From NCBI GenBank assembly GCA_013151045.1, contig JAADIY010000010.1, forward strand, positions 1 to 59,562: a stretch of 59,562 bases of DNA. Direction: 5' to 3'. The stretch's first letter is position 1. Every line of letters begins with the position of its first letter. Positions 1 to 59,562 of the stretch are shown piece by piece. The position numbers were made by a program, and so were the translations under genes. The DNA comes from Gammaproteobacteria bacterium (GTDB lineage: Bacteria; Pseudomonadota; Gammaproteobacteria; GCA-2400775). The notes below the pieces were generated by a model. The model was not told the origin of the DNA and did no database searches. It saw only the letters and a list, made by a program, of their open reading frames with translations.

Positions 1-99
1 CATTAACGACTTAAACCCTTAAGCCACTTACTCTCAATATGTACTGATTTAATAGAGCCCGGTAATCCCCCCCTTTTTAACTGACGCCAAAAGCAGAGG

Positions 100-564
100 T
101 TATGCTGCACTCAGCATTCGATTCGGCGGCAAGCCACCATTCGCCTTGTTGGGCCGTTCATGATTGTAAAACCAAAGCCACCCAGTGGCATAGTCCTGCA
201 CCTGCTTGATTGATTCAAACAGATATTGGCTTAGCCAGCTGTATCGTACCGTGCGGTTGTAGCGTTCAACGTATGCGTTCTGTTGTGGATTGCCAGGTTG
301 GATAAACTCGAGCTGAATGCCATGTTTGTCGGTCCACTTTTCCAGGTCCTGGCTGATAAACTCCGGTCCGTTGTCGCAACGCAGTCGCTTGGGTTTGCCT
401 CGCCATTCAATAATTTGATCAAGCGAGCGAATAACGCGCACCGCAGGCAGTGAAAAATCCGCCTCAATGCCCAATCCCTCACGATTAAAGTCATCAAGCA
501 CGTTGAACAGGCGAAACGATCGACCGTCGCTCAACTGGTCGTGCATGAAATCCATTGACCAAAC
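100..564 (-). pseudogene. IS3-family transposase OrfB, 3' fragment
   Basis: Carboxy-terminal part of an IS3-family DDE transposase. The frame enters in mid-domain at SMDFMHDQ and keeps two of the three catalytic acids: the Asp of DNGPEF and the Glu of AYVERYN. It ends normally with a TAA at 100. The amino-terminal half is missing because the frame is cut at 565, where the end of a second IS3-family element begins. The protein is clearly different from the neighbouring OrfB, so it is a different IS. The first 99 bases must hold its outer end, but I cannot place a terminal repeat. Confidence 0.85.
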
Positions 565-580
565 TGTAAACCTCCCCTTA

Positions 581-1399
581 TTAGTACCAGCCTAAACTAG
601 AGACTTCGGGGTGATGAAAGAGTAAAAACTCCTTCGGAGTTGAATCATTCAACGAGTCATGTGGACGCTCCTCGTTATATCGTTGCATCCATATTTCCGT
701 TCGTTCACGCACCTCACTCAGTGTTTGGAATACATACATATCCAAGACGCCTTCTCGGTAACTGCGATTAAATCGTTCAATAAAGCCATTCTGCATCGGG
801 CGCCCAGGTTGGATAAATTCCAGATCAACGCCATGTTCTTCTGCCCAGTCTGCTGTCACTAATGCAATAAATTCCGGGCCATTATCCATTCTCAGCTGGG
901 TTGGATAACCGCGCCATGCGGCAATTCGATCCAAAACCCGAATAACCCGCTCTGCTGGAAGATTGAGATCAATCTCAATGGCCAACGCTTCCCGATTAAA
1001 ATCATCCAGCACATTGAACGTTCGAAAGCGACGACCACACCACAAAGAATCGCTCGTAAAATCAATGGACCAACAGCCGTTCATTATTTCACTCACCGCC
1101 AGCGGCAATGGATAGCGATTGGGTAGACGTTTCTTGCCGCGGCGACGCTTATTCAGCTTTAATGCACCGTAAATACGGTACACACGCTTGTGATTCCAAC
1201 GATAACCCTGTCGCCTGAGCATCTTGAATAGCTTTCCAAACCCCAGTTCGGGGTGTCGGTCTGACAGTCGCATCAGGGCCTCAATGACAACCTGATCGTC
1301 TTTTAACTGTGGCTCATATCGGTTTACCGATCGTGATATTGCCAACACCGTACAGGCGCGCCGCTCGCTGAACCCGTGCTCCTGCCGAACGAATGCCAC
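581..1399 (-). CDS. IS3-family transposase OrfB (DDE integrase core)
   Basis: Catalytic subunit of the IS transposase. It has an amino-terminal HTH_21-like part ([14 protein letters not shown]), then the rve integrase core with the expected DDE set: Asp in CWSIDF, Asp in [10 protein letters not shown], and Glu in [11 protein letters not shown]. The ATG at 1399 is not necessarily used. The frame is open upstream through [12 protein letters not shown] to a slippery A6G run at 1429-1435 inside the end of orfA. The protein is therefore probably made as an OrfAB fusion by -1 frameshifting, as is known for IS3 elements. No lesion is visible, so the element may still be active. Confidence 0.9.
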
Positions 1400-1422
1400 T
1401 AGGTTTCGCTTCTCGTTCGGCT

Positions 1423-1689
1423 TCAGAGCTTTTTTGCAATAACATCCTTTAAGGCTCGATTATCCAGGCTGATATCGGCATACATCTGCTTCAGGCGACG
1501 ATTCTCGTCTTCCAGCTCTTTCAATCGCCGAACGTCCGCGGCTTCCATGCCACCGTACTTCGACTTCCATTGATAGTACGTCGCATCACTGATGCGATGC
1601 TCACGACACACTTCCTTGACCTTACGCCCCCCTTCAACTTCTTTCAAAATCCTGACTATCTGACTTTCACTGAATCTGCTCTTGCGCAT
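1423..1689 (-). CDS. IS3-family transposase OrfA (helix-turn-helix)
   Basis: Small DNA-binding protein of the IS (HTH_8/transposase_8 family, 88 residues). It carries the helix-turn-helix RFSESQIVRILKEVEGG and a leucine-zipper-like tail (LKELEDENRRLKQMYADI) typical of OrfA multimerisation. I chose the ATG at 1689 rather than the upstream codon at 1713 because GAGGAG lies 8 bases before it. The gene ends in a slippery A6G (1429-1435) followed by TGA, the arrangement for -1 frameshifting into orfB. Confidence 0.88.
   Translation of the reverse strand: MRKSRFSESQIVRILKEVEGGRKVKEVCREHRISDATYYQWKSKYGGMEAADVRRLKELEDENRRLKQMYADISLDNRALKDVIAKKL
1429..1435 (-). promoter_or_regulatory. Putative -1 ribosomal frameshift site (A6G)
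   Basis: On the minus strand GCA AAA AAG precedes the orfA stop. Slipping back one base continues as AAA GCT CTG AAG into the orfB frame with no stop before SERRAC. A6G slip sites are established in IS3-family elements; use here is inferred. Confidence 0.6.
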
Positions 1690-1767
1690 TGCTCGATCTC
1701 CTCTATAGGCCATAATATGCCCAAAGACCTCTAGTTATGCATGGCCCTATTTTAGGGGGAAAGGTCA

Positions 1768-2137
1768 AGCCTTATCCTGGATAACAAAATACCAAGAGGA
1801 AGCCAGAAGCGAATTAGTGATGGAGCCGGATAAGGGCGTACTCTTTTTGACGGATTATGGCGAAGCCTTTCAACGTGACCCTTTGAGCAACCTGGTTAAG
1901 CGTTATCTCACCAAAGCAGGGATTACCACCATAGGCTCGTGTCATCTGTTTCGACACGCCTGCGCCACGCATATGCTGGAGAATGGCGCGGATATCCGTT
2001 TTATCCAGCAACTGCTGGGCCATGAAGACTTAAGTACCACACAGATTTATACACAAGTCAGCATTGATAAATTGAAAGCGATACATCAGGCGACACATCC
2101 GAGTGATTTAGATAAAAAGGCAACAGAATGGACTTAA
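1768..2137 (+). pseudogene. Tyrosine recombinase (XerC/D-like integrase), 3' fragment, module copy A
   Basis: Carboxy-terminal ~120 residues of a phage-type integrase. The catalytic His-x-x-Arg ([10 protein letters not shown]), the His of [10 protein letters not shown] and the tyrosine of TTQIYTQ are present. The amino-terminal domain and first catalytic Arg are missing, removed at the IS end (1767). It is closely homologous to 6955-7322 but lacks the one-base deletion seen there, so this copy shows the ancestral frame ([15 protein letters not shown]). An ATG at 1820 could give a 106-residue product, which could not be an active recombinase alone. A BrnTA pair follows 66 bp downstream. Confidence 0.85.
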
Positions 2138-2167
2138 TGATTTCCCTTGTTATGACCGCTAAAATGA

Positions 2168-2187
2168 ACTATTGTATTTACAATAGT
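2168..2187. promoter_or_regulatory. 20-bp perfect palindrome before brnT, probable autoregulatory operator
   Basis: ACTATTGTA-TT-TACAATAGT: perfect 9-bp arms, ending 16 bp before the brnT start. BrnA-family antitoxins carry ribbon-helix-helix DNA-binding domains and repress their own operon, so this is the natural candidate operator. Confidence 0.6.
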
Positions 2188-2203
2188 CAATACATATAGC
2201 GAT

Positions 2204-2482
2204 ATGAAATTTGAATGGGATGAGGCTAAAAATGCCGTGAACCTACAAAAGCACGGGATTGATTTTGCCGACGTCGTCGAGATCTTTGATGGCGTGATGC
2301 TCGTGCAACGTGATGAGCGTGAGGATTATGGAGAAGAACGGTGGATCGGGATAGGCCCAGTGCAAAGCAGTCTGCTTGTGGTCATTTATACCGAGAGACA
2401 TGGGGATACCCTAAGATTGATATCGGCAAGAAAGGCGACCAAGTACGAGGTGAGATGTTATGAAGACAGACTCCAAAGGTAA
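2204..2482 (+). CDS. brnT: BrnT-family toxin (RelE-fold ribonuclease)
   Basis: 92-residue type II toxin of the BrnT family (DUF497). The family signature is visible at the amino end (FEWDEAKNAVNLQKHGIDF) and carboxy end (RLISARKATKYEVRCYED). BrnT is a RelE-like ribonuclease that blocks translation and is neutralised by BrnA. The stop overlaps the following antitoxin gene by 23 bases, which suggests coupled translation. A perfect palindrome precedes the start and no strong Shine-Dalgarno is seen. No truncation is apparent. Confidence 0.88.
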   Translation: MKFEWDEAKNAVNLQKHGIDFADVVEIFDGVMLVQRDEREDYGEERWIGIGPVQSSLLVVIYTERHGDTLRLISARKATKYEVRCYEDRLQR

Positions 2483-2714
2483 AACTAACTGGAAACGAGT
2501 GAAAGCAATGAAAGATAAGGCGATTGATGTCAGTGACATCCCAGAGCTAGGCGACGATTTTTTTAAGAATGCTGAATTGCGTTTGCCGCAAAAGCAAACC
2601 GTTACCATCCGATTAGATAATGATGTTTTGAGCTGGTTTAAGAGCCAAGGTAAAGGCTATCAGACGCGAATTAATAAATTGCTGCGCTCGTACATGGAAA
2701 CACATAATCATTAA
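2460..2714 (+). CDS. brnA: BrnA-family antitoxin (ribbon-helix-helix)
   Basis: 84-residue antitoxin partner of BrnT. The amino half is charged and probably flexible (toxin-binding). The carboxy half carries the BrnA/DUF4415 signature VTIRLDNDVLSWFKSQGKGY..INKLLRSYM, a ribbon-helix-helix DNA-binding fold. It starts inside the toxin gene, in another frame. Gene order (toxin first) and the overlap match known brnTA operons. BrnA is expected to bind the palindrome at 2168-2187. Confidence 0.88.
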   Translation: MKTDSKGKTNWKRVKAMKDKAIDVSDIPELGDDFFKNAELRLPQKQTVTIRLDNDVLSWFKSQGKGYQTRINKLLRSYMETHNH

Positions 2715-2757
2715 ATAGTTATTAATTTTTGATGAGTCCAAGGACAGTGAAGTCGAA

Positions 2758-3101
2758 CCGCCTATCACGGCGCTTGCATCATCACTCCGTCTTCACAACA
2801 TCATCGTGCTGGCAAGCACCGCGCCAGGCTCTAGCGTGCCATTTTTTATTTAGCTGCTTTCGTTACAGTGCAGTGCACCCAAGTGGTATCACAGAGGCTA
2901 TCGCCCCTGAGTCAGTCATCAGATAAAACAAAGAAGGTTACGCACGCTACCGCGAGCGTTACTGAATTTAGATCACCCCCCGTCCCCCTCAAGGGGGCTT
3001 GAGACGGGCAAGTAACATAATGTTGGTAATTATGCGCAATAGTCCCGTTGCACAAGCCCACAAACCGCGTGGGCAGCGCACCGTGCCTACTGCGCACAAT
3101 T
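2758..3101. repeat. Conserved ~340-bp structured non-coding repeat, copy A
   Basis: Non-coding sequence immediately after brnTA, homologous over its length to 7970-8310 after higBA. The most conserved parts are CCGCCTATCACGGCGCTTGC at the start, GTGCCATTTTT-ATTTAGCTGC, TCACAGAGGCTA-CGCCCCTGA, ACGCGAGCG-like repeats, a GC-rich hairpin around CCCCCCGTC, and the final 62-nt element 3034-3095. Open frames crossing it are not kept between copies, so it is not coding. It could be a recombination site, an RNA, or both. Confidence 0.8.
3034..3095. other. 62-nt foldable element at the end of repeat copy A
   Basis: Outer arms GCGCAATAG / CTACTGCGC enclose inner arms GCCCAC / GTGGGC (6 bp, perfect) plus a GCAC/GTGC pairing. 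Copy B (8243-8304) has the same layout with nearly identical sequence. Nested arms resemble single-strand recombination sites in general shape, but the integron attC core GTTRRRY is not present. Confidence 0.55.
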
Positions 3102-3195
3102 AACACTATGTATAAATGCCCGTGCAGTGACATCGCTATCGCTCAGCCACTGTAAGGTGTGCAAGCACGTAAGAGCATCGATGCCCACCCGCCAG

Positions 3196-3249
3196 GTGTT
3201 AGCTAAAACCGGCTCGCACTGCGTTGCTCGTCCCGGTTTTAGCTAACAC
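3196..3249. repeat. Perfect 17-bp inverted repeat, 20-nt loop
   Basis: Arms GTGTTAGCTAAAACCGG (3196-3212) and CCGGTTTTAGCTAACAC (3233-3249) are perfectly complementary. The element lies between repeat copy A and the Rhs fragment, in sequence not found after copy B. There is no T-tract after it, so it is a poor terminator. The rest of 3102-3330 holds no gene I can support. Confidence 0.7.
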
Positions 3250-3330
3250 ACATCCCCGTGCTCGTTACACTCGCTCTTGCGGCTAAGGGCGGGATTTGAG
3301 CTGGTTTTTGTGAGCATCAGTGGCTAATAT

Positions 3331-3939
3331 GTGTCGATGGGATACGCACTACACAAGGAAAAACTGCGTCTAGGGCAAAAAGTAGCAGATGTCGATTTGC
3401 GCCTGGAGAAAATCACGGTAAGTGATTGTTGCGTCAAGGAAAAACGCGCTGCAAACGATGAGCTTGCGTCGGGGGTAGTACTTCCGGGCCAGTATTTCGA
3501 TCAAGAGACTAACTTACATTACAACCATCACAGGTACTACGACCCAGAACTTGGCAGGTACATTACCTCTGATCCGATTGGACTTATGGCAGGGCTGAAT
3601 ACGTATAGTTATGTAGAGCAAAACCCGCTTTATTATTATGATCCGGATGGATTGGCTAAGAAAAAGAATAAGAATCCCCCTAACCCAAATACAAAAAATA
3701 AGCAGGATGCTGGGAAAAGTGGTACTGGCACTAAGAAGGGTGATGCTGGAAGACAAAGGAATCAAGGTCACCCTAATGCTGAAGAACACAATAGAGATAA
3801 CCGTGGGAAAAGCGGTGGGAAGTCGAAAGGTGGTTTTCCGTTCCGTATACCTCCTATATTTGACTCTATAATTTGTGCTGAAAACCCGGTGTTATGTAAT
3901 CCATGCTTTCCATTTGATTGTGAAGATATGAGTTGCTGA
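3331..3939 (+). CDS. Orphan Rhs carboxy-terminal tip (end of RHS core plus variable toxin-like tail)
   Basis: 202 residues. Residues ~49-108 are the end of an Rhs/YD-repeat core: GQYFDQETNLHYNHHRYYDP, then GRYITSDPIGL and YYYDPDGL. The core motif PxxxxDPxGL is where polymorphic Rhs toxins branch. The ~94-residue tail is Lys/Gly/Asn-rich and ends in a Cys-rich stretch (NPCFPFDCEDMSC) that I cannot assign to a toxin family. The large amino-terminal shell and repeats are absent, so this is a displaced tip, possibly inactive alone but able to recombine onto an Rhs gene. The first ~48 residues do not look like Rhs. The GTG start is uncertain. A TPR gene follows. Confidence 0.7.
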   Translation: MSMGYALHKEKLRLGQKVADVDLRLEKITVSDCCVKEKRAANDELASGVVLPGQYFDQETNLHYNHHRYYDPELGRYITSDPIGLMAGLNTYSYVEQNPLYYYDPDGLAKKKNKNPPNPNTKNKQDAGKSGTGTKKGDAGRQRNQGHPNAEEHNRDNRGKSGGKSKGGFPFRIPPIFDSIICAENPVLCNPCFPFDCEDMSC

Positions 3940-3993
3940 TGAATATATTTTTACTTTAATGAAGCATGATTTGGAAAATATTGAGTTTTAATA

Positions 3994-4485
3994 TTGATAG
4001 TGGATTTATTTGATAAAATACATGAACTCTTACGTCATGGAATGCGAAACGAAGCATTAACTAGAATATATTCTACGGAGGATGATTCTTTAAAGCCTCC
4101 ATATGATATAGATCCTAACCATGCTTGGTACATTGTTGGCGACATCTTATTTAAGGCAAGTAATTTTGAAAAATCCGCATTGGCATTTGAACGGTCATGC
4201 AGCTATCGAAGTGATGATATGGAATCTCTTATGGCATTAGCAAATGCACTTACCGAGTGTGAAAAACCAGATCTTGCTGAGCAAGCTTTGTTGAAGGCGT
4301 TGACTCTTGACCCTACTAATGATTCATTGTTATATAATTTAGGTAATGCTCTTTTTGATCAGGATAAATATGTTTCAGCCATAGAAAGCTATTCTAAGAT
4401 AAGCGATTCTGATGTTGAGTTAAAAGAGATTACCTTGAAAAATATCGAATTAGCTAAGGAAAAAATAAAGCCAGCTAGTTTGTAA
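3994..4485 (+). CDS. Small TPR-repeat protein, candidate Rhs-tip immunity protein
   Basis: 163-residue soluble protein with about three tetratricopeptide-like repeats (for example ALAFERSCSYRSDDMESLMA, AEQALLKALTLDPTNDSLLY). No signal peptide or membrane segment is seen. It begins 54 bp after the Rhs tip on the same strand with a TTG at 3994 or GTG at 4000, neither with a clear ribosome site. Its AT-rich codon use resembles the tip's. Immunity genes lie directly downstream of Rhs toxin tips, so position suggests that role; sequence alone shows only a protein-binding scaffold. Confidence 0.6.
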   Translation: MIVDLFDKIHELLRHGMRNEALTRIYSTEDDSLKPPYDIDPNHAWYIVGDILFKASNFEKSALAFERSCSYRSDDMESLMALANALTECEKPDLAEQALLKALTLDPTNDSLLYNLGNALFDQDKYVSAIESYSKISDSDVELKEITLKNIELAKEKIKPASL

Positions 4486-4664
4486 GGAGCTTTAGATTTG
4501 GCGTAACCCCAAAGAAAACAAAGGGGGCAGCAACTGTCTTGAGCAAGTTGTTCATTCCATAGTTTATTGTCCCTAATCATAGAAAGAAACAAAGGTGTCA
4601 GGCCCAATTAAGGCTACTTTTCCAGGTTATTGATTGTTTGATGTTTGTGTTGGAGTAGGGAAGG

Positions 4665-4805
4665 TCATTCATTTTTAATGATAACGATGCAGTGATGCAT
4701 GACCCTGACAGAGACATTTTCACCCGCTTGAAAGCCAGCCTGCGCTAGCCACTTTCCTTTAAGCACTATTTCCGTAATCTCAGCCAGCGTAGCCTGTAAG
4801 GAGCT
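4665..4805 (-). pseudogene. SymE-like toxin, 3' remnant
   Basis: On the minus strand the frame reads ITEIVLKGKWLAQAGFQAG, then SVRVMHHCIVIIKNE and TGA (4665-4667). It matches the carboxy half of the intact SymE-like gene at 4837-5076. The frame is closed by TAG just upstream, so the amino half is gone. It is a decayed tandem duplicate. Confidence 0.75.
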
Positions 4806-4836
4806 CTAAAGGATTTCCGTTGGTCACGTTAGCGTA

Positions 4837-5076
4837 TTACGGGGATTCTTTTCGGGTCAGAACGAGACATCCCTGCATAACTCTTACGGTAACGGCTTGC
4901 CCAGCCTGAAACCCCGCCTTAGCCAACCAATTTCCCTTTAGCAAAATCTCAGCAATCTCCGTTTGCTCTTTATAGTCATACTTACTTTGATAAGCATAAA
5001 AGCCTCTTTTTACCGTTAATTGCCGTTGCTGTGTTTTCACTGCACACGCAGCTCGCGTATGATCGCCCTTAGCCAT
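4837..5076 (-). CDS. SymE-like toxin
   Basis: 79-residue protein of the SymE-toxin domain family. The visible family pattern is [10 protein letters not shown] early, then [20 protein letters not shown] and [13 protein letters not shown], forming an AbrB-like swapped-hairpin fold. Family members are SOS-linked translation or nucleoid-acting toxins, often controlled by antisense RNA or by an adjacent XRE repressor. A good ribosome site (AAGGAG, 7 bases before the ATG) is present. A second broken copy lies just downstream and an XRE remnant upstream. SymE-like genes are also known in Rhs neighbourhoods, in keeping with the Rhs tip nearby. Confidence 0.75.
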
Positions 5077-5154
5077 TGATGACTCCTTGTAAGTCGTTGA
5101 TGGTGAGCTGATCTGTGGTGCTAGAACACCGCAGGTCAGCGTTTAATAAACGCC

Positions 5155-5316
5155 TTATTCTCTGCTAGAAACCTCTCTACCCGAATCCCAGCGCCGGGAT
5201 TGGTATTTGATAATCATGCCATCGAGTAACTCTTTGACAATTTGTTTCTCGTCAGAAGTTAAATGACTAATCGCTTCAAATTGAAGAGAGATTAGGGTCA
5301 GGTCTTTGATTTGTGA
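5155..5316 (-). pseudogene. XRE-type regulator, 3' remnant
   Basis: The minus-strand frame reads LISLQFEAISHLTSDEKQIV, then KELLDGMIIKYQSRRWDSG and TAA at 5155-5157. This pattern (helix with Asp-Glu-Lys, then Leu-Leu-Asp-x-Met) is typical of the tail after the helix-turn-helix of small XRE repressors. A TGA closes the frame upstream and no HTH remains. It ends 79 bp before the SymE-like gene on the same strand, so it was probably that gene's repressor or antitoxin. Confidence 0.55.
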
Positions 5317-5370
5317 TCACCTAGAATAGTTTATTCATCGCCGATAATTTTAATTGGCAGAGGTTTTGAT

Positions 5371-5589
5371 GTGGATAGTACCTTTAACGCTGCAATGATA
5401 GGAGCTACTGGTGGTATGGCTTCTTCATTAGCTTTGGCTATGAAATTCAGTGCCAGAGTTGCCATTAGTGTGGCTGCGGGGACGGAATTTTTAGGTAATA
5501 TTGGGCCTGCGGGTGCTGGGGGTGGCTCATTTTTACCACCTCCCTCACCCTTTCCAGAACCACCCTCTTCTGAGCCTCCGTGCCAATAA
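5371..5589 (+). CDS. Small hydrophobic Gly/Pro-rich protein, unknown
   Basis: 72 residues with no family I recognise. The start is GTG (5371) with AGAGG seven bases upstream. Residues ~8-50 are Ala/Gly-rich and hydrophobic (MIGATGGMASSLALAMKFSA). The tail is Pro-rich and ends PPCQ. It is followed after 16 bp by a membrane protein gene. It could be the last part of a polymorphic toxin tip, a small membrane-active toxin, or a remnant. The position beside an Rhs tip and SymE genes favours a conflict function, but that is inference. Confidence 0.4.
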   Translation: MDSTFNAAMIGATGGMASSLALAMKFSARVAISVAAGTEFLGNIGPAGAGGGSFLPPPSPFPEPPSSEPPCQ

Positions 5590-5605
5590 AATAATAGCTA
5601 TAGAT

Positions 5606-6064
5606 ATGTATCCGCCCGTTAAAAATAAACGGATATTTTTACTCGTTAAATACCTGGTAACAATTTCATTATTATTAGGATTTGCTTGGATTGACGGTGA
5701 ATGGTTAAGACACATAATTCCCGAATGGTTAAATGTAGTATTAGTTTTACTTGTATGTTTGGCTTTTCTTTTTCTATATCGATTATCTCGGCAATGGATA
5801 TTTAATGCTGATGAGGGAGAAGTGAAGGTTGTAGTGAAATACAATATGCTGGCATATGTTTGGATTGATGTTTATATTGATGGTCAAGTCATCTTTTCTG
5901 TAAAGAATTGGAAACCGAAATCGATCGATATTGAGAGGGTTGTGAAATATAAAGGAAAAGAATTACTCGTCAAGCTGCATATTGTGAAATCAGCGGATGG
6001 GCATAACAGCCCGGCTTGCTCTATGTCTATTGACAATGTCAAATTAGCGCCACCGAATATTTAA
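5606..6064 (+). CDS. Two-helix membrane protein, candidate immunity protein, unknown family
   Basis: 152 residues from the ATG at 5606. Earlier in-frame codons would overlap the previous gene and give an unlikely soluble leader. Two membrane helices are near the amino end (residues ~11-28, FLLVKYLVTISLLLGFAW; ~40-60, VVLVLLVCLAFLFLY). They are followed by a ~90-residue beta-rich soluble domain (VKVVVKYNMLAYVWIDVYID). No family recognised. Close same-strand coupling with the preceding small hydrophobic protein suggests a pair, perhaps toxin and membrane immunity. Confidence 0.5.
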   Translation: MYPPVKNKRIFLLVKYLVTISLLLGFAWIDGEWLRHIIPEWLNVVLVLLVCLAFLFLYRLSRQWIFNADEGEVKVVVKYNMLAYVWIDVYIDGQVIFSVKNWKPKSIDIERVVKYKGKELLVKLHIVKSADGHNSPACSMSIDNVKLAPPNI

Positions 6065-6196
6065 GCGAGCAGACGAAACAGTTTTAAGATACAAAGTGGA
6101 TAAACGGATAAAGGGGGCAGCTTGAAGTGTACGTGGGCGAAACGGCCGCAAAACGGGGCGGATACGGGGGTAAAGCGCCCCTGTGATATTGCCCCT

Positions 6197-7322
6197 ATGA
6201 GTAGTGATAATGCGGCTTTAAGCACATTGAATAGTACGGCGCTCAAAATGGATATATTAAGGGTAGCGATAGCGCCTCATCGTACACACAGACAATCATT
6301 GCTGTTAACTAAGATGCCGCTACGTAAAAAGCGCAATACCCGTATAGCCAACCAAGTACGACAAACCATCAGTAAAGCGCTAGCGCATAACGGGTTTTAT
6401 CATTACTATCGCGCATTCCTCAATGATACCGAAACGACGTGCAGCCCAGATACATTAAAATGCCGAGAGTCTGCCTTAAGACGGTTTATGTCTGGTGTGA
6501 AGAAAGAGAATTACAGCAGCCACAAGACATCACCAAACCGATTTTAGAGCGTTACAAACGCCATTTGTATTACACCCGTAAAAGCAATGGTGACCCGCTC
6601 AGTACCGGCTCCCAGCACACCCTGTTAACGCCACTGAAGACCTTCTTTCGTTATCTGGCCAAAGAGAACCATATTCTCTACAACCCCGCCAGTGAATTAG
6701 AAATACCCAAGAAGCCTAAGCGCTTACCGAAAGCGATCTTACATCAAGACGAAATTAACGATGTCTTAAACAGCATCGATATCACCACCGTCTCAGGTGT
6801 CAGAGACAGAGCCATGATCGAAACCTTATACAGCACCGGCATGAGAAGAATGGAGTTAGTGAACCTAACGATTTATGATATTGATCATCGGCGCGGGGTG
6901 ATCTGAATACGCCAGGGTAAAAACCAAAAAGACCGATTTATCCCGATAGGCGATAAAGCCTTATCCTGGATAATGAAGTATCAAGATGAAGCGAGAGCTG
7001 AATTAGTGATGGAGCCAGATAAGGGTGCCCTCTTTTTGACAGACTATGGTGAAGGATTTCAAGGCGATCCCTTAAGTAATCTCGTAAAACGCTATCTTAA
7101 AAAGCAGGCATTACCACGCCAGGCTCGTGTCATTTATTTCGCCATGCCTGTGCGACGCACATGTTAGAGAATGGTGCTGATATCCGTTTTATCCAGCAAC
7201 TGCTGGGCCATGAAGATCTGAGTACGACACAGATTTACACTCAAATCAGCATTGATAAGCTCAAGGCGATACATCAGGCGACACATCCCAGTGATTGCAA
7301 GGCAGAAAAGCCCAATGATTAA
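6197..7322 (+). pseudogene. Tyrosine recombinase (XerC/D-like), broken, module copy B
   Basis: Nearly full-length phage-type integrase with three lesions. A one-base deletion near 6488 splits SALRRF from VWCEERELQQ. An in-frame TGA lies at 6904-6906, within what should be DHRRGVIRIRQGK. A second one-base deletion near 7100 in a Lys/Ala stretch is recognised by comparison with 1905-1940. Intact pieces show the core-binding domain (LKTFFRYLAKENHILYNPA), first catalytic Arg (STGMRRMELVNL), HLFRH-equivalent, LLGHEDLS and TTQIYTQ. The start could be ATG 6197 or 6314. No active recombinase can be made from this locus. higBA follows. Confidence 0.85.
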
Positions 7323-7323
7323 G

Positions 7324-7351
7324 TTGACACCATACGCCAATGGCGTATATT
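7324..7351 (+). promoter_or_regulatory. higB promoter with internal palindromic operator
   Basis: TTGACA (7324-7329), 16-bp spacer and TATATT (7346-7351) form a near-consensus sigma-70 promoter. A perfect palindrome ATACGCC-AAT-GGCGTAT (7332-7348) fills the spacer and overlaps the -10, a typical repressor position for HigA. The -10 ends only seven bases before the higB ATG, so the mRNA would be leaderless or nearly so. Confidence 0.7.
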
Positions 7352-7358
7352 GTGAAAA

Positions 7359-7679
7359 ATGCTGATTATTGAAACCACCGTTTTTAGTCGCCTTATTCAA
7401 GAGTTAATGAATGACGACGACTATCGCAAGCTACAAGAAGCCTTGATCACCCGCCCTGAGATGGGGGATTTAATCAAAGGCAGTGGTGGATTGCGTAAGG
7501 TGCGTTGGAAATTAGAAGGCAGTGGTAAGAGTGGCGGAGTACGCGTGATTTATTACTGGGCAGTATCGGCCGATCAAATCCGTATGCTGTATGTTTATAA
7601 GAAATCACGTCAAACAGATTTAAGCCCAGATCAGGTCGTAATATTGAAAGACATAGTAGAGAGATGGTCGGATGGATAA
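7359..7679 (+). CDS. higB: HigB-type toxin (RelE/ParE superfamily)
   Basis: 106-residue RelE-fold toxin close to the HigB2/NadT group. Family features are ETTVFSRLIQELMNDDDYR, PEMGDLIKGSGGLRKVRW, GKSGGVRVIYYW and LYVYKKSRQTDLS. Such toxins cleave ribosome-bound mRNA and are blocked by the HigA antitoxin encoded next. The toxin-first order with an 8-base overlap is typical of higBA. The start is placed at ATG 7359; no Shine-Dalgarno is present, consistent with the leaderless promoter. The cargo position matches brnTA in module A. Confidence 0.9.
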   Translation: MLIIETTVFSRLIQELMNDDDYRKLQEALITRPEMGDLIKGSGGLRKVRWKLEGSGKSGGVRVIYYWAVSADQIRMLYVYKKSRQTDLSPDQVVILKDIVERWSDG

Positions 7680-7962
7680 TAAAATGTTTACTGAACTATT
7701 AGGTAGTGTGAAAGAGATGGATCAGATTGCGCAAGGCAAGAAAAAGCCAGCGCGAGCCATCCATTTTCCCGAACCTGAAATCAAAGCGATACGAGAAAAG
7801 ACCGGTTTATCGCAATCAAACTTTGCCTTATTGATTGGTGTCAGCAAACGCACCTTAGAGAACTGGGAACAAGGACGACGACATCCGACTGGCCCAGCGA
7901 AAGTTTTATTGCGTTTGCTTAATGATGATCCTAAACATGCGATTGAAACCTTGCATCAGTAA
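7672..7962 (+). CDS. higA: HigA/NadS-type XRE antitoxin
   Basis: 96-residue antitoxin with a helix-turn-helix near residues 48-80 (IREKTGLSQSNFALLIGVSK, then RTLENWEQGRRHPTGPA), the classic XRE pattern of HigA/NadS proteins. It overlaps the higB stop by eight bases, implying translational coupling. It should bind the palindrome at 7332-7348 and repress the operon, which is established behaviour for this family. A short linker then the conserved repeat copy B (from 7970) follows. Confidence 0.9.
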   Translation: MDNKMFTELLGSVKEMDQIAQGKKKPARAIHFPEPEIKAIREKTGLSQSNFALLIGVSKRTLENWEQGRRHPTGPAKVLLRLLNDDPKHAIETLHQ

Positions 7963-7969
7963 CATCTGA

Positions 7970-8310
7970 CCGCCTATCACGGCGCTTGCACCATCTTCCA
8001 GTCATCAACCCACTTGCAGCCAGGCAAGCGCGGTGCCAGGCCGCATTGTGCCATTTTTATTTAGCTGCCTTCGTTAAATTGAGATGAACCCATGAGGTGT
8101 CACAGAGGCTAACGCCCCTGAACTGATAGTGAGATAAAAACAAATAAAATTACGCGCGCTAACGCGAGCGTTAGTCAATCTAGGTCACCCCCCGTCCTCC
8201 TTGCAGGGGGCTTTAGCCGGGCAAGAAACATAATGTAATCATGCGCAATAGTCCCGTTGCACAAGCCCACAAACAGCGTGGGCAGCGCACCGTGCCTATT
8301 GCGGACAATT
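7970..8310. repeat. Conserved ~340-bp structured non-coding repeat, copy B
   Basis: Homologous along its length to 2758-3101, starting with the same CCGCCTATCACGGCGCTTGC eight bases after higA and ending with GC-rich nested arms. A perfect hairpin CTAACG-CGAG-CGTTAG (8159-8174) is clearer here than in copy A. The order integrase-TA-repeat is the same in both modules although the TA genes are unrelated. Confidence 0.8.
8243..8304. other. 62-nt foldable element at the end of repeat copy B
   Basis: Second copy of the nested inverted arms (CGCAATAG / CTATTGCG outer, GCCCAC / GTGGGC inner). It is almost identical to 3034-3095, with substitutions near the outer arm. This is the best-conserved part of the repeat and the best candidate for a functional site. 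Confidence 0.55.
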
Positions 8311-8455
8311 GCTCTCCTTGTCGGTCAGCGTCTGTTTTTAAATGATGATAATAATTATTTATCCAATCTCATTTTGCCTTATCCTGGTACGCTTGTAACT
8401 TGAGTCTAAGCTGACACTTTGTTTTCCTTATTCGTGGAGCGTTTGATTGGTCTAA

Positions 8456-8501
8456 GGTATATCGAATACCATCGAGGGTTTGAATCCCTCTCTCTTCGCC
8501 A
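8456..8501 (+). tRNA. tRNA-Ser-like 3' fragment (probable integration-site remnant)
   Basis: A class II-type variable arm (GGTAT-loop-ATACC, 8456-8470) is followed by T-arm GAGGG-TTTGAAT-CCCTC (8474-8490), acceptor strand TCTCTTC, discriminator G and encoded CCA (8499-8501). A matching GAAGAGA 5' acceptor strand and an anticodon arm are not found upstream, so this is not a complete gene. tRNA 3' ends are common tyrosine-recombinase targets. Here the fragment separates accessory from ordinary chromosomal sequence. Confidence 0.65.
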
Positions 8502-8760
8502 TTTATTTTCAATAAAGGGTATAGATGGCCCAAAGGGCGAGCACAGCAAGTAATCTTGCTTACAGGCAATAAATATCTACACAGATAGTACGTCTTTACC
8601 CTGGCTAGAAAAACACTGCACTAACGTTAATATGTATCTTTGTTATCAATCGCTAGGCTAGCTATAGGTTTATTATTGAAACCGTATATTGCATGTTACA
8701 AATCGATACACACTGTTACCGTACTGCAAAGCTTTGTTGAACGTTAGTGGTTACTCTAAA
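8502..8760. other. Intergenic stretch without recognisable gene
   Basis: The interval between the tRNA fragment and the spy-like gene. It is AT-rich and probably holds the spy promoter, but no convincing -35/-10 pair, regulator box or small gene could be supported. Confidence 0.5.
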
Positions 8761-8779
8761 CCTGTTTTTCAAAAACAGG
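8761..8779. promoter_or_regulatory. 19-bp palindrome overlapping the spy-like ribosome site
   Basis: CCTGTTTTT-C-AAAAACAGG has perfect 9-bp arms, and the right arm contains the AGG of the ribosome-binding site (AGGA, then ATG at 8788). It could be an operator, or a small mRNA hairpin that hides the ribosome site. Confidence 0.5.
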
Positions 8780-8787
8780 AATAAATC

Positions 8788-9279
8788 ATGAATATCAAAA
8801 AGATTGCTGCAATATCAGTGGTGAGTTTGTCATTATTAGGTGCAGGCAGTGTGGTCGTGCTTGCTGATGGTGGCTGGAAAAAAGGTGGCAATTGTCACAA
8901 TGGTCATGTTGCTAAACGTATTAGTAATAAGCTTGATCTAAATGAAAGCCAAGCGGCTGAATTAGATGAATTAATGGTGGAATTTAAAGAGTTTCGTCAA
9001 GCCATGTTCAAAGGTAAGAAAGAGGCTAAGTCTGAGCTTGCTGAATTATTAAATGCGCCACAATTTGATCGAGAAAAAGCATTGGCATTGATGGTAAGCA
9101 AGGCGCAAAACAAGGCTGGTGTGGTGGAGAGCCAAGCGCCTGATTTGATTGATGCTATAGCAGAATTCACGGATAGTCTAAACCCTGAGCAGCGTGCTAA
9201 AGCTGTGAAGTTCATTGAACGTAAAATGGGTCATGGCCACGGTGGTAAAGGACATCATAGTGGCGAGCGCTCCAGCTAA
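8788..9279 (+). CDS. Spy/CpxP-family periplasmic protein
   Basis: 163-residue exported protein. It has a signal peptide (MNIKKIAAISVVSLSLLGAG.., cleavage near ALADGG-like VLADGG), then a helical LTxxQ-type domain: LDLNESQAAELDELM and SLNPEQRAKAVKFIERK are the two LTxxQ-like turns of Spy/CpxP proteins. The ends are His/Gly-rich (NCHNGH, GHGHGGKGHHSG), which suggests metal binding. Family members are periplasmic chaperones or sensors of envelope and metal stress. It sits directly before an OmpR-type regulator and kinase, as cpxP and similar genes often do. Confidence 0.8.
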   Translation: MNIKKIAAISVVSLSLLGAGSVVVLADGGWKKGGNCHNGHVAKRISNKLDLNESQAAELDELMVEFKEFRQAMFKGKKEAKSELAELLNAPQFDREKALALMVSKAQNKAGVVESQAPDLIDAIAEFTDSLNPEQRAKAVKFIERKMGHGHGGKGHHSGERSS

Positions 9280-9319
9280 GCGATAAATTCGGTATTATCC
9301 GTATATTAGCAAAGACAGG

Positions 9320-9348
9320 CCCGCCTTCATTTGGCGGGTTTGTTGTTG
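9320..9348 (+). terminator. Rho-independent terminator after the spy-like gene
   Basis: Stem CCCGCC (9320-9325) / GGCGGG (9333-9338) with a 7-nt loop, then TTTGTTGTT. The T-tract is interrupted, so termination may be partial and allow read-through into the two-component genes. Confidence 0.6.
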
Positions 9349-9379
9349 TGCGAAAACCATAAGGTTGCAATGTCATTTT

Positions 9380-10057
9380 ATGCATAAAATACTACTAATC
9401 GACGATGATGAAGCTCTGGTTGCTCCACTGACAGAGTATTTGTCTCGTTTTGATTTCGCCTTGTCGGCAGATAGTCATCCACAAGAGGGTTTGGTACGAC
9501 TCAAGGATGATAATTTTGATGCGGTCATACTTGATGTGATGCTGCCGAGTATGGATGGTTTTGAAGTCTGTAAGGAGATCCGTAAATTTAGTTCCATACC
9601 GATTATCATGCTGACTGCGCGAGGTGATGTGATGGATCGTGTAGTTGGACTTGAGCTAGGTGCAGATGACTATTTGCCAAAACCTTTTGAACCTAGGGAG
9701 TTGGCGGCAAGATTACAAAACATTATTAAGAGATCGCCCGCTAACGATGGTAAAGACGATCTTGTTTTTCATTTTGATGGTCTAGAGATAGATACGCAAA
9801 GACGCAATGTAATAGTGCAGGGTGAAATACTCAAGCTCACAGGGAATGAATATGAGTTGCTGCTTATGTTTGCTAAAGAGCCAGGTAAAAAATTTCATCG
9901 AGATGAAATATTAAATCAGTTGCGTGGTATGGATGTTGATATTTTGACACGCGCGGTAGACATTTTAGTCAGTCGCTTACGTAGTAAGCTAAAACCCCTA
10001 GATTATATAGAGACTATTAGGGGTGTGGGATATACCTTTAATGGTGTTCGCCAATGA
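9380..10057 (+). CDS. OmpR-family response regulator (CpxR/RstA-like)
   Basis: 225-residue two-component regulator. The receiver domain is residues 1-~115, with acidic pocket DDDE (8-11), phospho-acceptor D52 (VILDVMLP), T79 and K101 (LPKPFEP). A winged-helix Trans_reg_C domain (~130-225) ends in the usual ETIRGVGYTF. The ATG at 9380 was preferred because conserved MHKILLIDDD begins there; an earlier TTG adds five atypical residues. It overlaps the kinase gene by four bases (ATGA). The Spy-like neighbour suggests envelope or metal stress as the input. Confidence 0.9.
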   Translation: MHKILLIDDDEALVAPLTEYLSRFDFALSADSHPQEGLVRLKDDNFDAVILDVMLPSMDGFEVCKEIRKFSSIPIIMLTARGDVMDRVVGLELGADDYLPKPFEPRELAARLQNIIKRSPANDGKDDLVFHFDGLEIDTQRRNVIVQGEILKLTGNEYELLLMFAKEPGKKFHRDEILNQLRGMDVDILTRAVDILVSRLRSKLKPLDYIETIRGVGYTFNGVRQ

Positions 10058-11388
10058 GTATTTTGAGAGAAGAGGTGGTCAGTAATAGTGTTTGGGCAAA
10101 ACTCACTCGCTCATTGAGTTTTCGTTTGGTTATATTGTTTACGCTATTTACAATTACTATATTGGTTACACTAAAATTGGCTGTGGGTTTTGCTCTAGAT
10201 AGTCAATTTAAAGAGAATATCCGGCCTCATGTTGCGCAATATCTTGGTTATATAAGAAAAGAGATCGGTAACCCCCCTTCGGTTGAAAAGGCGCAGCAGT
10301 TAACAGACAACCTACCTATAGATATTGCTATCGTGGGTAAGAATGATAGATGGACCAGTTTAGAGAAATCTATCGATTTTAAATCATTGAACTTTCATAC
10401 ACACAAGCGGCATGGCGGCAAGGCTGTGGAAGTGACTCGTTTTAAAAATAGATTTATTTTGAAAACGACAAGCCAAAACCATCAATTATTTTTGCTGATG
10501 CCTGAGCGCCCTAAATTCGTTGAAAGTATCACGGCCGTATTGATAACCGCTGGTTTGGTTATACTGCTAATCTATTTATGCTACCGAATTATTCGATGGT
10601 TGTTTAATCCAGTGTCAGATATTCAAATAGGTGTGGCAAATTACAGTGAAGGTAATTTTGATCACCATATTCCAGTCCGGCGCAATGATGATTTAGGCAT
10701 GTTGGTAGAGCGGATTAATACCATGGCCAGCGATATCAAAAATATGCTTGATGCGAAACGACAGTTAATGCTGGGTGTGAGTCATGAATTGCGCTCACCT
10801 ATTACTCGAGCTAAAGTCAATGTCGCGCTGTTAGATGATTCACCCTATAAAGAAGCGCTTGATAGTGATCTGACTGAGATGGAAGCAATGATCAGTGAGT
10901 TATTAGAAAGCGAGCGGCTCAATACATCGCACCGTTCTTTAGACTTGGCGATATGCGACTTATCAATGCTGGTTGAGGAAGTATTGGTTGAAAGTTTTGC
11001 GGGTGAGAATATTTTATTTGATAATAAATTGAACTCGGTTAAATTGAACCTTGATGCTAAGCGAATTAAATTATTGCTGAGGAACTTAATATCGAATGCT
11101 TTACGCTATACCTCTGATGATGGTGCCCCTCCAGAAATACAAATATCTCGTTTAGATAAAAAAATCACATTGAGCGTCAGAGATCATGGTATGGGGATAT
11201 CACCCGAGCATATCGATAAGCTTACTGAGCCATTTTATCGTGTTGACAGTGCTCGAGCACGTCAAACTGGTGGTTATGGCCTGGGTTTATATTTATGTCG
11301 CTTGATTGTTGAGGCCCACGGTGGTGAACTGTCGATTAACAGTAAGCACGGCATTGGCACTACGGTGAACTTTACTCTTGAAGCGTGA
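10054..11388 (+). CDS. Sensor histidine kinase (CpxA-like architecture)
   Basis: 444 residues. Membrane helix 1 is ~23-48, a ~110-residue periplasmic sensor region follows, membrane helix 2 is ~158-184, and HAMP is ~184-235. The HisKA domain has H244 in GVSHELRSPI. The HATPase_c domain carries N-box NLISNALRY, G1 DHGMGIS and G2 GGYGLGLYL. All catalytic motifs are intact. The sensor contains HTHKRHGGK, which could bind metal. It is translationally coupled to the regulator. Confidence 0.9.
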   Translation: MSILREEVVSNSVWAKLTRSLSFRLVILFTLFTITILVTLKLAVGFALDSQFKENIRPHVAQYLGYIRKEIGNPPSVEKAQQLTDNLPIDIAIVGKNDRWTSLEKSIDFKSLNFHTHKRHGGKAVEVTRFKNRFILKTTSQNHQLFLLMPERPKFVESITAVLITAGLVILLIYLCYRIIRWLFNPVSDIQIGVANYSEGNFDHHIPVRRNDDLGMLVERINTMASDIKNMLDAKRQLMLGVSHELRSPITRAKVNVALLDDSPYKEALDSDLTEMEAMISELLESERLNTSHRSLDLAICDLSMLVEEVLVESFAGENILFDNKLNSVKLNLDAKRIKLLLRNLISNALRYTSDDGAPPEIQISRLDKKITLSVRDHGMGISPEHIDKLTEPFYRVDSARARQTGGYGLGLYLCRLIVEAHGGELSINSKHGIGTTVNFTLEA

Positions 11389-11521
11389 TCTGTTTTACAT
11401 ACTATCTATTATATATTAAGCATGGGTTCAAGCGTGTTGAGCTAAGTTTTCTTAATCTATTTCTCTGTGCCTATATTCACCATTTTTAGTTTAGAAAATT
11501 ATTAATTATTTGGAGTTATCA

Positions 11522-12073
11522 ATGTTTAAGCCGTTAGTTTCTATTCTCGCTTTCACTTCACTTGTACTTTCTAATGTATCGGTAGCGCATCATGTCAGTG
11601 ATCATAAAGTGGATGATATTTTGCTAACAAAAGGGCATGCACGCGTGATTGTTTCCGTTAGTGGTAGCAGTGTTGAGGTGGAATTGTATATTCCGACGGT
11701 GAATATGGTGTCTTTTGAAGGTGAGCCTAGCGATTCTGCGCAGCAAGCGGAATTTGATAGTGCGTCGACATGGCTTGCTGAGGCGAATAATGCGCTGACA
11801 TTTTCGGCTGAAGCGGAGTGTGTAGCTGTGGTGTCTGAAGTTAATATATCAAATATCGATGGTAAGGCGAAAGCAGACAATGCGGCGCTTGCAGAGTTTG
11901 ATGCTTATTATATTTTTGAGTGTGCTAAGCCAGAAGAATTGGGGCAGGTAACAGTGAATTTGTTTGAGCATTATCCAACGCATAAAGAAATTTTTAGCAA
12001 AAGGCAGGGTATTGGTAAAACTAAGCGTGGTAAGTTGAGTCCTGCAGAAAACAAAATAGGCTTAAGTGAATAG
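11522..12073 (+). CDS. ZrgA-like/DUF2796 periplasmic protein
   Basis: 183 residues from the ATG at 11522, which has GGAG seven bases upstream; the in-frame TTG at 11510 lies inside that signal. The signal peptide ends near VSVAHH. The body matches the DUF2796 (zinc-regulated ZrgA) layout: GHARVIVSVSGSSVEVELYI, VNMVSFEGEP, later FDAYYIFECAKPEELG and FEHYPTHKEI. ZrgA-type proteins are periplasmic and zinc-linked. It follows the Spy-like two-component set but is separated by ~130 bp. Confidence 0.7.
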   Translation: MFKPLVSILAFTSLVLSNVSVAHHVSDHKVDDILLTKGHARVIVSVSGSSVEVELYIPTVNMVSFEGEPSDSAQQAEFDSASTWLAEANNALTFSAEAECVAVVSEVNISNIDGKAKADNAALAEFDAYYIFECAKPEELGQVTVNLFEHYPTHKEIFSKRQGIGKTKRGKLSPAENKIGLSE

Positions 12074-12110
12074 GTCCATTTCAATCTGATTAAACCCAAT
12101 TAAATAGGGG

Positions 12111-12158
12111 CAGGGCACTTCATTGAGGCTGATGTTTTTACGCCAACAAAGTGCCCTG
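12111..12158. terminator. 10-bp inverted repeat between convergent genes, probable bidirectional terminator
   Basis: CAGGGCACTT (12111-12120) and AAGTGCCCTG (12149-12158) are perfect complements with a 28-nt loop, between the ZrgA-like and yceI genes. The flanking T/A tracts are weak, so efficiency is uncertain. Confidence 0.5.
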
Positions 12159-12167
12159 TCTATGGGT

Positions 12168-12728
12168 TTATTTGATGCCTTCTACTTCAAAAGTAAGTGT
12201 CATTGAGTCACCAATTGCTGGGCTACCATAGGTAATGCCAAAATCAGCTCGACTGATCGTTGCTGATGCGTCGAAACCACACACTTCCTTTTTGTTAAAA
12301 GGATGAACTCCGCAGCTAATTTTGCTGACATTTAATGTTACTGCTTTGCTTGTGCCGGCAATAGTCAGCTCTCCTTCTACCGTAGCAGTATTCCCATTAA
12401 TGCTGACTTTCGTTGATTCATAAGTGATTTCAGGAAATTCCGCTGCATTAAGAAAGTCAGGTGAGCGTAAATGATCATCGCGTTTTTTATGACCAGTATC
12501 GACAGATTCAGCATCGATAATGATCTTTACGGAACCTGTTTTGGCTTCCTGATCAATAACAATGCTACCTTCGGTTTTGTTAAAACGACCATGCATGGTT
12601 GAAAACCCAAGATGGTCAATAGCAAAATGTGGGTAGGTATGTGTTGGGTCTATCGTGTACGTTACCGGTGCAGCAATAGTGATTATGGGAAGAATTAGCG
12701 TGCTGCTAATAATAATTTCTCTTAGCAT
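12168..12728 (-). CDS. yceI: YceI-family periplasmic lipid-binding protein
   Basis: 186-residue exported protein. A signal peptide (LREIIISSTLILPIITIAAP) precedes a YceI lipocalin-like barrel: YTIDPTHTYPHFAIDHLGFS at the amino end, then GRFNKTEGSIVID, KKRDDHLRSPDFLNAAEFPE, GELTIAGTSKAVTL and SRADFGITYG. The family binds isoprenoid lipids such as polyprenyl chains. The ATG at 12728 has AAGGAG seven bases upstream. The preceding gene on the same strand encodes a polytopic membrane protein. Confidence 0.9.
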   Translation of the reverse strand: MLREIIISSTLILPIITIAAPVTYTIDPTHTYPHFAIDHLGFSTMHGRFNKTEGSIVIDQEAKTGSVKIIIDAESVDTGHKKRDDHLRSPDFLNAAEFPEITYESTKVSINGNTATVEGELTIAGTSKAVTLNVSKISCGVHPFNKKEVCGFDASATISRADFGITYGSPAIGDSMTLTFEVEGIK

Positions 12729-12777
12729 GATGTACTCCTTTTCATGGTTAAGTGAGAGGTTAAAAAATGAATAATAT

Positions 12778-13611
12778 TTAAAAGGGAATTGGGCCGGCAG
12801 CCTGCTCGGTTAGGAATACAGCGATACCTGCAGGAATTAGAAGCAAAATACTTAATTTGATAATGCGTAGCAAACCGTTTTTATAGCGCCATTCGAATAA
12901 CATGGCGGCGAGTGGAATGCTTGCTAAGGCAATTAATACATGCCAAGGCACCTTGGCGTATAAAACAGAAGCGATGCCAATCAGCGCGCATAAAACTGAT
13001 ACGGAAAAGTAAAAGCCGGCACTATGATCGATTCGCCTGCTTAGGCCATACAGAGAGATGGCAGCGGCGCTGGCGCCAATAGCGATCCCGAGTTCGCCGA
13101 GTAGGGATGACGCCCCGACCAAAGCACAAAGACCGGTAGCGAACCCCAGTATTGTCGCTGAAATACTGCTTGCGATATCTTCGTCACGTAGTTGATGAAA
13201 GGCGAAAGTTAACCATATCGCATAGATAGCTGCTCCGCCGCCCATAATTAACTGCTGTGTAATATCAAGACGTATTAACCTTGGCCAAATCAACCAGCCT
13301 ACGGCTATAACGGCAAGAGTAATCAAAATTCTTTGTAGGGTGGCAGCAGAGCAGCTGAGGTGAAAGATAACACCAACGATAACAGCACCCATGCCAAGAA
13401 TAACCAATTTACGTGAGCTGCTAAGTGGTGTCAGTCTGCCGTCTAGAATAAGCCATGCAGCAATAAAATAAGCGATTGTAAAAACAATTGTTGACCACCA
13501 GGCATAACGTTTTGGCAATATCGCTCCAGCGATCAAGGCGATGACGAAAGGTACAATTCCCGCTTCTATTACGGGATGGTTAAGTAACTCGTTTTGAAGT
13601 AATGCCTGCAT
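12778..13611 (-). CDS. Polytopic membrane protein, unknown
   Basis: 277 residues, almost entirely hydrophobic, with eight or nine membrane segments (for example GIVPFVIALIAGAILP, STIVFTIAYFIAAWLIL, LVILGMGAVIVGVIFHL, LSILLLIPAGIAVFLTEQ). I do not recognise the family and see no catalytic or transport signature. The gene lies 50 bp upstream of yceI on the same strand, so the two could share a transcript. A ribosome site is weak (GGGAGC before the ATG). Confidence 0.7.
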   Translation of the reverse strand: MQALLQNELLNHPVIEAGIVPFVIALIAGAILPKRYAWWSTIVFTIAYFIAAWLILDGRLTPLSSSRKLVILGMGAVIVGVIFHLSCSAATLQRILITLAVIAVGWLIWPRLIRLDITQQLIMGGGAAIYAIWLTFAFHQLRDEDIASSISATILGFATGLCALVGASSLLGELGIAIGASAAAISLYGLSRRIDHSAGFYFSVSVLCALIGIASVLYAKVPWHVLIALASIPLAAMLFEWRYKNGLLRIIKLSILLLIPAGIAVFLTEQAAGPIPF

Positions 13612-13796
13612 TAAAGCTCCCTGAATTGATAGCTAGTGTAACGGTTACTGTGACTCTGATAAATCAGCTAGGCGTAACATTTTGTTTCATATAGAACAAT
13701 GAATAGTTTTCTAGCATGGTAGCAGTTCGTCAAGGCTGCGATGGTTGATAAATTGATTAGTTTGACAGCCTCAATGAGGCGATGTGGAGTTTTGGT

Positions 13797-14213
13797 TTAA
13801 TCTTGTTTATGTTGATAAGCCAAAATGCGGCTAGCGGGGGTGCGTAGTTGTTCGTTTAAATAGACGCAGAAGTCAGCTTGATAGTCTTGTTCACTGATGG
13901 CAAGGCGCATACATTCCAGCCATGCTCGCGCATCAGGATCATCGATAGGAAAGGGCGCATGAATTTTAGGGATATTAACCGCGCCATATTTTTCTTTATA
14001 CAGACGAGGGCCGCCTAGCCAACCACAAAGAAACAAGGATAATTTATCAATAGATGAAGTGAGATCATCTGGGTGCATACCGCGGATTGTTTTGGCGAAT
14101 GCTAAGGTGTCCATTTTATGATAGAAATTTTCGACAAGCCTTCGAATACCTTCGATGCCGCCGGCAGCAAGAAAAGAGCTATCACTATTTCCGTATTGAG
14201 TGGGTGATGTCAA
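13797..14213 (-). CDS. Group II truncated haemoglobin
   Basis: 138 residues. Features of trHbII are visible: B10 Tyr in VENFYHKMD (Y31), RGMHPDDL, LFLCGWLGGPRLYKEKYG, proximal His H85 in KIHAPFPI, and the group-typical Trp in DARAWLECM (W98). Group II haemoglobins bind O2 and NO and often serve in NO detoxification. The gene follows nirK on the same strand, beyond a terminator, so the pair probably forms a nitrosative-stress neighbourhood with NsrR nearby. Confidence 0.9.
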   Translation of the reverse strand: MTSPTQYGNSDSSFLAAGGIEGIRRLVENFYHKMDTLAFAKTIRGMHPDDLTSSIDKLSLFLCGWLGGPRLYKEKYGAVNIPKIHAPFPIDDPDARAWLECMRLAISEQDYQADFCVYLNEQLRTPASRILAYQHKQD

Positions 14214-14258
14214 AGTAACTGGGCCGAATATTTTTAATAATTAAATTATTTAGTAGGC

Positions 14259-14292
14259 AAAAAGCACCCTCGATAGTATACATCGGGGGTGC
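14259..14292 (-). terminator. Rho-independent terminator after nirK
   Basis: On the minus strand GCACCCCCGAT-loop-ATCGAGGGTGC (11 bp with one G-T pair) is followed by TTTTTGCC. It lies 34 bp after the nirK stop. Confidence 0.8.
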
Positions 14293-14325
14293 TGCCATGT
14301 GGCGTTGTGACTTAAGTGAGAGGTG

Positions 14326-15381
14326 CTAATTTTTCACACGTAACAACATATTTTCTGGGTTGCCACGACCAAGTTCTGGATTGGCATCAGGCTTATTCAT
14401 TAAAATAGTGATTGCCCCACGCATGGCTGAACTCATATTGTGATCAACAATGGCATTGTTAGTAGGACGATCAGCCGGTGAAACAATGTCGTAACTGGCT
14501 GAGCCAGAAACAGGCACTAAGTGGGTCTGCATATCGTACATAATGTTTTTAGGGCTGCCATTAACATAGACACGATCCCATATGCCAGCAATTGGGTGCA
14601 TGCTAGCGACGTTGTTAATATTGGCATTAACATAGTGTAGGCGTACTAACTCGCCAGGTTTAGCTTCTAATACTAGCTTAGAAGCTGGGTCATGTACCGG
14701 TGTGTAATGAAAGGCTTTACCGTTAATCAAGGTCTGAGTCCAGCCAGTATTTTCCATCATACCTTCAACATTTAAAGGATCAGGCCAAAACTGTGATTGC
14801 ACAAGGAAGTATTCGCGATCTGGTTTAGGGTAGCTTTTGGTAAAGCCTTCTTTAGGATCAACCATAATGACGCCAAACATACCGCGAGAAATATGCATAG
14901 GCATGGGACTTGCGCCACAGTGATACATAAATAAACCCGCATAGCGAGCTTCAAAAGTAAATTTCTTGGTTTCGCCTGGGTTGGCAGCACCAAATTCATC
15001 TAGCACATCGACCACAGCTGCATGGAAGTCCATAGAATGGGGGAAGGCATTCGTTGCTGGGTTGATTAAAGTGAACTCAATGATATCGCCTTGAGTTACG
15101 CGTACAACAGGGCCAGGCATGGTGCCACCAAAGGTCATTGCCGCATACTTTACTTTGCCCGCGTTATCGACTTCGACTTCATTTTCCATTGCGGTCATGG
15201 TGATTTGATGAATAGTTTTTCCCTCTTTTTTTATTATGGTGTGGCTGAAATGCTTATCTTTATGGTGTCCATCACTAGCTTGCGCTAGGGAAGACATCAG
15301 CATCAATGACATAAATGCTAACATCGCAGTGATTGCGAGAAGAAGGGGAAAACTCTCAATTGTGTTTTTTTCTTTAAACAT
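14326..15381 (-). CDS. nirK: Copper-containing nitrite reductase (NirK/AniA type)
   Basis: 351-residue periplasmic multicopper oxidase-like protein that reduces nitrite to NO. The signal peptide is ~1-35. Type 1 copper ligands are visible: H115 (FPHSMDF), C155 (YHCGAS), H163 (MPMHIS) and M168. The type 2 ligands are H120, H154 and H314 (VDHNMSS). The catalytic Asp (D118) and His (H262, SMHPIAG) are also present. It has two cupredoxin domains and no fused haem or tail domain. It is divergent from nsrR with a 353-bp intergenic region. Confidence 0.93.
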   Translation of the reverse strand: MFKEKNTIESFPLLLAITAMLAFMSLMLMSSLAQASDGHHKDKHFSHTIIKKEGKTIHQITMTAMENEVEVDNAGKVKYAAMTFGGTMPGPVVRVTQGDIIEFTLINPATNAFPHSMDFHAAVVDVLDEFGAANPGETKKFTFEARYAGLFMYHCGASPMPMHISRGMFGVIMVDPKEGFTKSYPKPDREYFLVQSQFWPDPLNVEGMMENTGWTQTLINGKAFHYTPVHDPASKLVLEAKPGELVRLHYVNANINNVASMHPIAGIWDRVYVNGSPKNIMYDMQTHLVPVSGSASYDIVSPADRPTNNAIVDHNMSSAMRGAITILMNKPDANPELGRGNPENMLLRVKN

Positions 15382-15734
15382 ACCGAATGCCTCGTTGTAT
15401 GGTTGTAAAGACTATTTTAGTTATGTTATTGGTTGATAATGAATTTCATGGATGCGCTCATTTGTAACTACTTTGAAATTTTTTTTTCATTAAAATAAAA
15501 CAAATTAAAACTCAAAATAAAAGAGCTAAATTATATATCTATTAAAAATAGATAATATATATATCTTAATGTAAGTCAAGTTTAAACTGATGTAAAATGT
15601 ATGAAATAGTCGATTGTGGTGCGGCTAAAATATATATTCAAAGAGGCTTTAGTGGTAGCATTGAACTGTAGGGGCATGTAGGGCCTAATTCGGCATTGTC
15701 ATATAAATATTTTAAAAATTGGCGCGAAAGGTAA
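15382..15734. other. nirK-nsrR divergent regulatory region
   Basis: 353 bp of very AT-rich sequence between divergent nirK and nsrR, expected to hold both promoters. A perfect palindrome lies at 15536-15554. I see a single FNR-like half site (TTGAT) near 15432-15436 without its partner. No small gene was supported. Confidence 0.6.
15536..15554. promoter_or_regulatory. 19-bp palindrome, candidate NsrR operator
   Basis: TATCTATT-AAA-AATAGATA has perfect 8-bp arms, set among ATATAT tracts in the nirK/nsrR intergenic region. It lacks the GC positions of the E. coli NsrR consensus, so assignment to NsrR rests on position. Confidence 0.4.
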
Positions 15735-16166
15735 ATGCAGCTAACTCAATACACTGACTATTCACTTCGTACCCTTATTTACTTGGGTTTACGTAGAGAG
15801 GGGCTTTCTACTATTACTGAAATATCAGATAGCTATGGAATATCACGCAATCATTTGGTTAAAGTCGTACACCAACTTGGTGCGCAAGGCTTGATTGTAA
15901 CGGTGCGCGGAAAGGGTGGTGGTATTCGGCTTGCTAGCTCGCCTGATGAGATTAATGTTGGTGATGTGGTTAGGCGTTTTGAAAATTTAGCTTTGGTGGA
16001 GTGCTTTTCTGATAGCAATACTTGTGCAATTAGCCCTTCGTGTCGTTTGCGTGGTGTGCTGCAAGAGGCTATGCGTGGTTTTATGGAGGTATTAGATAGA
16101 TATACCTTGCAAGACTTGCTTGTCGGCAAGAAAAAAATGAAAGGTCTACTGAGCCTGGCTGACTAA
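15735..16166 (+). CDS. nsrR: NsrR, Rrf2-family nitric-oxide-sensing repressor
   Basis: 143 residues. The winged helix is at the amino end (MQLTQYTDYSLRTLIYLGLR, ISRNHLVKVVHQLGAQG, RGKGGGIRLA). Three cysteines C90, C97 and C103 (VECF..CAISPSCRL) and Asp8 fit the [4Fe-4S] ligand set of NsrR. NO destroys the cluster and relieves repression; targets usually include NO-handling genes. It is divergent from nirK, which supports that role. The 3' end overlaps the convergent amidotransferase gene by 21 bases. Confidence 0.9.
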   Translation: MQLTQYTDYSLRTLIYLGLRREGLSTITEISDSYGISRNHLVKVVHQLGAQGLIVTVRGKGGGIRLASSPDEINVGDVVRRFENLALVECFSDSNTCAISPSCRLRGVLQEAMRGFMEVLDRYTLQDLLVGKKKMKGLLSLAD

Positions 16167-16844
16167 CTGCCCAAGCAATTTTTTCATTAAGGTATTTGAA
16201 GTAGCGTAATACCCAGTAGTCTTAGTAATAGTGCTACCGTCTTGAGTATAACGACCATCGGTTAATTCGTCTGCGCAAAACTTAACAATATTATCTGTGC
16301 TTGTAGGTGTCATTTCTAAATGAAACTGCAGTGCAAGCACGCGATCTTCAAAACTAAATGCCTGGTTCTTACAAGCTTCACTCGTTAACAATGGTGTTGC
16401 CGTATCAGGTAGGTCAAAGGTATCACTATGCCAGTGAAGCGCGGTGAATTGCTGAGGCAAGTGTTTTCCAAAGACACTGTCGTTGGCTTTATCTGTTTTA
16501 TCTAAGTTAAACCAGCCAATTTCCTTTTGTGTATGTGCATAGACTTTTGAGCCTAGTGCGTCAGCAATGAACTGTGAGCCTAGACAAACGCCAAGTACGG
16601 GTTTTCCATCTTCTATAGTTTGTTTAATGAATTTTCGTTCTAGTTGTAACCACGGATATTGCTGGTCGTCATAGATGCCCATGGGGCCGCCCATGACAAT
16701 GAGCACATCAAATTCGTCAGGTTGTGGTAAATGGCTATCTTGATAAAAATATGTCGTGCTAACTTGATGCTCGGATTGTTCTAGCCAATTGCCTATATAA
16801 GCGAGTCCTTCGAACGGGACATGTTGTAGAGTGTGGATACGCAT
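16146..16844 (-). CDS. Class I glutamine amidotransferase-like protein
   Basis: 232 residues. GATase1 fold with the nucleophile elbow GVCLGSQFIADALG (catalytic Cys) and the His/Glu pair in ALQFHLEMTP. A GGPMGIYDD oxyanion strand is present. This single-domain type resembles the GMP-synthase-like amidotransferases that act on small molecules such as gamma-glutamyl compounds; the substrate is unknown. ATG 16844 was chosen over the TTG three codons earlier because conserved sequence starts at MRIHTLQHV and AGGG precedes it. Confidence 0.8.
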   Translation of the reverse strand: MRIHTLQHVPFEGLAYIGNWLEQSEHQVSTTYFYQDSHLPQPDEFDVLIVMGGPMGIYDDQQYPWLQLERKFIKQTIEDGKPVLGVCLGSQFIADALGSKVYAHTQKEIGWFNLDKTDKANDSVFGKHLPQQFTALHWHSDTFDLPDTATPLLTSEACKNQAFSFEDRVLALQFHLEMTPTSTDNIVKFCADELTDGRYTQDGSTITKTTGYYATSNTLMKKLLGQLVSQAQ

Positions 16845-16945
16845 TGGAAGCAACCCTACTATGCGTTAAAAATATAATCAATATCCATTTAATTGCAGCA
16901 TGGTTTTTGTTTGCCATATCGTTGTAAGATATGATGGATGTCTAT

Positions 16946-18325
16946 TTAGCTGGCGTAACGCCAGCGTGTCCCGTCTTTGGTATCTTCTAATTCGATATTG
17001 GCTGCAGTAAGTTCATTGCGTATCTCATCAGCACGCGCATAGTTTTTTGCTAGTTTGGCAGCATCACGTTCGGCTAGTAAATTATTAATGGTTGTTTCGT
17101 CTAAACCATTATCAGGGCTTGATCCTTTAAAATACACATCTGCATCACGTTGTAGCAAACCCAAAAGATAACCGCTGTTAATGATTTTTGCTTTGAGTTC
17201 GGTTTTTTCTTTTAAGTCAGTCGATTTGTTGAGTTGGCGCGCGCATTCATGGAGGGCGCTAATCGCTAACGGTGTGTTGAGATCATCTTCTAAAGCGTCT
17301 TGTACCTTTGCGTCGATAGCAGTGATATCGGCGGCCTCATGATCACAGCTACGCAGAGCTTGATAAATAGAGTCGAGTCGGTTGCGTGCCTGGACAATTA
17401 AATCTTCTGACCAATTTAGCGGAGAGCGATAATGTGTCGAAAGCAATGCTAGGCGCAGAACTTCACCGTCATGATCTTTTAGCAATGCGTGAACTTGGCG
17501 CACATTGCCGATCGATTTCGACATTTTTTCTTCGTCGATGGTGATGTAGCCATTATGTACCCAATAGCGGGCATATTGCTCGTTGTCCGCACAGCAGCTA
17601 CCTTGGGCTAATTCATTTTCATGATGCGGGAAGGTGAGGTCTTGTCCGCCACCATGAATGTCGATAGTGCCACCGAGATGTTTACGAATCATTGCTGAGC
17701 ATTCGATATGCCAACCAGGTCGGCCACGACCCCAAGGGCTATCCCAGCCAGGTACATTATCATCAGAGGGTTTCCACATGATAAAGTCGGCTGGATGTTT
17801 CTTATAGGGAGCGACTTCAACACGGGCCCCGGCAATCATATCGTCCAAGGAGCGTTTTGATAGTGCGCCATAGTTATCATTGGAAGGAATATGAAAGAGC
17901 ACATGGCCTTCAGCTTCATAGGCATGACCACGTTCAATCAAGGACTCAATCATGGAGATCATTTCGTCGATGTTGTCGGTCGCTAGAGGCTCTAAAGTGG
18001 GTTCTTCGTTATAGAGTGCTTTTAAGTCATCGTGATAAGCATCGCTAAAGCGTTTGGCAAGAACTGCTATGTCTTCACTATTCTCTTGTGCTGCGGCAAT
18101 AATTTTATCATCGATGTCGGTGATGTTGCGTGCATAAATTACGTTAGGGTAATGCTGTTTTAAAACGCGATTTAATACATCAAATACGACAGCGGGCCGA
18201 GCATTGCCAATGTGAATATAGTTATAAACCGTTGGGCCGCAGACGTACATGGTGACTCGACTAGGATTGAGAGGTTCAAAGACTTCTTTTTTTCCGTGTA
18301 GGGTGTTGTGCAGTTGTAATGACAT
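16946..18325 (-). CDS. cysS: Cysteinyl-tRNA synthetase
   Basis: 459 residues, the usual length. This class I synthetase charges tRNA-Cys. The HIGH motif is IHIGNARP, and KMSKSIGN is the KMSKS loop. The zinc site includes the Cys of YVCGPTVYN, the Cys of IECSAM, and the His and Glu of [10 protein letters not shown]. The end, GTRWRYAS, is typical. It lies 24 bp downstream of hisI on the same strand, so the two may be co-transcribed. Confidence 0.97.
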
Positions 18326-18349
18326 ATTTATGTAATTATTGGATTCGTG

Positions 18350-18808
18350 TTATTTATAAAGGGAATCGGGGTCGACCATGGGGGCATCATTGATCGCAAC
18401 CTTATTGTTATCGACGACGAGATAAAAGCAGTGACGTCGCGCTGTGTGGCAAGCGGGGCCTTGTTGGTCTACGCTTAGTAGCAATGTGTCACCATCACAG
18501 TCAATTTTCATCGATTTTAACGTTTGCCAGTTGCCAGACTTTTCGCCTTTGCGCCAATAGTCTTGACGTGAACGCGACCAGTAGCAGACTTGACCCGTTC
18601 TTAGGGTTTCTTCGATGGCAGCTTGATTCATCCAGGCCATCATTAAGACTTCGCCGCTATCATGCTGCTGAGCGATAGCCGGTATGAGGCCGTCACTATT
18701 GTATTTGAGGCTAGCTAAGCAGACGTTCAAGCTGATGCTATCGCCACATTGGGCGCGTTCTAACTGCTTGAAAGAAATTTTCTGCGTAGGCGCTGAGTTT
18801 TTGGTCAC
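18350..18808 (-). CDS. hisI: Phosphoribosyl-AMP cyclohydrolase
   Basis: 152 residues from a GTG at 18808, which has AAGGG six bases upstream; a longer frame to 18865 would add a hydrophobic leader not typical of HisI. It opens the adenine ring of PR-AMP, the third step of histidine synthesis. Signature: VLMMAWMNQAAIEETL, VCYWSRSRQDYW, CDGDTLLL (Mg site) and HTARRHCFY (zinc Cys). HisE is not fused. The gene is away from other his genes. Confidence 0.92.
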   Translation of the reverse strand: MTKNSAPTQKISFKQLERAQCGDSISLNVCLASLKYNSDGLIPAIAQQHDSGEVLMMAWMNQAAIEETLRTGQVCYWSRSRQDYWRKGEKSGNWQTLKSMKIDCDGDTLLLSVDQQGPACHTARRHCFYLVVDNNKVAINDAPMVDPDSLYK

Positions 18809-18907
18809 GGTCAACCCTTCAAAAAACGATATAGTATAGTATAGAACTAGGTATATCAGCGCCACGTTTGCTGGTATTGGCGGTTGCTGGAGTTTGGGAG
18901 TATAGAA

Positions 18908-20245
18908 ATGAGTTCGTTGTTAATTGTTAATGCTACAGTAGTCAACGAGGGGGAGAAATTCCCAGCTGATGTCTATTGCCGTGATGGTCGGATCGAAGAA
19001 ATAGGTGCGGCACTGACGCATCGCCAGGCAGATACGGTGATTGATGCCAAAGGCAAGTTGTTAATGCCAGGTATGATCGATGGTCAGGTTCATTTTCGTG
19101 AGCCTGGATTGACTCAAAAAGGCGATATGGCGACTGAGTCACGGGCAGCTGTTGCAGGCGGCATTACCACGTTCATGGAAATGCCTAATGTCAATCCGCC
19201 AACGATCAACTTGCAAGCATTAGAAGATAAATATGTGCGGGCAGATGGGCGTGCAGCGGCCAATTTTGCTTTTTATCTTGGCGCGACTAATGACAATCTT
19301 GAGGATATACAGCGCTTACCAAAGAATAAGGCCTGTGGCGTAAAGATATTTATGGGCGCTTCGACCGGGAGTATGTTGGTCGATAACGTCGAGACATTGG
19401 AAGGCATATTTGCCGATGCGCCGATATTGGTGGCCACGCATTGTGAAGATACGCCGACCATATTACGTAATGAAGAATTAGCACGTCAGCAATATGGTGA
19501 TGATGTGCCGATTGCGATGCATCCGAAAATACGTTCTGAAGAAGCGTGTTATTTATCGTCGTCATTGGCGGTATCACTGGCTAAACGTTTTGGTACTAAA
19601 TTACATGTTTTGCATCTTACGACAGCGAAAGAACTAGAGTTGTTTGCGCCGGGTGATGTGGCTGATAAACAAATTTCATTAGAAGTCTGCGTTCATCATT
19701 TGTTTTTGTCTGAAGAAGACTATGAGGCAAAAGGTAACGGCATTAAATGTAATCCTGCTATCAAACGCACAGAGGATAGAGCAGCATTGTTGGCGGCGGT
19801 TAATAATGATGTGGTTGATGTCATCGCAACAGATCATGCACCACATTTGGCCGAAGAAAAGGCATGGCCATTTATGCAGGCTCCCGCAGGCTTGCCTTTA
19901 GTGCAGCATGCGCTGCCGATATTGTTTGAGCTTTATAGCGATGGTTTGCTAACAATTGAAACCATTGTAGAAAAGACCAGCCATAATGTTGCTAAGCGTT
20001 TTAACGTTGTAGATCGTGGTTATATCCGCGAAGGCTATTGGGCTGACCTAGTTTTGATTGATACAGAAAGACCGCAACTCGTCACTGCAGACAATGTCTT
20101 ATATAAATGCGGTTGGTCTCCTTTCGAGGGTGATAGCTTTAGGACTTCAGTTGATACCACGATTGTAAATGGTGAGGTGGTTTATCAATATGGCCGTTCA
20201 GAGCCTATGCCTATCGTTGGTCGTAGAGTGGATTTTTCACAGTAG
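18908..20245 (+). CDS. pyrC: Dihydroorotase (class I, PyrC)
   Basis: 445 residues. The ATG at 18908 has GGGAG nearby; an upstream TTG at 18884 is less likely. This amidohydrolase of de novo pyrimidine synthesis interconverts carbamoyl aspartate and dihydroorotate. The metal site is visible in DGQVHFREPG (HxR), VKIFMGAST (carboxylated Lys), HCEDTP, LHVLHLTT and ATDHAPH (Asp). Length and motifs match active class I dihydroorotases rather than the inactive PyrC' type. A cinA-like gene follows after 11 bp. Confidence 0.9.
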   Translation: MSSLLIVNATVVNEGEKFPADVYCRDGRIEEIGAALTHRQADTVIDAKGKLLMPGMIDGQVHFREPGLTQKGDMATESRAAVAGGITTFMEMPNVNPPTINLQALEDKYVRADGRAAANFAFYLGATNDNLEDIQRLPKNKACGVKIFMGASTGSMLVDNVETLEGIFADAPILVATHCEDTPTILRNEELARQQYGDDVPIAMHPKIRSEEACYLSSSLAVSLAKRFGTKLHVLHLTTAKELELFAPGDVADKQISLEVCVHHLFLSEEDYEAKGNGIKCNPAIKRTEDRAALLAAVNNDVVDVIATDHAPHLAEEKAWPFMQAPAGLPLVQHALPILFELYSDGLLTIETIVEKTSHNVAKRFNVVDRGYIREGYWADLVLIDTERPQLVTADNVLYKCGWSPFEGDSFRTSVDTTIVNGEVVYQYGRSEPMPIVGRRVDFSQ

Positions 20246-20256
20246 AGCCTTGTGCT

Positions 20257-21003
20257 ATGGAAATAGGTCTCATCATAGTTGGCGATGAAATCTTAAGTGG
20301 TCGTCGCAGTGACAAACATTTTGCTAATGTTGTGAGCTTGTTAGCAGAGCGTGGTTTACGATTGTCCTGGTGCCAAATACTCGCTGACGATGTATCGCAA
20401 TTAACCCGCTCATATCGTAATGCCTTGGAATCAGGCGATATTGTTTTTAGTTGCGGTGGGATAGGCGGCACACCAGACGATCTGACGCGCCATGCCGTTG
20501 CTCAAGCGAGTGAGCGAGCGTTGATTCCCCATGCTGAAGGTTTAAATATACTGCGTCAGCGGTTCGAAAGTTCAGATATTACGCCTGCGCGACAGCGAAT
20601 GATTGAATTCCCGACTGGTGCGCGTTTAATACCCAATCCAATTAATCAAATTCCTGGTTTTAGCATCGATTGTATTCACTGCGTGCCAGGCTTTCCAAAA
20701 ATGGCAACCCCAATGATTAAATGGGTGTTGGAAAATGAATACGCACATCTGGAAAATAAGCCACAGCTTGAACATGCTGTCAGAATAAGTGGTGCGCGCG
20801 AAAGCGATTTAATTCCACTGATGGAATCTATTTTAGAACAATGCCCAGAGGTAAAAGTATTTAGTTTGCCAAGGCTCAAGAAGAAAGAATGCTGGGTGGA
20901 CTTGGGTGTCAAAGGTGATAATTATGAGTCAGTGGATTATGCTTTTCAGTTGTTGGTTAAAGGCTTGGAAGAGATTGATCTTCACTGGCAAAGCATAGAA
21001 TAA
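20257..21003 (+). CDS. CinA amino-terminal-like molybdopterin-binding domain protein
   Basis: 248 residues. MoCF_biosynth domain as in the amino half of CinA: IGLIIVGDEILSGRRSDKH and the signature FSCGGIGGTPDDLTRHAVA. The carboxy-terminal nicotinamide-nucleotide amidase domain of full CinA is missing, as is common for this short type. Such proteins may act as pyrophosphatases on ADP-ribose-like compounds. It is tightly linked to the upstream dihydroorotase gene. Confidence 0.82.
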   Translation: MEIGLIIVGDEILSGRRSDKHFANVVSLLAERGLRLSWCQILADDVSQLTRSYRNALESGDIVFSCGGIGGTPDDLTRHAVAQASERALIPHAEGLNILRQRFESSDITPARQRMIEFPTGARLIPNPINQIPGFSIDCIHCVPGFPKMATPMIKWVLENEYAHLENKPQLEHAVRISGARESDLIPLMESILEQCPEVKVFSLPRLKKKECWVDLGVKGDNYESVDYAFQLLVKGLEEIDLHWQSIE

Positions 21004-21049
21004 ATACCGCATCGTAGGACATAAATAATATATGTGACGGGGAAGAAAT

Positions 21050-21595
21050 ATGAGTGCTGTTATTTATCAGGCTCCGGAGTGGAGCATTAGTCAGTGGTTT
21101 AATACCGCAACACCGATTACTTTAGCGCAGCTACGTGGAAAAGTAGTAGTGCTTCATGCTTTTCAGATGTTATGCCCGGGTTGTGTCAGTCATGGCATAC
21201 CGCAAGCACAAAAACTCTATGATTATTTCTCCAAAGATGATGTCGCAGTCATTGGTATGCATACGGTGTTTGAGCACCATGACGCGATGACGCCGACATC
21301 ACTCGAAGCATTTTTATATGAGTACCGAGTGAAATTTCCGGTCGGTGTAGATATGGCGAGTGAGGGTGGTGGTGCTCCCGTGACTATGGCTCGTTATCAA
21401 ATGCGTGGCACGCCAACGTTAATATTGATTGATCGCGATGGAATGCTGCGCTCTAATTATTTTGGTCGACCTGAAGATCTACAAGTCGGAGCAGAAATTT
21501 CCGCCCTGGTTAATGACTCCCACATAGACAATAAGTCCGCAGTTGATAGTGATGCAACGGGTGAAGGTTGTAACGATGACGGGTGTGCAATTTGA
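21050..21595 (+). CDS. TlpA/AhpC-like thioredoxin-fold protein
   Basis: 181 residues with a redoxin fold and a CPGC active site (C42-C45, FQMLCPGCVSHGIPQ). The cis-Pro region is MRGTPTLILIDRDG. No signal peptide, so probably cytoplasmic. The tail has extra cysteines (GEGCNDDGCAI), perhaps redox or metal related. It is likely a peroxiredoxin-like or disulfide reductase-like enzyme; the partner is unknown. The ribosome site is a moderate GGGGAAG. Confidence 0.75.
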   Translation: MSAVIYQAPEWSISQWFNTATPITLAQLRGKVVVLHAFQMLCPGCVSHGIPQAQKLYDYFSKDDVAVIGMHTVFEHHDAMTPTSLEAFLYEYRVKFPVGVDMASEGGGAPVTMARYQMRGTPTLILIDRDGMLRSNYFGRPEDLQVGAEISALVNDSHIDNKSAVDSDATGEGCNDDGCAI

Positions 21596-21630
21596 ATATG
21601 TTGACGTGCTTTTTGTAGAGTGTTTTATCG

Positions 21631-21996
21631 ATGGTACGGTATAGAATAAAATTGATCGCTAATACCATTGTAGTATTAATTTTATCTAATGGTTTTCTAG
21701 CGTACGGCGACATTTATTGTCGGCAGTGTTGATCGTGTTGGTTTATCTGTTACTAAGTTACAAGAGACAGAAAATTTTCTCGTAGATGAAGTTGGCTCGT
21801 ATTTAGGTTCGTTTTATTCAAGTGTGGCTGCAGCTATCACTTTTACAATTGCTGTGGTAATGGTTGGGTTTGCGACTTTTTTGTTTGGTCGGTGACGATA
21901 TTGTTGGGTTTTTATTCGGTAAGCCGGTACAACAAAAAAGTTGATCTCGATAAGCAGCGACATCAAGAGACTGTGAATGCGAAAAGTGGCCAATAA
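21631..21996 (+). pseudogene. Decayed small exported/membrane protein gene
   Basis: Three consecutive open pieces in shifting frames look like one gene. First comes a signal-like start (MVRYRIKLIANTIVVLILSN.., stop after YCRQC). Next is FIVGSVDRVGLSVTKLQETE with a membrane helix (AAAITFTIAVVMVGFATFLF) ending at TGA 21893-21895. The last piece is TILLGFYSVSRYNKKVDLDK.. with TAA at 21994. Joining them needs a shift near 21707 and another near 21890. No family recognised. It fills the gap before recD2. Confidence 0.45.
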
Positions 21997-22009
21997 TTAC
22001 ATATATTAG

Positions 22010-24208
22010 TTAGTTATTTATTTTCTGTAGCCTGTGTTGTAGCGCTGTGGTTCGTTGGTCTCCACGACTGCTATTGATCGCTGTTCTTAAGGCGTCTTCT
22101 TGTCCAATTAAAACAACCAACTGTTTGCCGCGTGTGATTGCTGTATAAATGAGTCTTTTGTTGAGTAATATAGAGTGTTCTTTGGTGATAGGAATCACGA
22201 CCGCTTTGTATTCGCTGCCTTGTGATTTATGAATGGTTAGTGCGTAGGAAAGCATAAGCTCACTGGCTTCGTTAAAGCTATACTCCACTTCTACACCTTC
22301 TATTGATGCGATGAGTGTTTTCTTTTTTTTGTTTAGCGCGACAATAATGCCATTGTCACCATTAAAGACTAATTTTTCATAATTATTGGATATTTGTACG
22401 ACTCTATCGCCAACAGATAAGTGTGTATCACCTTGCTTGAGAAAGTTGGGATTATCTTTATCAAAATTAGGATTAAGTTTATTTTGCAATTGTTTGTTTA
22501 ATTCGTTTATGCCAAGCATGCCCTTGCGCATAGGTGATAAGACTTGGATATCGCTGAGTGGGTCTAGGTTATAACGTTCTGGTAGTTCTTCGCAGACGAG
22601 GTGCTGCAAACGTTGAGAAATTAAGTTTGCGTTGTTTTCGACAATAAAATGAAAGTCTTCGTCAGCATTATTGTTTGATATAGGCATTTGCCCATGATTA
22701 ACGCGGTGGGCGTTGGTGACGATGCTACTGTTTTGTGCTTGACGATGAATTTCAGTGAGCCTGACCACTGGGACGGTATCTGAATTAATGATATCCATTA
22801 GTACTTTGCCAGGCCCTACGCTTGGTAGCTGATCAGCGTCGCCGACGAAAATGACGATGGCTTCATCGGGTATAGATTTTAGTAGGGCGTTGGTGAGCTC
22901 GATATCAACCATCGACATTTCATCGCAGAGAATTAAATCAGCATCAATGGGATTGTTTTCATCATGTGTAAAGCCCATGCCTGGCATGCCTTTTAATAGG
23001 CGGTGTATGGTGGTGGCGCTACGTCCGGTGGCTTCGGACAGTCGCCGTGCTGCACGGCCTGTGGGCGCGCATAAGACGATGCTTTCGACTTTTGTTTTTA
23101 ACATGGACAGCACGGTTTTTGCCAAAGTTGTTTTACCGCTACCAGGCCCGCCAGTCAAAATACATACTTTGTGATTTGCCATGTCGATGGCTGCGCTTCG
23201 CTGTGAGCCCGAAAGCTTGACACCGAGTTTTGATTCAATTTTTTGTAAGGACTCTTCTATATTGAATGGCTTCCAGGGTAATTTTCCTTCGGTGAGTTTG
23301 GTGAGCCTTTTTGCAACGTCAATTTCAGCATCACGTAAAGTAGGGAGATAAATGAGTCTCTCATCATTGATGATATCTAACTGTAATTGATTGCTATTAA
23401 TAGCTTGCTCTAAACCTGAAGAGATTGCATCAATATTAAGTTTTAGTAGTTTGATGCCATCGCGAATCAGCTGCTGTTCGGGTATCGCACAATGTCCCCA
23501 TGCGCTTTGTGTTTGTAGCACGTGATGTAAGCCGGCGATGATACGTTTTGGGTTGTCTGCTTCGATATCTAAGCTGCGTGCCGTTGTGTCGGCCAATTGA
23601 AAACCTATACCTTTGAAGTCTTGGGCAAGGCGGTAGGGGTTTTCATTAATGATTGCCGCGGCTTTGTTGCCGTAACGACGCTGAATATGTGCAGCACGTT
23701 GTGGGCCCATACCGTGAGACTGTAAGAAGATCATAACGTCACGGACTTCTTTTTGTTTGGCCCAGCTAGCGGCTATTTTTTTACGGCGTGCGCTACCAAT
23801 ACCGTCAATTGCTTCGAGTCGTTCAGGCTCGTGCTCCAATATGTCGGGGAGTTTGTCACCGAAGGCGTCGATGAGTCTTTCGGCTGAAGATTTGCTCAGT
23901 CCTTCTACTGCTCCGCTACTGAGGTAGTGTGCTAATGCATCCGTAGAGTTTGTTTGTGTTGGAATAATGGCTGATGCTGAAAATTGTCGACCAAATTTTG
24001 GATGTGTCTCCCATGCCCCTTGGCATTCGACAGTTTGCCCGGCATGAATACCGTGTCCTATGCCGGTGACTTTGTGTATTTTGTTATCTTTGTCTTTGAC
24101 CGATAGTACGGTCCATCCGCTGTCTTCGGAATAAAAGCGTACGGCATAAACACTGCCGCTAAGTTGTTGAGTTTGCGTATTATTCGCTTGATCAAATAAG
24201 TCTGCCAT
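22010..24208 (-). CDS. recD2: RecD2-type DNA helicase
   Basis: 732 residues, superfamily 1B 5'-3' helicase, the RecBC-independent RecD2 form. An OB-like amino-terminal domain precedes helix-hairpin-helix repeats (~95-215, for example DGIGSARRKKIAASW and GIGFQLADTTARS). Walker A is GGPGSGKT (353-360), Walker B is CDEMSMVD, and the UvrD-like end is SYALTIHKSQGSEYKAV. The long amino extension with HhH repeats separates it from RecBCD RecD. Divergent from purE. Confidence 0.9.
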   Translation of the reverse strand: MADLFDQANNTQTQQLSGSVYAVRFYSEDSGWTVLSVKDKDNKIHKVTGIGHGIHAGQTVECQGAWETHPKFGRQFSASAIIPTQTNSTDALAHYLSSGAVEGLSKSSAERLIDAFGDKLPDILEHEPERLEAIDGIGSARRKKIAASWAKQKEVRDVMIFLQSHGMGPQRAAHIQRRYGNKAAAIINENPYRLAQDFKGIGFQLADTTARSLDIEADNPKRIIAGLHHVLQTQSAWGHCAIPEQQLIRDGIKLLKLNIDAISSGLEQAINSNQLQLDIINDERLIYLPTLRDAEIDVAKRLTKLTEGKLPWKPFNIEESLQKIESKLGVKLSGSQRSAAIDMANHKVCILTGGPGSGKTTLAKTVLSMLKTKVESIVLCAPTGRAARRLSEATGRSATTIHRLLKGMPGMGFTHDENNPIDADLILCDEMSMVDIELTNALLKSIPDEAIVIFVGDADQLPSVGPGKVLMDIINSDTVPVVRLTEIHRQAQNSSIVTNAHRVNHGQMPISNNNADEDFHFIVENNANLISQRLQHLVCEELPERYNLDPLSDIQVLSPMRKGMLGINELNKQLQNKLNPNFDKDNPNFLKQGDTHLSVGDRVVQISNNYEKLVFNGDNGIIVALNKKKKTLIASIEGVEVEYSFNEASELMLSYALTIHKSQGSEYKAVVIPITKEHSILLNKRLIYTAITRGKQLVVLIGQEDALRTAINSSRGDQRTTALQHRLQKINN

Positions 24209-24406
24209 TGATACTTAGTTCGATAAGGTGAGTGGGCTGCCTATTGTACGTAATATGGGAGCGCAAAAACGCTTTAAGCGAATTTGTTAATTTAACCAAT
24301 TATTTGGTAAAAAACGACTCTATTAGGGTAAAATGAGCGGTTTTCTACTTGTAAAGCTTCATCAATATCAGTGGCATGATTATTTGTTTATGCTGTGGAG
24401 TGAATT

Positions 24407-24898
24407 ATGAAACCAAAAGTCGCGATCATTATGGGATCGAAGAGTGATTGGCCTACTATGCAAGCTGCTGCTGAAGCGCTTGATCAATTGTCTGTGTCCT
24501 ATCACGTTGAAGTGGTGTCGGCGCATCGTACACCTGATCGTTTGATGGATTTTTCTGCTGGTGCGGTTGACGCGGGTTTTGAAATCATTATTGCCGGAGC
24601 CGGTGGCGCCGCGCATTTGCCGGGCATGGTTGCCTCTAAGACGCGTTTACCTGTGCTTGGTGTGCCTGTACAAAGCAAGGCGCTAAATGGTATGGATAGT
24701 CTTTTGTCGATTGTACAAATGCCTAAAGGGATTGCGGTAGGGACTTTAGCTATCGGCGTAAGCGGTGCTTACAATGCCGGTTTGTTAGCCTGTCAAATGT
24801 TGGCGAATAATGATGTTAATCTCGCTGGCCGTTTAGATGAATTTCGCGCCATACAAACAGATACTGTTTTAGAGCAACCGGATCCTCGAGACTGCTGA
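24407..24898 (+). CDS. purE: N5-carboxyaminoimidazole ribonucleotide mutase
   Basis: 163 residues, class I PurE. It moves the carboxylate of N5-CAIR to C4, a step of purine synthesis. Motifs: [25 protein letters not shown] and [13 protein letters not shown], then [18 protein letters not shown]. It forms a pair with purK, but a 295-bp inverted-repeat element now lies between the two. Start with a fair GTGGAG ribosome site. Confidence 0.96.
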
Positions 24899-24905
24899 TG
24901 TTGGA

Positions 24906-25200
24906 GCCTGTGTGCATAGTTCAGATCATAGTGTTACTCCCCAGATTCGGCCAGGCTAGGTGCGAGGATGGAATTTAGTGGTTCTCAATGAAAGACGAGC
25001 AACGATGATTGGCCAAATCTGGGGAGTAACTCGAAGGGAAGAGGCTATTTTCCCGCACGCCTACGTTGCACCCCAAGGGCACGTTGCACCCCAAGGGCAC
25101 GTTGTACCTCTCTTATGGATATTAAGTAGACGATGGTCGTTACGCCTTGGCGGTCGAAAAAATAGTCGTCTTCGCTGTGTTATGAACTATGCACACAGGC
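24906..25200. repeat. 295-bp inverted-repeat (MITE-like) element between purE and purK
   Basis: Perfect 18-bp terminal inverted repeats, GCCTGTGTGCATAGTTCA at 24906-24923 and its complement at 25183-25200, enclose a second 21-bp inverted pair with one mismatch (24933-24953 / 25010-25030) and 18-bp tandem repeats. No transposase is inside. The right arm contains the purK start codon. Outside, no target duplication is apparent. Confidence 0.7.
25063..25108. repeat. 18-bp tandem repeat, two and a half copies
   Basis: ACGTTGCACCCCAAGGGC at 25063-25080 and 25081-25098, then a partial ACGTTGTACC. It lies within the purE-purK inverted-repeat element. Confidence 0.85.
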
Positions 25201-26265
25201 CCTAAATTGTGGGTGTTGGGCAATGGCCAGCTCGGGGCCATGCTCAAGCACGCTGGCGAGTCTATCGATATTGAGGTGATTCCGCTTGCTATCGACAGTG
25301 ATGGTAAGCCACCGGTCTTAGATTCTGCTGATAGTGTTACGGCCGAGCGAGAGCATTGGCCGGCTAACCCTATTGCCGACCAGTTATTTCAACATGCAAA
25401 TTTTTCTAGTCGTCGAGCGTTTACTGAAATTGCTGATCGTTGCAATGAAAAAACTTTGTTTGACCGTTTAGGTCTAGCGAATACACCTTGGTGTTTGGTT
25501 AACGATCAAACTAGTGTTGGTGATTTGTATGAAAAGTTAGGTAATAAAATTGTATTGAAGCGTCGTTCTGGTGGTTATGACGGTAAAGGCCAGCAATGGC
25601 TGCGAGCAACGGACAACGACGATATTCCAGCAGACTGGCACGGTAATGCTATAGCCGAGCAAGCAATTGCGTTTGATGAAGAAGTATCGTTGATTGGTGC
25701 GCGCAATGCTTCGGGTCAATCTATTTTTTATCCTTTGACTCTTAATTTGCATCAAGACGGAATTTTGCTCGCTTCGTTGGCACCTCTTGATCGATTGCAG
25801 CCTTATCAAGACCAAGCAGAATTCATGCTGGCTAAGTTGATGGACGAGCTTGATTACATTGGTGTGTTGACCATGGAGTGTTTTCGTTTAGGTGATCAGC
25901 TGATGATCAACGAGGTGGCGCCACGGGTTCATAATAGTGGTCATTGGACAATGGATGGTGCTTCGCTAAGCCAATTCGATTTGCATGTACGTGCGGTGAT
26001 GGCTTTGCCTATTAGTCAGCCAGATATTATTGGTAAATCAGTCATGATCAATCTCTTGGGTTTAGAATGGAACCCGCTTTGGTCGACTGTGCCGTATGCT
26101 TCGGTTTATTGGTATGACAAAGAGGTGTTGCCGGGCAGAAAGTTGGGCCATATCAATTTGAATGTTCAAAGTCGTACTCAGCTTGATGATGCTTTGTCTG
26201 TGCTTAGCGGTTTGCTAAGTGACCGTTATCATCCTATATATGATTGGCTAAGAAGCAATTTTTAG
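25189..26265 (+). CDS. purK: N5-carboxyaminoimidazole ribonucleotide synthase
   Basis: 358 residues, ATP-grasp enzyme making N5-CAIR from AIR, bicarbonate and ATP, the substrate of PurE. Visible: LWVLGNGQLGAMLKHAGE at the amino end, KIVLKRRSGGYDGKGQQW (ATP-grasp), EVSLIGARN, MECFRLGDQLMINEVAPRVH and NSGHWTMDGAS. The start ATG (and codons MHTG) lie in the right arm of the inverted-repeat element, upstream of the conserved fold. No clear ribosome site is seen. Confidence 0.95.
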   Translation: MHTGPKLWVLGNGQLGAMLKHAGESIDIEVIPLAIDSDGKPPVLDSADSVTAEREHWPANPIADQLFQHANFSSRRAFTEIADRCNEKTLFDRLGLANTPWCLVNDQTSVGDLYEKLGNKIVLKRRSGGYDGKGQQWLRATDNDDIPADWHGNAIAEQAIAFDEEVSLIGARNASGQSIFYPLTLNLHQDGILLASLAPLDRLQPYQDQAEFMLAKLMDELDYIGVLTMECFRLGDQLMINEVAPRVHNSGHWTMDGASLSQFDLHVRAVMALPISQPDIIGKSVMINLLGLEWNPLWSTVPYASVYWYDKEVLPGRKLGHINLNVQSRTQLDDALSVLSGLLSDRYHPIYDWLRSNF

Positions 26266-26297
26266 TCTAAATCACGGTTTTAAATCACTATTCTAAA

Positions 26298-26774
26298 TTA
26301 TTGGTGCTGATTACTTTCTTGGCAGTCATGGCAGACGCCATGCAATTCTAAGCTACGATCATTGATGAGAAAGCCATATTGTTTTGCGCTTTCTTCCATG
26401 GCAGTGAGTTGCTCAGGCTTAAGTGTTGTTTCTGCAACCGAACCGCATTGGTCACATAATAAAAATTGCGTGGGTTGATGTGCGTGTGAGCATTGAATAT
26501 GGTCGCAAGCAATATAAGTATTATTGGCTTCGATTCGATGAATGAGACCACTATCGCTAAAGAATTCTAAGGCACGGTAAATGGTAGGTGGCTGCGCGTT
26601 AGGCAGGTCATTTGTTTTTAGCAAATCTAATAGTTGGTACGCCGTCATTGGTGTGTCTACTGACAATATTAATGAAAGAATTTGTTGCCGTTGTTGTGTA
26701 AGACGTTTGCCTTGGTTCTGACAGTGGTTGGCGGCGGCTTTTAGTGTCTTGTCTATATCTATTTTTCTACGCAT
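26298..26774 (-). CDS. Fur-family regulator, Zur-like
   Basis: 158 residues from ATG 26774. A longer frame to 26840 would begin inside a palindrome and lacks a ribosome site. The winged helix is RLTQQRQQILSLILSVDTPM..PTIYRALEFFSDSGL. The dimer domain is His-rich (HIQCSHAHQPTQFLLCDQCG), with two CxxC pairs (CDQC, CHDC) for structural zinc. The two pairs and sequence LHGVCHDCQ fit Zur better than Fur. It is convergent with purK. Confidence 0.78.
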   Translation of the reverse strand: MRRKIDIDKTLKAAANHCQNQGKRLTQQRQQILSLILSVDTPMTAYQLLDLLKTNDLPNAQPPTIYRALEFFSDSGLIHRIEANNTYIACDHIQCSHAHQPTQFLLCDQCGSVAETTLKPEQLTAMEESAKQYGFLINDRSLELHGVCHDCQESNQHQ

Positions 26775-26825
26775 AAAATGATCTAAAACTAACGAATTAA
26801 TAGTGCGCTCAATACCCGAGTACAG

Positions 26826-26839
26826 TGTTAATACTAACA
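26826..26839. promoter_or_regulatory. Zur-box-like palindrome before the Fur-family gene
   Basis: TGTTA-ATAC-TAACA has perfect 5-bp arms. It resembles the core of the gammaproteobacterial Zur box (TGTTATANTATAACA) and lies ~55 bp upstream of the chosen start, suggesting autoregulation. Confidence 0.4.
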
Positions 26840-26938
26840 TGACTAGAATGTGGGAGCGTGTAGCTAGCTCTAGCTAGATAGATAGTGTGTCTACGGATGG
26901 GGGTGGGATTTACCGGGTGGGATGTGATTATGCTTCCA

Positions 26939-26964
26939 CCTCTGACCTCGAAAGAGGTCAGAGG
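26939..26964. other. Perfect 11-bp hairpin with GAAA tetraloop
   Basis: CCTCTGACCTC-GAAA-GAGGTCAGAGG. It lies 31 bp after the DUF2892 gene (minus strand). No T-tract follows on either strand, so it may be an mRNA 3'-end stabiliser or a repeat rather than a simple terminator. Confidence 0.65.
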
Positions 26965-26994
26965 GGTCGCTGCTTGGACTTACTAGAAGATCCG

Positions 26995-27369
26995 TTATGC
27001 TGTTGTCTGTTTGCTGTCTTCGTGATGACAAGCAGTCAGACTGTGGTCGTATTCATAACCCTCGTCAGAGATTGGGTTGTGACCCAACATGGCATCGATC
27101 TGATATGGGAAGGTTCCGCAACGGTTACGGTCCGACAGATCACAGGTCTTTGTATGGCCAACGGCATACACAGGATCCCAGCCAAGCATACCCGTCATTA
27201 ACGGGTAGATAGCGAATAGAGCGACATACACTTGCCAAGTGACTACGCTACTATTCAGAATACTGGTGATGGCGCCTCCTACCAGCGTTGCACCAAGCAA
27301 TATACGAGCGACTCGATCGATAAGACCGATGTTATGGACTTCGGCTAGCCTTGCTAATGCCTGTTTCAT
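26995..27369 (-). CDS. DUF2892 (YgaP-type) inner membrane protein
   Basis: 124 residues. The amino half matches the YgaP transmembrane/DUF2892 domain: NIGLIDRVARILLGATLVGG, then a second helix VYVALFAIYPLMTGMLGWDPVY. A His/Cys-rich soluble tail follows (GHTKTCDLSDRNRCG, LTACHHED). No rhodanese domain is fused. Members often neighbour Crp/Fnr regulators, as here (82 bp from one on the same strand). Function unknown. Confidence 0.75.
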   Translation of the reverse strand: MKQALARLAEVHNIGLIDRVARILLGATLVGGAITSILNSSVVTWQVYVALFAIYPLMTGMLGWDPVYAVGHTKTCDLSDRNRCGTFPYQIDAMLGHNPISDEGYEYDHSLTACHHEDSKQTTA

Positions 27370-27450
27370 ATTCCAAGCTTCCTCGGGCGCTACGTTTGAT
27401 GCTTTCGGTTCTGATTTAAACGCAAATAGTAGGAGAGTTCAGTGACTTAA

Positions 27451-28131
27451 TCACATAGCTTCTTCGTTAGCGATTTCATGTAATTTTTTCTGATCGAGTA
27501 ATTTAATCCAGCCGCGATGGAGGTCGACATAATGGTGATGTTCGAATGATTTTAGCACGCGACTAACGACCTCTCTTGCAGTACCAAGTTCTGTTGAAAT
27601 GTCGCTATGGGTAGCATGAATACAGTTAGTTTCGTCGCATGCGCTGAGTAAAAAATGCGCGAGTCGTTGGTCAATATGATGAAATGCAATGGTTTCAATT
27701 AAATGAATGAGTTCGCTAACGCCTTTTTCAAGTGAGGAAAAGACAAACTGTTGAAAACAGCTGGATTTAGCTAATGTTTTAGCAAAGACTTTGGCGCTAA
27801 TGTAGATAAGTTCACTATCGGTTTCGGCAATAGCTTCGCCGGCATAACGTTTGTTGGCTAATAAAGATAAGGTGGTGAGTTCGCAGGTATCACCCGGTTT
27901 TAAGTGATAAAGAGCGATACTATGCCCATTGCTTGTATTTTTCTGTACGCGTATTGAGCCTTTGAGTAGGAAAAAATACCAATGGCATTCGCCGTTGTCA
28001 TGGAAAATAATATCGTGTGCTTTACTATGATGCCGCTGTGTTTTATCTAAACACTTTATCCAGGCGTCATCCTGAATATTCTCTAATAAGGGGTAAGACT
28101 GAAACCAGGATTGTTTGGTTTCTGCATCCAT
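27451..28131 (-). CDS. Crp/Fnr-family transcriptional regulator
   Basis: 226 residues. Cyclic-nucleotide-binding-like domain ~15-130 (WYFFLLKGSIRVQ, LYHLKPGDTCELTTLSLL), a long dimer helix, then a winged helix with recognition region ISTELGTAREVVSRVLKSFE. The amino-terminal cysteine cluster of FNR is missing, so it is not a classic oxygen sensor; it could bind another ligand, or haem like DNR/CooA types. A TGTCA-N6-TGACA site at 30968-30983 is a possible target. The DUF2892 gene follows. Confidence 0.8.
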   Translation of the reverse strand: MDAETKQSWFQSYPLLENIQDDAWIKCLDKTQRHHSKAHDIIFHDNGECHWYFFLLKGSIRVQKNTSNGHSIALYHLKPGDTCELTTLSLLANKRYAGEAIAETDSELIYISAKVFAKTLAKSSCFQQFVFSSLEKGVSELIHLIETIAFHHIDQRLAHFLLSACDETNCIHATHSDISTELGTAREVVSRVLKSFEHHHYVDLHRGWIKLLDQKKLHEIANEEAM

Positions 28132-28140
28132 GTGAGTACT

Positions 28141-29265
28141 CTAGTGATTGCTTTCCAAAAATTTTTTATTTAATTTAACCCTGTCGAGATAGGCCTGCCT
28201 TGCAATAGCAATGTCTTCGAGAAAATAAGGCAGTTCTTTTAGTAGCAACGCTTGCGGTCCGTCGACGAGAGCTTTTTCTGGTGCAGGATGGAAATCAGCT
28301 AAGATCATATTTGCGCCAGCAACAACGCCTTGTGCTGTGACATGTGAGATATCTAATATGCCGTCTGAGCTGGCGATGCGTGTGCCGACTGAATGCGAGC
28401 AGTCAATACAAACAGGCATGCGCGTGAGACGTTTCACTACAGGGACATGAGCAAAATCGACGAAATTACGATGTGGGTCGCCCAGATGTGTCTTCATGCC
28501 GCGAAGACAAAATACGATGCGGCTATTGCCTTCGCTGGCAAGATATTCTGCAGCGTTGAGCGATTCTTCTAAGGTAATACCAAAACCGCGTTTTAAGAGT
28601 ACGGGGTATTCATTTTGTCTGCCCACGCTTTTTAATAATTCAAAGTTTTGAGTATTACGTGTGCCTATTTGTAGTATGACGCCAGTCGGGTTTCCTGTCT
28701 GATTAAGTGCCTGATGAATTTCTTCGACGTGTGATTCGTGAGTGACTTCCATGGCGATGACTTTGATACCGTACTTGCCAGCCAGCTCAAAGACATAAGG
28801 CAGGCAGCTTGCGCCATGGCCTTGGAATGCATAGGGGCTGGTACGTGGCTTATAGGCGCCCATACGTGTGCAGTGTTGGCCGTTTTCTTGTAGTGCGCGC
28901 ATCATGGCTTCGACGTGTCCGGGTGTATCAACAGCGCATAAGCCAGCAAATACGTTGAGTGTGTCTTGACCAAAAGTGACACAGTTGTATTCAAAGTTGG
29001 CACCGCGAAGGTCGTTGGTGTGCCGACCTAGTACGCGGTATTCGGCAGAAACACGAATAGCATGTTCGACTCCGGGTAATGCTGAAATTGTGTCAATGGG
29101 TAGAGGCTTGGTATCACCGATCAAATAAATCTCAGTGAGTGATTGCTGCTGACCTTTGACTTCATGCGTGCGGACTAGAACGCCAGGGTAGCTGTTAAGG
29201 TGGTCAACAATTGTGCGGTAGCGCTGATCATCCGTACTGAGATTAGGCTCGAGAATAACTATCAT
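28141..29265 (-). CDS. 3-deoxy-7-phosphoheptulonate synthase, type I-beta
   Basis: 374 residues. It joins phosphoenolpyruvate and erythrose 4-phosphate at the entry of the shikimate pathway. A ferredoxin-like regulatory domain is at ~1-75, then the barrel with MGAYKPRTSPYAFQG, VLLKRGFGITLEESLNAAEY, CLRGMKTH, CIDCSHSVGTR and DFHPAPEKALVDG. This I-beta form differs from the E. coli AroF/G/H type. It supplies the pathway that aroA, pheA and tyrA of this window continue. It ends 9 bp upstream of the Crp/Fnr gene. Confidence 0.9.
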   Translation of the reverse strand: MIVILEPNLSTDDQRYRTIVDHLNSYPGVLVRTHEVKGQQQSLTEIYLIGDTKPLPIDTISALPGVEHAIRVSAEYRVLGRHTNDLRGANFEYNCVTFGQDTLNVFAGLCAVDTPGHVEAMMRALQENGQHCTRMGAYKPRTSPYAFQGHGASCLPYVFELAGKYGIKVIAMEVTHESHVEEIHQALNQTGNPTGVILQIGTRNTQNFELLKSVGRQNEYPVLLKRGFGITLEESLNAAEYLASEGNSRIVFCLRGMKTHLGDPHRNFVDFAHVPVVKRLTRMPVCIDCSHSVGTRIASSDGILDISHVTAQGVVAGANMILADFHPAPEKALVDGPQALLLKELPYFLEDIAIARQAYLDRVKLNKKFLESNH

Positions 29266-29395
29266 ACGTCTCTATCTTCTCGTTTTGTTTGCCAAGTATT
29301 GTGGCACAGTTGAGATGATAAAGGGTATTGTCTTTTTAGTAGAAACTGATGTTAGGCGTACTAGTAGAAGCGCTTGTTTCCAAGAGAGCTTTTCG

Positions 29396-29674
29396 CTAGC
29401 TAGTAATCACGCTGTGAATGACATGTTGATGCTCAAAATACACGGTGAAACCATCATATTTCCAACGAGTGATCGGTGGATTACCAATACTAGGCAATGA
29501 TGCGTCGGCACGACCGAATTTATTTTTGACTTGTTCCATGCTCATGCCAGTGCTGGGTACGGTTATATTGGAACGGTCTCGATAGATACCTTCATCGGCG
29601 AGGACTGCACTGCTAGCGATGAACCCGAACGCGTTAAGAAGGATAATTATTAGTAGTAATTTGCCGCGAATCAT
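29396..29674 (-). CDS. Small exported protein, SmpA/OmlA-like, unknown function
   Basis: 92 residues. A signal peptide (LLLIIILLNAFGFIASSAVL) is followed by a short domain with STGMSMEQVKNKFGRADASL, PPITRWKYDGFTVYFE and HVIHSVI. This pattern (GMTMEQV..FG.P....P.I..W.Y..F.VYFE) recurs in gammaproteobacterial hypothetical proteins and resembles the BamE/SmpA fold. No lipobox Cys, so probably soluble periplasmic. The role is not known. Confidence 0.7.
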   Translation of the reverse strand: MIRGKLLLIIILLNAFGFIASSAVLADEGIYRDRSNITVPSTGMSMEQVKNKFGRADASLPSIGNPPITRWKYDGFTVYFEHQHVIHSVITS

Positions 29675-29792
29675 AGCCTAACCTATTTGTTAATGATCAT
29701 AGTTGGTTTAGCGGTCATTTTCGGACTAATCTGAGTTGAAATATGACGATTATTTCTCAATTTCGCTTGTTTTATTGCTGCTGTGATTATTA

Positions 29793-30842
29793 CTAATGCG
29801 CCGTGGCTTCTGCGAGTTCTGTTTTTGAAATACGTTTGCTGCGGCTGACTTTTGTTTTCGTCAATTTTGCCGCAGAGGGCTTGTTGACCGCGGCAGTTTC
29901 TGTTGACTCTAGGTCGCTAGCATAAACCTCTGTGCGATTTCTTCCCGTACGCTTAGCCTGATAGAGTGCGGCATCTGCTTTTGCAAACAAGCTTTTACCG
30001 TCATCTAGTTGTTCAAAGCTGGCAACTCCTAGGCTGGCACTGATATTAATATCGCCATCTTCATGCGGTATGAGTTGATCTGCAATCGTCTTACGTACGC
30101 GTTCGGCAAGAAGGTGCGCGCCATGTGTATCGGTATTGCTTAAGATGACGACGAATTCTTCGCCACCGTAGCGGAATACGATGTCGCAGCTACGGACTGC
30201 GCTTTGTAAGGCATTGGCAACTTCAACAATGACTTGGTCACCGGTTAAATGACCGTAGTTATCATTAATCTTTTTAAAATGATCAATATCTAAGGTGATT
30301 AATGAGAGGGTGGACCGGCAACGTTTTGCCAGTTCTACTTCGCGCGATAAAGTGGCTTCCATAGCGCGACGGTTATTTAAATTAGTCAGTGGGTCTCTTA
30401 AGGCTGCTGCTAGGGCTTCTTGATATAGCAGCGCATTATTTAATGGATTAACTAAGGTGCAAAGCAAGTTTTCGAGCAAGACAATTTCTGCCTTAGTAAA
30501 GCGTTTGCGCCGAGAAATCGTGATTTCGCCTAGTGTTTTGCCGTGTAATGTCAGTTGGTAGTTGCAGCGATGGCGACCAAGAATGCCATGAACAAGGTTT
30601 ATTTTGCTTTCTTTATGGCTGTATTCCAGCGAGCTGGAGCCAAACATATCTAACAGGCCATCATAGAAGGCTTGTATCACTATATGAATATCAAGGCTGG
30701 TCTGTAATGCCCCTGATATTCGGAAGAGTGCGGCAAGTGCTTTGTCTTCAGTCTTCCGTGACTGCTCTGCATGCTGATCAAAAAGTGCTTGGTCAGCAGT
30801 TACCTGTCGCATGGTATCGCTAATTGGCTGCTGTAATGACAT
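29793..30842 (-). CDS. Diguanylate cyclase (GGDEF)
   Basis: 349 residues. A soluble amino-terminal region (~30-140) looks like a degenerate GAF sensor. The GGDEF domain (~148-310) has DPLTNLNNRRAME, DIDHFKKINDNYGH and the active-site GGEEF (226-230). An inhibitory I-site RSCD (217-220) sits exactly five residues before it, so product inhibition is expected. No EAL domain. The Lys/Thr-rich tail is unusual. No membrane helix. Divergent from the GspE/PilB-like gene. Confidence 0.93.
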   Translation of the reverse strand: MSLQQPISDTMRQVTADQALFDQHAEQSRKTEDKALAALFRISGALQTSLDIHIVIQAFYDGLLDMFGSSSLEYSHKESKINLVHGILGRHRCNYQLTLHGKTLGEITISRRKRFTKAEIVLLENLLCTLVNPLNNALLYQEALAAALRDPLTNLNNRRAMEATLSREVELAKRCRSTLSLITLDIDHFKKINDNYGHLTGDQVIVEVANALQSAVRSCDIVFRYGGEEFVVILSNTDTHGAHLLAERVRKTIADQLIPHEDGDINISASLGVASFEQLDDGKSLFAKADAALYQAKRTGRNRTEVYASDLESTETAAVNKPSAAKLTKTKVSRSKRISKTELAEATAH

Positions 30843-30967
30843 TGGTCCGTGGCTCCATAAAGTTACGTAGTGTGTTATGCGATATCTATGCCATGATTAT
30901 TTGGCTATATACATAGGGAGCTATATCACTAACTGTGTGAATTCACGTATAATTTTGTTATAAATTA

Positions 30968-30983
30968 TGTCAATAAATTGACA
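30968..30983. promoter_or_regulatory. TGTCA-N6-TGACA palindrome, candidate Crp-family operator
   Basis: TGTCAAT-AA-ATTGACA is a perfect 16-bp palindrome in the 251-bp region between the diguanylate cyclase and the GspE/PilB-like gene. The spacing and half sites fit Crp/CooA-type regulators. Confidence 0.5.
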
Positions 30984-31093
30984 AAACCTGTATTTAGATT
31001 TTTTTTGTTTACTCTATGTTCATCAGATCAGCGTCAAAATGCTGGGCTAATTGCAGATTGCGCAGATATATAATGGACACTGAGATTATTTAA

Positions 31094-32842
31094 ATGTTGA
31101 TGATGACGGAACATGTAGTCAAGAATGTTGATGACTTAGCAAAGGTTATCGACAATAAATCATCTCCGCAGGCTATGTACCTCGGTGAGGTATTGGTTAA
31201 GTCTAGTCATATCTCAGAAAAACAGCTGGAAGTCGCCTTAGCTCAGCAAATCAAGGAAAACGGCAAGCATATTGGCCGTATATTGGTCGAAATGGGCATG
31301 GCGACCCCTGAGCAAATTAATTCGGCTCTAGCAGTGAAGCTCAATATCCCTCTGATTAAACTTGAAGGTTACGAGGTACCGCCCGAAACCCGATTAAATG
31401 TGCCTACTGATCTTGCTATGCAATACAACATCTTTCCTCTGGGAATTATTGATGGCAAGTTGATAGTGGCAATGGAGAACCCACTCGATCAGCAGGGTAT
31501 TGATGCGCTTCGGTTTAATACCAATCAGCGTGTTGAAGCGGTGATGGTGTCACCAGAAGATATGGCTTTGGCGCTGAGTAAGTTTTATAGCGAGCATGAA
31601 GAAGTAGAAGCCATTGAAGATATGGCATTGGATCCAGTTGAAGATGCCAACGCTAATGAAGCTGTTCATGTCATAGAGCAACAGGCCAAGAAAAAACCGA
31701 TTGTTCGCTTGCTCAATGCTATTGTCTTACAAGCAGTGACTCGAGGGGCATCGGATATTAATGTTCGTCCAGAGCGCGACCGCGTTAACGTCTATTATCG
31801 CATCGATGGAAAAATGCAGTTTTCCCGAGCTTTACACAAGTCATTGTTACCTGCGCTAGTGAGTCGAATAAAAATTATTGGTCAGATGAATATTGCTGAG
31901 CGTCGACTAGCGCAAGATGGTCATGCACGTTTAGTGCGTGGGCAAAAAGTCATTGATTTACGTATCTCTATTATTCCCACCGTACGTGGTGAGAGTGTTG
32001 TCATTCGTATCTTAGACAAAGATGTAGGGCTTAAATCCCTGGTTAAGTTAGGGTTGCAAGCCAGTGAGCTAGCGGCAATACGGTCGATGTTACATCGCCC
32101 GCACGGTTTATTTCTGGTAACTGGCCCGACAGGGTCGGGTAAGTCAACAACTATGTATGCATTGCTCAACGAAGTAAAACAACGTAACCCTCATATCCTG
32201 ACCGTAGAAGATCCGGTTGAATACGATATTGATGGCATCGAGCAGGTTCAGGTTAATAACGTGAAGGGCAATAACTTTGCCACGATCTTGCGACATTTTT
32301 TGCGGCATGATCCTGATGTCATTATGGTCGGTGAAATACGTGATGCAGAAACCGCTGAGATATCAACAAAAGCATCGCTAACCGGACATTTGGTGTTTAG
32401 TACGTTACATACCAATGATGCGCCTAGCGCTGCAACGCGCTTAATTGATATGGGTGTAGAACCTTATTTGTTAGGTTCGACGTTAATGGGCGTTATGGCG
32501 CAACGGTTAATACGCGTTAATTGCCCTAAATGTTTATCAGAAGAAGATGTTAAACCAGCTATTAGGCGGTTATTGAATTTACCACTTGACGAAAAATTTT
32601 ATAGTGGCCAGGGTTGTTCTTCTTGCGGGTATTCAGGTTTTAAAGGGCGTACGACAGTATGCGAATTGATGGTGGTGACACCAGAGATCGCCGCATTGAT
32701 TAGCGAAAGCCGACCTTACAAAGAAATCGCAAGCATGGCCTTAAAGCAAGGGATGCATCGACTAGGTGACAATGTCATTAAGCTTGCCAGGATGAAGCGT
32801 ACATCCATTGAAGAGGCAATGACGATTCGAGTCGAGTCTTAA
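31094..32842 (+). CDS. GspE/PilB-family secretion or pilus ATPase
   Basis: 582 residues. GspE_N-like domain ~30-165 (GEVLVKSSHISEKQLEVALA), then the T2SS ATPase core: Walker A GPTGSGKST (344-352), Asp box TVEDPVEY (370-377), Walker B VIMVGEIRD (409-417), His box LVFSTLHTND, and a zinc tetracysteine (NCPKC, GCSSCG). It powers assembly of type II secretion pseudopili or type IV pili. No other pilus or secretion gene is adjacent, so the partner is unknown. Its stop overlaps hpnE by four bases, convergent. Confidence 0.88.
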   Translation: MLMMTEHVVKNVDDLAKVIDNKSSPQAMYLGEVLVKSSHISEKQLEVALAQQIKENGKHIGRILVEMGMATPEQINSALAVKLNIPLIKLEGYEVPPETRLNVPTDLAMQYNIFPLGIIDGKLIVAMENPLDQQGIDALRFNTNQRVEAVMVSPEDMALALSKFYSEHEEVEAIEDMALDPVEDANANEAVHVIEQQAKKKPIVRLLNAIVLQAVTRGASDINVRPERDRVNVYYRIDGKMQFSRALHKSLLPALVSRIKIIGQMNIAERRLAQDGHARLVRGQKVIDLRISIIPTVRGESVVIRILDKDVGLKSLVKLGLQASELAAIRSMLHRPHGLFLVTGPTGSGKSTTMYALLNEVKQRNPHILTVEDPVEYDIDGIEQVQVNNVKGNNFATILRHFLRHDPDVIMVGEIRDAETAEISTKASLTGHLVFSTLHTNDAPSAATRLIDMGVEPYLLGSTLMGVMAQRLIRVNCPKCLSEEDVKPAIRRLLNLPLDEKFYSGQGCSSCGYSGFKGRTTVCELMVVTPEIAALISESRPYKEIASMALKQGMHRLGDNVIKLARMKRTSIEEAMTIRVES

Positions 32843-34158
32843 GATAAAGTTTTTAAGATACTCTTTACGCAATTTACGCCGCTGCGCACAGCACCTTCAA
32901 GAGTCGCAGGATAACCTGTATTGGTGTAGTCCCCAGCAAGCCACATATTGGATAATGCTGTTTTATTTTCGGGTCGATAACTATTAATACCTGCTTCACA
33001 TAAGAACGTTGCGCGTTTTTCTCTTACTACCGAGACGTCTATAGGTTTGGGCCAGTCAGGATAGAGCGTTGCGATTTCTTTGGTTGCTTTATCTGCAAGT
33101 GACTCTTTGCTTAGCTGCATATGTGGGCCATCGCCACTAATGATAGCAGCAATTACGCCGGGCTGATTGCTGCTGCTACGGTCTATAAGCCAATCTAGTT
33201 CGCCACCACTGATGCCTACCATGTCTTGTCCGAGACTAATGTGTTTTGGATAGGAGCAATAAACTGTTGTGATGGGTGATATTTTAAAACGTGCGAGTTT
33301 CTCATGTAACGATTTTAGTGTTGTGATGTGTTGGGTTAGGTTAAGACACTGTTTTGGTGGTACCGCTAAAATTACTCGCTTTGTATTAATCGTTTTGTCG
33401 CGCAACTGTATAGCGAACCGGCCGTTGTTGATACGTTCAAGTTTTTTGACGCGTTCACCGGTCAATATCTTTACGCCAGCACTGTTCAAGTAGTTTTTTG
33501 CGGGTTCGGGAAACAGTTTGCCAATATTGTGCCGAGCAAAAAGAAAATCGGAATAATTACGCTGTAGAGTAAAACTATCTTTTAATACACGCAAAAAAAC
33601 TTGACATGAAGCAATTTCAGCAGAGGTGTTTAATATTGATAAACATAAGGGTTGCCAGAACTGAGCGATTATTTTTTCACTTTGCTTATTGTTTTTCAAC
33701 CATGATAGTAGTGGCTCATCTTTTTTAATTGAAAAATTGATGAGTCTTAAGTTGATACAAAGTTGAATGATATTTTTTTTCTCTATTAAGCTGAAACCAT
33801 GGGCTATAAGTAGACCTACTATAAAGTGGATGGGTGCGGCGATATGAGGAAGTGATAAACGAAAACCGGGCAGTTTATGGGTACGACTACTTAGAAGTGT
33901 TGGTCGTCGTTTAAATAAATCAGACTCATGATGACCCATTAATTTAAGGAGTCGTAATGTTTCGCTGTACGCACCTATTAATAGATGCTGGCCATTATCG
34001 GTTTCTCGATGGTTAATGGATATTGTTCGGCCGCGTCCTCCAAGTTGCTGATTACTTTCTATCAGTGTCACGGGCACTTTATTGTGACTGAGCTCGATTG
34101 CCGCTGCGAGGCCTGCCCACCCGGCCCCAATAATGACGATAGGCTCGGGTTTATGCAT
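32839..34158 (-). CDS. hpnE: Hydroxysqualene dehydroxylase HpnE
   Basis: 439-residue FAD-dependent amine oxidase/desaturase. The dinucleotide fold is at the start (VIIGAGWAGLAAAIELS) and the typical end is MWLAGDYTNTGYPATLEGAV. With HpnC and HpnD it makes squalene from farnesyl diphosphate in three steps (HpnE reduces hydroxysqualene). It starts on the hpnD stop (1-base overlap), so the operon is hpnC-hpnD-hpnE. Confidence 0.9.
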   Translation of the reverse strand: MHKPEPIVIIGAGWAGLAAAIELSHNKVPVTLIESNQQLGGRGRTISINHRETDNGQHLLIGAYSETLRLLKLMGHHESDLFKRRPTLLSSRTHKLPGFRLSLPHIAAPIHFIVGLLIAHGFSLIEKKNIIQLCINLRLINFSIKKDEPLLSWLKNNKQSEKIIAQFWQPLCLSILNTSAEIASCQVFLRVLKDSFTLQRNYSDFLFARHNIGKLFPEPAKNYLNSAGVKILTGERVKKLERINNGRFAIQLRDKTINTKRVILAVPPKQCLNLTQHITTLKSLHEKLARFKISPITTVYCSYPKHISLGQDMVGISGGELDWLIDRSSSNQPGVIAAIISGDGPHMQLSKESLADKATKEIATLYPDWPKPIDVSVVREKRATFLCEAGINSYRPENKTALSNMWLAGDYTNTGYPATLEGAVRSGVNCVKSILKTLS

Positions 34159-35033
34159 TATTGGTTTTTTAAAAGGCGAAGCCTTTTTTTCTCAGCTTTA
34201 TGTTCTTTGCGTGAAGTTTTCCAGGCAATCCACAGTTTTCTTAGTGGTGTTAGTGAAGTGCGATGGCTGAGTACACGAAAACCATCATTTTCAACTTCAT
34301 CTAGCGTGGTTTTATAAATTGCTGACATAATTAAGCCGCATCTTTGTGTATAGCGATCTTCATTTGGCAGCGAATTATGCGCTTTTTCATAATAACTGGA
34401 TGCGCGTTGTGCTTGTGCTTCAAACAAAGCGCGCATGTTATCGGAGTATTTATGGGCAAATATATCTTCTGCAGGAACATTGTGTTGTTCGAGTTCATCT
34501 AATGGAATATATATTCTGCCGCGATCGGCATCTTCTCGCACGTCACGTAATATATTAGTTAGTTGAAAAGCAAAGCCTAAATCGCGGGCATAATCGAGTG
34601 TTTTTCGGTCTCGGTAACCAAATATTTCCGCAGAGAGTAAGCCAACAACACCCGCTACACGATGGCAGTAAAGACCGAGTTCTTTAAAACTTGGGTAGGC
34701 CTCGTAATCGAGGTCCATTTCCATGCCATCTATAATTTCTTGGAAATACTCTTCTGCAAGATCAAAGTGCTGTAAAGAACTTAATAAGGACTTGCTAACG
34801 GGGTGGCGTGGTTCTTTTGCGAAGAGTCTGGATATTTCCTCGCGCCACCACTGTAATTTGGTGCGGGCAATACTTTCTTCAGTGCATTCATCGACGATGT
34901 CATCGACTTCTCGGCAAAATGCGTAAAGCGCAATCATCGCTTGTTTTTGTTTTGGGTCTAAAAACAAAAAACTGTAATAGAAGCTTGAGCCGCTGGCAGC
35001 GGCTTTTTCCTGGCAATATTTATCAGGATTCAT
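34158..35033 (-). CDS. hpnD: Presqualene diphosphate synthase HpnD
   Basis: 291 residues of the squalene/phytoene synthase family. Aspartate-rich motifs are CREVDDIVDE and NILRDVREDADRGRIYIP. The first step, joining two farnesyl diphosphates, is assigned by position between hpnC and hpnE and by sequence (SSFYYSFLFLDPKQKQAM). It lies 39 bp downstream of hpnC. Confidence 0.9.
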   Translation of the reverse strand: MNPDKYCQEKAAASGSSFYYSFLFLDPKQKQAMIALYAFCREVDDIVDECTEESIARTKLQWWREEISRLFAKEPRHPVSKSLLSSLQHFDLAEEYFQEIIDGMEMDLDYEAYPSFKELGLYCHRVAGVVGLLSAEIFGYRDRKTLDYARDLGFAFQLTNILRDVREDADRGRIYIPLDELEQHNVPAEDIFAHKYSDNMRALFEAQAQRASSYYEKAHNSLPNEDRYTQRCGLIMSAIYKTTLDEVENDGFRVLSHRTSLTPLRKLWIAWKTSRKEHKAEKKRLRLLKNQ

Positions 35034-35072
35034 AGGGTACTATAATATTTTATTACTGATCGGAAGTGTAGC

Positions 35073-35927
35073 TTACGTGAAGATAGCGCGGCTTGCTATG
35101 GCTAGCCAATCTGATAATTGTAGTTTTGGTTGCATAAACACATCACCACGTTTGCGCAGAGCATTAATGACCTGTAAGCCGCCATGTATTGTCAATCTGA
35201 TTTCAAGGCCGAGTCGACCAGGAAGATTCCTGCCAAGTGGCTTACCTTCTAGCAGCATATGGTGCGCCTTATCGATCTGCTGATTGACTAATGCTGTGAG
35301 TTGCGGAGAGTTCTGTCGTTCTGCGATTTGTGACGTATTTACCGAAAATTCGGCCATATCCTCAAGGGGAATATACAGGCGTTTTTTTTCTTGATAATCA
35401 ATGTCAATATCCTGCAGAAAATTAATTAATTGTAAAGCACTACAAATAGAGTCTGAGTAAGCGACATTTTGCTCAGTAGCGTGATTGCTTAATAATAAGA
35501 TTAGCCTGCCCACTGGGTTGGCTGAATTGCTACAATATTTGAGTAGCTGATGAAACGTTTCATACTGTTTGGTGGTAACGTCAGAGCGAAACGCGATCAA
35601 TAGGTTGCGTAATGGTTGTAATAAGCGCGGGTCATTTTTTATCACGTCCGCGAGTGCGATAAATATAGGGTCTTGATTGGGATGACCTTTTGCCGCATTT
35701 AGCAAAAATTTCTCATAGTCATCTAGCTGAGATAGGCGGGTTTCTGCAATGGCATCTCCCTCGTCAGCAAAATCATCAGCAGTGCGGGCATAGGCGTAGA
35801 TGACGCTGACAGGTTGGCGTAAGGTTTTTGGCAATAGGCGTGATGCGACAGGAAAGTTTTCATAGTGTTCACGCGCCATTTTTTGGCAAAAAGCGTAGGC
35901 TTGGAGAATTTTAGAAGAATCAGACAT
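35073..35927 (-). CDS. hpnC: Hydroxysqualene synthase HpnC
   Basis: 284 residues, squalene synthase family. Motifs ARTADDFADEGD and FLQDIDIDYQEKKRLYIP are the two Mg-binding aspartate clusters. Converts presqualene diphosphate to hydroxysqualene. First gene of hpnCDE. No squalene-hopene cyclase gene is in the window, so the fate of squalene (hopanoids or other) cannot be read here. Confidence 0.9.
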   Translation of the reverse strand: MSDSSKILQAYAFCQKMAREHYENFPVASRLLPKTLRQPVSVIYAYARTADDFADEGDAIAETRLSQLDDYEKFLLNAAKGHPNQDPIFIALADVIKNDPRLLQPLRNLLIAFRSDVTTKQYETFHQLLKYCSNSANPVGRLILLLSNHATEQNVAYSDSICSALQLINFLQDIDIDYQEKKRLYIPLEDMAEFSVNTSQIAERQNSPQLTALVNQQIDKAHHMLLEGKPLGRNLPGRLGLEIRLTIHGGLQVINALRKRGDVFMQPKLQLSDWLAIASRAIFT

Positions 35928-36039
35928 TTATATAGTGGTTTTGAATAGGAAGTGCTAAAGAATAGCTTAGCTGAGCCGAGTTTAAAATGATCATCTATCG
36001 ATTAGTTTAAGATAGTTTAAATTTTGGGAGTACGATTGT

Positions 36040-37053
36040 TTGAGTGATTTATCTAGAGCACCACGAGTGCTGGTCGTTGGTGGTGCCGGTTATATTGGCT
36101 CACATATGGTCAAGTATCTGGATAAAAAGGGTGCTGAAATCACTGTATTGGATAACCTGAGTACAGGTCACCGCGATTTAATTACTGCAGGTAAATTCAT
36201 TGAGGGAGATTTGGGTGATACAGAGTTGCTAGACAGTATTTTCGAAGAAGGCAATATTGATGTGGTAATGCATTTTGCTGCGTCGTCATTGGTTGGTGAA
36301 TCAGTTGCTGATCCACTCAAGTACTATGTGAATAATGTATCGCGTACCGCTAACCTACTGTCTGCTATGCAGCATCGTGGAATAAAAAACTTTATTTTTT
36401 CTTCTACCGCGGCCGTTTACGGAGAGCCTGATACGCTGCCGATTACTGAAACCACTAGAACTAACCCGACTAACCCTTACGGCGCGACAAAACTTGCTGT
36501 AGAGCGGATGTTAAAAGATTGTGATGCAGGCTTTGGGCTAAAATCTATTTGTTTACGTTATTTTAATGCCTGTGGTGCTGACGAATCGGCAATAATTGGT
36601 GAGCGGCATCAGCCAGAAACACACTTGATACCATTAGTGTTGCAGGTTGCAGCAGGTCGGCGAGAACATATTAGTGTTTTCGGTAATGATTATGAAACCA
36701 AGGATGGAACGTGTCTTCGTGACTATATCCATGTTAATGACCTTGCGCAGGCACATTATTTGGCTATGAATGAACTGTTAGATGGGGCTGATAGCAGCAT
36801 TTATAATCTTGGTAATAGTACGGGCTTTTCTGTACGTCAAGTGATAGATCAGGTGCGCCTAGTTACCAATGAGAAGATTAATGTGATCGATGCTCCGCGA
36901 CGTGTTGGTGATCCTGCGGTGCTTGTCGCAGATTCAGCTAAAGCTAGACAAGAACTGGGTTGGCAGCCCCAATATGAGTCTTTAGCTGTGATGATAGAAT
37001 CGGCATGGGCATGGCATCAGAGAGATTTCTCTGAAATTTCCGAAAATAATTAA
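36040..37053 (+). CDS. galE: UDP-glucose 4-epimerase
   Basis: 337-residue extended SDR enzyme. The NAD fold is VLVVGGAGYIGSH; catalytic elements are FSSTAAVYGEP and NPYGATKLAVE (YxxxK); LRYFNACGADE is typical of GalE. A TTG start at 36040 is supported by GGGAG nine bases upstream. It interconverts UDP-glucose and UDP-galactose for surface sugars. First of a galE-vanZ-gmd-fcl run. Confidence 0.9.
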   Translation: MSDLSRAPRVLVVGGAGYIGSHMVKYLDKKGAEITVLDNLSTGHRDLITAGKFIEGDLGDTELLDSIFEEGNIDVVMHFAASSLVGESVADPLKYYVNNVSRTANLLSAMQHRGIKNFIFSSTAAVYGEPDTLPITETTRTNPTNPYGATKLAVERMLKDCDAGFGLKSICLRYFNACGADESAIIGERHQPETHLIPLVLQVAAGRREHISVFGNDYETKDGTCLRDYIHVNDLAQAHYLAMNELLDGADSSIYNLGNSTGFSVRQVIDQVRLVTNEKINVIDAPRRVGDPAVLVADSAKARQELGWQPQYESLAVMIESAWAWHQRDFSEISENN

Positions 37054-37086
37054 ATACAAAGATTGTGTTTTTTGTGACGATATAGA

Positions 37087-37470
37087 ATGAATATATTAAA
37101 GCTAGATCGCAGGCATTTCGCTGTTGGGTTTTTAATTTGGGCGGGGTTGATATTTTGGTCGGCGTCTCAGCCTGGAAGCGGACAAGCACAAGCTTTCGAA
37201 GGGCTTGATAAAATACAGCATTTTTTTGCTTACGGTGTTTTGGCATTTTTGCTGGCGAAATCAATTTATCGCCATTTTGGTTGGAATAGTTTAGTCATTG
37301 TCGTGATGACCACGATATTATTGGGTGTTTGTGATGAGCTTTACCAAGCGACGATACCCAATCGTAGTTCAAGTATTGCTGATGTTATTGCTGATAGTAT
37401 AGGCGCAATAATGGGTTTTTTGTCCGCTTGGATGTGGCAAATTTATAACAATATGAAGAGGAAAGAATAG
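37087..37470 (+). CDS. VanZ-family membrane protein
   Basis: 127 residues with about four membrane helices. The VanZ-like pattern includes [30 protein letters not shown] and the conserved [20 protein letters not shown] with the last helix. VanZ proteins are associated with cell envelope and teicoplanin tolerance, but most members have no known role. It sits between galE and gmd; its stop shares a base with the gmd start (TAGTG). Confidence 0.85.
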
Positions 37471-38576
37471 TGAGTCAATTGCCGGGTGAAGGGAAAGTTG
37501 CGTTAATTACCGGGGTCACTGGGCAGGACGGTGCCTACCTTGCGGAGTTCTTGTTAAGTCAGGGCTACGCTGTGCATGGTATAAAGCGCCGTGCTTCGTC
37601 ATTCAATACGGATCGTATTGACCACCTCTATAAAGATCCACATGAAACTGGTCGAAAGTTTGTTTTGCATTACGGTGATTTGACCGATTCAACTAGCTTA
37701 ATTCGCATTGTTCAAGAAGTGCAACCGGACGAGCTTTATAATCTCGCTGCACAGAGTCATGTGGCTGTGTCTTTTGAGACACCAGAATATACCGCAAACT
37801 CAGACGCCTTAGGTACCTTACGTATACTTGAAGCAATACGTATTCTTGGCCTGGAAAAGAAAACGCGTTTTTATCAAGCATCTACGAGTGAAATGTTTGG
37901 TAAAGTTCAAGAAATTCCACAAAAAGAAACGACGCCATTTTATCCTCGTAGCCCCTATGGCGCAGCAAAAGTTTATGGTTATTGGATAGTAGTTAACTAT
38001 CGTGAGTCTTACGGTATGTATGCGTGTAACGGCATTTTGTTTAACCATGAGTCGCCTTTACGTGGCGAAACCTTTGTGACTCGTAAAATCACCCGCGCTG
38101 TTGCTAGGATCAAGCTGGGATTACAAGACAAATTGTATTTGGGTAATCTTGATTCTCTTCGTGACTGGGGGCATGCGCGTGACTATGTCAAAGCGCAATG
38201 GCTAATGTTGCAACAAGATGTTGCAGAAGATTTTGTGATTGCAACAGGTAAACAATGGTCTGTTCGTCAGTTTGTTGATGCAGCATTTGCTGAAGTGGAT
38301 ATCCAATTAGATTGGCAAGGTGAAGGCGTTAGCGAAAAAGGAAGCAATACAGCTGATGGTAAGGTTTTGGTCGAAGTCGATCCTAGGTATTTCCGACCTG
38401 CCGAAGTGGAAACTTTGTTAGGTGACCCAACTAAAGCGAAAGAAAAATTAGGTTGGGAAGCGGAATGTACGTTGGAAGAGATGGTCAGCGAGATGGTGCG
38501 TGGAGACTTACGTATTGCTGAAAAAGATGAGCTTTGTAAGCGCGAAGGCTATCAAACTTTTAGTCATTACGAATAA
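37470..38576 (+). CDS. gmd: GDP-mannose 4,6-dehydratase
   Basis: 368 residues, SDR enzyme. NADP fold [34 protein letters not shown], and [19 protein letters not shown]. The catalytic region is [14 protein letters not shown] with [10 protein letters not shown] (YxxxK). It makes GDP-4-keto-6-deoxymannose for the next enzyme. Start GTG at 37470, coupled to the vanZ-like stop. Confidence 0.95.
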
Positions 38577-38593
38577 TTAGTGAAGTTATCTCT

Positions 38594-39532
38594 ATGACAA
38601 CATTATCTCGTGATGCGGTTATTTACGTCGCAGGCCATCGTGGTTTGGTTGGATCTGCAGTTGTCCGTAAGCTTCAAGCTGATGGTTTCACTAATATTGT
38701 TAGTGCGACAAGTGCTGAGGTTGATTTGCGTGATCCACAGGCAGTAGAGTCGTTTTATGATAAGCATAAACCGACACACGTGGTTGTGGCTGCTGCAAAG
38801 GTGGGTGGCATTCACGCCAATGATGTTTACCCCGCAGAATTTCTCTATGAGAATCTCATGATTGAGGCAAACTTGATTCATGGGGCTTATAAAGCAGGCG
38901 TGGAAAAATTATTGTTTCTTGGCAGTACCTGTATTTACCCGAAGTTAGCAGAACAGCCTCTTAAAGAAGACTATTTATTAACCGGGCCACTTGAACCGAC
39001 TAACGAATGGTATGCCATTGCAAAAATAGCGGGTGTGAAACTATGCCAGGCCTATGCTAAGCAATATGGTTGTCGATTTATTTCTGCCATGCCAACGAAT
39101 CTTTATGGTCCTGGCGATAACTTTGATCTTAATAACTCGCATGTGATGCCCGCTTTGATGCGTAAGTTTCACGAGGCAAAAGAGAAGGGTGATTCAAGCG
39201 TAATGGTTTGGGGTTCTGGTAAGCCTAAACGCGAGTTCTTGCACGTTGATGATTGCGCTGCTGCCTGTGTCCATTTATTGGAAAATTATGAGAACACTAA
39301 TGAGTGGGTCAATATTGGTGTAGGCGACGATATTAGTATTGCCGACCTTGCTGCTTTGGTAAAAGAGGTGGTGGGTTATGAGGGTGATATTGTTTACGAT
39401 AGCTCAAAACCTGATGGTACACCGCGTAAATTAGTCGATGTCACGCGCATCAATAATAGCGGCTGGTCGGCAAAAATAGGCCTTAAAGAAGGTATGACTG
39501 CAACGTACCAGTGGTATCTTGATAATTATTAG
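38594..39532 (+). CDS. fcl: GDP-L-fucose synthase
   Basis: 312 residues. Epimerase/reductase converting GDP-4-keto-6-deoxymannose to GDP-L-fucose. Motifs: [47 protein letters not shown] (YxxxK) and [12 protein letters not shown]. It lies 17 bp after gmd. The pair implies fucose, or a derived sugar, in the surface polysaccharide. Confidence 0.95.
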
Positions 39533-39537
39533 GAAAA

Positions 39538-40905
39538 CTATTCATCGGTTTTTTCTGGTTGATCAGTCGTCTTATCATTCTCATTGTTATTAGGTGTTTT
39601 GACGTAAATTTCTATACCTTCTAAATCGGCCATTTCTTTTTTCTCGATCACGCCCATTTCAGTAAATTTACGTGCTCCTGGCAATAATTGTCGATCAAAC
39701 GAGCCGACGGCCTTGTTGTAACTATCGACACTGCTTTTTAGCGAGCGTCCTAGTTTTGCTAAGTGGTCGCTATAGGTTGCCATACGTTTGTATAGCTCAT
39801 CACCAACTTCGCGAATTTTGTCAGCATTTTGTGCTAACACTTGTTGACGCCAACCATAAGACACAGCACGCAATAAGGCGATTAAGCTGGTTGATGTGGC
39901 CAGCAAGACTTTCTGCTGAATAGCATATTCGAGTAAGTTGTAATCATGCTCTAAGGCGGCATCAAGAAACTGATCGCCTGGAATAAATAAAACAACAAAG
40001 TCAGGTGTGTTTTCAAATTGAGCCCAATACGCTTTACTTGCCAATTCGCGTACGCGTTGTTTTACTTTTCTTGCATGCCCAATAAGGTGTTGCTGACGTT
40101 CTTCATCAGTGACGCTCTCAATTGCGTTGAGATAGCTATCGAGTGGTGTTTTGGCATCGACAATAATATTACGCGAGCCAGGTAGGCGTACAATCATATC
40201 GGGTCTTGAAATAGTATCGCCGTCGTCATGACTCACCTGTAGTTCGAAGTCACAGTGCTCAGACATGCCGGCAAGTTCGACTAAACGTTTAAGTGTGGTT
40301 TCGCCCCATTGCCCTCTTACTTCAGGGCGACGTAAGGCCTGTACTAGGCGTCGTGTTTCTTGTTGTAAATCACGTTGAGACAGCATCATAGTTTCTAAAT
40401 GCTTGTCTAACGCGCCATAGGCTTGCTTACGGTCAAGCTCTACATCATGTAATTGTTTGCTGGTTTTCTCTAAAGCGTCTTTAATAGGCTTTACTAGGTT
40501 AGCAACGGCTGCTTCTTTTTGCGACAGAGTATGCTCGGCTTTGCTTTGATGTTGTTTTAGATTCTCTTCAGCAAGCTTTAAAAAAGCATCATTATTGTTT
40601 TTTAACGCGTCCCGAGATAGTGCGGCGAAGGTGTTGGCGAGCTGATCTTGTGCGACATCAGCAGCTGTAATTTGCTGCGCCATGGATTGGCGCTCAACTT
40701 CAAGGCGAGTATTAATTGCAATCAACTCTTCTCTTAGTTTAATTACATGGCGCTGTGCACGTAAGTAACCAATAACCCAGCCCAAGGCGAGCATCAGCAG
40801 TAGCAAAATTGCGCAGCTAACAACAAAGAACATTGGGTTTTCTGATGCAAGTTTTGACAGTGTATTAGCTAACTCAAGCAATGCGGTATTTAGTGTTTGA
40901 GCCAA
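39538..40905 (-). CDS. rmuC: RmuC-family DNA recombination protein
   Basis: 455 residues. Membrane anchor near the amino end (MFFVVSCAILLLLMLALGWV), then a coiled coil (~45-175), then the RmuC nuclease-like domain (RGQWGETTLKRLVELAGM, IVDAKTPLDSYLNAIES, VVLFIPGDQFLDAALEHD). It is thought to limit recombination at inverted repeats. The 5' end overlaps the phosphatase gene by 16 bases on the same strand. Confidence 0.92.
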   Translation of the reverse strand: MAQTLNTALLELANTLSKLASENPMFFVVSCAILLLLMLALGWVIGYLRAQRHVIKLREELIAINTRLEVERQSMAQQITAADVAQDQLANTFAALSRDALKNNNDAFLKLAEENLKQHQSKAEHTLSQKEAAVANLVKPIKDALEKTSKQLHDVELDRKQAYGALDKHLETMMLSQRDLQQETRRLVQALRRPEVRGQWGETTLKRLVELAGMSEHCDFELQVSHDDGDTISRPDMIVRLPGSRNIIVDAKTPLDSYLNAIESVTDEERQQHLIGHARKVKQRVRELASKAYWAQFENTPDFVVLFIPGDQFLDAALEHDYNLLEYAIQQKVLLATSTSLIALLRAVSYGWRQQVLAQNADKIREVGDELYKRMATYSDHLAKLGRSLKSSVDSYNKAVGSFDRQLLPGARKFTEMGVIEKKEMADLEGIEIYVKTPNNNENDKTTDQPEKTDE

Positions 40906-41564
40906 TCAAGTATCTCCAAAGCTGAATTTATAATGCCATCTGCACCCCAGTCTTCGATATTGTCGTGTTTATCGATGTAACCGAATGCTGCAGCCAAGGT
41001 GGTCATGCCCGCGTTACGGCCAGCCTCAATATCGCGTTTAGCATCACCAATATATAGACAATGCTTAGCATCGACACCCATTGTTTTACAAGCGTGAAAG
41101 AGTGGAGCAGGGTGTGGCTTGCTATGTGATGCTGTATCGCCACTCACCACACAGCTGGCTCGTGTATCCAGCGATAGCGCTATAACCAAAGGTGTTGTTA
41201 AGTAAGCAGGTTTGTTTGTGACAATGCCCCATGGTATGAGTTTTTCCTCAAGGTGTTCGAGTATCGTTGGCATGCCATCAAACAATTTTGTGTGTGTGGC
41301 AATATTGTTTTCATAGGTCTTTAATAGGTATTCCCGTGTCTCAGAATACAAGGCATGATTGTCATCAAACCCAAAGCCTAGTTGAATCAGTGCTTTTCCA
41401 CCATGAGAGACAGCTGGGCGAATAGCTGAAAAGGGTAAAGCATCTTTACCATAGTGTGTAAGCGTATTATTTAAAGCGTTGGCAAGATCGGGGGCGGTGT
41501 CGGCTAAAGTGCCATCCAGATCGAGTAATACGGCTTGGTAAGTCGCTGCTGCTTTTTGGCTCAT
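40890..41564 (-). CDS. HAD phosphatase, Gph or MupP type
   Basis: 224 residues, HAD superfamily. Motif I is LLDLDGTLADTAPDL (nucleophile Asp), motif II ends VTNKPAYLT, and motif IV is YIGDAKRDIEAGRNAG. Sequence fits phosphoglycolate phosphatase (Gph). The place directly after ubiG and near a TRZ/ATZ hydrolase is that of Pseudomonas MupP, an N-acetylmuramate 6-phosphate phosphatase of peptidoglycan recycling. I cannot decide between them. Confidence 0.85.
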   Translation of the reverse strand: MSQKAAATYQAVLLDLDGTLADTAPDLANALNNTLTHYGKDALPFSAIRPAVSHGGKALIQLGFGFDDNHALYSETREYLLKTYENNIATHTKLFDGMPTILEHLEEKLIPWGIVTNKPAYLTTPLVIALSLDTRASCVVSGDTASHSKPHPAPLFHACKTMGVDAKHCLYIGDAKRDIEAGRNAGMTTLAAAFGYIDKHDNIEDWGADGIINSALEILDWLKH

Positions 41565-41585
41565 GAAAGGCTTTAAAGATTATAA

Positions 41586-42293
41586 TCAGCTAAGTAGCTG
41601 CGCATGAACAAGATAGTTAACGCGTAAGTCATCATTGAGCTTAAATTGCTGGGTTAACGGATTGTAAGACATGCCTTTCAAGTTTTTTACTTCAATATTG
41701 GCGTTACGACACCAACGTGCAAGTTCTGATGGTTTAATAAAACGATCATAACGGTGTGTGCCTTTTGGCAGCATTCTTAATACATATTCAGCGCCAATAA
41801 TCGACTCAATAAATGATTTTGCATTGCGATTTAGTGTAGAGAAAAATAAATCGCCTTTAGGTTTTAGTGCTAGTGCGCAAGCTTGGACTAATAATGCTGG
41901 GTCGGGCACATGCTCAAGCAACTCCATACAAGTAATGACATCAAATTGGTGTGAGTGTAGTTGGGCAAATTCTTCTGCTGTGATTTGTTGATAATCGACA
42001 TTAAGCTTGCTTTCAAGTAAGTGTAACTTGGCGACAGATAATGGAGCGGACGCCATATCAATGCCGGTTACATTGGCGCCTTGACTAGCTAGCGCTTCGC
42101 TTAGTATTCCGCCACCGCAACCAATATCTAATGCGCGTTTGTTGGTCAGCGAGACGTGTTGCTCGATGAATCGTAGGCGAACAGGGTTTAATTGATGTAA
42201 GGGTTTGCAATCACCTTCAGGGTCCCACCAGCGGGACGCGACAGCATCAAACTTACTTATTTCTTGTGGGTCAACATTTATTTCGGTGCTCAT
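41586..42293 (-). CDS. ubiG: Ubiquinone O-methyltransferase
   Basis: 235 residues. Class I SAM-dependent methyltransferase carrying out both O-methylations of ubiquinone synthesis. SAM motif LDIGCGGGILSEALASQGAN, GIDMASAPL, and CMELLEHVPDPALLV. The opening FDAVASRWWDPEGDCKPLHQ is typical of UbiG. The phosphatase gene follows after 21 bp. Confidence 0.95.
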   Translation of the reverse strand: MSTEINVDPQEISKFDAVASRWWDPEGDCKPLHQLNPVRLRFIEQHVSLTNKRALDIGCGGGILSEALASQGANVTGIDMASAPLSVAKLHLLESKLNVDYQQITAEEFAQLHSHQFDVITCMELLEHVPDPALLVQACALALKPKGDLFFSTLNRNAKSFIESIIGAEYVLRMLPKGTHRYDRFIKPSELARWCRNANIEVKNLKGMSYNPLTQQFKLNDDLRVNYLVHAQLLS

Positions 42294-42344
42294 AGGCCAA
42301 GATTATAAAGGATATTGGGCTATGATTGTGTGTGGCACTATGCC

Positions 42345-42921
42345 CTAATTGTGCTGAATTTTTCGTTTAGGCGCTGTATTTCAGTAACAATATTGTTTAT
42401 TTCGTCGGGGTTGGATTCGGCTTCGCTAGAGGTTTTTTTGCCAAATCAGTGATGCTGATGATACGTCGGTCGATTTCACCTGCGACATTGGTCTGTTTAT
42501 CTGATGCGGTTGCAATCTGACCGTTCAAATCGTTAATGGTGGTGGCTGCATCAACAATTCGTGCCAATGTCTCACCGGCAGCGTCAGTCATCTCAACACT
42601 GCTATGTGTTTGTTTTGTGCCACGTTGAATGACATCCGGGCTGAGCGTTGAGCTTGATTTCGTACGCATCATCTGTAACAGCGTCAATACCTAGGGTTTC
42701 GTTGCCATTGAGTCATGCATAATGGGTCTTTTCAAATTTTGCATTGTGGTGTTGATGACGTTTGAGAGGCCAATTTTATTAGCGATCATCATGGCTTCTT
42801 TAGCCATACGCTGGCTGAGCATGCGTTGCTTGCCGAGAAGGTTAATCGCCGCCGTGTCAGAGGAGAGTTCGAGTCCGAACGAGCGTAATAGAGCTTCAAT
42901 ATTGTTCCTCACGAATTCCAT
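42345..42921 (-). pseudogene. Decayed methyl-accepting chemotaxis protein (PilJ-type)
   Basis: Two remnants in one orientation. The amino piece (42691-42921) includes INLLGKQRMLSQRMAKEAMM, the PilJ/NarX-type sensor motif. The second (42397-42687) is the end of an MCP signalling domain (SVEMTDAAGETLARIVDAAT and later ASDKQTNVAGEIDRRIISIT). Its end is frameshifted in an A7 run; the correct tail, SSEAESNPDEINNIVTEIQR then LNEKFSTIRA, stops at 42345-42347. Most of the receptor is deleted. The rest of 42294-43030 holds no other gene. Confidence 0.75.
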
Positions 42922-43030
42922 TTAGCCGCTCCCTGTCTCCTGTAAGTATGTCATTGTGTTAGCAAATTTACGCTCTGTTCATACTGCCTGTTTATACTTG
43001 GCTGAATGTTTTGTAAAGAGGAGAATACGG

Positions 43031-43636
43031 ATGATTTTTTATTTGCGAATGAGTTTGCTGGTTTGCCTATTACTGCCATTTTCGGTTGCGGCGGGATGGA
43101 ATCCCTTGGCAAAGGAAAAAGCGGAAGAGCAGGGCAAGGAAAGTGTTGGTGTCGCTGAAGCGGTGGCAAGCTTTAAGAATAGTGACTCCAGCATGCAGGT
43201 ATTTTTTGATAAAGCGCAGGGCTATGCCATTTTTCCGACTGTTGGTAAGGGAGGTATTGGTATTGGCGGAGCTTATGGCAAGGGTGAGGTTTATGAGCAG
43301 GAAAAGCTGATTGGTAAAACGAGTGTGTCTCAGCTCACTATCGGTTTGCAGTTAGGCGGTCAGGCTTATAGCGAGATTATTTTCTTTAAAGATAAGGCGG
43401 CGCTTGATCGCTTTAAAAAGGGTAAATTTGAGTTGGGTGCGCAGGTATCTGCGGTGGCGGCCACTGCCGGCGTGTCGGCGGATGTGGGTTACAATAATGG
43501 TGTGGCGATTTTTACTATTGCTAAAGGTGGATTGATGTATGAGGCATCAGTTGGTGGTCAGAAATTTAGCTATAAGCCGATAGGGCAAACGCAAAAGGCT
43601 AAAAAGCCAGCGCCTGTTGAAGATAAATCTAACTAA
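43031..43636 (+). CDS. SYLF/YSC84-domain exported protein
   Basis: 201 residues from ATG 43031, which has GAGGAG upstream; a longer frame from 42956 is not supported. A signal peptide (MSLLVCLLLPFSVAAG) precedes the SYLF domain: FFDKAQGYAIFPTVGKGGIG, IGGAYGKGEVYEQEKLIGKT, QLGGQAYSEIIFFKDKAALD, and GLMYEASVGGQKFSYKP. The SYLF domain binds lipids in eukaryotes; the bacterial role is unclear. Not in an operon with its neighbours. Confidence 0.85.
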   Translation: MIFYLRMSLLVCLLLPFSVAAGWNPLAKEKAEEQGKESVGVAEAVASFKNSDSSMQVFFDKAQGYAIFPTVGKGGIGIGGAYGKGEVYEQEKLIGKTSVSQLTIGLQLGGQAYSEIIFFKDKAALDRFKKGKFELGAQVSAVAATAGVSADVGYNNGVAIFTIAKGGLMYEASVGGQKFSYKPIGQTQKAKKPAPVEDKSN

Positions 43637-43674
43637 CTAATTTAATTATCATCAAAGTAGTTAAATCATTTTAA

Positions 43675-45018
43675 TTAATTCGTGTTTTCCTTGCCAGTCA
43701 TTTTTTGTTGCCAAGCCGTACATTTTTCCTGAATAGTGTTGATATCAAGTGTGCTGAGTTGGCGTTGATTGAGTACGCGTTTGCCATTTACCCAAACATC
43801 GCTGACTTGATGGCGTCCAGCACAGTAAACTAAGTGTGAAATAGGATCAAAAACCGGTCGTGTTTCTATATCGCTAAGGTCTACTGCGGCAATGTCAGCG
43901 TACTTTCCAGCACTGAGTGAGCCAATATTGCTGTCTAGCCCTAATGCTTTGGCGCCGCCCATGGTGGCGCAATATAGAGCATGTGCAGCGGGTAGAGCGG
44001 AAGCATTTTTGGCAACGCCTTTGGCTATGAGCGCGGCGGTGCGCATTTCGCCAAACATATCTAAGTCGTTATTGCTGGCAGCACCGTCAGTGCCTAATGC
44101 GATATTGGCGCCAGCAGCTATCAGTTGTGAAACAGGACAGAAGCCGCTAGCGAGTTTCATGTTTGATTCAGGACAATGAATAATATGCACGCCTTGTTCT
44201 GAGCATAAGGCAATTTCGTTTTCAGTTAGCTGTGTCATATGCACGGCGAGTAGGCGTGGCGTGAGTAGCCCAAGCTCATGCAGGCGTTGTAATGGGCGTT
44301 TGCCGCTATTGTTGACAGCCTGTGTTACTTCATCTTCTGTTTCATGAATATGCATATGGATGGGGATATCCATTTCATCAGCGAATGTACGTATTTTGTT
44401 TAGCGGCTCATCTGAAACGGTATAGGGTGCGTGTGGTGCAAAGGCTGTGCTGATCAGCGATTCATTTTTGAATTCGTCGTGTACAGCGATGCCTTTGCTG
44501 AGGTATTCGTTAGCGTTTTTTGCCCAAACAGTAGGAAAGTCGAGCATTAGCAGGCCAACGCAGCAACGGATGCCGCTTTCTACGGCTACTTTCGCGGTAA
44601 CGTCTGGGTAGAAGTACATGTCGTTAAAGCACGTCGTGCCGCCGCGTAACATTTCTGCGATCGCTAGCGTAGAACCGTCGCGGATGAACTCTTTGTCGAC
44701 CCATTGTTGCTCTGCGGGCCAAATATGCTCGTTTAGCCAGGTCATTAAGGGTAGGTCGTCGGCAATGCCGCGAAACAGATTCATGGCCGCATGCGTATGG
44801 CTATTAACTAGGCCAGGAATGAGTGCGTGCTTATCAAGCTGGGTAATGCTATCTGAATGAAATTGCTGTTTAGCGTTGTCACTGGGAAGAACGGTGAGAA
44901 TACTTCCGTTATTGATGACTATGGCGTGATTTTCAAGAACCGTATCACTGGGTTGTTTGTCATTGTCGGCGACCGGGATGACCCAACGGCCGTTAATAAT
45001 GGAATCAACGTGTTTCAT
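43675..45018 (-). CDS. mtaD: Methylthioadenosine/S-adenosylhomocysteine deaminase-type hydrolase
   Basis: 447 residues, TRZ/ATZ amidohydrolase. Metal site: GLVNSHTHAAMNLFRGIADD, HMHIHETEDE, VHMTQ, IHCPESNMKLASG and ALGTDGAASNNDLD. Members of this type near ubiG deaminate S-adenosylhomocysteine or methylthioadenosine, by-products of methylation and polyamine synthesis. The exact substrate is an inference. The usual mtaD-ubiG linkage is interrupted here by the SYLF gene and the dead chemoreceptor. Confidence 0.85.
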   Translation of the reverse strand: MKHVDSIINGRWVIPVADNDKQPSDTVLENHAIVINNGSILTVLPSDNAKQQFHSDSITQLDKHALIPGLVNSHTHAAMNLFRGIADDLPLMTWLNEHIWPAEQQWVDKEFIRDGSTLAIAEMLRGGTTCFNDMYFYPDVTAKVAVESGIRCCVGLLMLDFPTVWAKNANEYLSKGIAVHDEFKNESLISTAFAPHAPYTVSDEPLNKIRTFADEMDIPIHMHIHETEDEVTQAVNNSGKRPLQRLHELGLLTPRLLAVHMTQLTENEIALCSEQGVHIIHCPESNMKLASGFCPVSQLIAAGANIALGTDGAASNNDLDMFGEMRTAALIAKGVAKNASALPAAHALYCATMGGAKALGLDSNIGSLSAGKYADIAAVDLSDIETRPVFDPISHLVYCAGRHQVSDVWVNGKRVLNQRQLSTLDINTIQEKCTAWQQKMTGKENTN

Positions 45019-45111
45019 GGTGCTGCTGCCTGATGGTTTGGCAGCAGTATACCGTTTTCGTTAGTTGGGGTTTAGTCGCTTACCTGTGTATTTATGCGGA
45101 GCTTATGCCGG

Positions 45112-45759
45112 CTAAATCGATGGTGCGGATGCAACGTCACTGGTTTTTGACGTTGATTTAATTAAGGTAATGCTGACCCGACGATTGGTCTGGCGACCGC
45201 TTTCAGTCCAGTTTTCGTCGCGTGGTTGTGAGCGGCCGAAACTATGAGTTCGAATTACGTTATCGACAACACCCTGTTTTTTTAGATAATTTGCGACATT
45301 ACTTGCGCGGGCATGTGATAGCTGTAGATTCTGGCTGTCATCACCACTGTCATCCGCGTGAGCGGTGACTAGAACACTTTTGTGTGTGCCACCATTGTGG
45401 TGGATGCGAGCGATGGCTTTGTCTATAGCTTGAGTTTGCTTGTCAGACAATTCGATTTGTTCGCCAGCAAAAGAGATATTGGTCAGGTGAACAAAAGCAA
45501 TGGTCGCAGGCCCATTGTTGTGATCGCCCTGGTTATTATTGTCGGCGTACGTTTCTTTGTCGTTATTTGACGAATTGGGTATTAGCGTTACCGGTTCATC
45601 AACGCTGGCTTCGATAATAGGTGCAGATTCTTGCTGGTCGCTTACGGGTGTGCTGACAGCGGCTTTAAGCAAACTGTTGTCCGGATCGGCGAAGGCGGTC
45701 GTTGTCACGCCAAGTAGTGCGGCGAGCGCGCCGGCAATGAATGTAGTATATCTAGGCAT
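45112..45759 (-). CDS. OmpA-domain exported protein
   Basis: 215 residues. The signal peptide ends near TTAFADP; a low-complexity linker (~50-85) follows; the OmpA-like peptidoglycan-binding domain is residues ~95-205 (SVLVTAHADDSGDDSQNLQL, SHARASNVANYLKKQGVVDN, SFGRSQPRDENWTESGRQTN, RRVSITL). There is no barrel or lipobox, so it is probably periplasmic. Divergent from gyrA. Confidence 0.85.
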   Translation of the reverse strand: MPRYTTFIAGALAALLGVTTTAFADPDNSLLKAAVSTPVSDQQESAPIIEASVDEPVTLIPNSSNNDKETYADNNNQGDHNNGPATIAFVHLTNISFAGEQIELSDKQTQAIDKAIARIHHNGGTHKSVLVTAHADDSGDDSQNLQLSHARASNVANYLKKQGVVDNVIRTHSFGRSQPRDENWTESGRQTNRRVSITLIKSTSKTSDVASAPSI

Positions 45760-46081
45760 GATTCTAATCTCGTTTGCTACGTTAAGAGTATCGATATTTT
45801 TGGATTGGCCTCGAACTTGTCTTTACTATCGGTCAAATTCAGCCTCTCTATAATTTATTCGGAGTTTGTTTAGGACTTGTTGGGGTTTATCCTAGCTCCT
45901 TGTGAGTTAATTTTCGGTGAACGAATTGGCAGTTTGTGATAGAATTCCGCTATTAATACATAGGCTTTTAAAAGCCACCAATCATTGTTTCCTCTAGTAT
46001 CTAGGTTTATTGAATTACTGCGATATTTGTGTTGCGGTGGAATGATATTTTCTAATAAATTGAATAGGTTATCGTACATAT
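45760..46081. other. gyrA upstream region
   Basis: 322 bp between divergent ompA-like and gyrA genes. An extended -10-like TGATAGAAT (45937-45945) lies ~136 bp before gyrA, without a good -35. No further gene is supported and the gyrA ribosome site is weak. Confidence 0.4.
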
Positions 46082-48640
46082 ATGACTGAGTTTGCGAAGG
46101 AAGTTCTCCCGGTAAATATCGAGGATGAAATGCAGCAGTCGTACATGGAGTACGCCATGAGCGTGATTGTCGGGCGCGCATTGCCTGATGTGCGCGATGG
46201 CCTTAAGCCGGTGCATCGCCGTGTCTTGTATGCGATGCATGAGCAAGGCAATGATTACAACAAGTCCCACAAAAAATCTGCTCGTGTTGTCGGTGACGTC
46301 ATGGGTAAGTATCACCCGCATGGCGACTCTGCAATTTACGACACTATTGTGCGTATGGCTCAGCCTTTTTCTTTGCGCTATATGCTGGTTGATGGTCAGG
46401 GTAACTTCGGTTCGGTCGATGGTGATTCAGCCGCGGCGATGCGTTATACCGAAGTGCGTATGCAGCGTATTGCTCACGAGTTGCTATCTGATCTCGATAA
46501 AGAGACTGTTGATTTTGCTCTAAACTACGATGAGTCTGAGAGCGAGCCTGTTGTTTTGCCGGCGCGTTTCCCCAATTTGCTCGTTAATGGGTCTTCAGGT
46601 ATTGCTGTAGGGCTGGCGACCAATATCCCTGCGCATAATCTACGTGAAGTAATTAACGCTTGTATGGCGTTAATGGAAGATGCGGATATTGGTATAGAAG
46701 GGTTAATGCAGCATATGCCCGGCCCTGATTTTCCGACAGCAGGCATTATTAACGGTGCGCGCGGTATTCATGAGGCTTATCACACTGGTCGTGGCCGCAT
46801 CTATGTGCGTGCCCGCGCCGAAATCCAAGAAGAGAGTAACGGTAAAGAGCGAATTATTGTTACTGAGTTACCTTATCAGGTAAATAAGGCTGTGTTGCAG
46901 CAAAAAATTGCTGAATTGGTCAAAGAGAAAAAGATTGAAGGCATTACCGAGATTCGTGATGAATCAGACAAAGACGGTATGCGTGTGGTTATTGAGCTTC
47001 GTCGTGGTGAGTCGGGCGAGGTGGTGCTCAATAACCTTTATCAGCAAACGCAATTGCAGAATGTCTTTGGTATCAACATGGTTGCCTTGGTTGATGGCAG
47101 TCCGCGTCTACTCAATCTTAAGCAAATTCTTGAATGTTTTATTCGTCATCGCCGTGAAGTGGTGACGCGTCGTACTGTTTATGAATTACGCAAGGCTAGA
47201 GAGCGAGCGCATATCTTAGAGGGTTTAGGGATTGCGATTGCTAACCTTGATGAAGTGATTGCTTTAATCAAAGCGTCAGCCAGCCCAGCCGAAGCCAAGC
47301 AAGGCTTGATCGAGCGTGTTTGGAGTGCGGCTGACGTTGCAGGAATGTTGGAAGAAGCGATCTCTGCAGCCTACACTAGACCCGATGATTTGGCTGACAA
47401 TATGGGCATGGTCGATGGTGGTTATCGACTCTCTGCTGCGCAAGCGCAAGCAATTTTAGAATTGAGATTACATCGTTTAACTGGTCTTGAGCAGGACAAA
47501 ATAGCCAGTGAATACAAAGACTTAATAGTTAAAATTAAAGCGCTTTTGATGATATTGGCGGACCCAAACCGCCTTATGGAAGTGATTCGTGAAGAGTTGC
47601 TGGCTATCCGCGATCAGTATAGTGATGAGCGTCGAACAGAGATTCTGACAACCCATGAAGATCTCAGTATCGGTGATTTGATTAGTGAAGAAGATGTTGT
47701 CGTAACCTTATCGCACGGAGGCTATGTCAAGGCGCAGCCTGTGACGACATACGTCACGCAACGCCGTGGTGGTCGTGGAAAAGCGGCGACTGCAGTGAAA
47801 GATGAAGATTTCATTGATAAGCTTTTTGTTGCGAGCACGCATGACACCATTTTGTGTTTTTCTAGCTCCGGTAAAGTTTATTGGAAGAAAGTTTACGAGT
47901 TGCCACAAGCAAGCCGCACTGCGCGTGGCAGGCCTATTGTCAATTTGTTGCCTTTAGAAGAAGGTGAGCGAATAACGGCAGTGTTGCCAGTCCGTGAATA
48001 TGATGCTGACCACTTTATTTTTATGGCGACAGAGCAAGGTGTGGTTAAAAAGACGCCATTAACTGATTTCTCGCGACCACGTGCTAACGGTATTATTGCG
48101 CTGGGTTTGAATGAGGGCGATCATTTGATTGGTGCAGACATTACTGCGGGTAGTAGCGATGTCATGTTAACCGCTAGCGGTGGTCGTGCTATTCGCTTTA
48201 GTGAAGGCGATGTTAGGCCAATGGGCCGCACAGCGCGCGGTGTTCGCGGTATTCGTATGCAAGCTGGTGAGCGCATGATTTCACAAATTATTGTCAGCGA
48301 AGAATGCCAGATATTGACCGTGACTGAAAATGGTTATGGTAAGCGTACTGACGCTAGTGAATATTCTGTTCAAGGTCGTGGTGGTCAGGGTGTTATTTCT
48401 ATTCGAACATCGGAACGTAATGGCCAAGTCGTCGGCGCGATATCGGTGAATGATAGCGATGAGATTATGCTGATCAGTAATGCCGGTACCTTGGTGCGCA
48501 CAGGGGTGGATCAAATCTCTGTTTTGGGTCGCAATACGCAAGGTGTTCGTTTGATTCGCGTTGCTGAGGGTGAGCAGCTGGTCGGGCTGGAGAAAGTAGA
48601 AAGCCTTGTCGATGACGACAGCGAGCCAGAAGAAGATTAA
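46082..48640 (+). CDS. gyrA: DNA gyrase subunit A
   Basis: 852 residues. Type IIA topoisomerase breakage-reunion subunit. Catalytic Tyr in [10 protein letters not shown]; quinolone-determining region [17 protein letters not shown] with the wild-type Ser and Asp; GyrA box QRRGGRG before the carboxy-terminal beta-pinwheel ([14 protein letters not shown] and repeats). Ends in an acidic tail. First gene of the gyrA-to-pyrF block. Confidence 0.98.
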
Positions 48641-48693
48641 TCATTTATTTCAATATCTTATAAGCTATAACTACTTTAAATTGGAGATTTAGA

Positions 48694-49776
48694 ATGTCGC
48701 GTGTTTTCAACTTTGGCGCCGGTCCGGCTACTTTACCTCAAGATGTTTTACAGCAGGTTCAGTCAGAGCTATTAGATTGGCAAGGCGCAGGCATGTCAGT
48801 GATGGAGGTGAGTCACCGCAGTAAAGAATTTGTTGCCTTGGCTGAGGAAGCAAGTGCAGATTTTCGTGAGCTGATGCAGATCTCTGATGATTACGAAGTC
48901 TTATTCTTGCAAGGTGGTGCGACGACTCAATTTGCTGCAGTGCCGCTTAACCTATTGGGTGATAAGCGCAAAGCTGACTATATAAACACTGGCATGTGGT
49001 CTAAAAAAGCTATTGCTGAAGGTAAGCGTTACTGTGATGTGAATATTGCTGCAACGGGCGAAGCAGGTGGTTTTACATCGATTCCAGATGTTGATACTTG
49101 GCACCTTGACGCTGATGCGGCATATGTTCATTACACACCGAACGAGACTATTGGTGGGGTTGAATTCCATGATATTCCTGATACAGGTTCGGTGCCATTA
49201 GTGGCCGATATGTCTTCGACGATATTGTCAAAAGTGATTGATGTATCTCGCTTTGGTGTTATTTATGCTGGCGCGCAGAAGAACATTGGCCCTTCAGGTT
49301 TGACTGTAGTTATAGTACGTAAAGACTTGATTGGTAAGGAAAGCACGATGACGCCGTCGATGTTACGTTACCAAGTTCAAGCCGAAGCTGGTTCAATGTC
49401 TAATACGCCGCCAACGTTCGCTTGGTATGTTGCAGGATTGGTATTTAAGTCTTTACTTAAACGCGGTGGACTTGCAGCAGTAGAAGAAGTCAATAAGCGC
49501 AAAGCAAAGAAACTCTACGATGCGATCGACGGTAGTGATTTTTATGCGAACCCTGTGAAAATTGAAAACCGTTCATTAATGAATGTGCCGTTTACTTTGG
49601 CGAACGCTGAAAAAGATGCTGATTTCTTGAAAGGTGCGACAGATGCTGGCTTGGCTGCTTTAAAGGGGCATCGTGCAATTGGCGGTATGCGTGCCAGTAT
49701 TTATAACGCAATGCCTGAAGAAGGTATTGATGCACTGGTCAGCTATATGGCTGATTTCGAGCAGCGTCACGGCTAA
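48694..49776 (+). CDS. serC: Phosphoserine aminotransferase
   Basis: 360 residues. PLP enzyme of serine (and pyridoxal) synthesis. VFNFGAGPATLPQDVLQQVQ at the start; PLP lysine in YAGAQKNIGPSGLTV; LQGGATTQF binds phosphate. A ribosome site GGAG lies eight bases upstream. gyrA-serC order is conserved in many gammaproteobacteria. Confidence 0.97.
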   Translation: MSRVFNFGAGPATLPQDVLQQVQSELLDWQGAGMSVMEVSHRSKEFVALAEEASADFRELMQISDDYEVLFLQGGATTQFAAVPLNLLGDKRKADYINTGMWSKKAIAEGKRYCDVNIAATGEAGGFTSIPDVDTWHLDADAAYVHYTPNETIGGVEFHDIPDTGSVPLVADMSSTILSKVIDVSRFGVIYAGAQKNIGPSGLTVVIVRKDLIGKESTMTPSMLRYQVQAEAGSMSNTPPTFAWYVAGLVFKSLLKRGGLAAVEEVNKRKAKKLYDAIDGSDFYANPVKIENRSLMNVPFTLANAEKDADFLKGATDAGLAALKGHRAIGGMRASIYNAMPEEGIDALVSYMADFEQRHG

Positions 49777-49829
49777 TTCTTTCCTTTAGATATACAACTC
49801 TATTAATTAATATACGCGAACCTAAATAC

Positions 49830-50996
49830 ATGAAAATTTTAACTCTGAACAATATCTCTCCTGTTGGCCTTGAGCGTTTACCGCGCGAAAAATATGAGGT
49901 CGCCTCAGAAATTCAGCATCCTGATGCTATTTTGCTACGTTCTTTCAAAATGCACGGTATGGAAGTGCCCGAATCATTGAAAGCAATTGGTCGCGCTGGC
50001 GCAGGTGTTAATAATATTCCCGTCGATGAGATGACGCAGCGTGGTATCCCAGTGTTTAATGCGCCGGGTGCGAACGCGAATGCGGTGACAGAGCTGACGA
50101 TTGCGGGGATGTTGCTAGCAGCGCGTAATATTTGTCAGGGATGGAAGTTCGCTACTGAACTTGAAGGTGATGATGCGACGATAGGTAAAGCTGTTGAAGC
50201 CGGTAAAAAGAATTTTGGTGGTTTCGAGCTACCTGGCCGTACTTTGGGTGTGGTTGGTCTTGGTGCAATTGGGATTGGTACGGCAAATACGGCTATGAAG
50301 CTAGGCATGAAAGTGCGTGGTTTCGATCCGCAGATTACGGTACAAAGTGCATGGCAGCTTTCTTCTGATGTGGGCAAAGCTAACGGCATTGATGATTTGT
50401 TGATGGGTATTGATTTTATCTCTTTCCATGTGCCGTTGATTGACGCAACAAAGAACATGTTGAACGCTGACCGTATCAAGCTAATGAATAAGGGTGCGAC
50501 TATTCTTAATTTTGCCCGTGGCGGTATTGTTGATGATCAAGCCGTTGTTGATGCCTTGGATTCGGGGCATCTTAACGCGTACGTTTGCGATTTCCCGACG
50601 AATTTATTGAAGAACCACCCACGAGTCATTGCCTTGCCTCATCTGGGCGCTTCGACTGTTGAAGCTGAAGATAACTGTGCAATTATGGTTGCCGACCAAA
50701 TTAGAGATTATCTCGAAAATGGTTGGATCAATAACTCGGTGAACTTCCCATCAGTGAATTTGCCTCGCGCTGAGACAGGAGTGCGCGTTGCAATTTCAAA
50801 TTCCAATGTGCCTAATATGGTGGGCCAAATTTCAACTACTATGGCAGAAGCCAGTTTGAATATCGTTGATATGATTAATAAGTCTCGTGGTGATGTTGCG
50901 TATACCTTGGTTGATATTGATGGTGAGGTGCCTGATAGCGTGGTTGCTGAACTTGCTAGTATTCAAGGCGTTTTGAACGTACGCGTTATTCGTTGA
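49830..50996 (+). CDS. serA: D-3-phosphoglycerate dehydrogenase
   Basis: 388 residues. 2-hydroxyacid dehydrogenase fold: VVGLGAIGIGTANTAMKLG, LNFARGGIVDDQAVVDAL and the catalytic His in ALPHLGAST. A carboxy-terminal ACT domain (~318-388, VPNMVGQISTTMAEASLNIV) suggests serine feedback. It supplies the step just before SerC. The pheA start is only 7 bp after its stop. Confidence 0.93.
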   Translation: MKILTLNNISPVGLERLPREKYEVASEIQHPDAILLRSFKMHGMEVPESLKAIGRAGAGVNNIPVDEMTQRGIPVFNAPGANANAVTELTIAGMLLAARNICQGWKFATELEGDDATIGKAVEAGKKNFGGFELPGRTLGVVGLGAIGIGTANTAMKLGMKVRGFDPQITVQSAWQLSSDVGKANGIDDLLMGIDFISFHVPLIDATKNMLNADRIKLMNKGATILNFARGGIVDDQAVVDALDSGHLNAYVCDFPTNLLKNHPRVIALPHLGASTVEAEDNCAIMVADQIRDYLENGWINNSVNFPSVNLPRAETGVRVAISNSNVPNMVGQISTTMAEASLNIVDMINKSRGDVAYTLVDIDGEVPDSVVAELASIQGVLNVRVIR

Positions 50997-51003
50997 TTTA
51001 TTT

Positions 51004-52086
51004 ATGGCCGGCAATATTGATCTCGATCAAGTTCGCGAAAAAATTGATGCGCTTGATCGTCAGCTACTGACCTTAATAAGTGAACGAGCTGGTTTGGCAC
51101 AAGATGTTGCGCAGATAAAACAGACTGACAATGATGCCGTGTTTTATAAACCAGAACGCGAAGCAGAGGTGTTACGACGGGTTATCGATCGTAACCCTGG
51201 CCCATTAACTAACGAGAGTATTCGGTTTTTATTTCGCGAGATTATGTCGGCGTGTTTGGCATTAGAGCAGCCGATGAAAATTGCTTACCTTGGGCCTCAA
51301 GGTACCTTTACTCAGTTAGCAAGTCATAAGCAATTTGGTCACGCTGCGAAGACAATTGATTTCGCCTCTATCCCTGATATTTTTCGAGCTGTTTCGGCGA
51401 GTGATGTTAATTTTGGGGTGGTGCCAGTTGAAAACTCGACTGAAGGCATTGTTTCTCAAACATTAGATATGTTTGTTGGCAGCTCTCTGCAGATTTGTGG
51501 TGAGGTGGAGCTGCGTATTCATCATCATGTGATGTCGAAATCAAACTCGCTAGCTGATATAGACATTATCTACGCGCATCAGCAATCGTTTGCGCAATGT
51601 CGACAATGGCTGGAAAGTCATCTGCCTGGTATTAAGCAAGTAAGTGTGAATAGTAATGCTGAGGCCGCTCGCATGGCGGCGGAAAATAACAGCGCTGCGG
51701 CAATAGGTTCAGAAACGGCATCGGAAATATATGGCTTAACTGTGTTGGTGTCCAAGATTGAAGATACGCCTGATAATACAACACGGTTTTTAGTGTTAGG
51801 TCGAGATTCAGTAAAGCCCAGCGGTAAAGACAAAACTTCATTATTATTGTCGACGACGAATCAATCGGGTTCTTTGTTTGATTTGATACAGCCCTTTGCA
51901 TTAAACGGTGTATCGATGACACGAATCGAGTCGCGCCCGTCACGTCAGGTTAATTGGAATTATTTGTTCTTTGTTGATATCGAAGGCCATATTGAAGACG
52001 ACAATGTCGCTAAAGCGATCGCCGAAGTGAATGCTAAAGCGGCGACGACCAAAGTGCTCGGTTCTTACCCCGCAGCGCTGTCCTAA
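51004..52086 (+). CDS. pheA: Bifunctional chorismate mutase/prephenate dehydratase
   Basis: 360 residues. AroQ chorismate mutase at ~1-90 (VREKIDALDRQLLTLISERA); prephenate dehydratase ~93-270 (IAYLGPQGTFTQLA, VPVENSTEGIVSQTLD, NTTRFLVLG); ACT regulatory domain ~280-360 (SGSLFDLIQPFALNGVSMTR, with ESRPS for Phe binding). Makes phenylpyruvate. hisC, which often follows, is missing; a short inverted-repeat element lies there instead. Confidence 0.97.
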   Translation: MAGNIDLDQVREKIDALDRQLLTLISERAGLAQDVAQIKQTDNDAVFYKPEREAEVLRRVIDRNPGPLTNESIRFLFREIMSACLALEQPMKIAYLGPQGTFTQLASHKQFGHAAKTIDFASIPDIFRAVSASDVNFGVVPVENSTEGIVSQTLDMFVGSSLQICGEVELRIHHHVMSKSNSLADIDIIYAHQQSFAQCRQWLESHLPGIKQVSVNSNAEAARMAAENNSAAAIGSETASEIYGLTVLVSKIEDTPDNTTRFLVLGRDSVKPSGKDKTSLLLSTTNQSGSLFDLIQPFALNGVSMTRIESRPSRQVNWNYLFFVDIEGHIEDDNVAKAIAEVNAKAATTKVLGSYPAALS

Positions 52087-52110
52087 GCCTTGCTATCTAT
52101 GTCTATTCGC

Positions 52111-52242
52111 GGGCCTGTTGACGTTTTATTTTCATCGCTGCTGGAGGCGCTTTTTTGCTCGACAAGGCGCAAGGAGCGTAATGTAGTGGTGCTACATAAG
52201 CGAGTTGTAACACAGTGACGAAAATAAAACGTCAACAGACCC
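52111..52242. mobile_element. 132-bp MITE-like element overlapping the tyrA start
   Basis: Thirty-base terminal inverted repeats (27 of 30 match): 52111-52140 begins GGGCCTGTTGACGTTTTATT, and 52213-52242 is its near-complement. The centre contains a smaller GTAG-TGGTG-CTAC hairpin. No coding capacity. The right arm includes GTG at 52215 and the first codons of tyrA. Confidence 0.75.
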
Positions 52243-53093
52243 TAACTAACCGTGTCACCATCCTTGGGCTTGGCTTAATTGGTGGTTCTTGGGCTTTAGC
52301 GTTAAAACGTGCCGGTGCTGTATCAGAGATTGTTGCTTGGGGCAGAGACCAACAGCGTTTAGACAAAGCCGTTGAAATGGGTGTGGTTGACAGCGCGACT
52401 ACTGATATGGCTGCCGCTGTGGCGGAGTCTGATGTCATCGTTATTGCGACACCTTTGGGAACAATGTCTGATGTGTTTAACCAGCTTGTTCCCTTGGTAT
52501 CTAAAAATGTAGTAATTACGGATGTCGGTAGCGCAAAAGCTCGTTTGGTTGAGTTGGCACGAGAGACTTTAGGTGAAAGCTTTCCGCGTTTTGTGCCAGG
52601 CCACCCGGTAGCGGGTGCTGAGCGTAGTGGCTTTGAAGCCTCTAAAGCTGATTTGTATGAAAATCGTCGTGTCGTGCTAACGCCAGTTAGTGATACAAAT
52701 GCTGGTGCATTAAGTTTGGTTGAGCAGTTGTGGTCATGTTGTGGCGCGGAGTTAGTGACAATGGAGCCGCAGACACATGACGATGTGTTGGCATTGACCA
52801 GTCATCTCCCACATGCAATAGCCTATTTATTGGTGGACTTGCTTGTGCAGCAAGGCGGCGAGGATTCGCGTAAGTTTGCAGCAGGTGGTTTTTACGATAT
52901 CACGCGTATTGCTTCGAGTAGTCCCGAGATGTGGCGTGATATTTTTAACGATAATAAAGACAGTGTGGTTGCTTTGCTTGACCACTATATTGATGGGCTT
53001 GAGAAGTTTAAGCTGGCCATTGCTGAAGATGATAATGATAGTTTGATGAAGGTGATGCAGCGTGCTAAGTCAACGCGAGATAGTTTGGTTTAG
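52215..53093 (+). CDS. tyrA: Prephenate dehydrogenase
   Basis: 292 residues. NAD(P)-dependent prephenate dehydrogenase of tyrosine synthesis. Rossmann motif VTILGLGLIGGSWALALK, DVGSAKARL, FVPGHPVAGAERSGFEAS, and LTSHLPHAIAYLLVDLL. The start GTG and the peptide TKIKRQQT come from the right arm of the MITE-like element; conserved sequence begins directly after. No Shine-Dalgarno is evident. Not fused to aroA, unlike in Pseudomonas. Confidence 0.93.
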   Translation: MTKIKRQQTLTNRVTILGLGLIGGSWALALKRAGAVSEIVAWGRDQQRLDKAVEMGVVDSATTDMAAAVAESDVIVIATPLGTMSDVFNQLVPLVSKNVVITDVGSAKARLVELARETLGESFPRFVPGHPVAGAERSGFEASKADLYENRRVVLTPVSDTNAGALSLVEQLWSCCGAELVTMEPQTHDDVLALTSHLPHAIAYLLVDLLVQQGGEDSRKFAAGGFYDITRIASSSPEMWRDIFNDNKDSVVALLDHYIDGLEKFKLAIAEDDNDSLMKVMQRAKSTRDSLV

Positions 53094-53149
53094 CGTATTA
53101 ATTTTTTATTAATTTTACATTTAGGGCGTTTATTCGACGCAAATACAAC

Positions 53150-54472
53150 ATGAGTAGTCTGACATTTATTAGCCGTCCTGTTTCTTCTGGTGATTCAATC
53201 AATGGTGAATTGCGTGTGCCAGGAGATAAATCTATTTCGCATCGATCAGTAATGCTTGGCGCTATTGCGGAGGGTGTGACGGAGGTAAGTGGTTTTTTAC
53301 AAGGCGACGATAACCTGGCAACGGTTAACGCGTTTCGTGCAATGGGTGTGAATATTGAGCAAGGTAACGATACTGAGTTGAGTATTACAGGTGTTGGGTT
53401 ACACGGCTTACAAGCGCCGCAGAAGACGCTTGATTTGGGTAATTCTGGTACCTCTATTCGTTTGCTCAGTGGCCTGTTGGCGGGCCAGAAATTTGATTCT
53501 GTGTTGACTGGTGATGCGTCTTTGCTTAAGCGGCCAATGCGTCGTGTGACCTTACCATTAGCGGAAATGGGTGCTGATATTGCTACTGTAGAAGGTGGAA
53601 TGCCACCGTTGTCGATTAGTGCTGTATCGAGTTTGAATGCCATTGATTACCTAATGCCAGTGGCGAGTGCTCAGGTGAAGTCATGCCTTATTTTGGCGGC
53701 GCTTTATGCCGAGGGCGTTAGTAGAATTATAGAACCTGCTCCGACGCGAGATCATACTGAGCGTATGTTGGCGGGGTTTGGTTGTAGTGTCGGTCGTGAC
53801 GGCGACACGGTTGTTGTTAACCCTGAGGGTGCTCGATTGAGCGCTTGTAAGGTGGATGTGCCTGCAGATATTTCTTCTGCTGCTTTCTTCTTGGTTGCAG
53901 CATCGATTGTGCCGGGCTCAGATTTGTTACTGAAGCATGTTGGCATTAATCCAACGCGAATTGGTGTTATCAATATATTGATGCAGATGGGTGCGAATAT
54001 TGAGATTATTAGTGAGCGTGAGATTGGTGGCGAGCCGGTTGCGGATATTCGTGTCCGTTATGCTCAGTTAAACGGTATCCATATTCCTGAAGACCAAGTT
54101 CCTTTGGCAATTGACGAGTTCCCAGTGCTGTTTATTGCGGCAGCGTGTGCTGAAGGTGAAACGATATTGACCGGAGCTGAAGAGTTACGCGTCAAAGAAA
54201 GCGACCGTATTCAGTCGATGGTTGACGGTTTGCTGGCGATTGGTGTTAAGGCGGTTGCACAAGATGATGGAATCATCATTCAAGGTGGTGGTGATATCAG
54301 TGGTGGTGAGGTTGACAGCCATGGTGATCACCGTATTGCAATGGCGTTTACTATGGCTGGTTTGGTGTCTGCGGGAGCGATAACGATCCGTGATTGCAGT
54401 AATGTGAATACTTCGTTTCCTGATTTTATTGGTTTAGCACGTCAGGTTGGCGTTGACGTTGAGTCAGTCTGA
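53150..54472 (+). CDS. aroA: 3-phosphoshikimate 1-carboxyvinyltransferase (EPSP synthase), class II motifs
   Basis: 440 residues. Joins shikimate 3-phosphate and phosphoenolpyruvate. All four motifs described for class II EPSP synthases are visible: GDKS ([10 protein letters not shown]), SAQVK (VASAQVKSC), RDHTE and [17 protein letters not shown] keeps a Gly at the glyphosate-contact loop. aroA and cmk overlap by one base. Confidence 0.96.
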
Positions 54473-55146
54473 TGGCAGCTGCGTCTCCAGTTATTACTGT
54501 TGATGGTCCTGGTGGCGCTGGTAAAGGCACTATTAGTGGCTTATTAGCGTGTCGTTTAGGTTGGAATTTGCTTGATAGTGGTGCGATGTATCGTGTTACA
54601 GCACTGGCGGCCACCAAAAAAGGCGTGGATTTTGCTGATATTGCTGCGATTACAGATGTCGCACACGGTTTAGATGTTGTGTTTGCCCCTTGTGATGAGG
54701 GTGTTTCAGTATTTTTATCAGGTCAAGATGTGAGTTCAGAGATACGTACTGAGGCCTGTGGTGAGCTGGCTTCACGTGTTGCGACCGTTGGCGCTGTGCG
54801 TGATGCCTTATTAGAGCGTCAGCGGGCGTTCCAGGTGGCTCCGGGATTAGTTGCTGATGGTAGAGATATGGGGACGGTTGTTTTTCCTTCTGCTGAGCTA
54901 AAAATATATCTCACAGCGAGCGCTGAAGAGCGCGCTAAAAGGCGTCATAAACAGTTGATTGATAAGGGAATCAGTGTTAATCTTGCGCGCCTTCTAGAAG
55001 ATATCACCGAGCGCGATGAACGCGATATTAACCGTGAGGTTGCGCCGCTAAAGCCTGCAGAAGATGCTGTCGTGGTCGATACAACGGTATTGTCTATTGA
55101 CGAAGTGGTAGCATTGGTCAGTGATTTGTGGGGCAAGATTGGTTAA
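54472..55146 (+). CDS. cmk: Cytidylate kinase
   Basis: 224 residues. Phosphorylates CMP/dCMP. P-loop [37 protein letters not shown] and [14 protein letters not shown]. Start ATG shares its first base with the last base of the aroA stop, so translation is probably coupled. The rpsA gene follows after a 169-bp leader region. Confidence 0.96.
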
Positions 55147-55315
55147 TAACGACGTTAATCGATTTTGTGAGCGTGTTGTTTAAGACGCTTTTAGCAGATG
55201 GATGCTTTAAGTTGTAGTCAGATTGGGTCTGACACGCAGCACACTTTTGTGCAAGAGAAGAACCTGAGCCATCGGGGCTTCTTTAACTAACTAAAAGATG
55301 GATAAAGTAAAGATT
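55147..55315 (+). promoter_or_regulatory. rpsA upstream/leader region
   Basis: 169 bp between cmk and rpsA. It likely holds an rpsA promoter and a leader that could fold (GAAGAACC...GGGGCTTC at 55257-55282). No strong Shine-Dalgarno precedes the start, as is known for E. coli rpsA, which uses leader structure and S1 autoregulation. Confidence 0.45.
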
Positions 55316-56986
55316 ATGAGTGAAAGTTTCGCCGAATTATTTGAAGAGAGCCAAGTAGAAGCATTGATGCGACCGGGTGCTATTGTTAATGGTACCGTGA
55401 TAAAAATTGATGGTGACGCAGTCATTGTTAGTGCGGGCTTAAAGTCTGAAAGTGTTATTCCTATTGAGCAGTTTTATAACGAAAACCGCGAAATAGAAGT
55501 TAGCGTCGGCGATATTGTAGAAGTTGCCATGGAAACCGTAGAAGACGGTTTTGGCGCAACGCGTTTATCACGCGAAAAAGCTAAGCGTGCACAGATCTGG
55601 CGTAAGCTTGATGTGGCGATGGAGAAAGGCGAAATTATTACCGGTCGTATTGACGGTAAAGTTAAAGGTGGTTTCACTGTTGACCTTAATGGTTTGCGCG
55701 CCTTCTTGCCGGGTTCATTGGTTGATGTGCGTCCTGTACGCGATACCGGTTACCTTGAAGGTAAAGAGCTTGAATTTAAGATTGTTAAGCTAGACCAAAA
55801 ACGCAGCAACGTTGTGGTATCACGTCGCGCGGTGGTTGAAGATGAGAACAGTGTTGAGCGCCAAGAATTGCTCGATAACTTGCAAGAAGGACAAGTCGTT
55901 AAAGGTATTGTTAAAAACCTTACTGATTACGGTGCGTTCCTTGATATGGGTGGCATTGATGGTCTACTTCATATTACTGACATGGCGTGGAAGCGTGTTA
56001 AACAGCCTTCTGAAATCGTCAACGTTGGTGATGAGATTGAAGTTAAGATATTGAAGTTTGATCGTGAGCGCAAACGTGTTTCGCTTGGTCTTAAACAGTT
56101 GGGCGATGATCCATGGAAAGATTTGGCACGTCGTTATCCTGTTAACACACGTTTATTCGGTAAAGTTACCAATATTGCTGATTATGGTTGCTTCGCTGAA
56201 ATTGAAGATGGTGTTGAAGGTTTGATCCATATGTCTGAAATGGATTGGACAAATAAGAATGTGCATCCATCTAAAGTTGTTCATATTGGCCAAGAAATTG
56301 AAGTTATGGTGCTGGATATTGATGAAGAGCGTCGTCGTATTTCATTAGGTATGAAGCAATGTCAGACCAACCCATGGGCTGATTTTGCCGCACGCCATAA
56401 GAAGGGTGACCGTGTTCACGGTACTATTAAGTCTATTACCGACTTTGGTATCTTTGTTGGTCTTGAAGGCGCAATTGACGGTTTACTACATTTATCTGAT
56501 TTGTCTTGGCAGGCTGAAGGCGAAGAAGTTGATCATGACTTCAAGAAAGGCGATGAAGTTGATGCAGTTATTTTGGCCATCGATGCTGAGCGTGAGCGTA
56601 TTTCTTTGGGTGTTAAGCAGTTGGAAACCGATCCGTTTTCACAATTCTTGGCTGATCATGCTAAAGGCAGCGTAGTGACTGGAACCGTTATCTCTGTAGA
56701 ACAAAGAGGTGCTGTCATTGATTTGGGCGATGGTATTGAAGGGTATCTTGGTGTTGGTGAGTTAGCACGAGAACGAACAGATGATGCTCGTACTATATTA
56801 AAAGAAGGCGAGAGTGTCGAAGCTAAATTTACAGCAGTTGATCGCAAATCTCGCAATATCGTACTTTCAATTAAAGCCAAAGATAGACAAGAAGAAGCAA
56901 AAGCTGTCCAAGACTATAATGTTAAGGCTTCGGATGCAGGTGCGACGACTCTTGGTGATCTATTTAAAGAGCAGATGGGGAAATAG
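55316..56986 (+). CDS. rpsA: 30S ribosomal protein S1
   Basis: 556 residues from ATG 55316 ([12 protein letters not shown] aligns with the usual S1 start; the ATG at 55298 adds six atypical residues). Six S1 RNA-binding repeats are visible, including [40 protein letters not shown], and [20 protein letters not shown]. It brings mRNA to the 30S subunit. cmk-rpsA-ihfB is a conserved order. Confidence 0.97.
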
Positions 56987-57039
56987 AAGTAACACAACAA
57001 TCTTGTTGTTATTGCTTTTGATTGTATAAAGTATCAGTT

Positions 57040-57327
57040 ATGACAAAGTCAGAACTCATAGAACGGCTTAGCCAAAAACAGAACTACTTGTCACCCAAGG
57101 ATGTCGAGTTTGCGGTTAAGTCGTTGATTGAGGAAATGGCTCAATCTTTGGCACAAGGTGGCCGTATTGAAGTGCGTGGGTTTGGCAGCTTTTCGTTGCA
57201 TTTTCGTCCCCCGCGTATGGGCCGTAATCCTAAAACGGGCGATGCTGTACCGTTAACTGGAAAGTACGTGCCTCACTTTAAGCCTGGTAAAGAGCTTAGA
57301 GAGCGTGTCATGAAAGAGAACTGTTAG
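57040..57327 (+). CDS. ihfB: Integration host factor subunit beta
   Basis: 95 residues. DNA-bending HU/IHF family: [20 protein letters not shown] at the start, then [20 protein letters not shown] and [20 protein letters not shown] (the beta-arm with its DNA-intercalating Pro). ATG 57040 was chosen over an upstream TTG because the family starts at MTKSEL. Confidence 0.96.
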
Positions 57328-57420
57328 GTAGTTTAGTTTTTCGATTTCTTATCGCTAGTACCTTTGATATTGAGTTAATGCTGTCGGAATTTGATTGGCA
57401 GTGCTTACAGGGTGGTTATT

Positions 57421-57711
57421 TTGCGCATACTATCACTGGTTATATTACTAATTGTATTGTTGCTTGGCCTTAGTTTCGCTGTCTTAAATTCAGGCAGCAT
57501 TGTTGTCAATTATTACTTTGGTGAACAAGAAATACCACTTTCCGTTGCCTTGGTTCTGGCATTAGTAATGGGTTCTCTTTTGGGTGTGTTGGCAAGTTTA
57601 AGCGTTATTTTTCGTCAGCGTGCTCGTATCTCTTCTCTTAATCGTATTGTTTCAATGACCGAAAAAGAGGTTGTCAACCTTAGGTCATTACCTATCAAAG
57701 ACGACCATTGA
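57421..57711 (+). CDS. lapA: LapA-family inner membrane protein
   Basis: 96 residues from TTG 57421, preceded by AGGGTGG at good spacing; the frame also opens at 57391. Two membrane helices (~2-22 and ~40-63) and a short basic tail (FRQRARISSLNRIVSM). LapA/DUF1049 acts with LapB in lipopolysaccharide assembly control. It lies just before lapB, with a 4-bp gap. Confidence 0.85.
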   Translation: MRILSLVILLIVLLLGLSFAVLNSGSIVVNYYFGEQEIPLSVALVLALVMGSLLGVLASLSVIFRQRARISSLNRIVSMTEKEVVNLRSLPIKDDH

Positions 57712-57715
57712 TTTT

Positions 57716-58885
57716 ATGGATGCTAATTTCATATGGCTGTTACTCCCAGTAGCAGCTTTGTCTGGTTGGTTGGCGGCGCGTCGTTCTTATAAAAAACAAC
57801 ATCGAATAGGTGGTGGTGAGCGCCCGCAGCAAGGTTATTTTAAGGGTCTGAATTATATTCTCAACGAGCAACCTGATAAGGCTATTGAAGTGTTTGTTGA
57901 GATGGTGCAAGTTGATAGTGAAACCGTTGAGACGCATCTGGCGCTGGGCAATCTATTCCGTAAGCGTGGCGAGGTTGATCGCGCAATCCGTATTCACCAA
58001 AACCTTATAGCACGACCGACACTTAATGTGGACCAGCGTGCGAATGCGTTGGCAGAGTTAGGCCAAGATTATATGAGTGCTGGTTTACTTGATAGAGCGG
58101 AAAATATTTTCTCTGAGTTAATGGAAAATTCGCAATATAAAGCGTTAGCATTACGTTCGCTTAAAGATATCTATCAAAGCGAACAGGAGTGGGATAATGC
58201 GATTAAAGTGTTGCGAAGAACAACAGAGCTGTCGCGTAATGAAAGGAATCGAATTATTGCTCAGTATTATTGCGAGCTTGCAGTTCAAGCTCGGGAAAAC
58301 AATGATATGTCATTAGTTAAGCGCCATCTAAAGCAAGCTATAGGTGTTGACCCACAGTGCGCTAGAGCAAGTTTTTTGCAGGGAGAACAGGAGTGGGAAT
58401 CTGGAAACGTTAAAAATGCACTGCGTTGCTATGATCGATTTATTTCGCAATCTCCGCAGTTAAGTGATGAAGTTATTGAGCGTGTTTATGATTGCCATCA
58501 GCAGTTAGGATCGACAAATAAGTTTCTTGGCGATTTAGGCCATTTATCAGATAGCGAAGTGGGCCCGTTAACGCGACGCTTAGGGTTGCGTTTGCATACC
58601 AGTGCCAATGATGAAGAAGGTTATCGCGACGCAGTCTATGCGTCGCTAGAAAAACATCCAACATTGTCATTAACAGAGAGTTGGCTGGAATTACTTTCCG
58701 ATAGTAAAAAAGACGATCCGCAGGGAGACTTACATAAGCTCCTGGCTGTTATCACTCGACTTGCAGAGCAAAATGAAGGGTATCGTTGTCAACACTGTGG
58801 CTATGTAGCAAAATCTTTGCATTGGTTGTGCCCAAGCTGCAAACATTGGGACTCGACGCGTCCTATTAATACATTGGATGGTTAG
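57716..58885 (+). CDS. lapB: LapB, lipopolysaccharide assembly regulator
   Basis: 389 residues from ATG 57716 ([20 protein letters not shown] is the membrane anchor). TPR repeats span ~40-330 (for example [20 protein letters not shown]), and a rubredoxin-like zinc ribbon ends the protein (CQHCGY and CPSCKHWDS). LapB adapts LpxC for FtsH degradation, balancing LPS synthesis. Its end overlaps pyrF by eight bases. Confidence 0.95.
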
Positions 58886-59562
58886 TACGTTGAGTACCAA
58901 TAATATTGAGTTGCCTAAAGTTATTGTTGCGTTAGATTTTTCTAATGAAAGCGCAGCGTTAAGTTTTGTTGATCAAATTGATCCGGTTTTATGCCGCGTC
59001 AAAGTGGGTAAAGAGCTGTTCACTGTAGCTGGTCCCAATCTAGTAAGATCATTGGTAAATAAAGGATTTGACGTCTTCCTTGATTTAAAATACCACGACA
59101 TTCCCAATACTACTGCCGCAGCTTGTTGTGCTGCCGCAGACCTTGGTGTATGGATGGTTAATGTCCATGCTATGGGTGGCCGGAGAATGCTTGAAGCAGC
59201 CAGCAATGCCCTGACTAAGTTGAATGCTCAGCCCTTGTTAATTGGTGTGACGATATTAACGAGTATGAATAAAGCGGATTTAAACGAGCTGGGTATTACG
59301 GGTGAGCCCAAGGATATGGTGCTGCGTCTTGCAAAGCTTAGCGCAGATAGTGGGCTCGACGGAGTTGTTTGTTCTGCGCAAGAAGCAAAAATGTTGCGTT
59401 TGAATCATAGTAGTTCGTTTCGTTTAGTCTGCCCAGGTATAAGGCCTGCTGGTTCAGTGGGTGATGATCAACGACGAGTCATGACACCGGCTGAAGCTGT
59501 AACTGCGGGTGCTAGTGACTTGGTGATTGGTCGTCCGGTGACTCAGTCAGAAAACTCCGTAG
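58878..59562 (+). CDS. pyrF: Orotidine 5'-phosphate decarboxylase (partial, runs off window)
   Basis: 228 residues visible; the last few codons lie beyond the window end (family ~235-245). It makes UMP from OMP. Catalytic D-K-D motif [17 protein letters not shown] near the start; [20 protein letters not shown] binds phosphate. Start ATG 58878 overlaps the lapB end; a TTG at 58890 is an in-frame alternative. Confidence 0.93.

Follow-up and report, generated by a model that had tools for sequence, protein, structure and literature searches.

The tyrA gene (prephenate dehydrogenase) lies in the gene order gyrA-serC-serA-pheA-tyrA-aroA-cmk-rpsA. The window, that is the whole stretch of 59,562 nucleotides that was analysed, is contig C28 of a gammaproteobacterial genome (G000; 1.95 Mb, 62 contigs, about 95% complete). 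The spacer between pheA and tyrA harbors the top entry in the window's list of inverted repeats, and its description in the original prediction as 132 bp with ends matching at 27 of 30 positions is confirmed, the two arms enclosing a 72-nt centre (Table 1). Folded as a single DNA strand, this region has a z score of -6.2, and none of 200 shuffled sequences is equally stable. Within the element, a hairpin unit has a conserved loop that includes an inner hairpin (ATGTAG-TGGTG-CTACAT); the unit has apparently lost its right inner arm.

Table 1. Features of the tyrA and purK sites, in window positions.
Feature	Position	Strand	Remark
Two-unit purK element in the purE-purK interval	24904..25202		inverted repeat 24901-25205, same family as tyrA element
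A-type hairpin unit of purK element	24939..25022	+	E 1.2e-13
Ancestral purK ATG	24898..24900	+	overlaps purE stop (TGATG); leader frame closed by a stop after 26 codons
purK, present start ATG in right arm	25189..26265	+	MHTGPKLWVLG; MSKLWVLG in G001 and G002
pheA (chorismate mutase/prephenate dehydratase), upstream of tyrA	51004..52086	+	
Ancestral tyrA ATG (52099-52101) and 39-aa leader frame	52099..52218	+	ends at TGA 52216-52218, overlapping the new GTG
tyrA element, one-unit shortened copy	52111..52242		flanks: left CGC (TA duplicate decayed), right TAAC
Left terminal arm of tyrA element, tip GGGCCTGTTGACG	52111..52140	+	inverted-repeat search
Hairpin unit in tyrA element	52147..52230	+	scores 67.2 bits with covariance model R1 (E 1.1e-13)
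Right terminal arm of tyrA element, with GTG and first tyrA codons	52213..52242	+	
tyrA (prephenate dehydrogenase), present start GTG	52215..53093	+	

The tyrA frame is open from the GTG at 52215, which is the only in-frame start ahead of the NAD-binding motif. Upstream, in-frame TAA stops occur at 52179 and 52197; downstream, no in-frame ATG, GTG or TTG is found in the next ~120 nt, including the GLGLIGGS motif (residue 18). Because of these upstream stops and because there is no other start codon through GLGLIGGS, the start is, on the reading frame, forced to this GTG, and the residues MTKIKRQQ would come from the right arm, unless a non-canonical start is used.

The tyrA site in sister species

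Four congeners (G001, G002, G003 and G004) were compared with G000. The tyrA site is empty in G003 (...CTT ATG ACA ATT CTC GCT AAT CGT) and in G002 (...TTT ATG GCA ATT TTA GCT AAC CGC); it is filled in G001 and G004, as in G000. With slashes marking the borders of the element, the window reads ATG TCT ATT CGC/GGGCCTGTTGACG ... CAGTGACGAAAATAAAACGTCAACAGACCC/TAACTAAC and G001 reads ATG GCT ATT CGA/GAGTCTGTTGACG ... CAGTGATGAAAATGAAACGTCAACAGACC/TTGGCTAAT. In G004, the contig begins within the element and the right arm is followed by TAGCTAAC. Since these junctions can be compared with the empty sites of G002 and G003, the insertion is placed in codon 4 of tyrA, which, relative to the sister species and as judged from the aligned junctions, is shown to be split by the element at a YTAR site. 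Of its TA duplication, the left copy has decayed (CGC), and the duplication is deduced from the siblings. Compared with the window, G001 has the inner part of its element inverted, and an additional A-type unit is present in G004; judging from their organization, the copies of G000 and G001 look like deleted derivatives. The insertions in the three species probably descend from a single event. The MITE-like insertion proposed in the original prediction is borne out by the empty sites in G002 and G003 and by further copies of the element; the alternative outcome, a sole copy in a deeply conserved spacer, fails on both counts, with other copies found and the site empty in two congeners.

The insertion had also been linked to the loss of hisC, said to lie between pheA and tyrA in many gammaproteobacteria. 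Outside the genus, 25 loci were sampled and the latter part is correct for 14 of them; of the remaining 11, a DAHP synthase gene takes this place in one (G025), three have nothing, and seven could not be judged, with pheA off the fetched piece. The pheA-tyrA spacer is without a gene in G000, G001, G002 and G003, whether the element is present or not. Because the empty-site species G002 and G003 are without hisC there too, its absence from the spacer is independent of the insertion, and loss of hisC through the insertion is rejected. Matches to hisC over the cut-off occur elsewhere in G000, G001, G003 and G004; there is none over the cut-off in G002 (80% complete).

Other genes starting within element arms

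Comparison of gene starts shows four genes besides tyrA that have taken their start from an arm: purK and murB in G000, ubiA and a TPR lipoprotein gene in G004. In each case, the insertion is within the first few codons and is not present in sisters. The sister purK genes begin at the ancestral ATG, with ATG AGT AAG TTG TGG in G001 and G002 and ATG CGT AGG TTG TGG in G004; the window has ATG TTG/GAGCC...ATG CAC ACA GGC CC/T AAA TTG TGG. The second unit of the purK element (about 25040-25170) is inverted and degraded, with a tandem mini-hairpin at 25070-25102. At murB, G002, G003 and G004 keep the ancestral ATG (ATG ATG GC. AT. TTA GAT), and G000 (contig C61) has ATGATGGCCATGT-TA/GGG ... ATGAAAATGAAGCACGAACAGATCT/TA-AAACAC, the right end of the element being ...ATCT. 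The TA duplication of this murB insertion, within YTAR, is clean, whereas those of tyrA and purK are decayed. ubiA and the lipoprotein gene of G004 start within arms, with the insertion absent at each in all four congeners checked; in the lipoprotein, MKRQQ from the arm forms, by eye, the basic start of the signal peptide. The claim that both tyrA and purK start inside inverted-repeat arms therefore stands, murB being a third case in G000, and the idea that insertions are tolerated in such genes is well supported. In G000, a DctQ-like gene and a solute-binding-protein gene are further candidates for a start within an arm.

The murB junction of G001 (ATGATGAAAATGACGCATAAGCAGACTC/TTAATCAC) has, from its sequence, the look of a leftover arm of a since-deleted element. 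There (locus L293, about 1498-1530), the N-terminus MMKMTHKQTLNH looks transposon-derived, the transposon itself being gone. At two loci of G000, L074 (contig C54, about 55300-55492) and L085 (C22, about 18315-18525), the left arm contains the end of an upstream open frame, so the elements may also provide stop codons and C-terminal residues to such frames.

Leader frames and initiation at the new starts

At five of seven start junctions, the leader frame that begins at the old ATG ends at, or no more than 8 nt from, the new start. These are tyrA in G000 and in G001, murB, ubiA and the lipoprotein gene; the seven are not all independent, because the tyrA copies of three species probably share one insertion. 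The G001 tyrA leader has 33 codons from the old ATG and ends at TGATG. The two exceptions are purK, where 213 nt separate the leader stop from the start downstream, and the G004 tyrA, which has an in-frame stop and whose upstream part is off the contig. A stop separates the old and new frames in the six junctions with a readable old ATG, and in-frame fusion as the mechanism of rescue was not seen wherever the frame could be read. By eye, the relevant frame is open anyway in about half of the A-first elements, in a listing of copies whose tips are not strongly changed, a set that excludes the murB copy.

This geometry suggests coupled reinitiation. At tyrA of the window, ribosomes would still initiate at the old ATG, translate the 39-codon leader across the element as far as the TGA and then begin again at the GTG that overlaps it. 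The resulting TyrA would start with MTKIKRQQT, its first few ancestral residues being replaced. We give this route about even odds. A somewhat less probable account, which we nevertheless take seriously, keeps the start donated by the arm and lets ribosomes load directly at its ATG or GTG, with no coupling and with the leader frames being incidental. Indeed, tyrA of G004 and purK have no uninterrupted leader, and the former has an SD-like AAGGTG 8 nt upstream of its ATG. However, leaders have been kept at five junctions although the tyrA copies were rearranged differently, and the G000 tyrA start is, by eye, without an evident SD sequence.

A family of elements built from hairpin units

Further genomic copies, as expected by the original prediction, were found. 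A DNA search of G000 gave six further places, each within a composite element in which the outer arms enclose one or two hairpins. Full copies are mostly about 265-285 bp long. They have GGGYCTGTT tips, contain a pair of hairpin units in inverted orientation and lie at a YTAR target whose TA is duplicated. The loops of the units are conserved; their stems differ, yet remain complementary. A covariance model (R1) built from an alignment of 27 units (A1) gives 27 unit matches in G000, which we grouped into 17 elements. R1 matches occur in 59 of 274 gammaproteobacterial genomes (E<=1e-3) and in 79 of 299 genomes of the phylum (E<=1e-4), many of them from another class; the units counted per genome in both surveys are lower bounds (at least 15-16 at the maximum). 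Among the matches listed in a pattern scan are Azotobacter, Stutzerimonas, Pseudomonas, Halomonas, Chromohalobacter, Rheinheimera, Thiodiazotropha, gamma proteobacterium HTCC5015 and others. The 80 stretches listed, out of 119, were searched with the model together with 60 chosen loci, duplicates being avoided, and these 140 loci yielded 248 unit matches, 239 of them distinct.

With the patterns used, 78 of the 239 units could not be typed as A or B. Close pairs of units are in opposite orientation in 94 of 95 cases, the spacing is 23 nt in 63 of the 95, and all 48 pairs with both members typed combine A with B. In each of G213 and G126, ten regions were fetched, and all ten share one element. 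A 151-bp query had no match in the phage and plasmid collections; fuller copies gave a few plasmid matches, with no annotated feature beneath them.

Two variants of the units were observed. Eleven of the 239 units, all from the window's genus, have the mini-hairpin ACGTGCCCTYGGGGT or a near form of it inserted at a small number of fixed positions (window 25070-25102; L042, L047, L048, L053, L054, L064, L066, L067 and L092); tandemly duplicated in the purK element, it is possibly an insert within an insert. In L225, L215, L171 and L249 (Pseudomonas, Azotobacter), the loop of one unit is, by eye, largely self-complementary (CGGGAC...GTCCCG), a different inner fold at the same place.

Conservation of pairing in the stems

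In alignment A1, 17 of the 21 predicted pairs show two-sided changes, including 14 of 14 in the outer stem. Over all 21 pairs, 89.8% of the cells are paired, against 63.4% after shuffling and 37-46% with slid partners. The inner 6-bp stem covaries as well, with 98.8% paired. Of the 239 units, 225 have full arms and entered a further test, where 72 were arm-distinct (arms differing at more than 6 of 28 positions). These 72 reach 81.8% Watson-Crick pairs, against a mean of 39.2% when arms are re-paired (maximum 45.4% in 2000), the units having been found with a model that was built from 27 of them, favours paired sequences and tolerates G-U. Twenty random choices of representatives give 79.5-81.2%. 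It is thus shown statistically that the inner hairpin units of the family remain paired as the sequences of their stems change. On the units' own strand, stem mismatches are G-T rather than A-C by about 96 to 22, with about 103 others; this excess is a hint that selection acts on a single strand in its folded form, bearing in mind the bias of the model toward G-U.

Template switching is known to act on hairpins of this size. Correction of quasi-palindromes at the DNA level, one arm templating the other, could produce the covariation with no selection on a folded molecule, and we regard it as a credible but distinctly less favored account. It would fit the fact that the arms within individual copies, even old ones, are still matched. 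Against it, the inner 6-bp stem covaries too and the loops are conserved; moreover, a strand-symmetric process predicts as many G-T as A-C mismatches, which is not what is seen, even if part of the imbalance may be ascertainment.

Movement and relation to the IS5 family

Nearly all copies in G213 and G126 end as (C/T)TA/GGGCCTGTT...AACAGGCCC/TA(G/A), two G126 copies being cut or changed at one end. Tips are recognisable at both ends of 71 of 84 paired elements, at one end of 4 and at neither end of 9; the background is 40 matches in 4000 draws, where draws near an element were skipped and kept in the denominator. The elements have no transposase gene, for which they are too short, and they have terminal inverted repeats, several genomic copies, a target duplication and empty sites, that is, the features of a MITE.

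G126 contains an 812-bp, two-frame insertion sequence (IS) of the IS5 family, with CTAG/CTAA flanks and 20-nt ends that begin with GGGCGTGTTAACAC (ends GGGCGTGTTAACACTAAT). The element ends (GGGCCTGTTAACACTA) are shared with those of this IS (GGGCGTGTTAACACTA). The two halves of its transposase score 103.9 and 101.1 bits with NF033580, for which the cut-off of 110 applies to an unsplit protein; PF13340 and PF01609 are over their cut-offs. Its putative subgroup is IS427. The original prediction called for a transposase with the same ends: it is found as the IS of the relative G126, and not in G000, where no intact transposase with GGGYCTGTT tips was found and the one PF01609 match is broken, below the cut-off and with no tip motif nearby. 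Among 32 PF01609 matches, minus two without a locus (both G126), tips lie near matches only in G126 and near none in G000, G001, G213, G025 and G172; G004 and G019 have no PF01609 match at all. In G126, three element copies and one IS5-type IS copy share the flank AAGACAAACGATAACAAAGCC (L136, L138, L139 and L165), which suggests another repeat, either a common target of both or part of a composite.

Origin of the tyrA feature

The tyrA feature is best explained as a decayed non-autonomous, TA-duplicating element that interrupted codon 4 and donated a start from its arm, with presumed mobilisation in trans by an IS5-family transposase and possible translational coupling; we estimate the probability of this whole explanation at roughly 0.8. 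An IS5-family transposase would move the element in trans via its GGGYCTGTT tips. The survival of the insertion in a housekeeping gene, one that seems to belong to an operon, would be due to a start in the arm that faces outward and is in the right frame.

A conserved cis-regulatory RNA upstream of tyrA, such as an attenuator or a riboswitch, is very improbable. A stable structure and a leader peptide before an aromatic amino-acid gene would agree with it, but the element is absent from two congeners, the same family precedes unrelated genes, the inner part is inverted between G001 and G000, the leader is without tyrosine, and no Rfam family matches the window at its gathering score (at E<=1, four loci gave only an implausible lncRNA match, outside the element). 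A chance inverted repeat in an ordinary spacer, with next to no probability left, is refuted by the filled and empty sites, along with the fold stability and the other copies.

Relation to known elements

REP and REPIN elements, associated with RAYT proteins, are intergenic hairpins, with two hairpins in inverted orientation. The present element is likewise intergenic with two inverted hairpins, and differs from them by its TA duplication, IS5-like tips, length of about 270 bp, and variable stems with conserved loops.

MITEPsy1 of Pseudomonas syringae is 100 nt long, with GGAAGGTCTGAAAAAGCC as its ends and a duplication reported to be 4 nt (PMC3189936). Like the present element, it is short, has terminal repeats and no transposase, inserts at CTAG or YTAA, and has a suggested IS5-type relationship (PMC3189936). 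Unlike it as described there, the present element has GGGYCTGTT tips, an apparent TA duplication and two covarying hairpin units inside. Rickettsia palindromic elements are described as palindromic repeats of about 150 bp that alter housekeeping proteins through in-frame fusions within coding sequences (PMC10969869). The present element is also palindromic and alters proteins of housekeeping genes; in contrast to that description, it sits in the first codons, donates a new start and has a stop between the old and new frames, and none of the six readable junctions has an in-frame peptide inside the host protein. The QMITEs of Coxiella are likewise gammaproteobacterial MITEs, with structured transcripts (PMC5896051). 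They are set apart by description, QMITE2 having a duplication of 7-9 bp in a figure legend (PMC10969869) vs. TA here. Within the parts of the literature reached by topic and by tip strings, no description of the present family was found, which is a statement about these sources and not about all that is in print.

Conclusions

We describe a MITE-type element that has a novel internal organization and was found in place at the start of a gene; coupling is plausible for it, if unproved. Most surprising are the repeated donation of starts in one genus and the pair-preserving units across a phylum. It is tempting, although doubtful at present, to see here a widespread and seemingly undescribed group of structured mobile elements of Pseudomonadota, with inverted A and B units whose loops are conserved and whose pair-preserving stems change freely, selected as folded single strands. 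Such an element would be symmetric towards its host, since inverted units present a plus-sense unit first from either side, be it in a transcript or in a DNA strand. In one genus or more, its arms would double as portable translation starts, so that the element could become established within the opening codons of essential genes.

The tyrA case offers the states before and after insertion in sister species, with mobile DNA replacing the start codons of essential genes and rewriting N-termini. It is also a possible case of termination-reinitiation rescuing a gene in an operon, and the hairpin units provide a test of whether a MITE is selected for its folded shape. Finally, gene calling and the annotation of N-termini in these genomes are directly affected.
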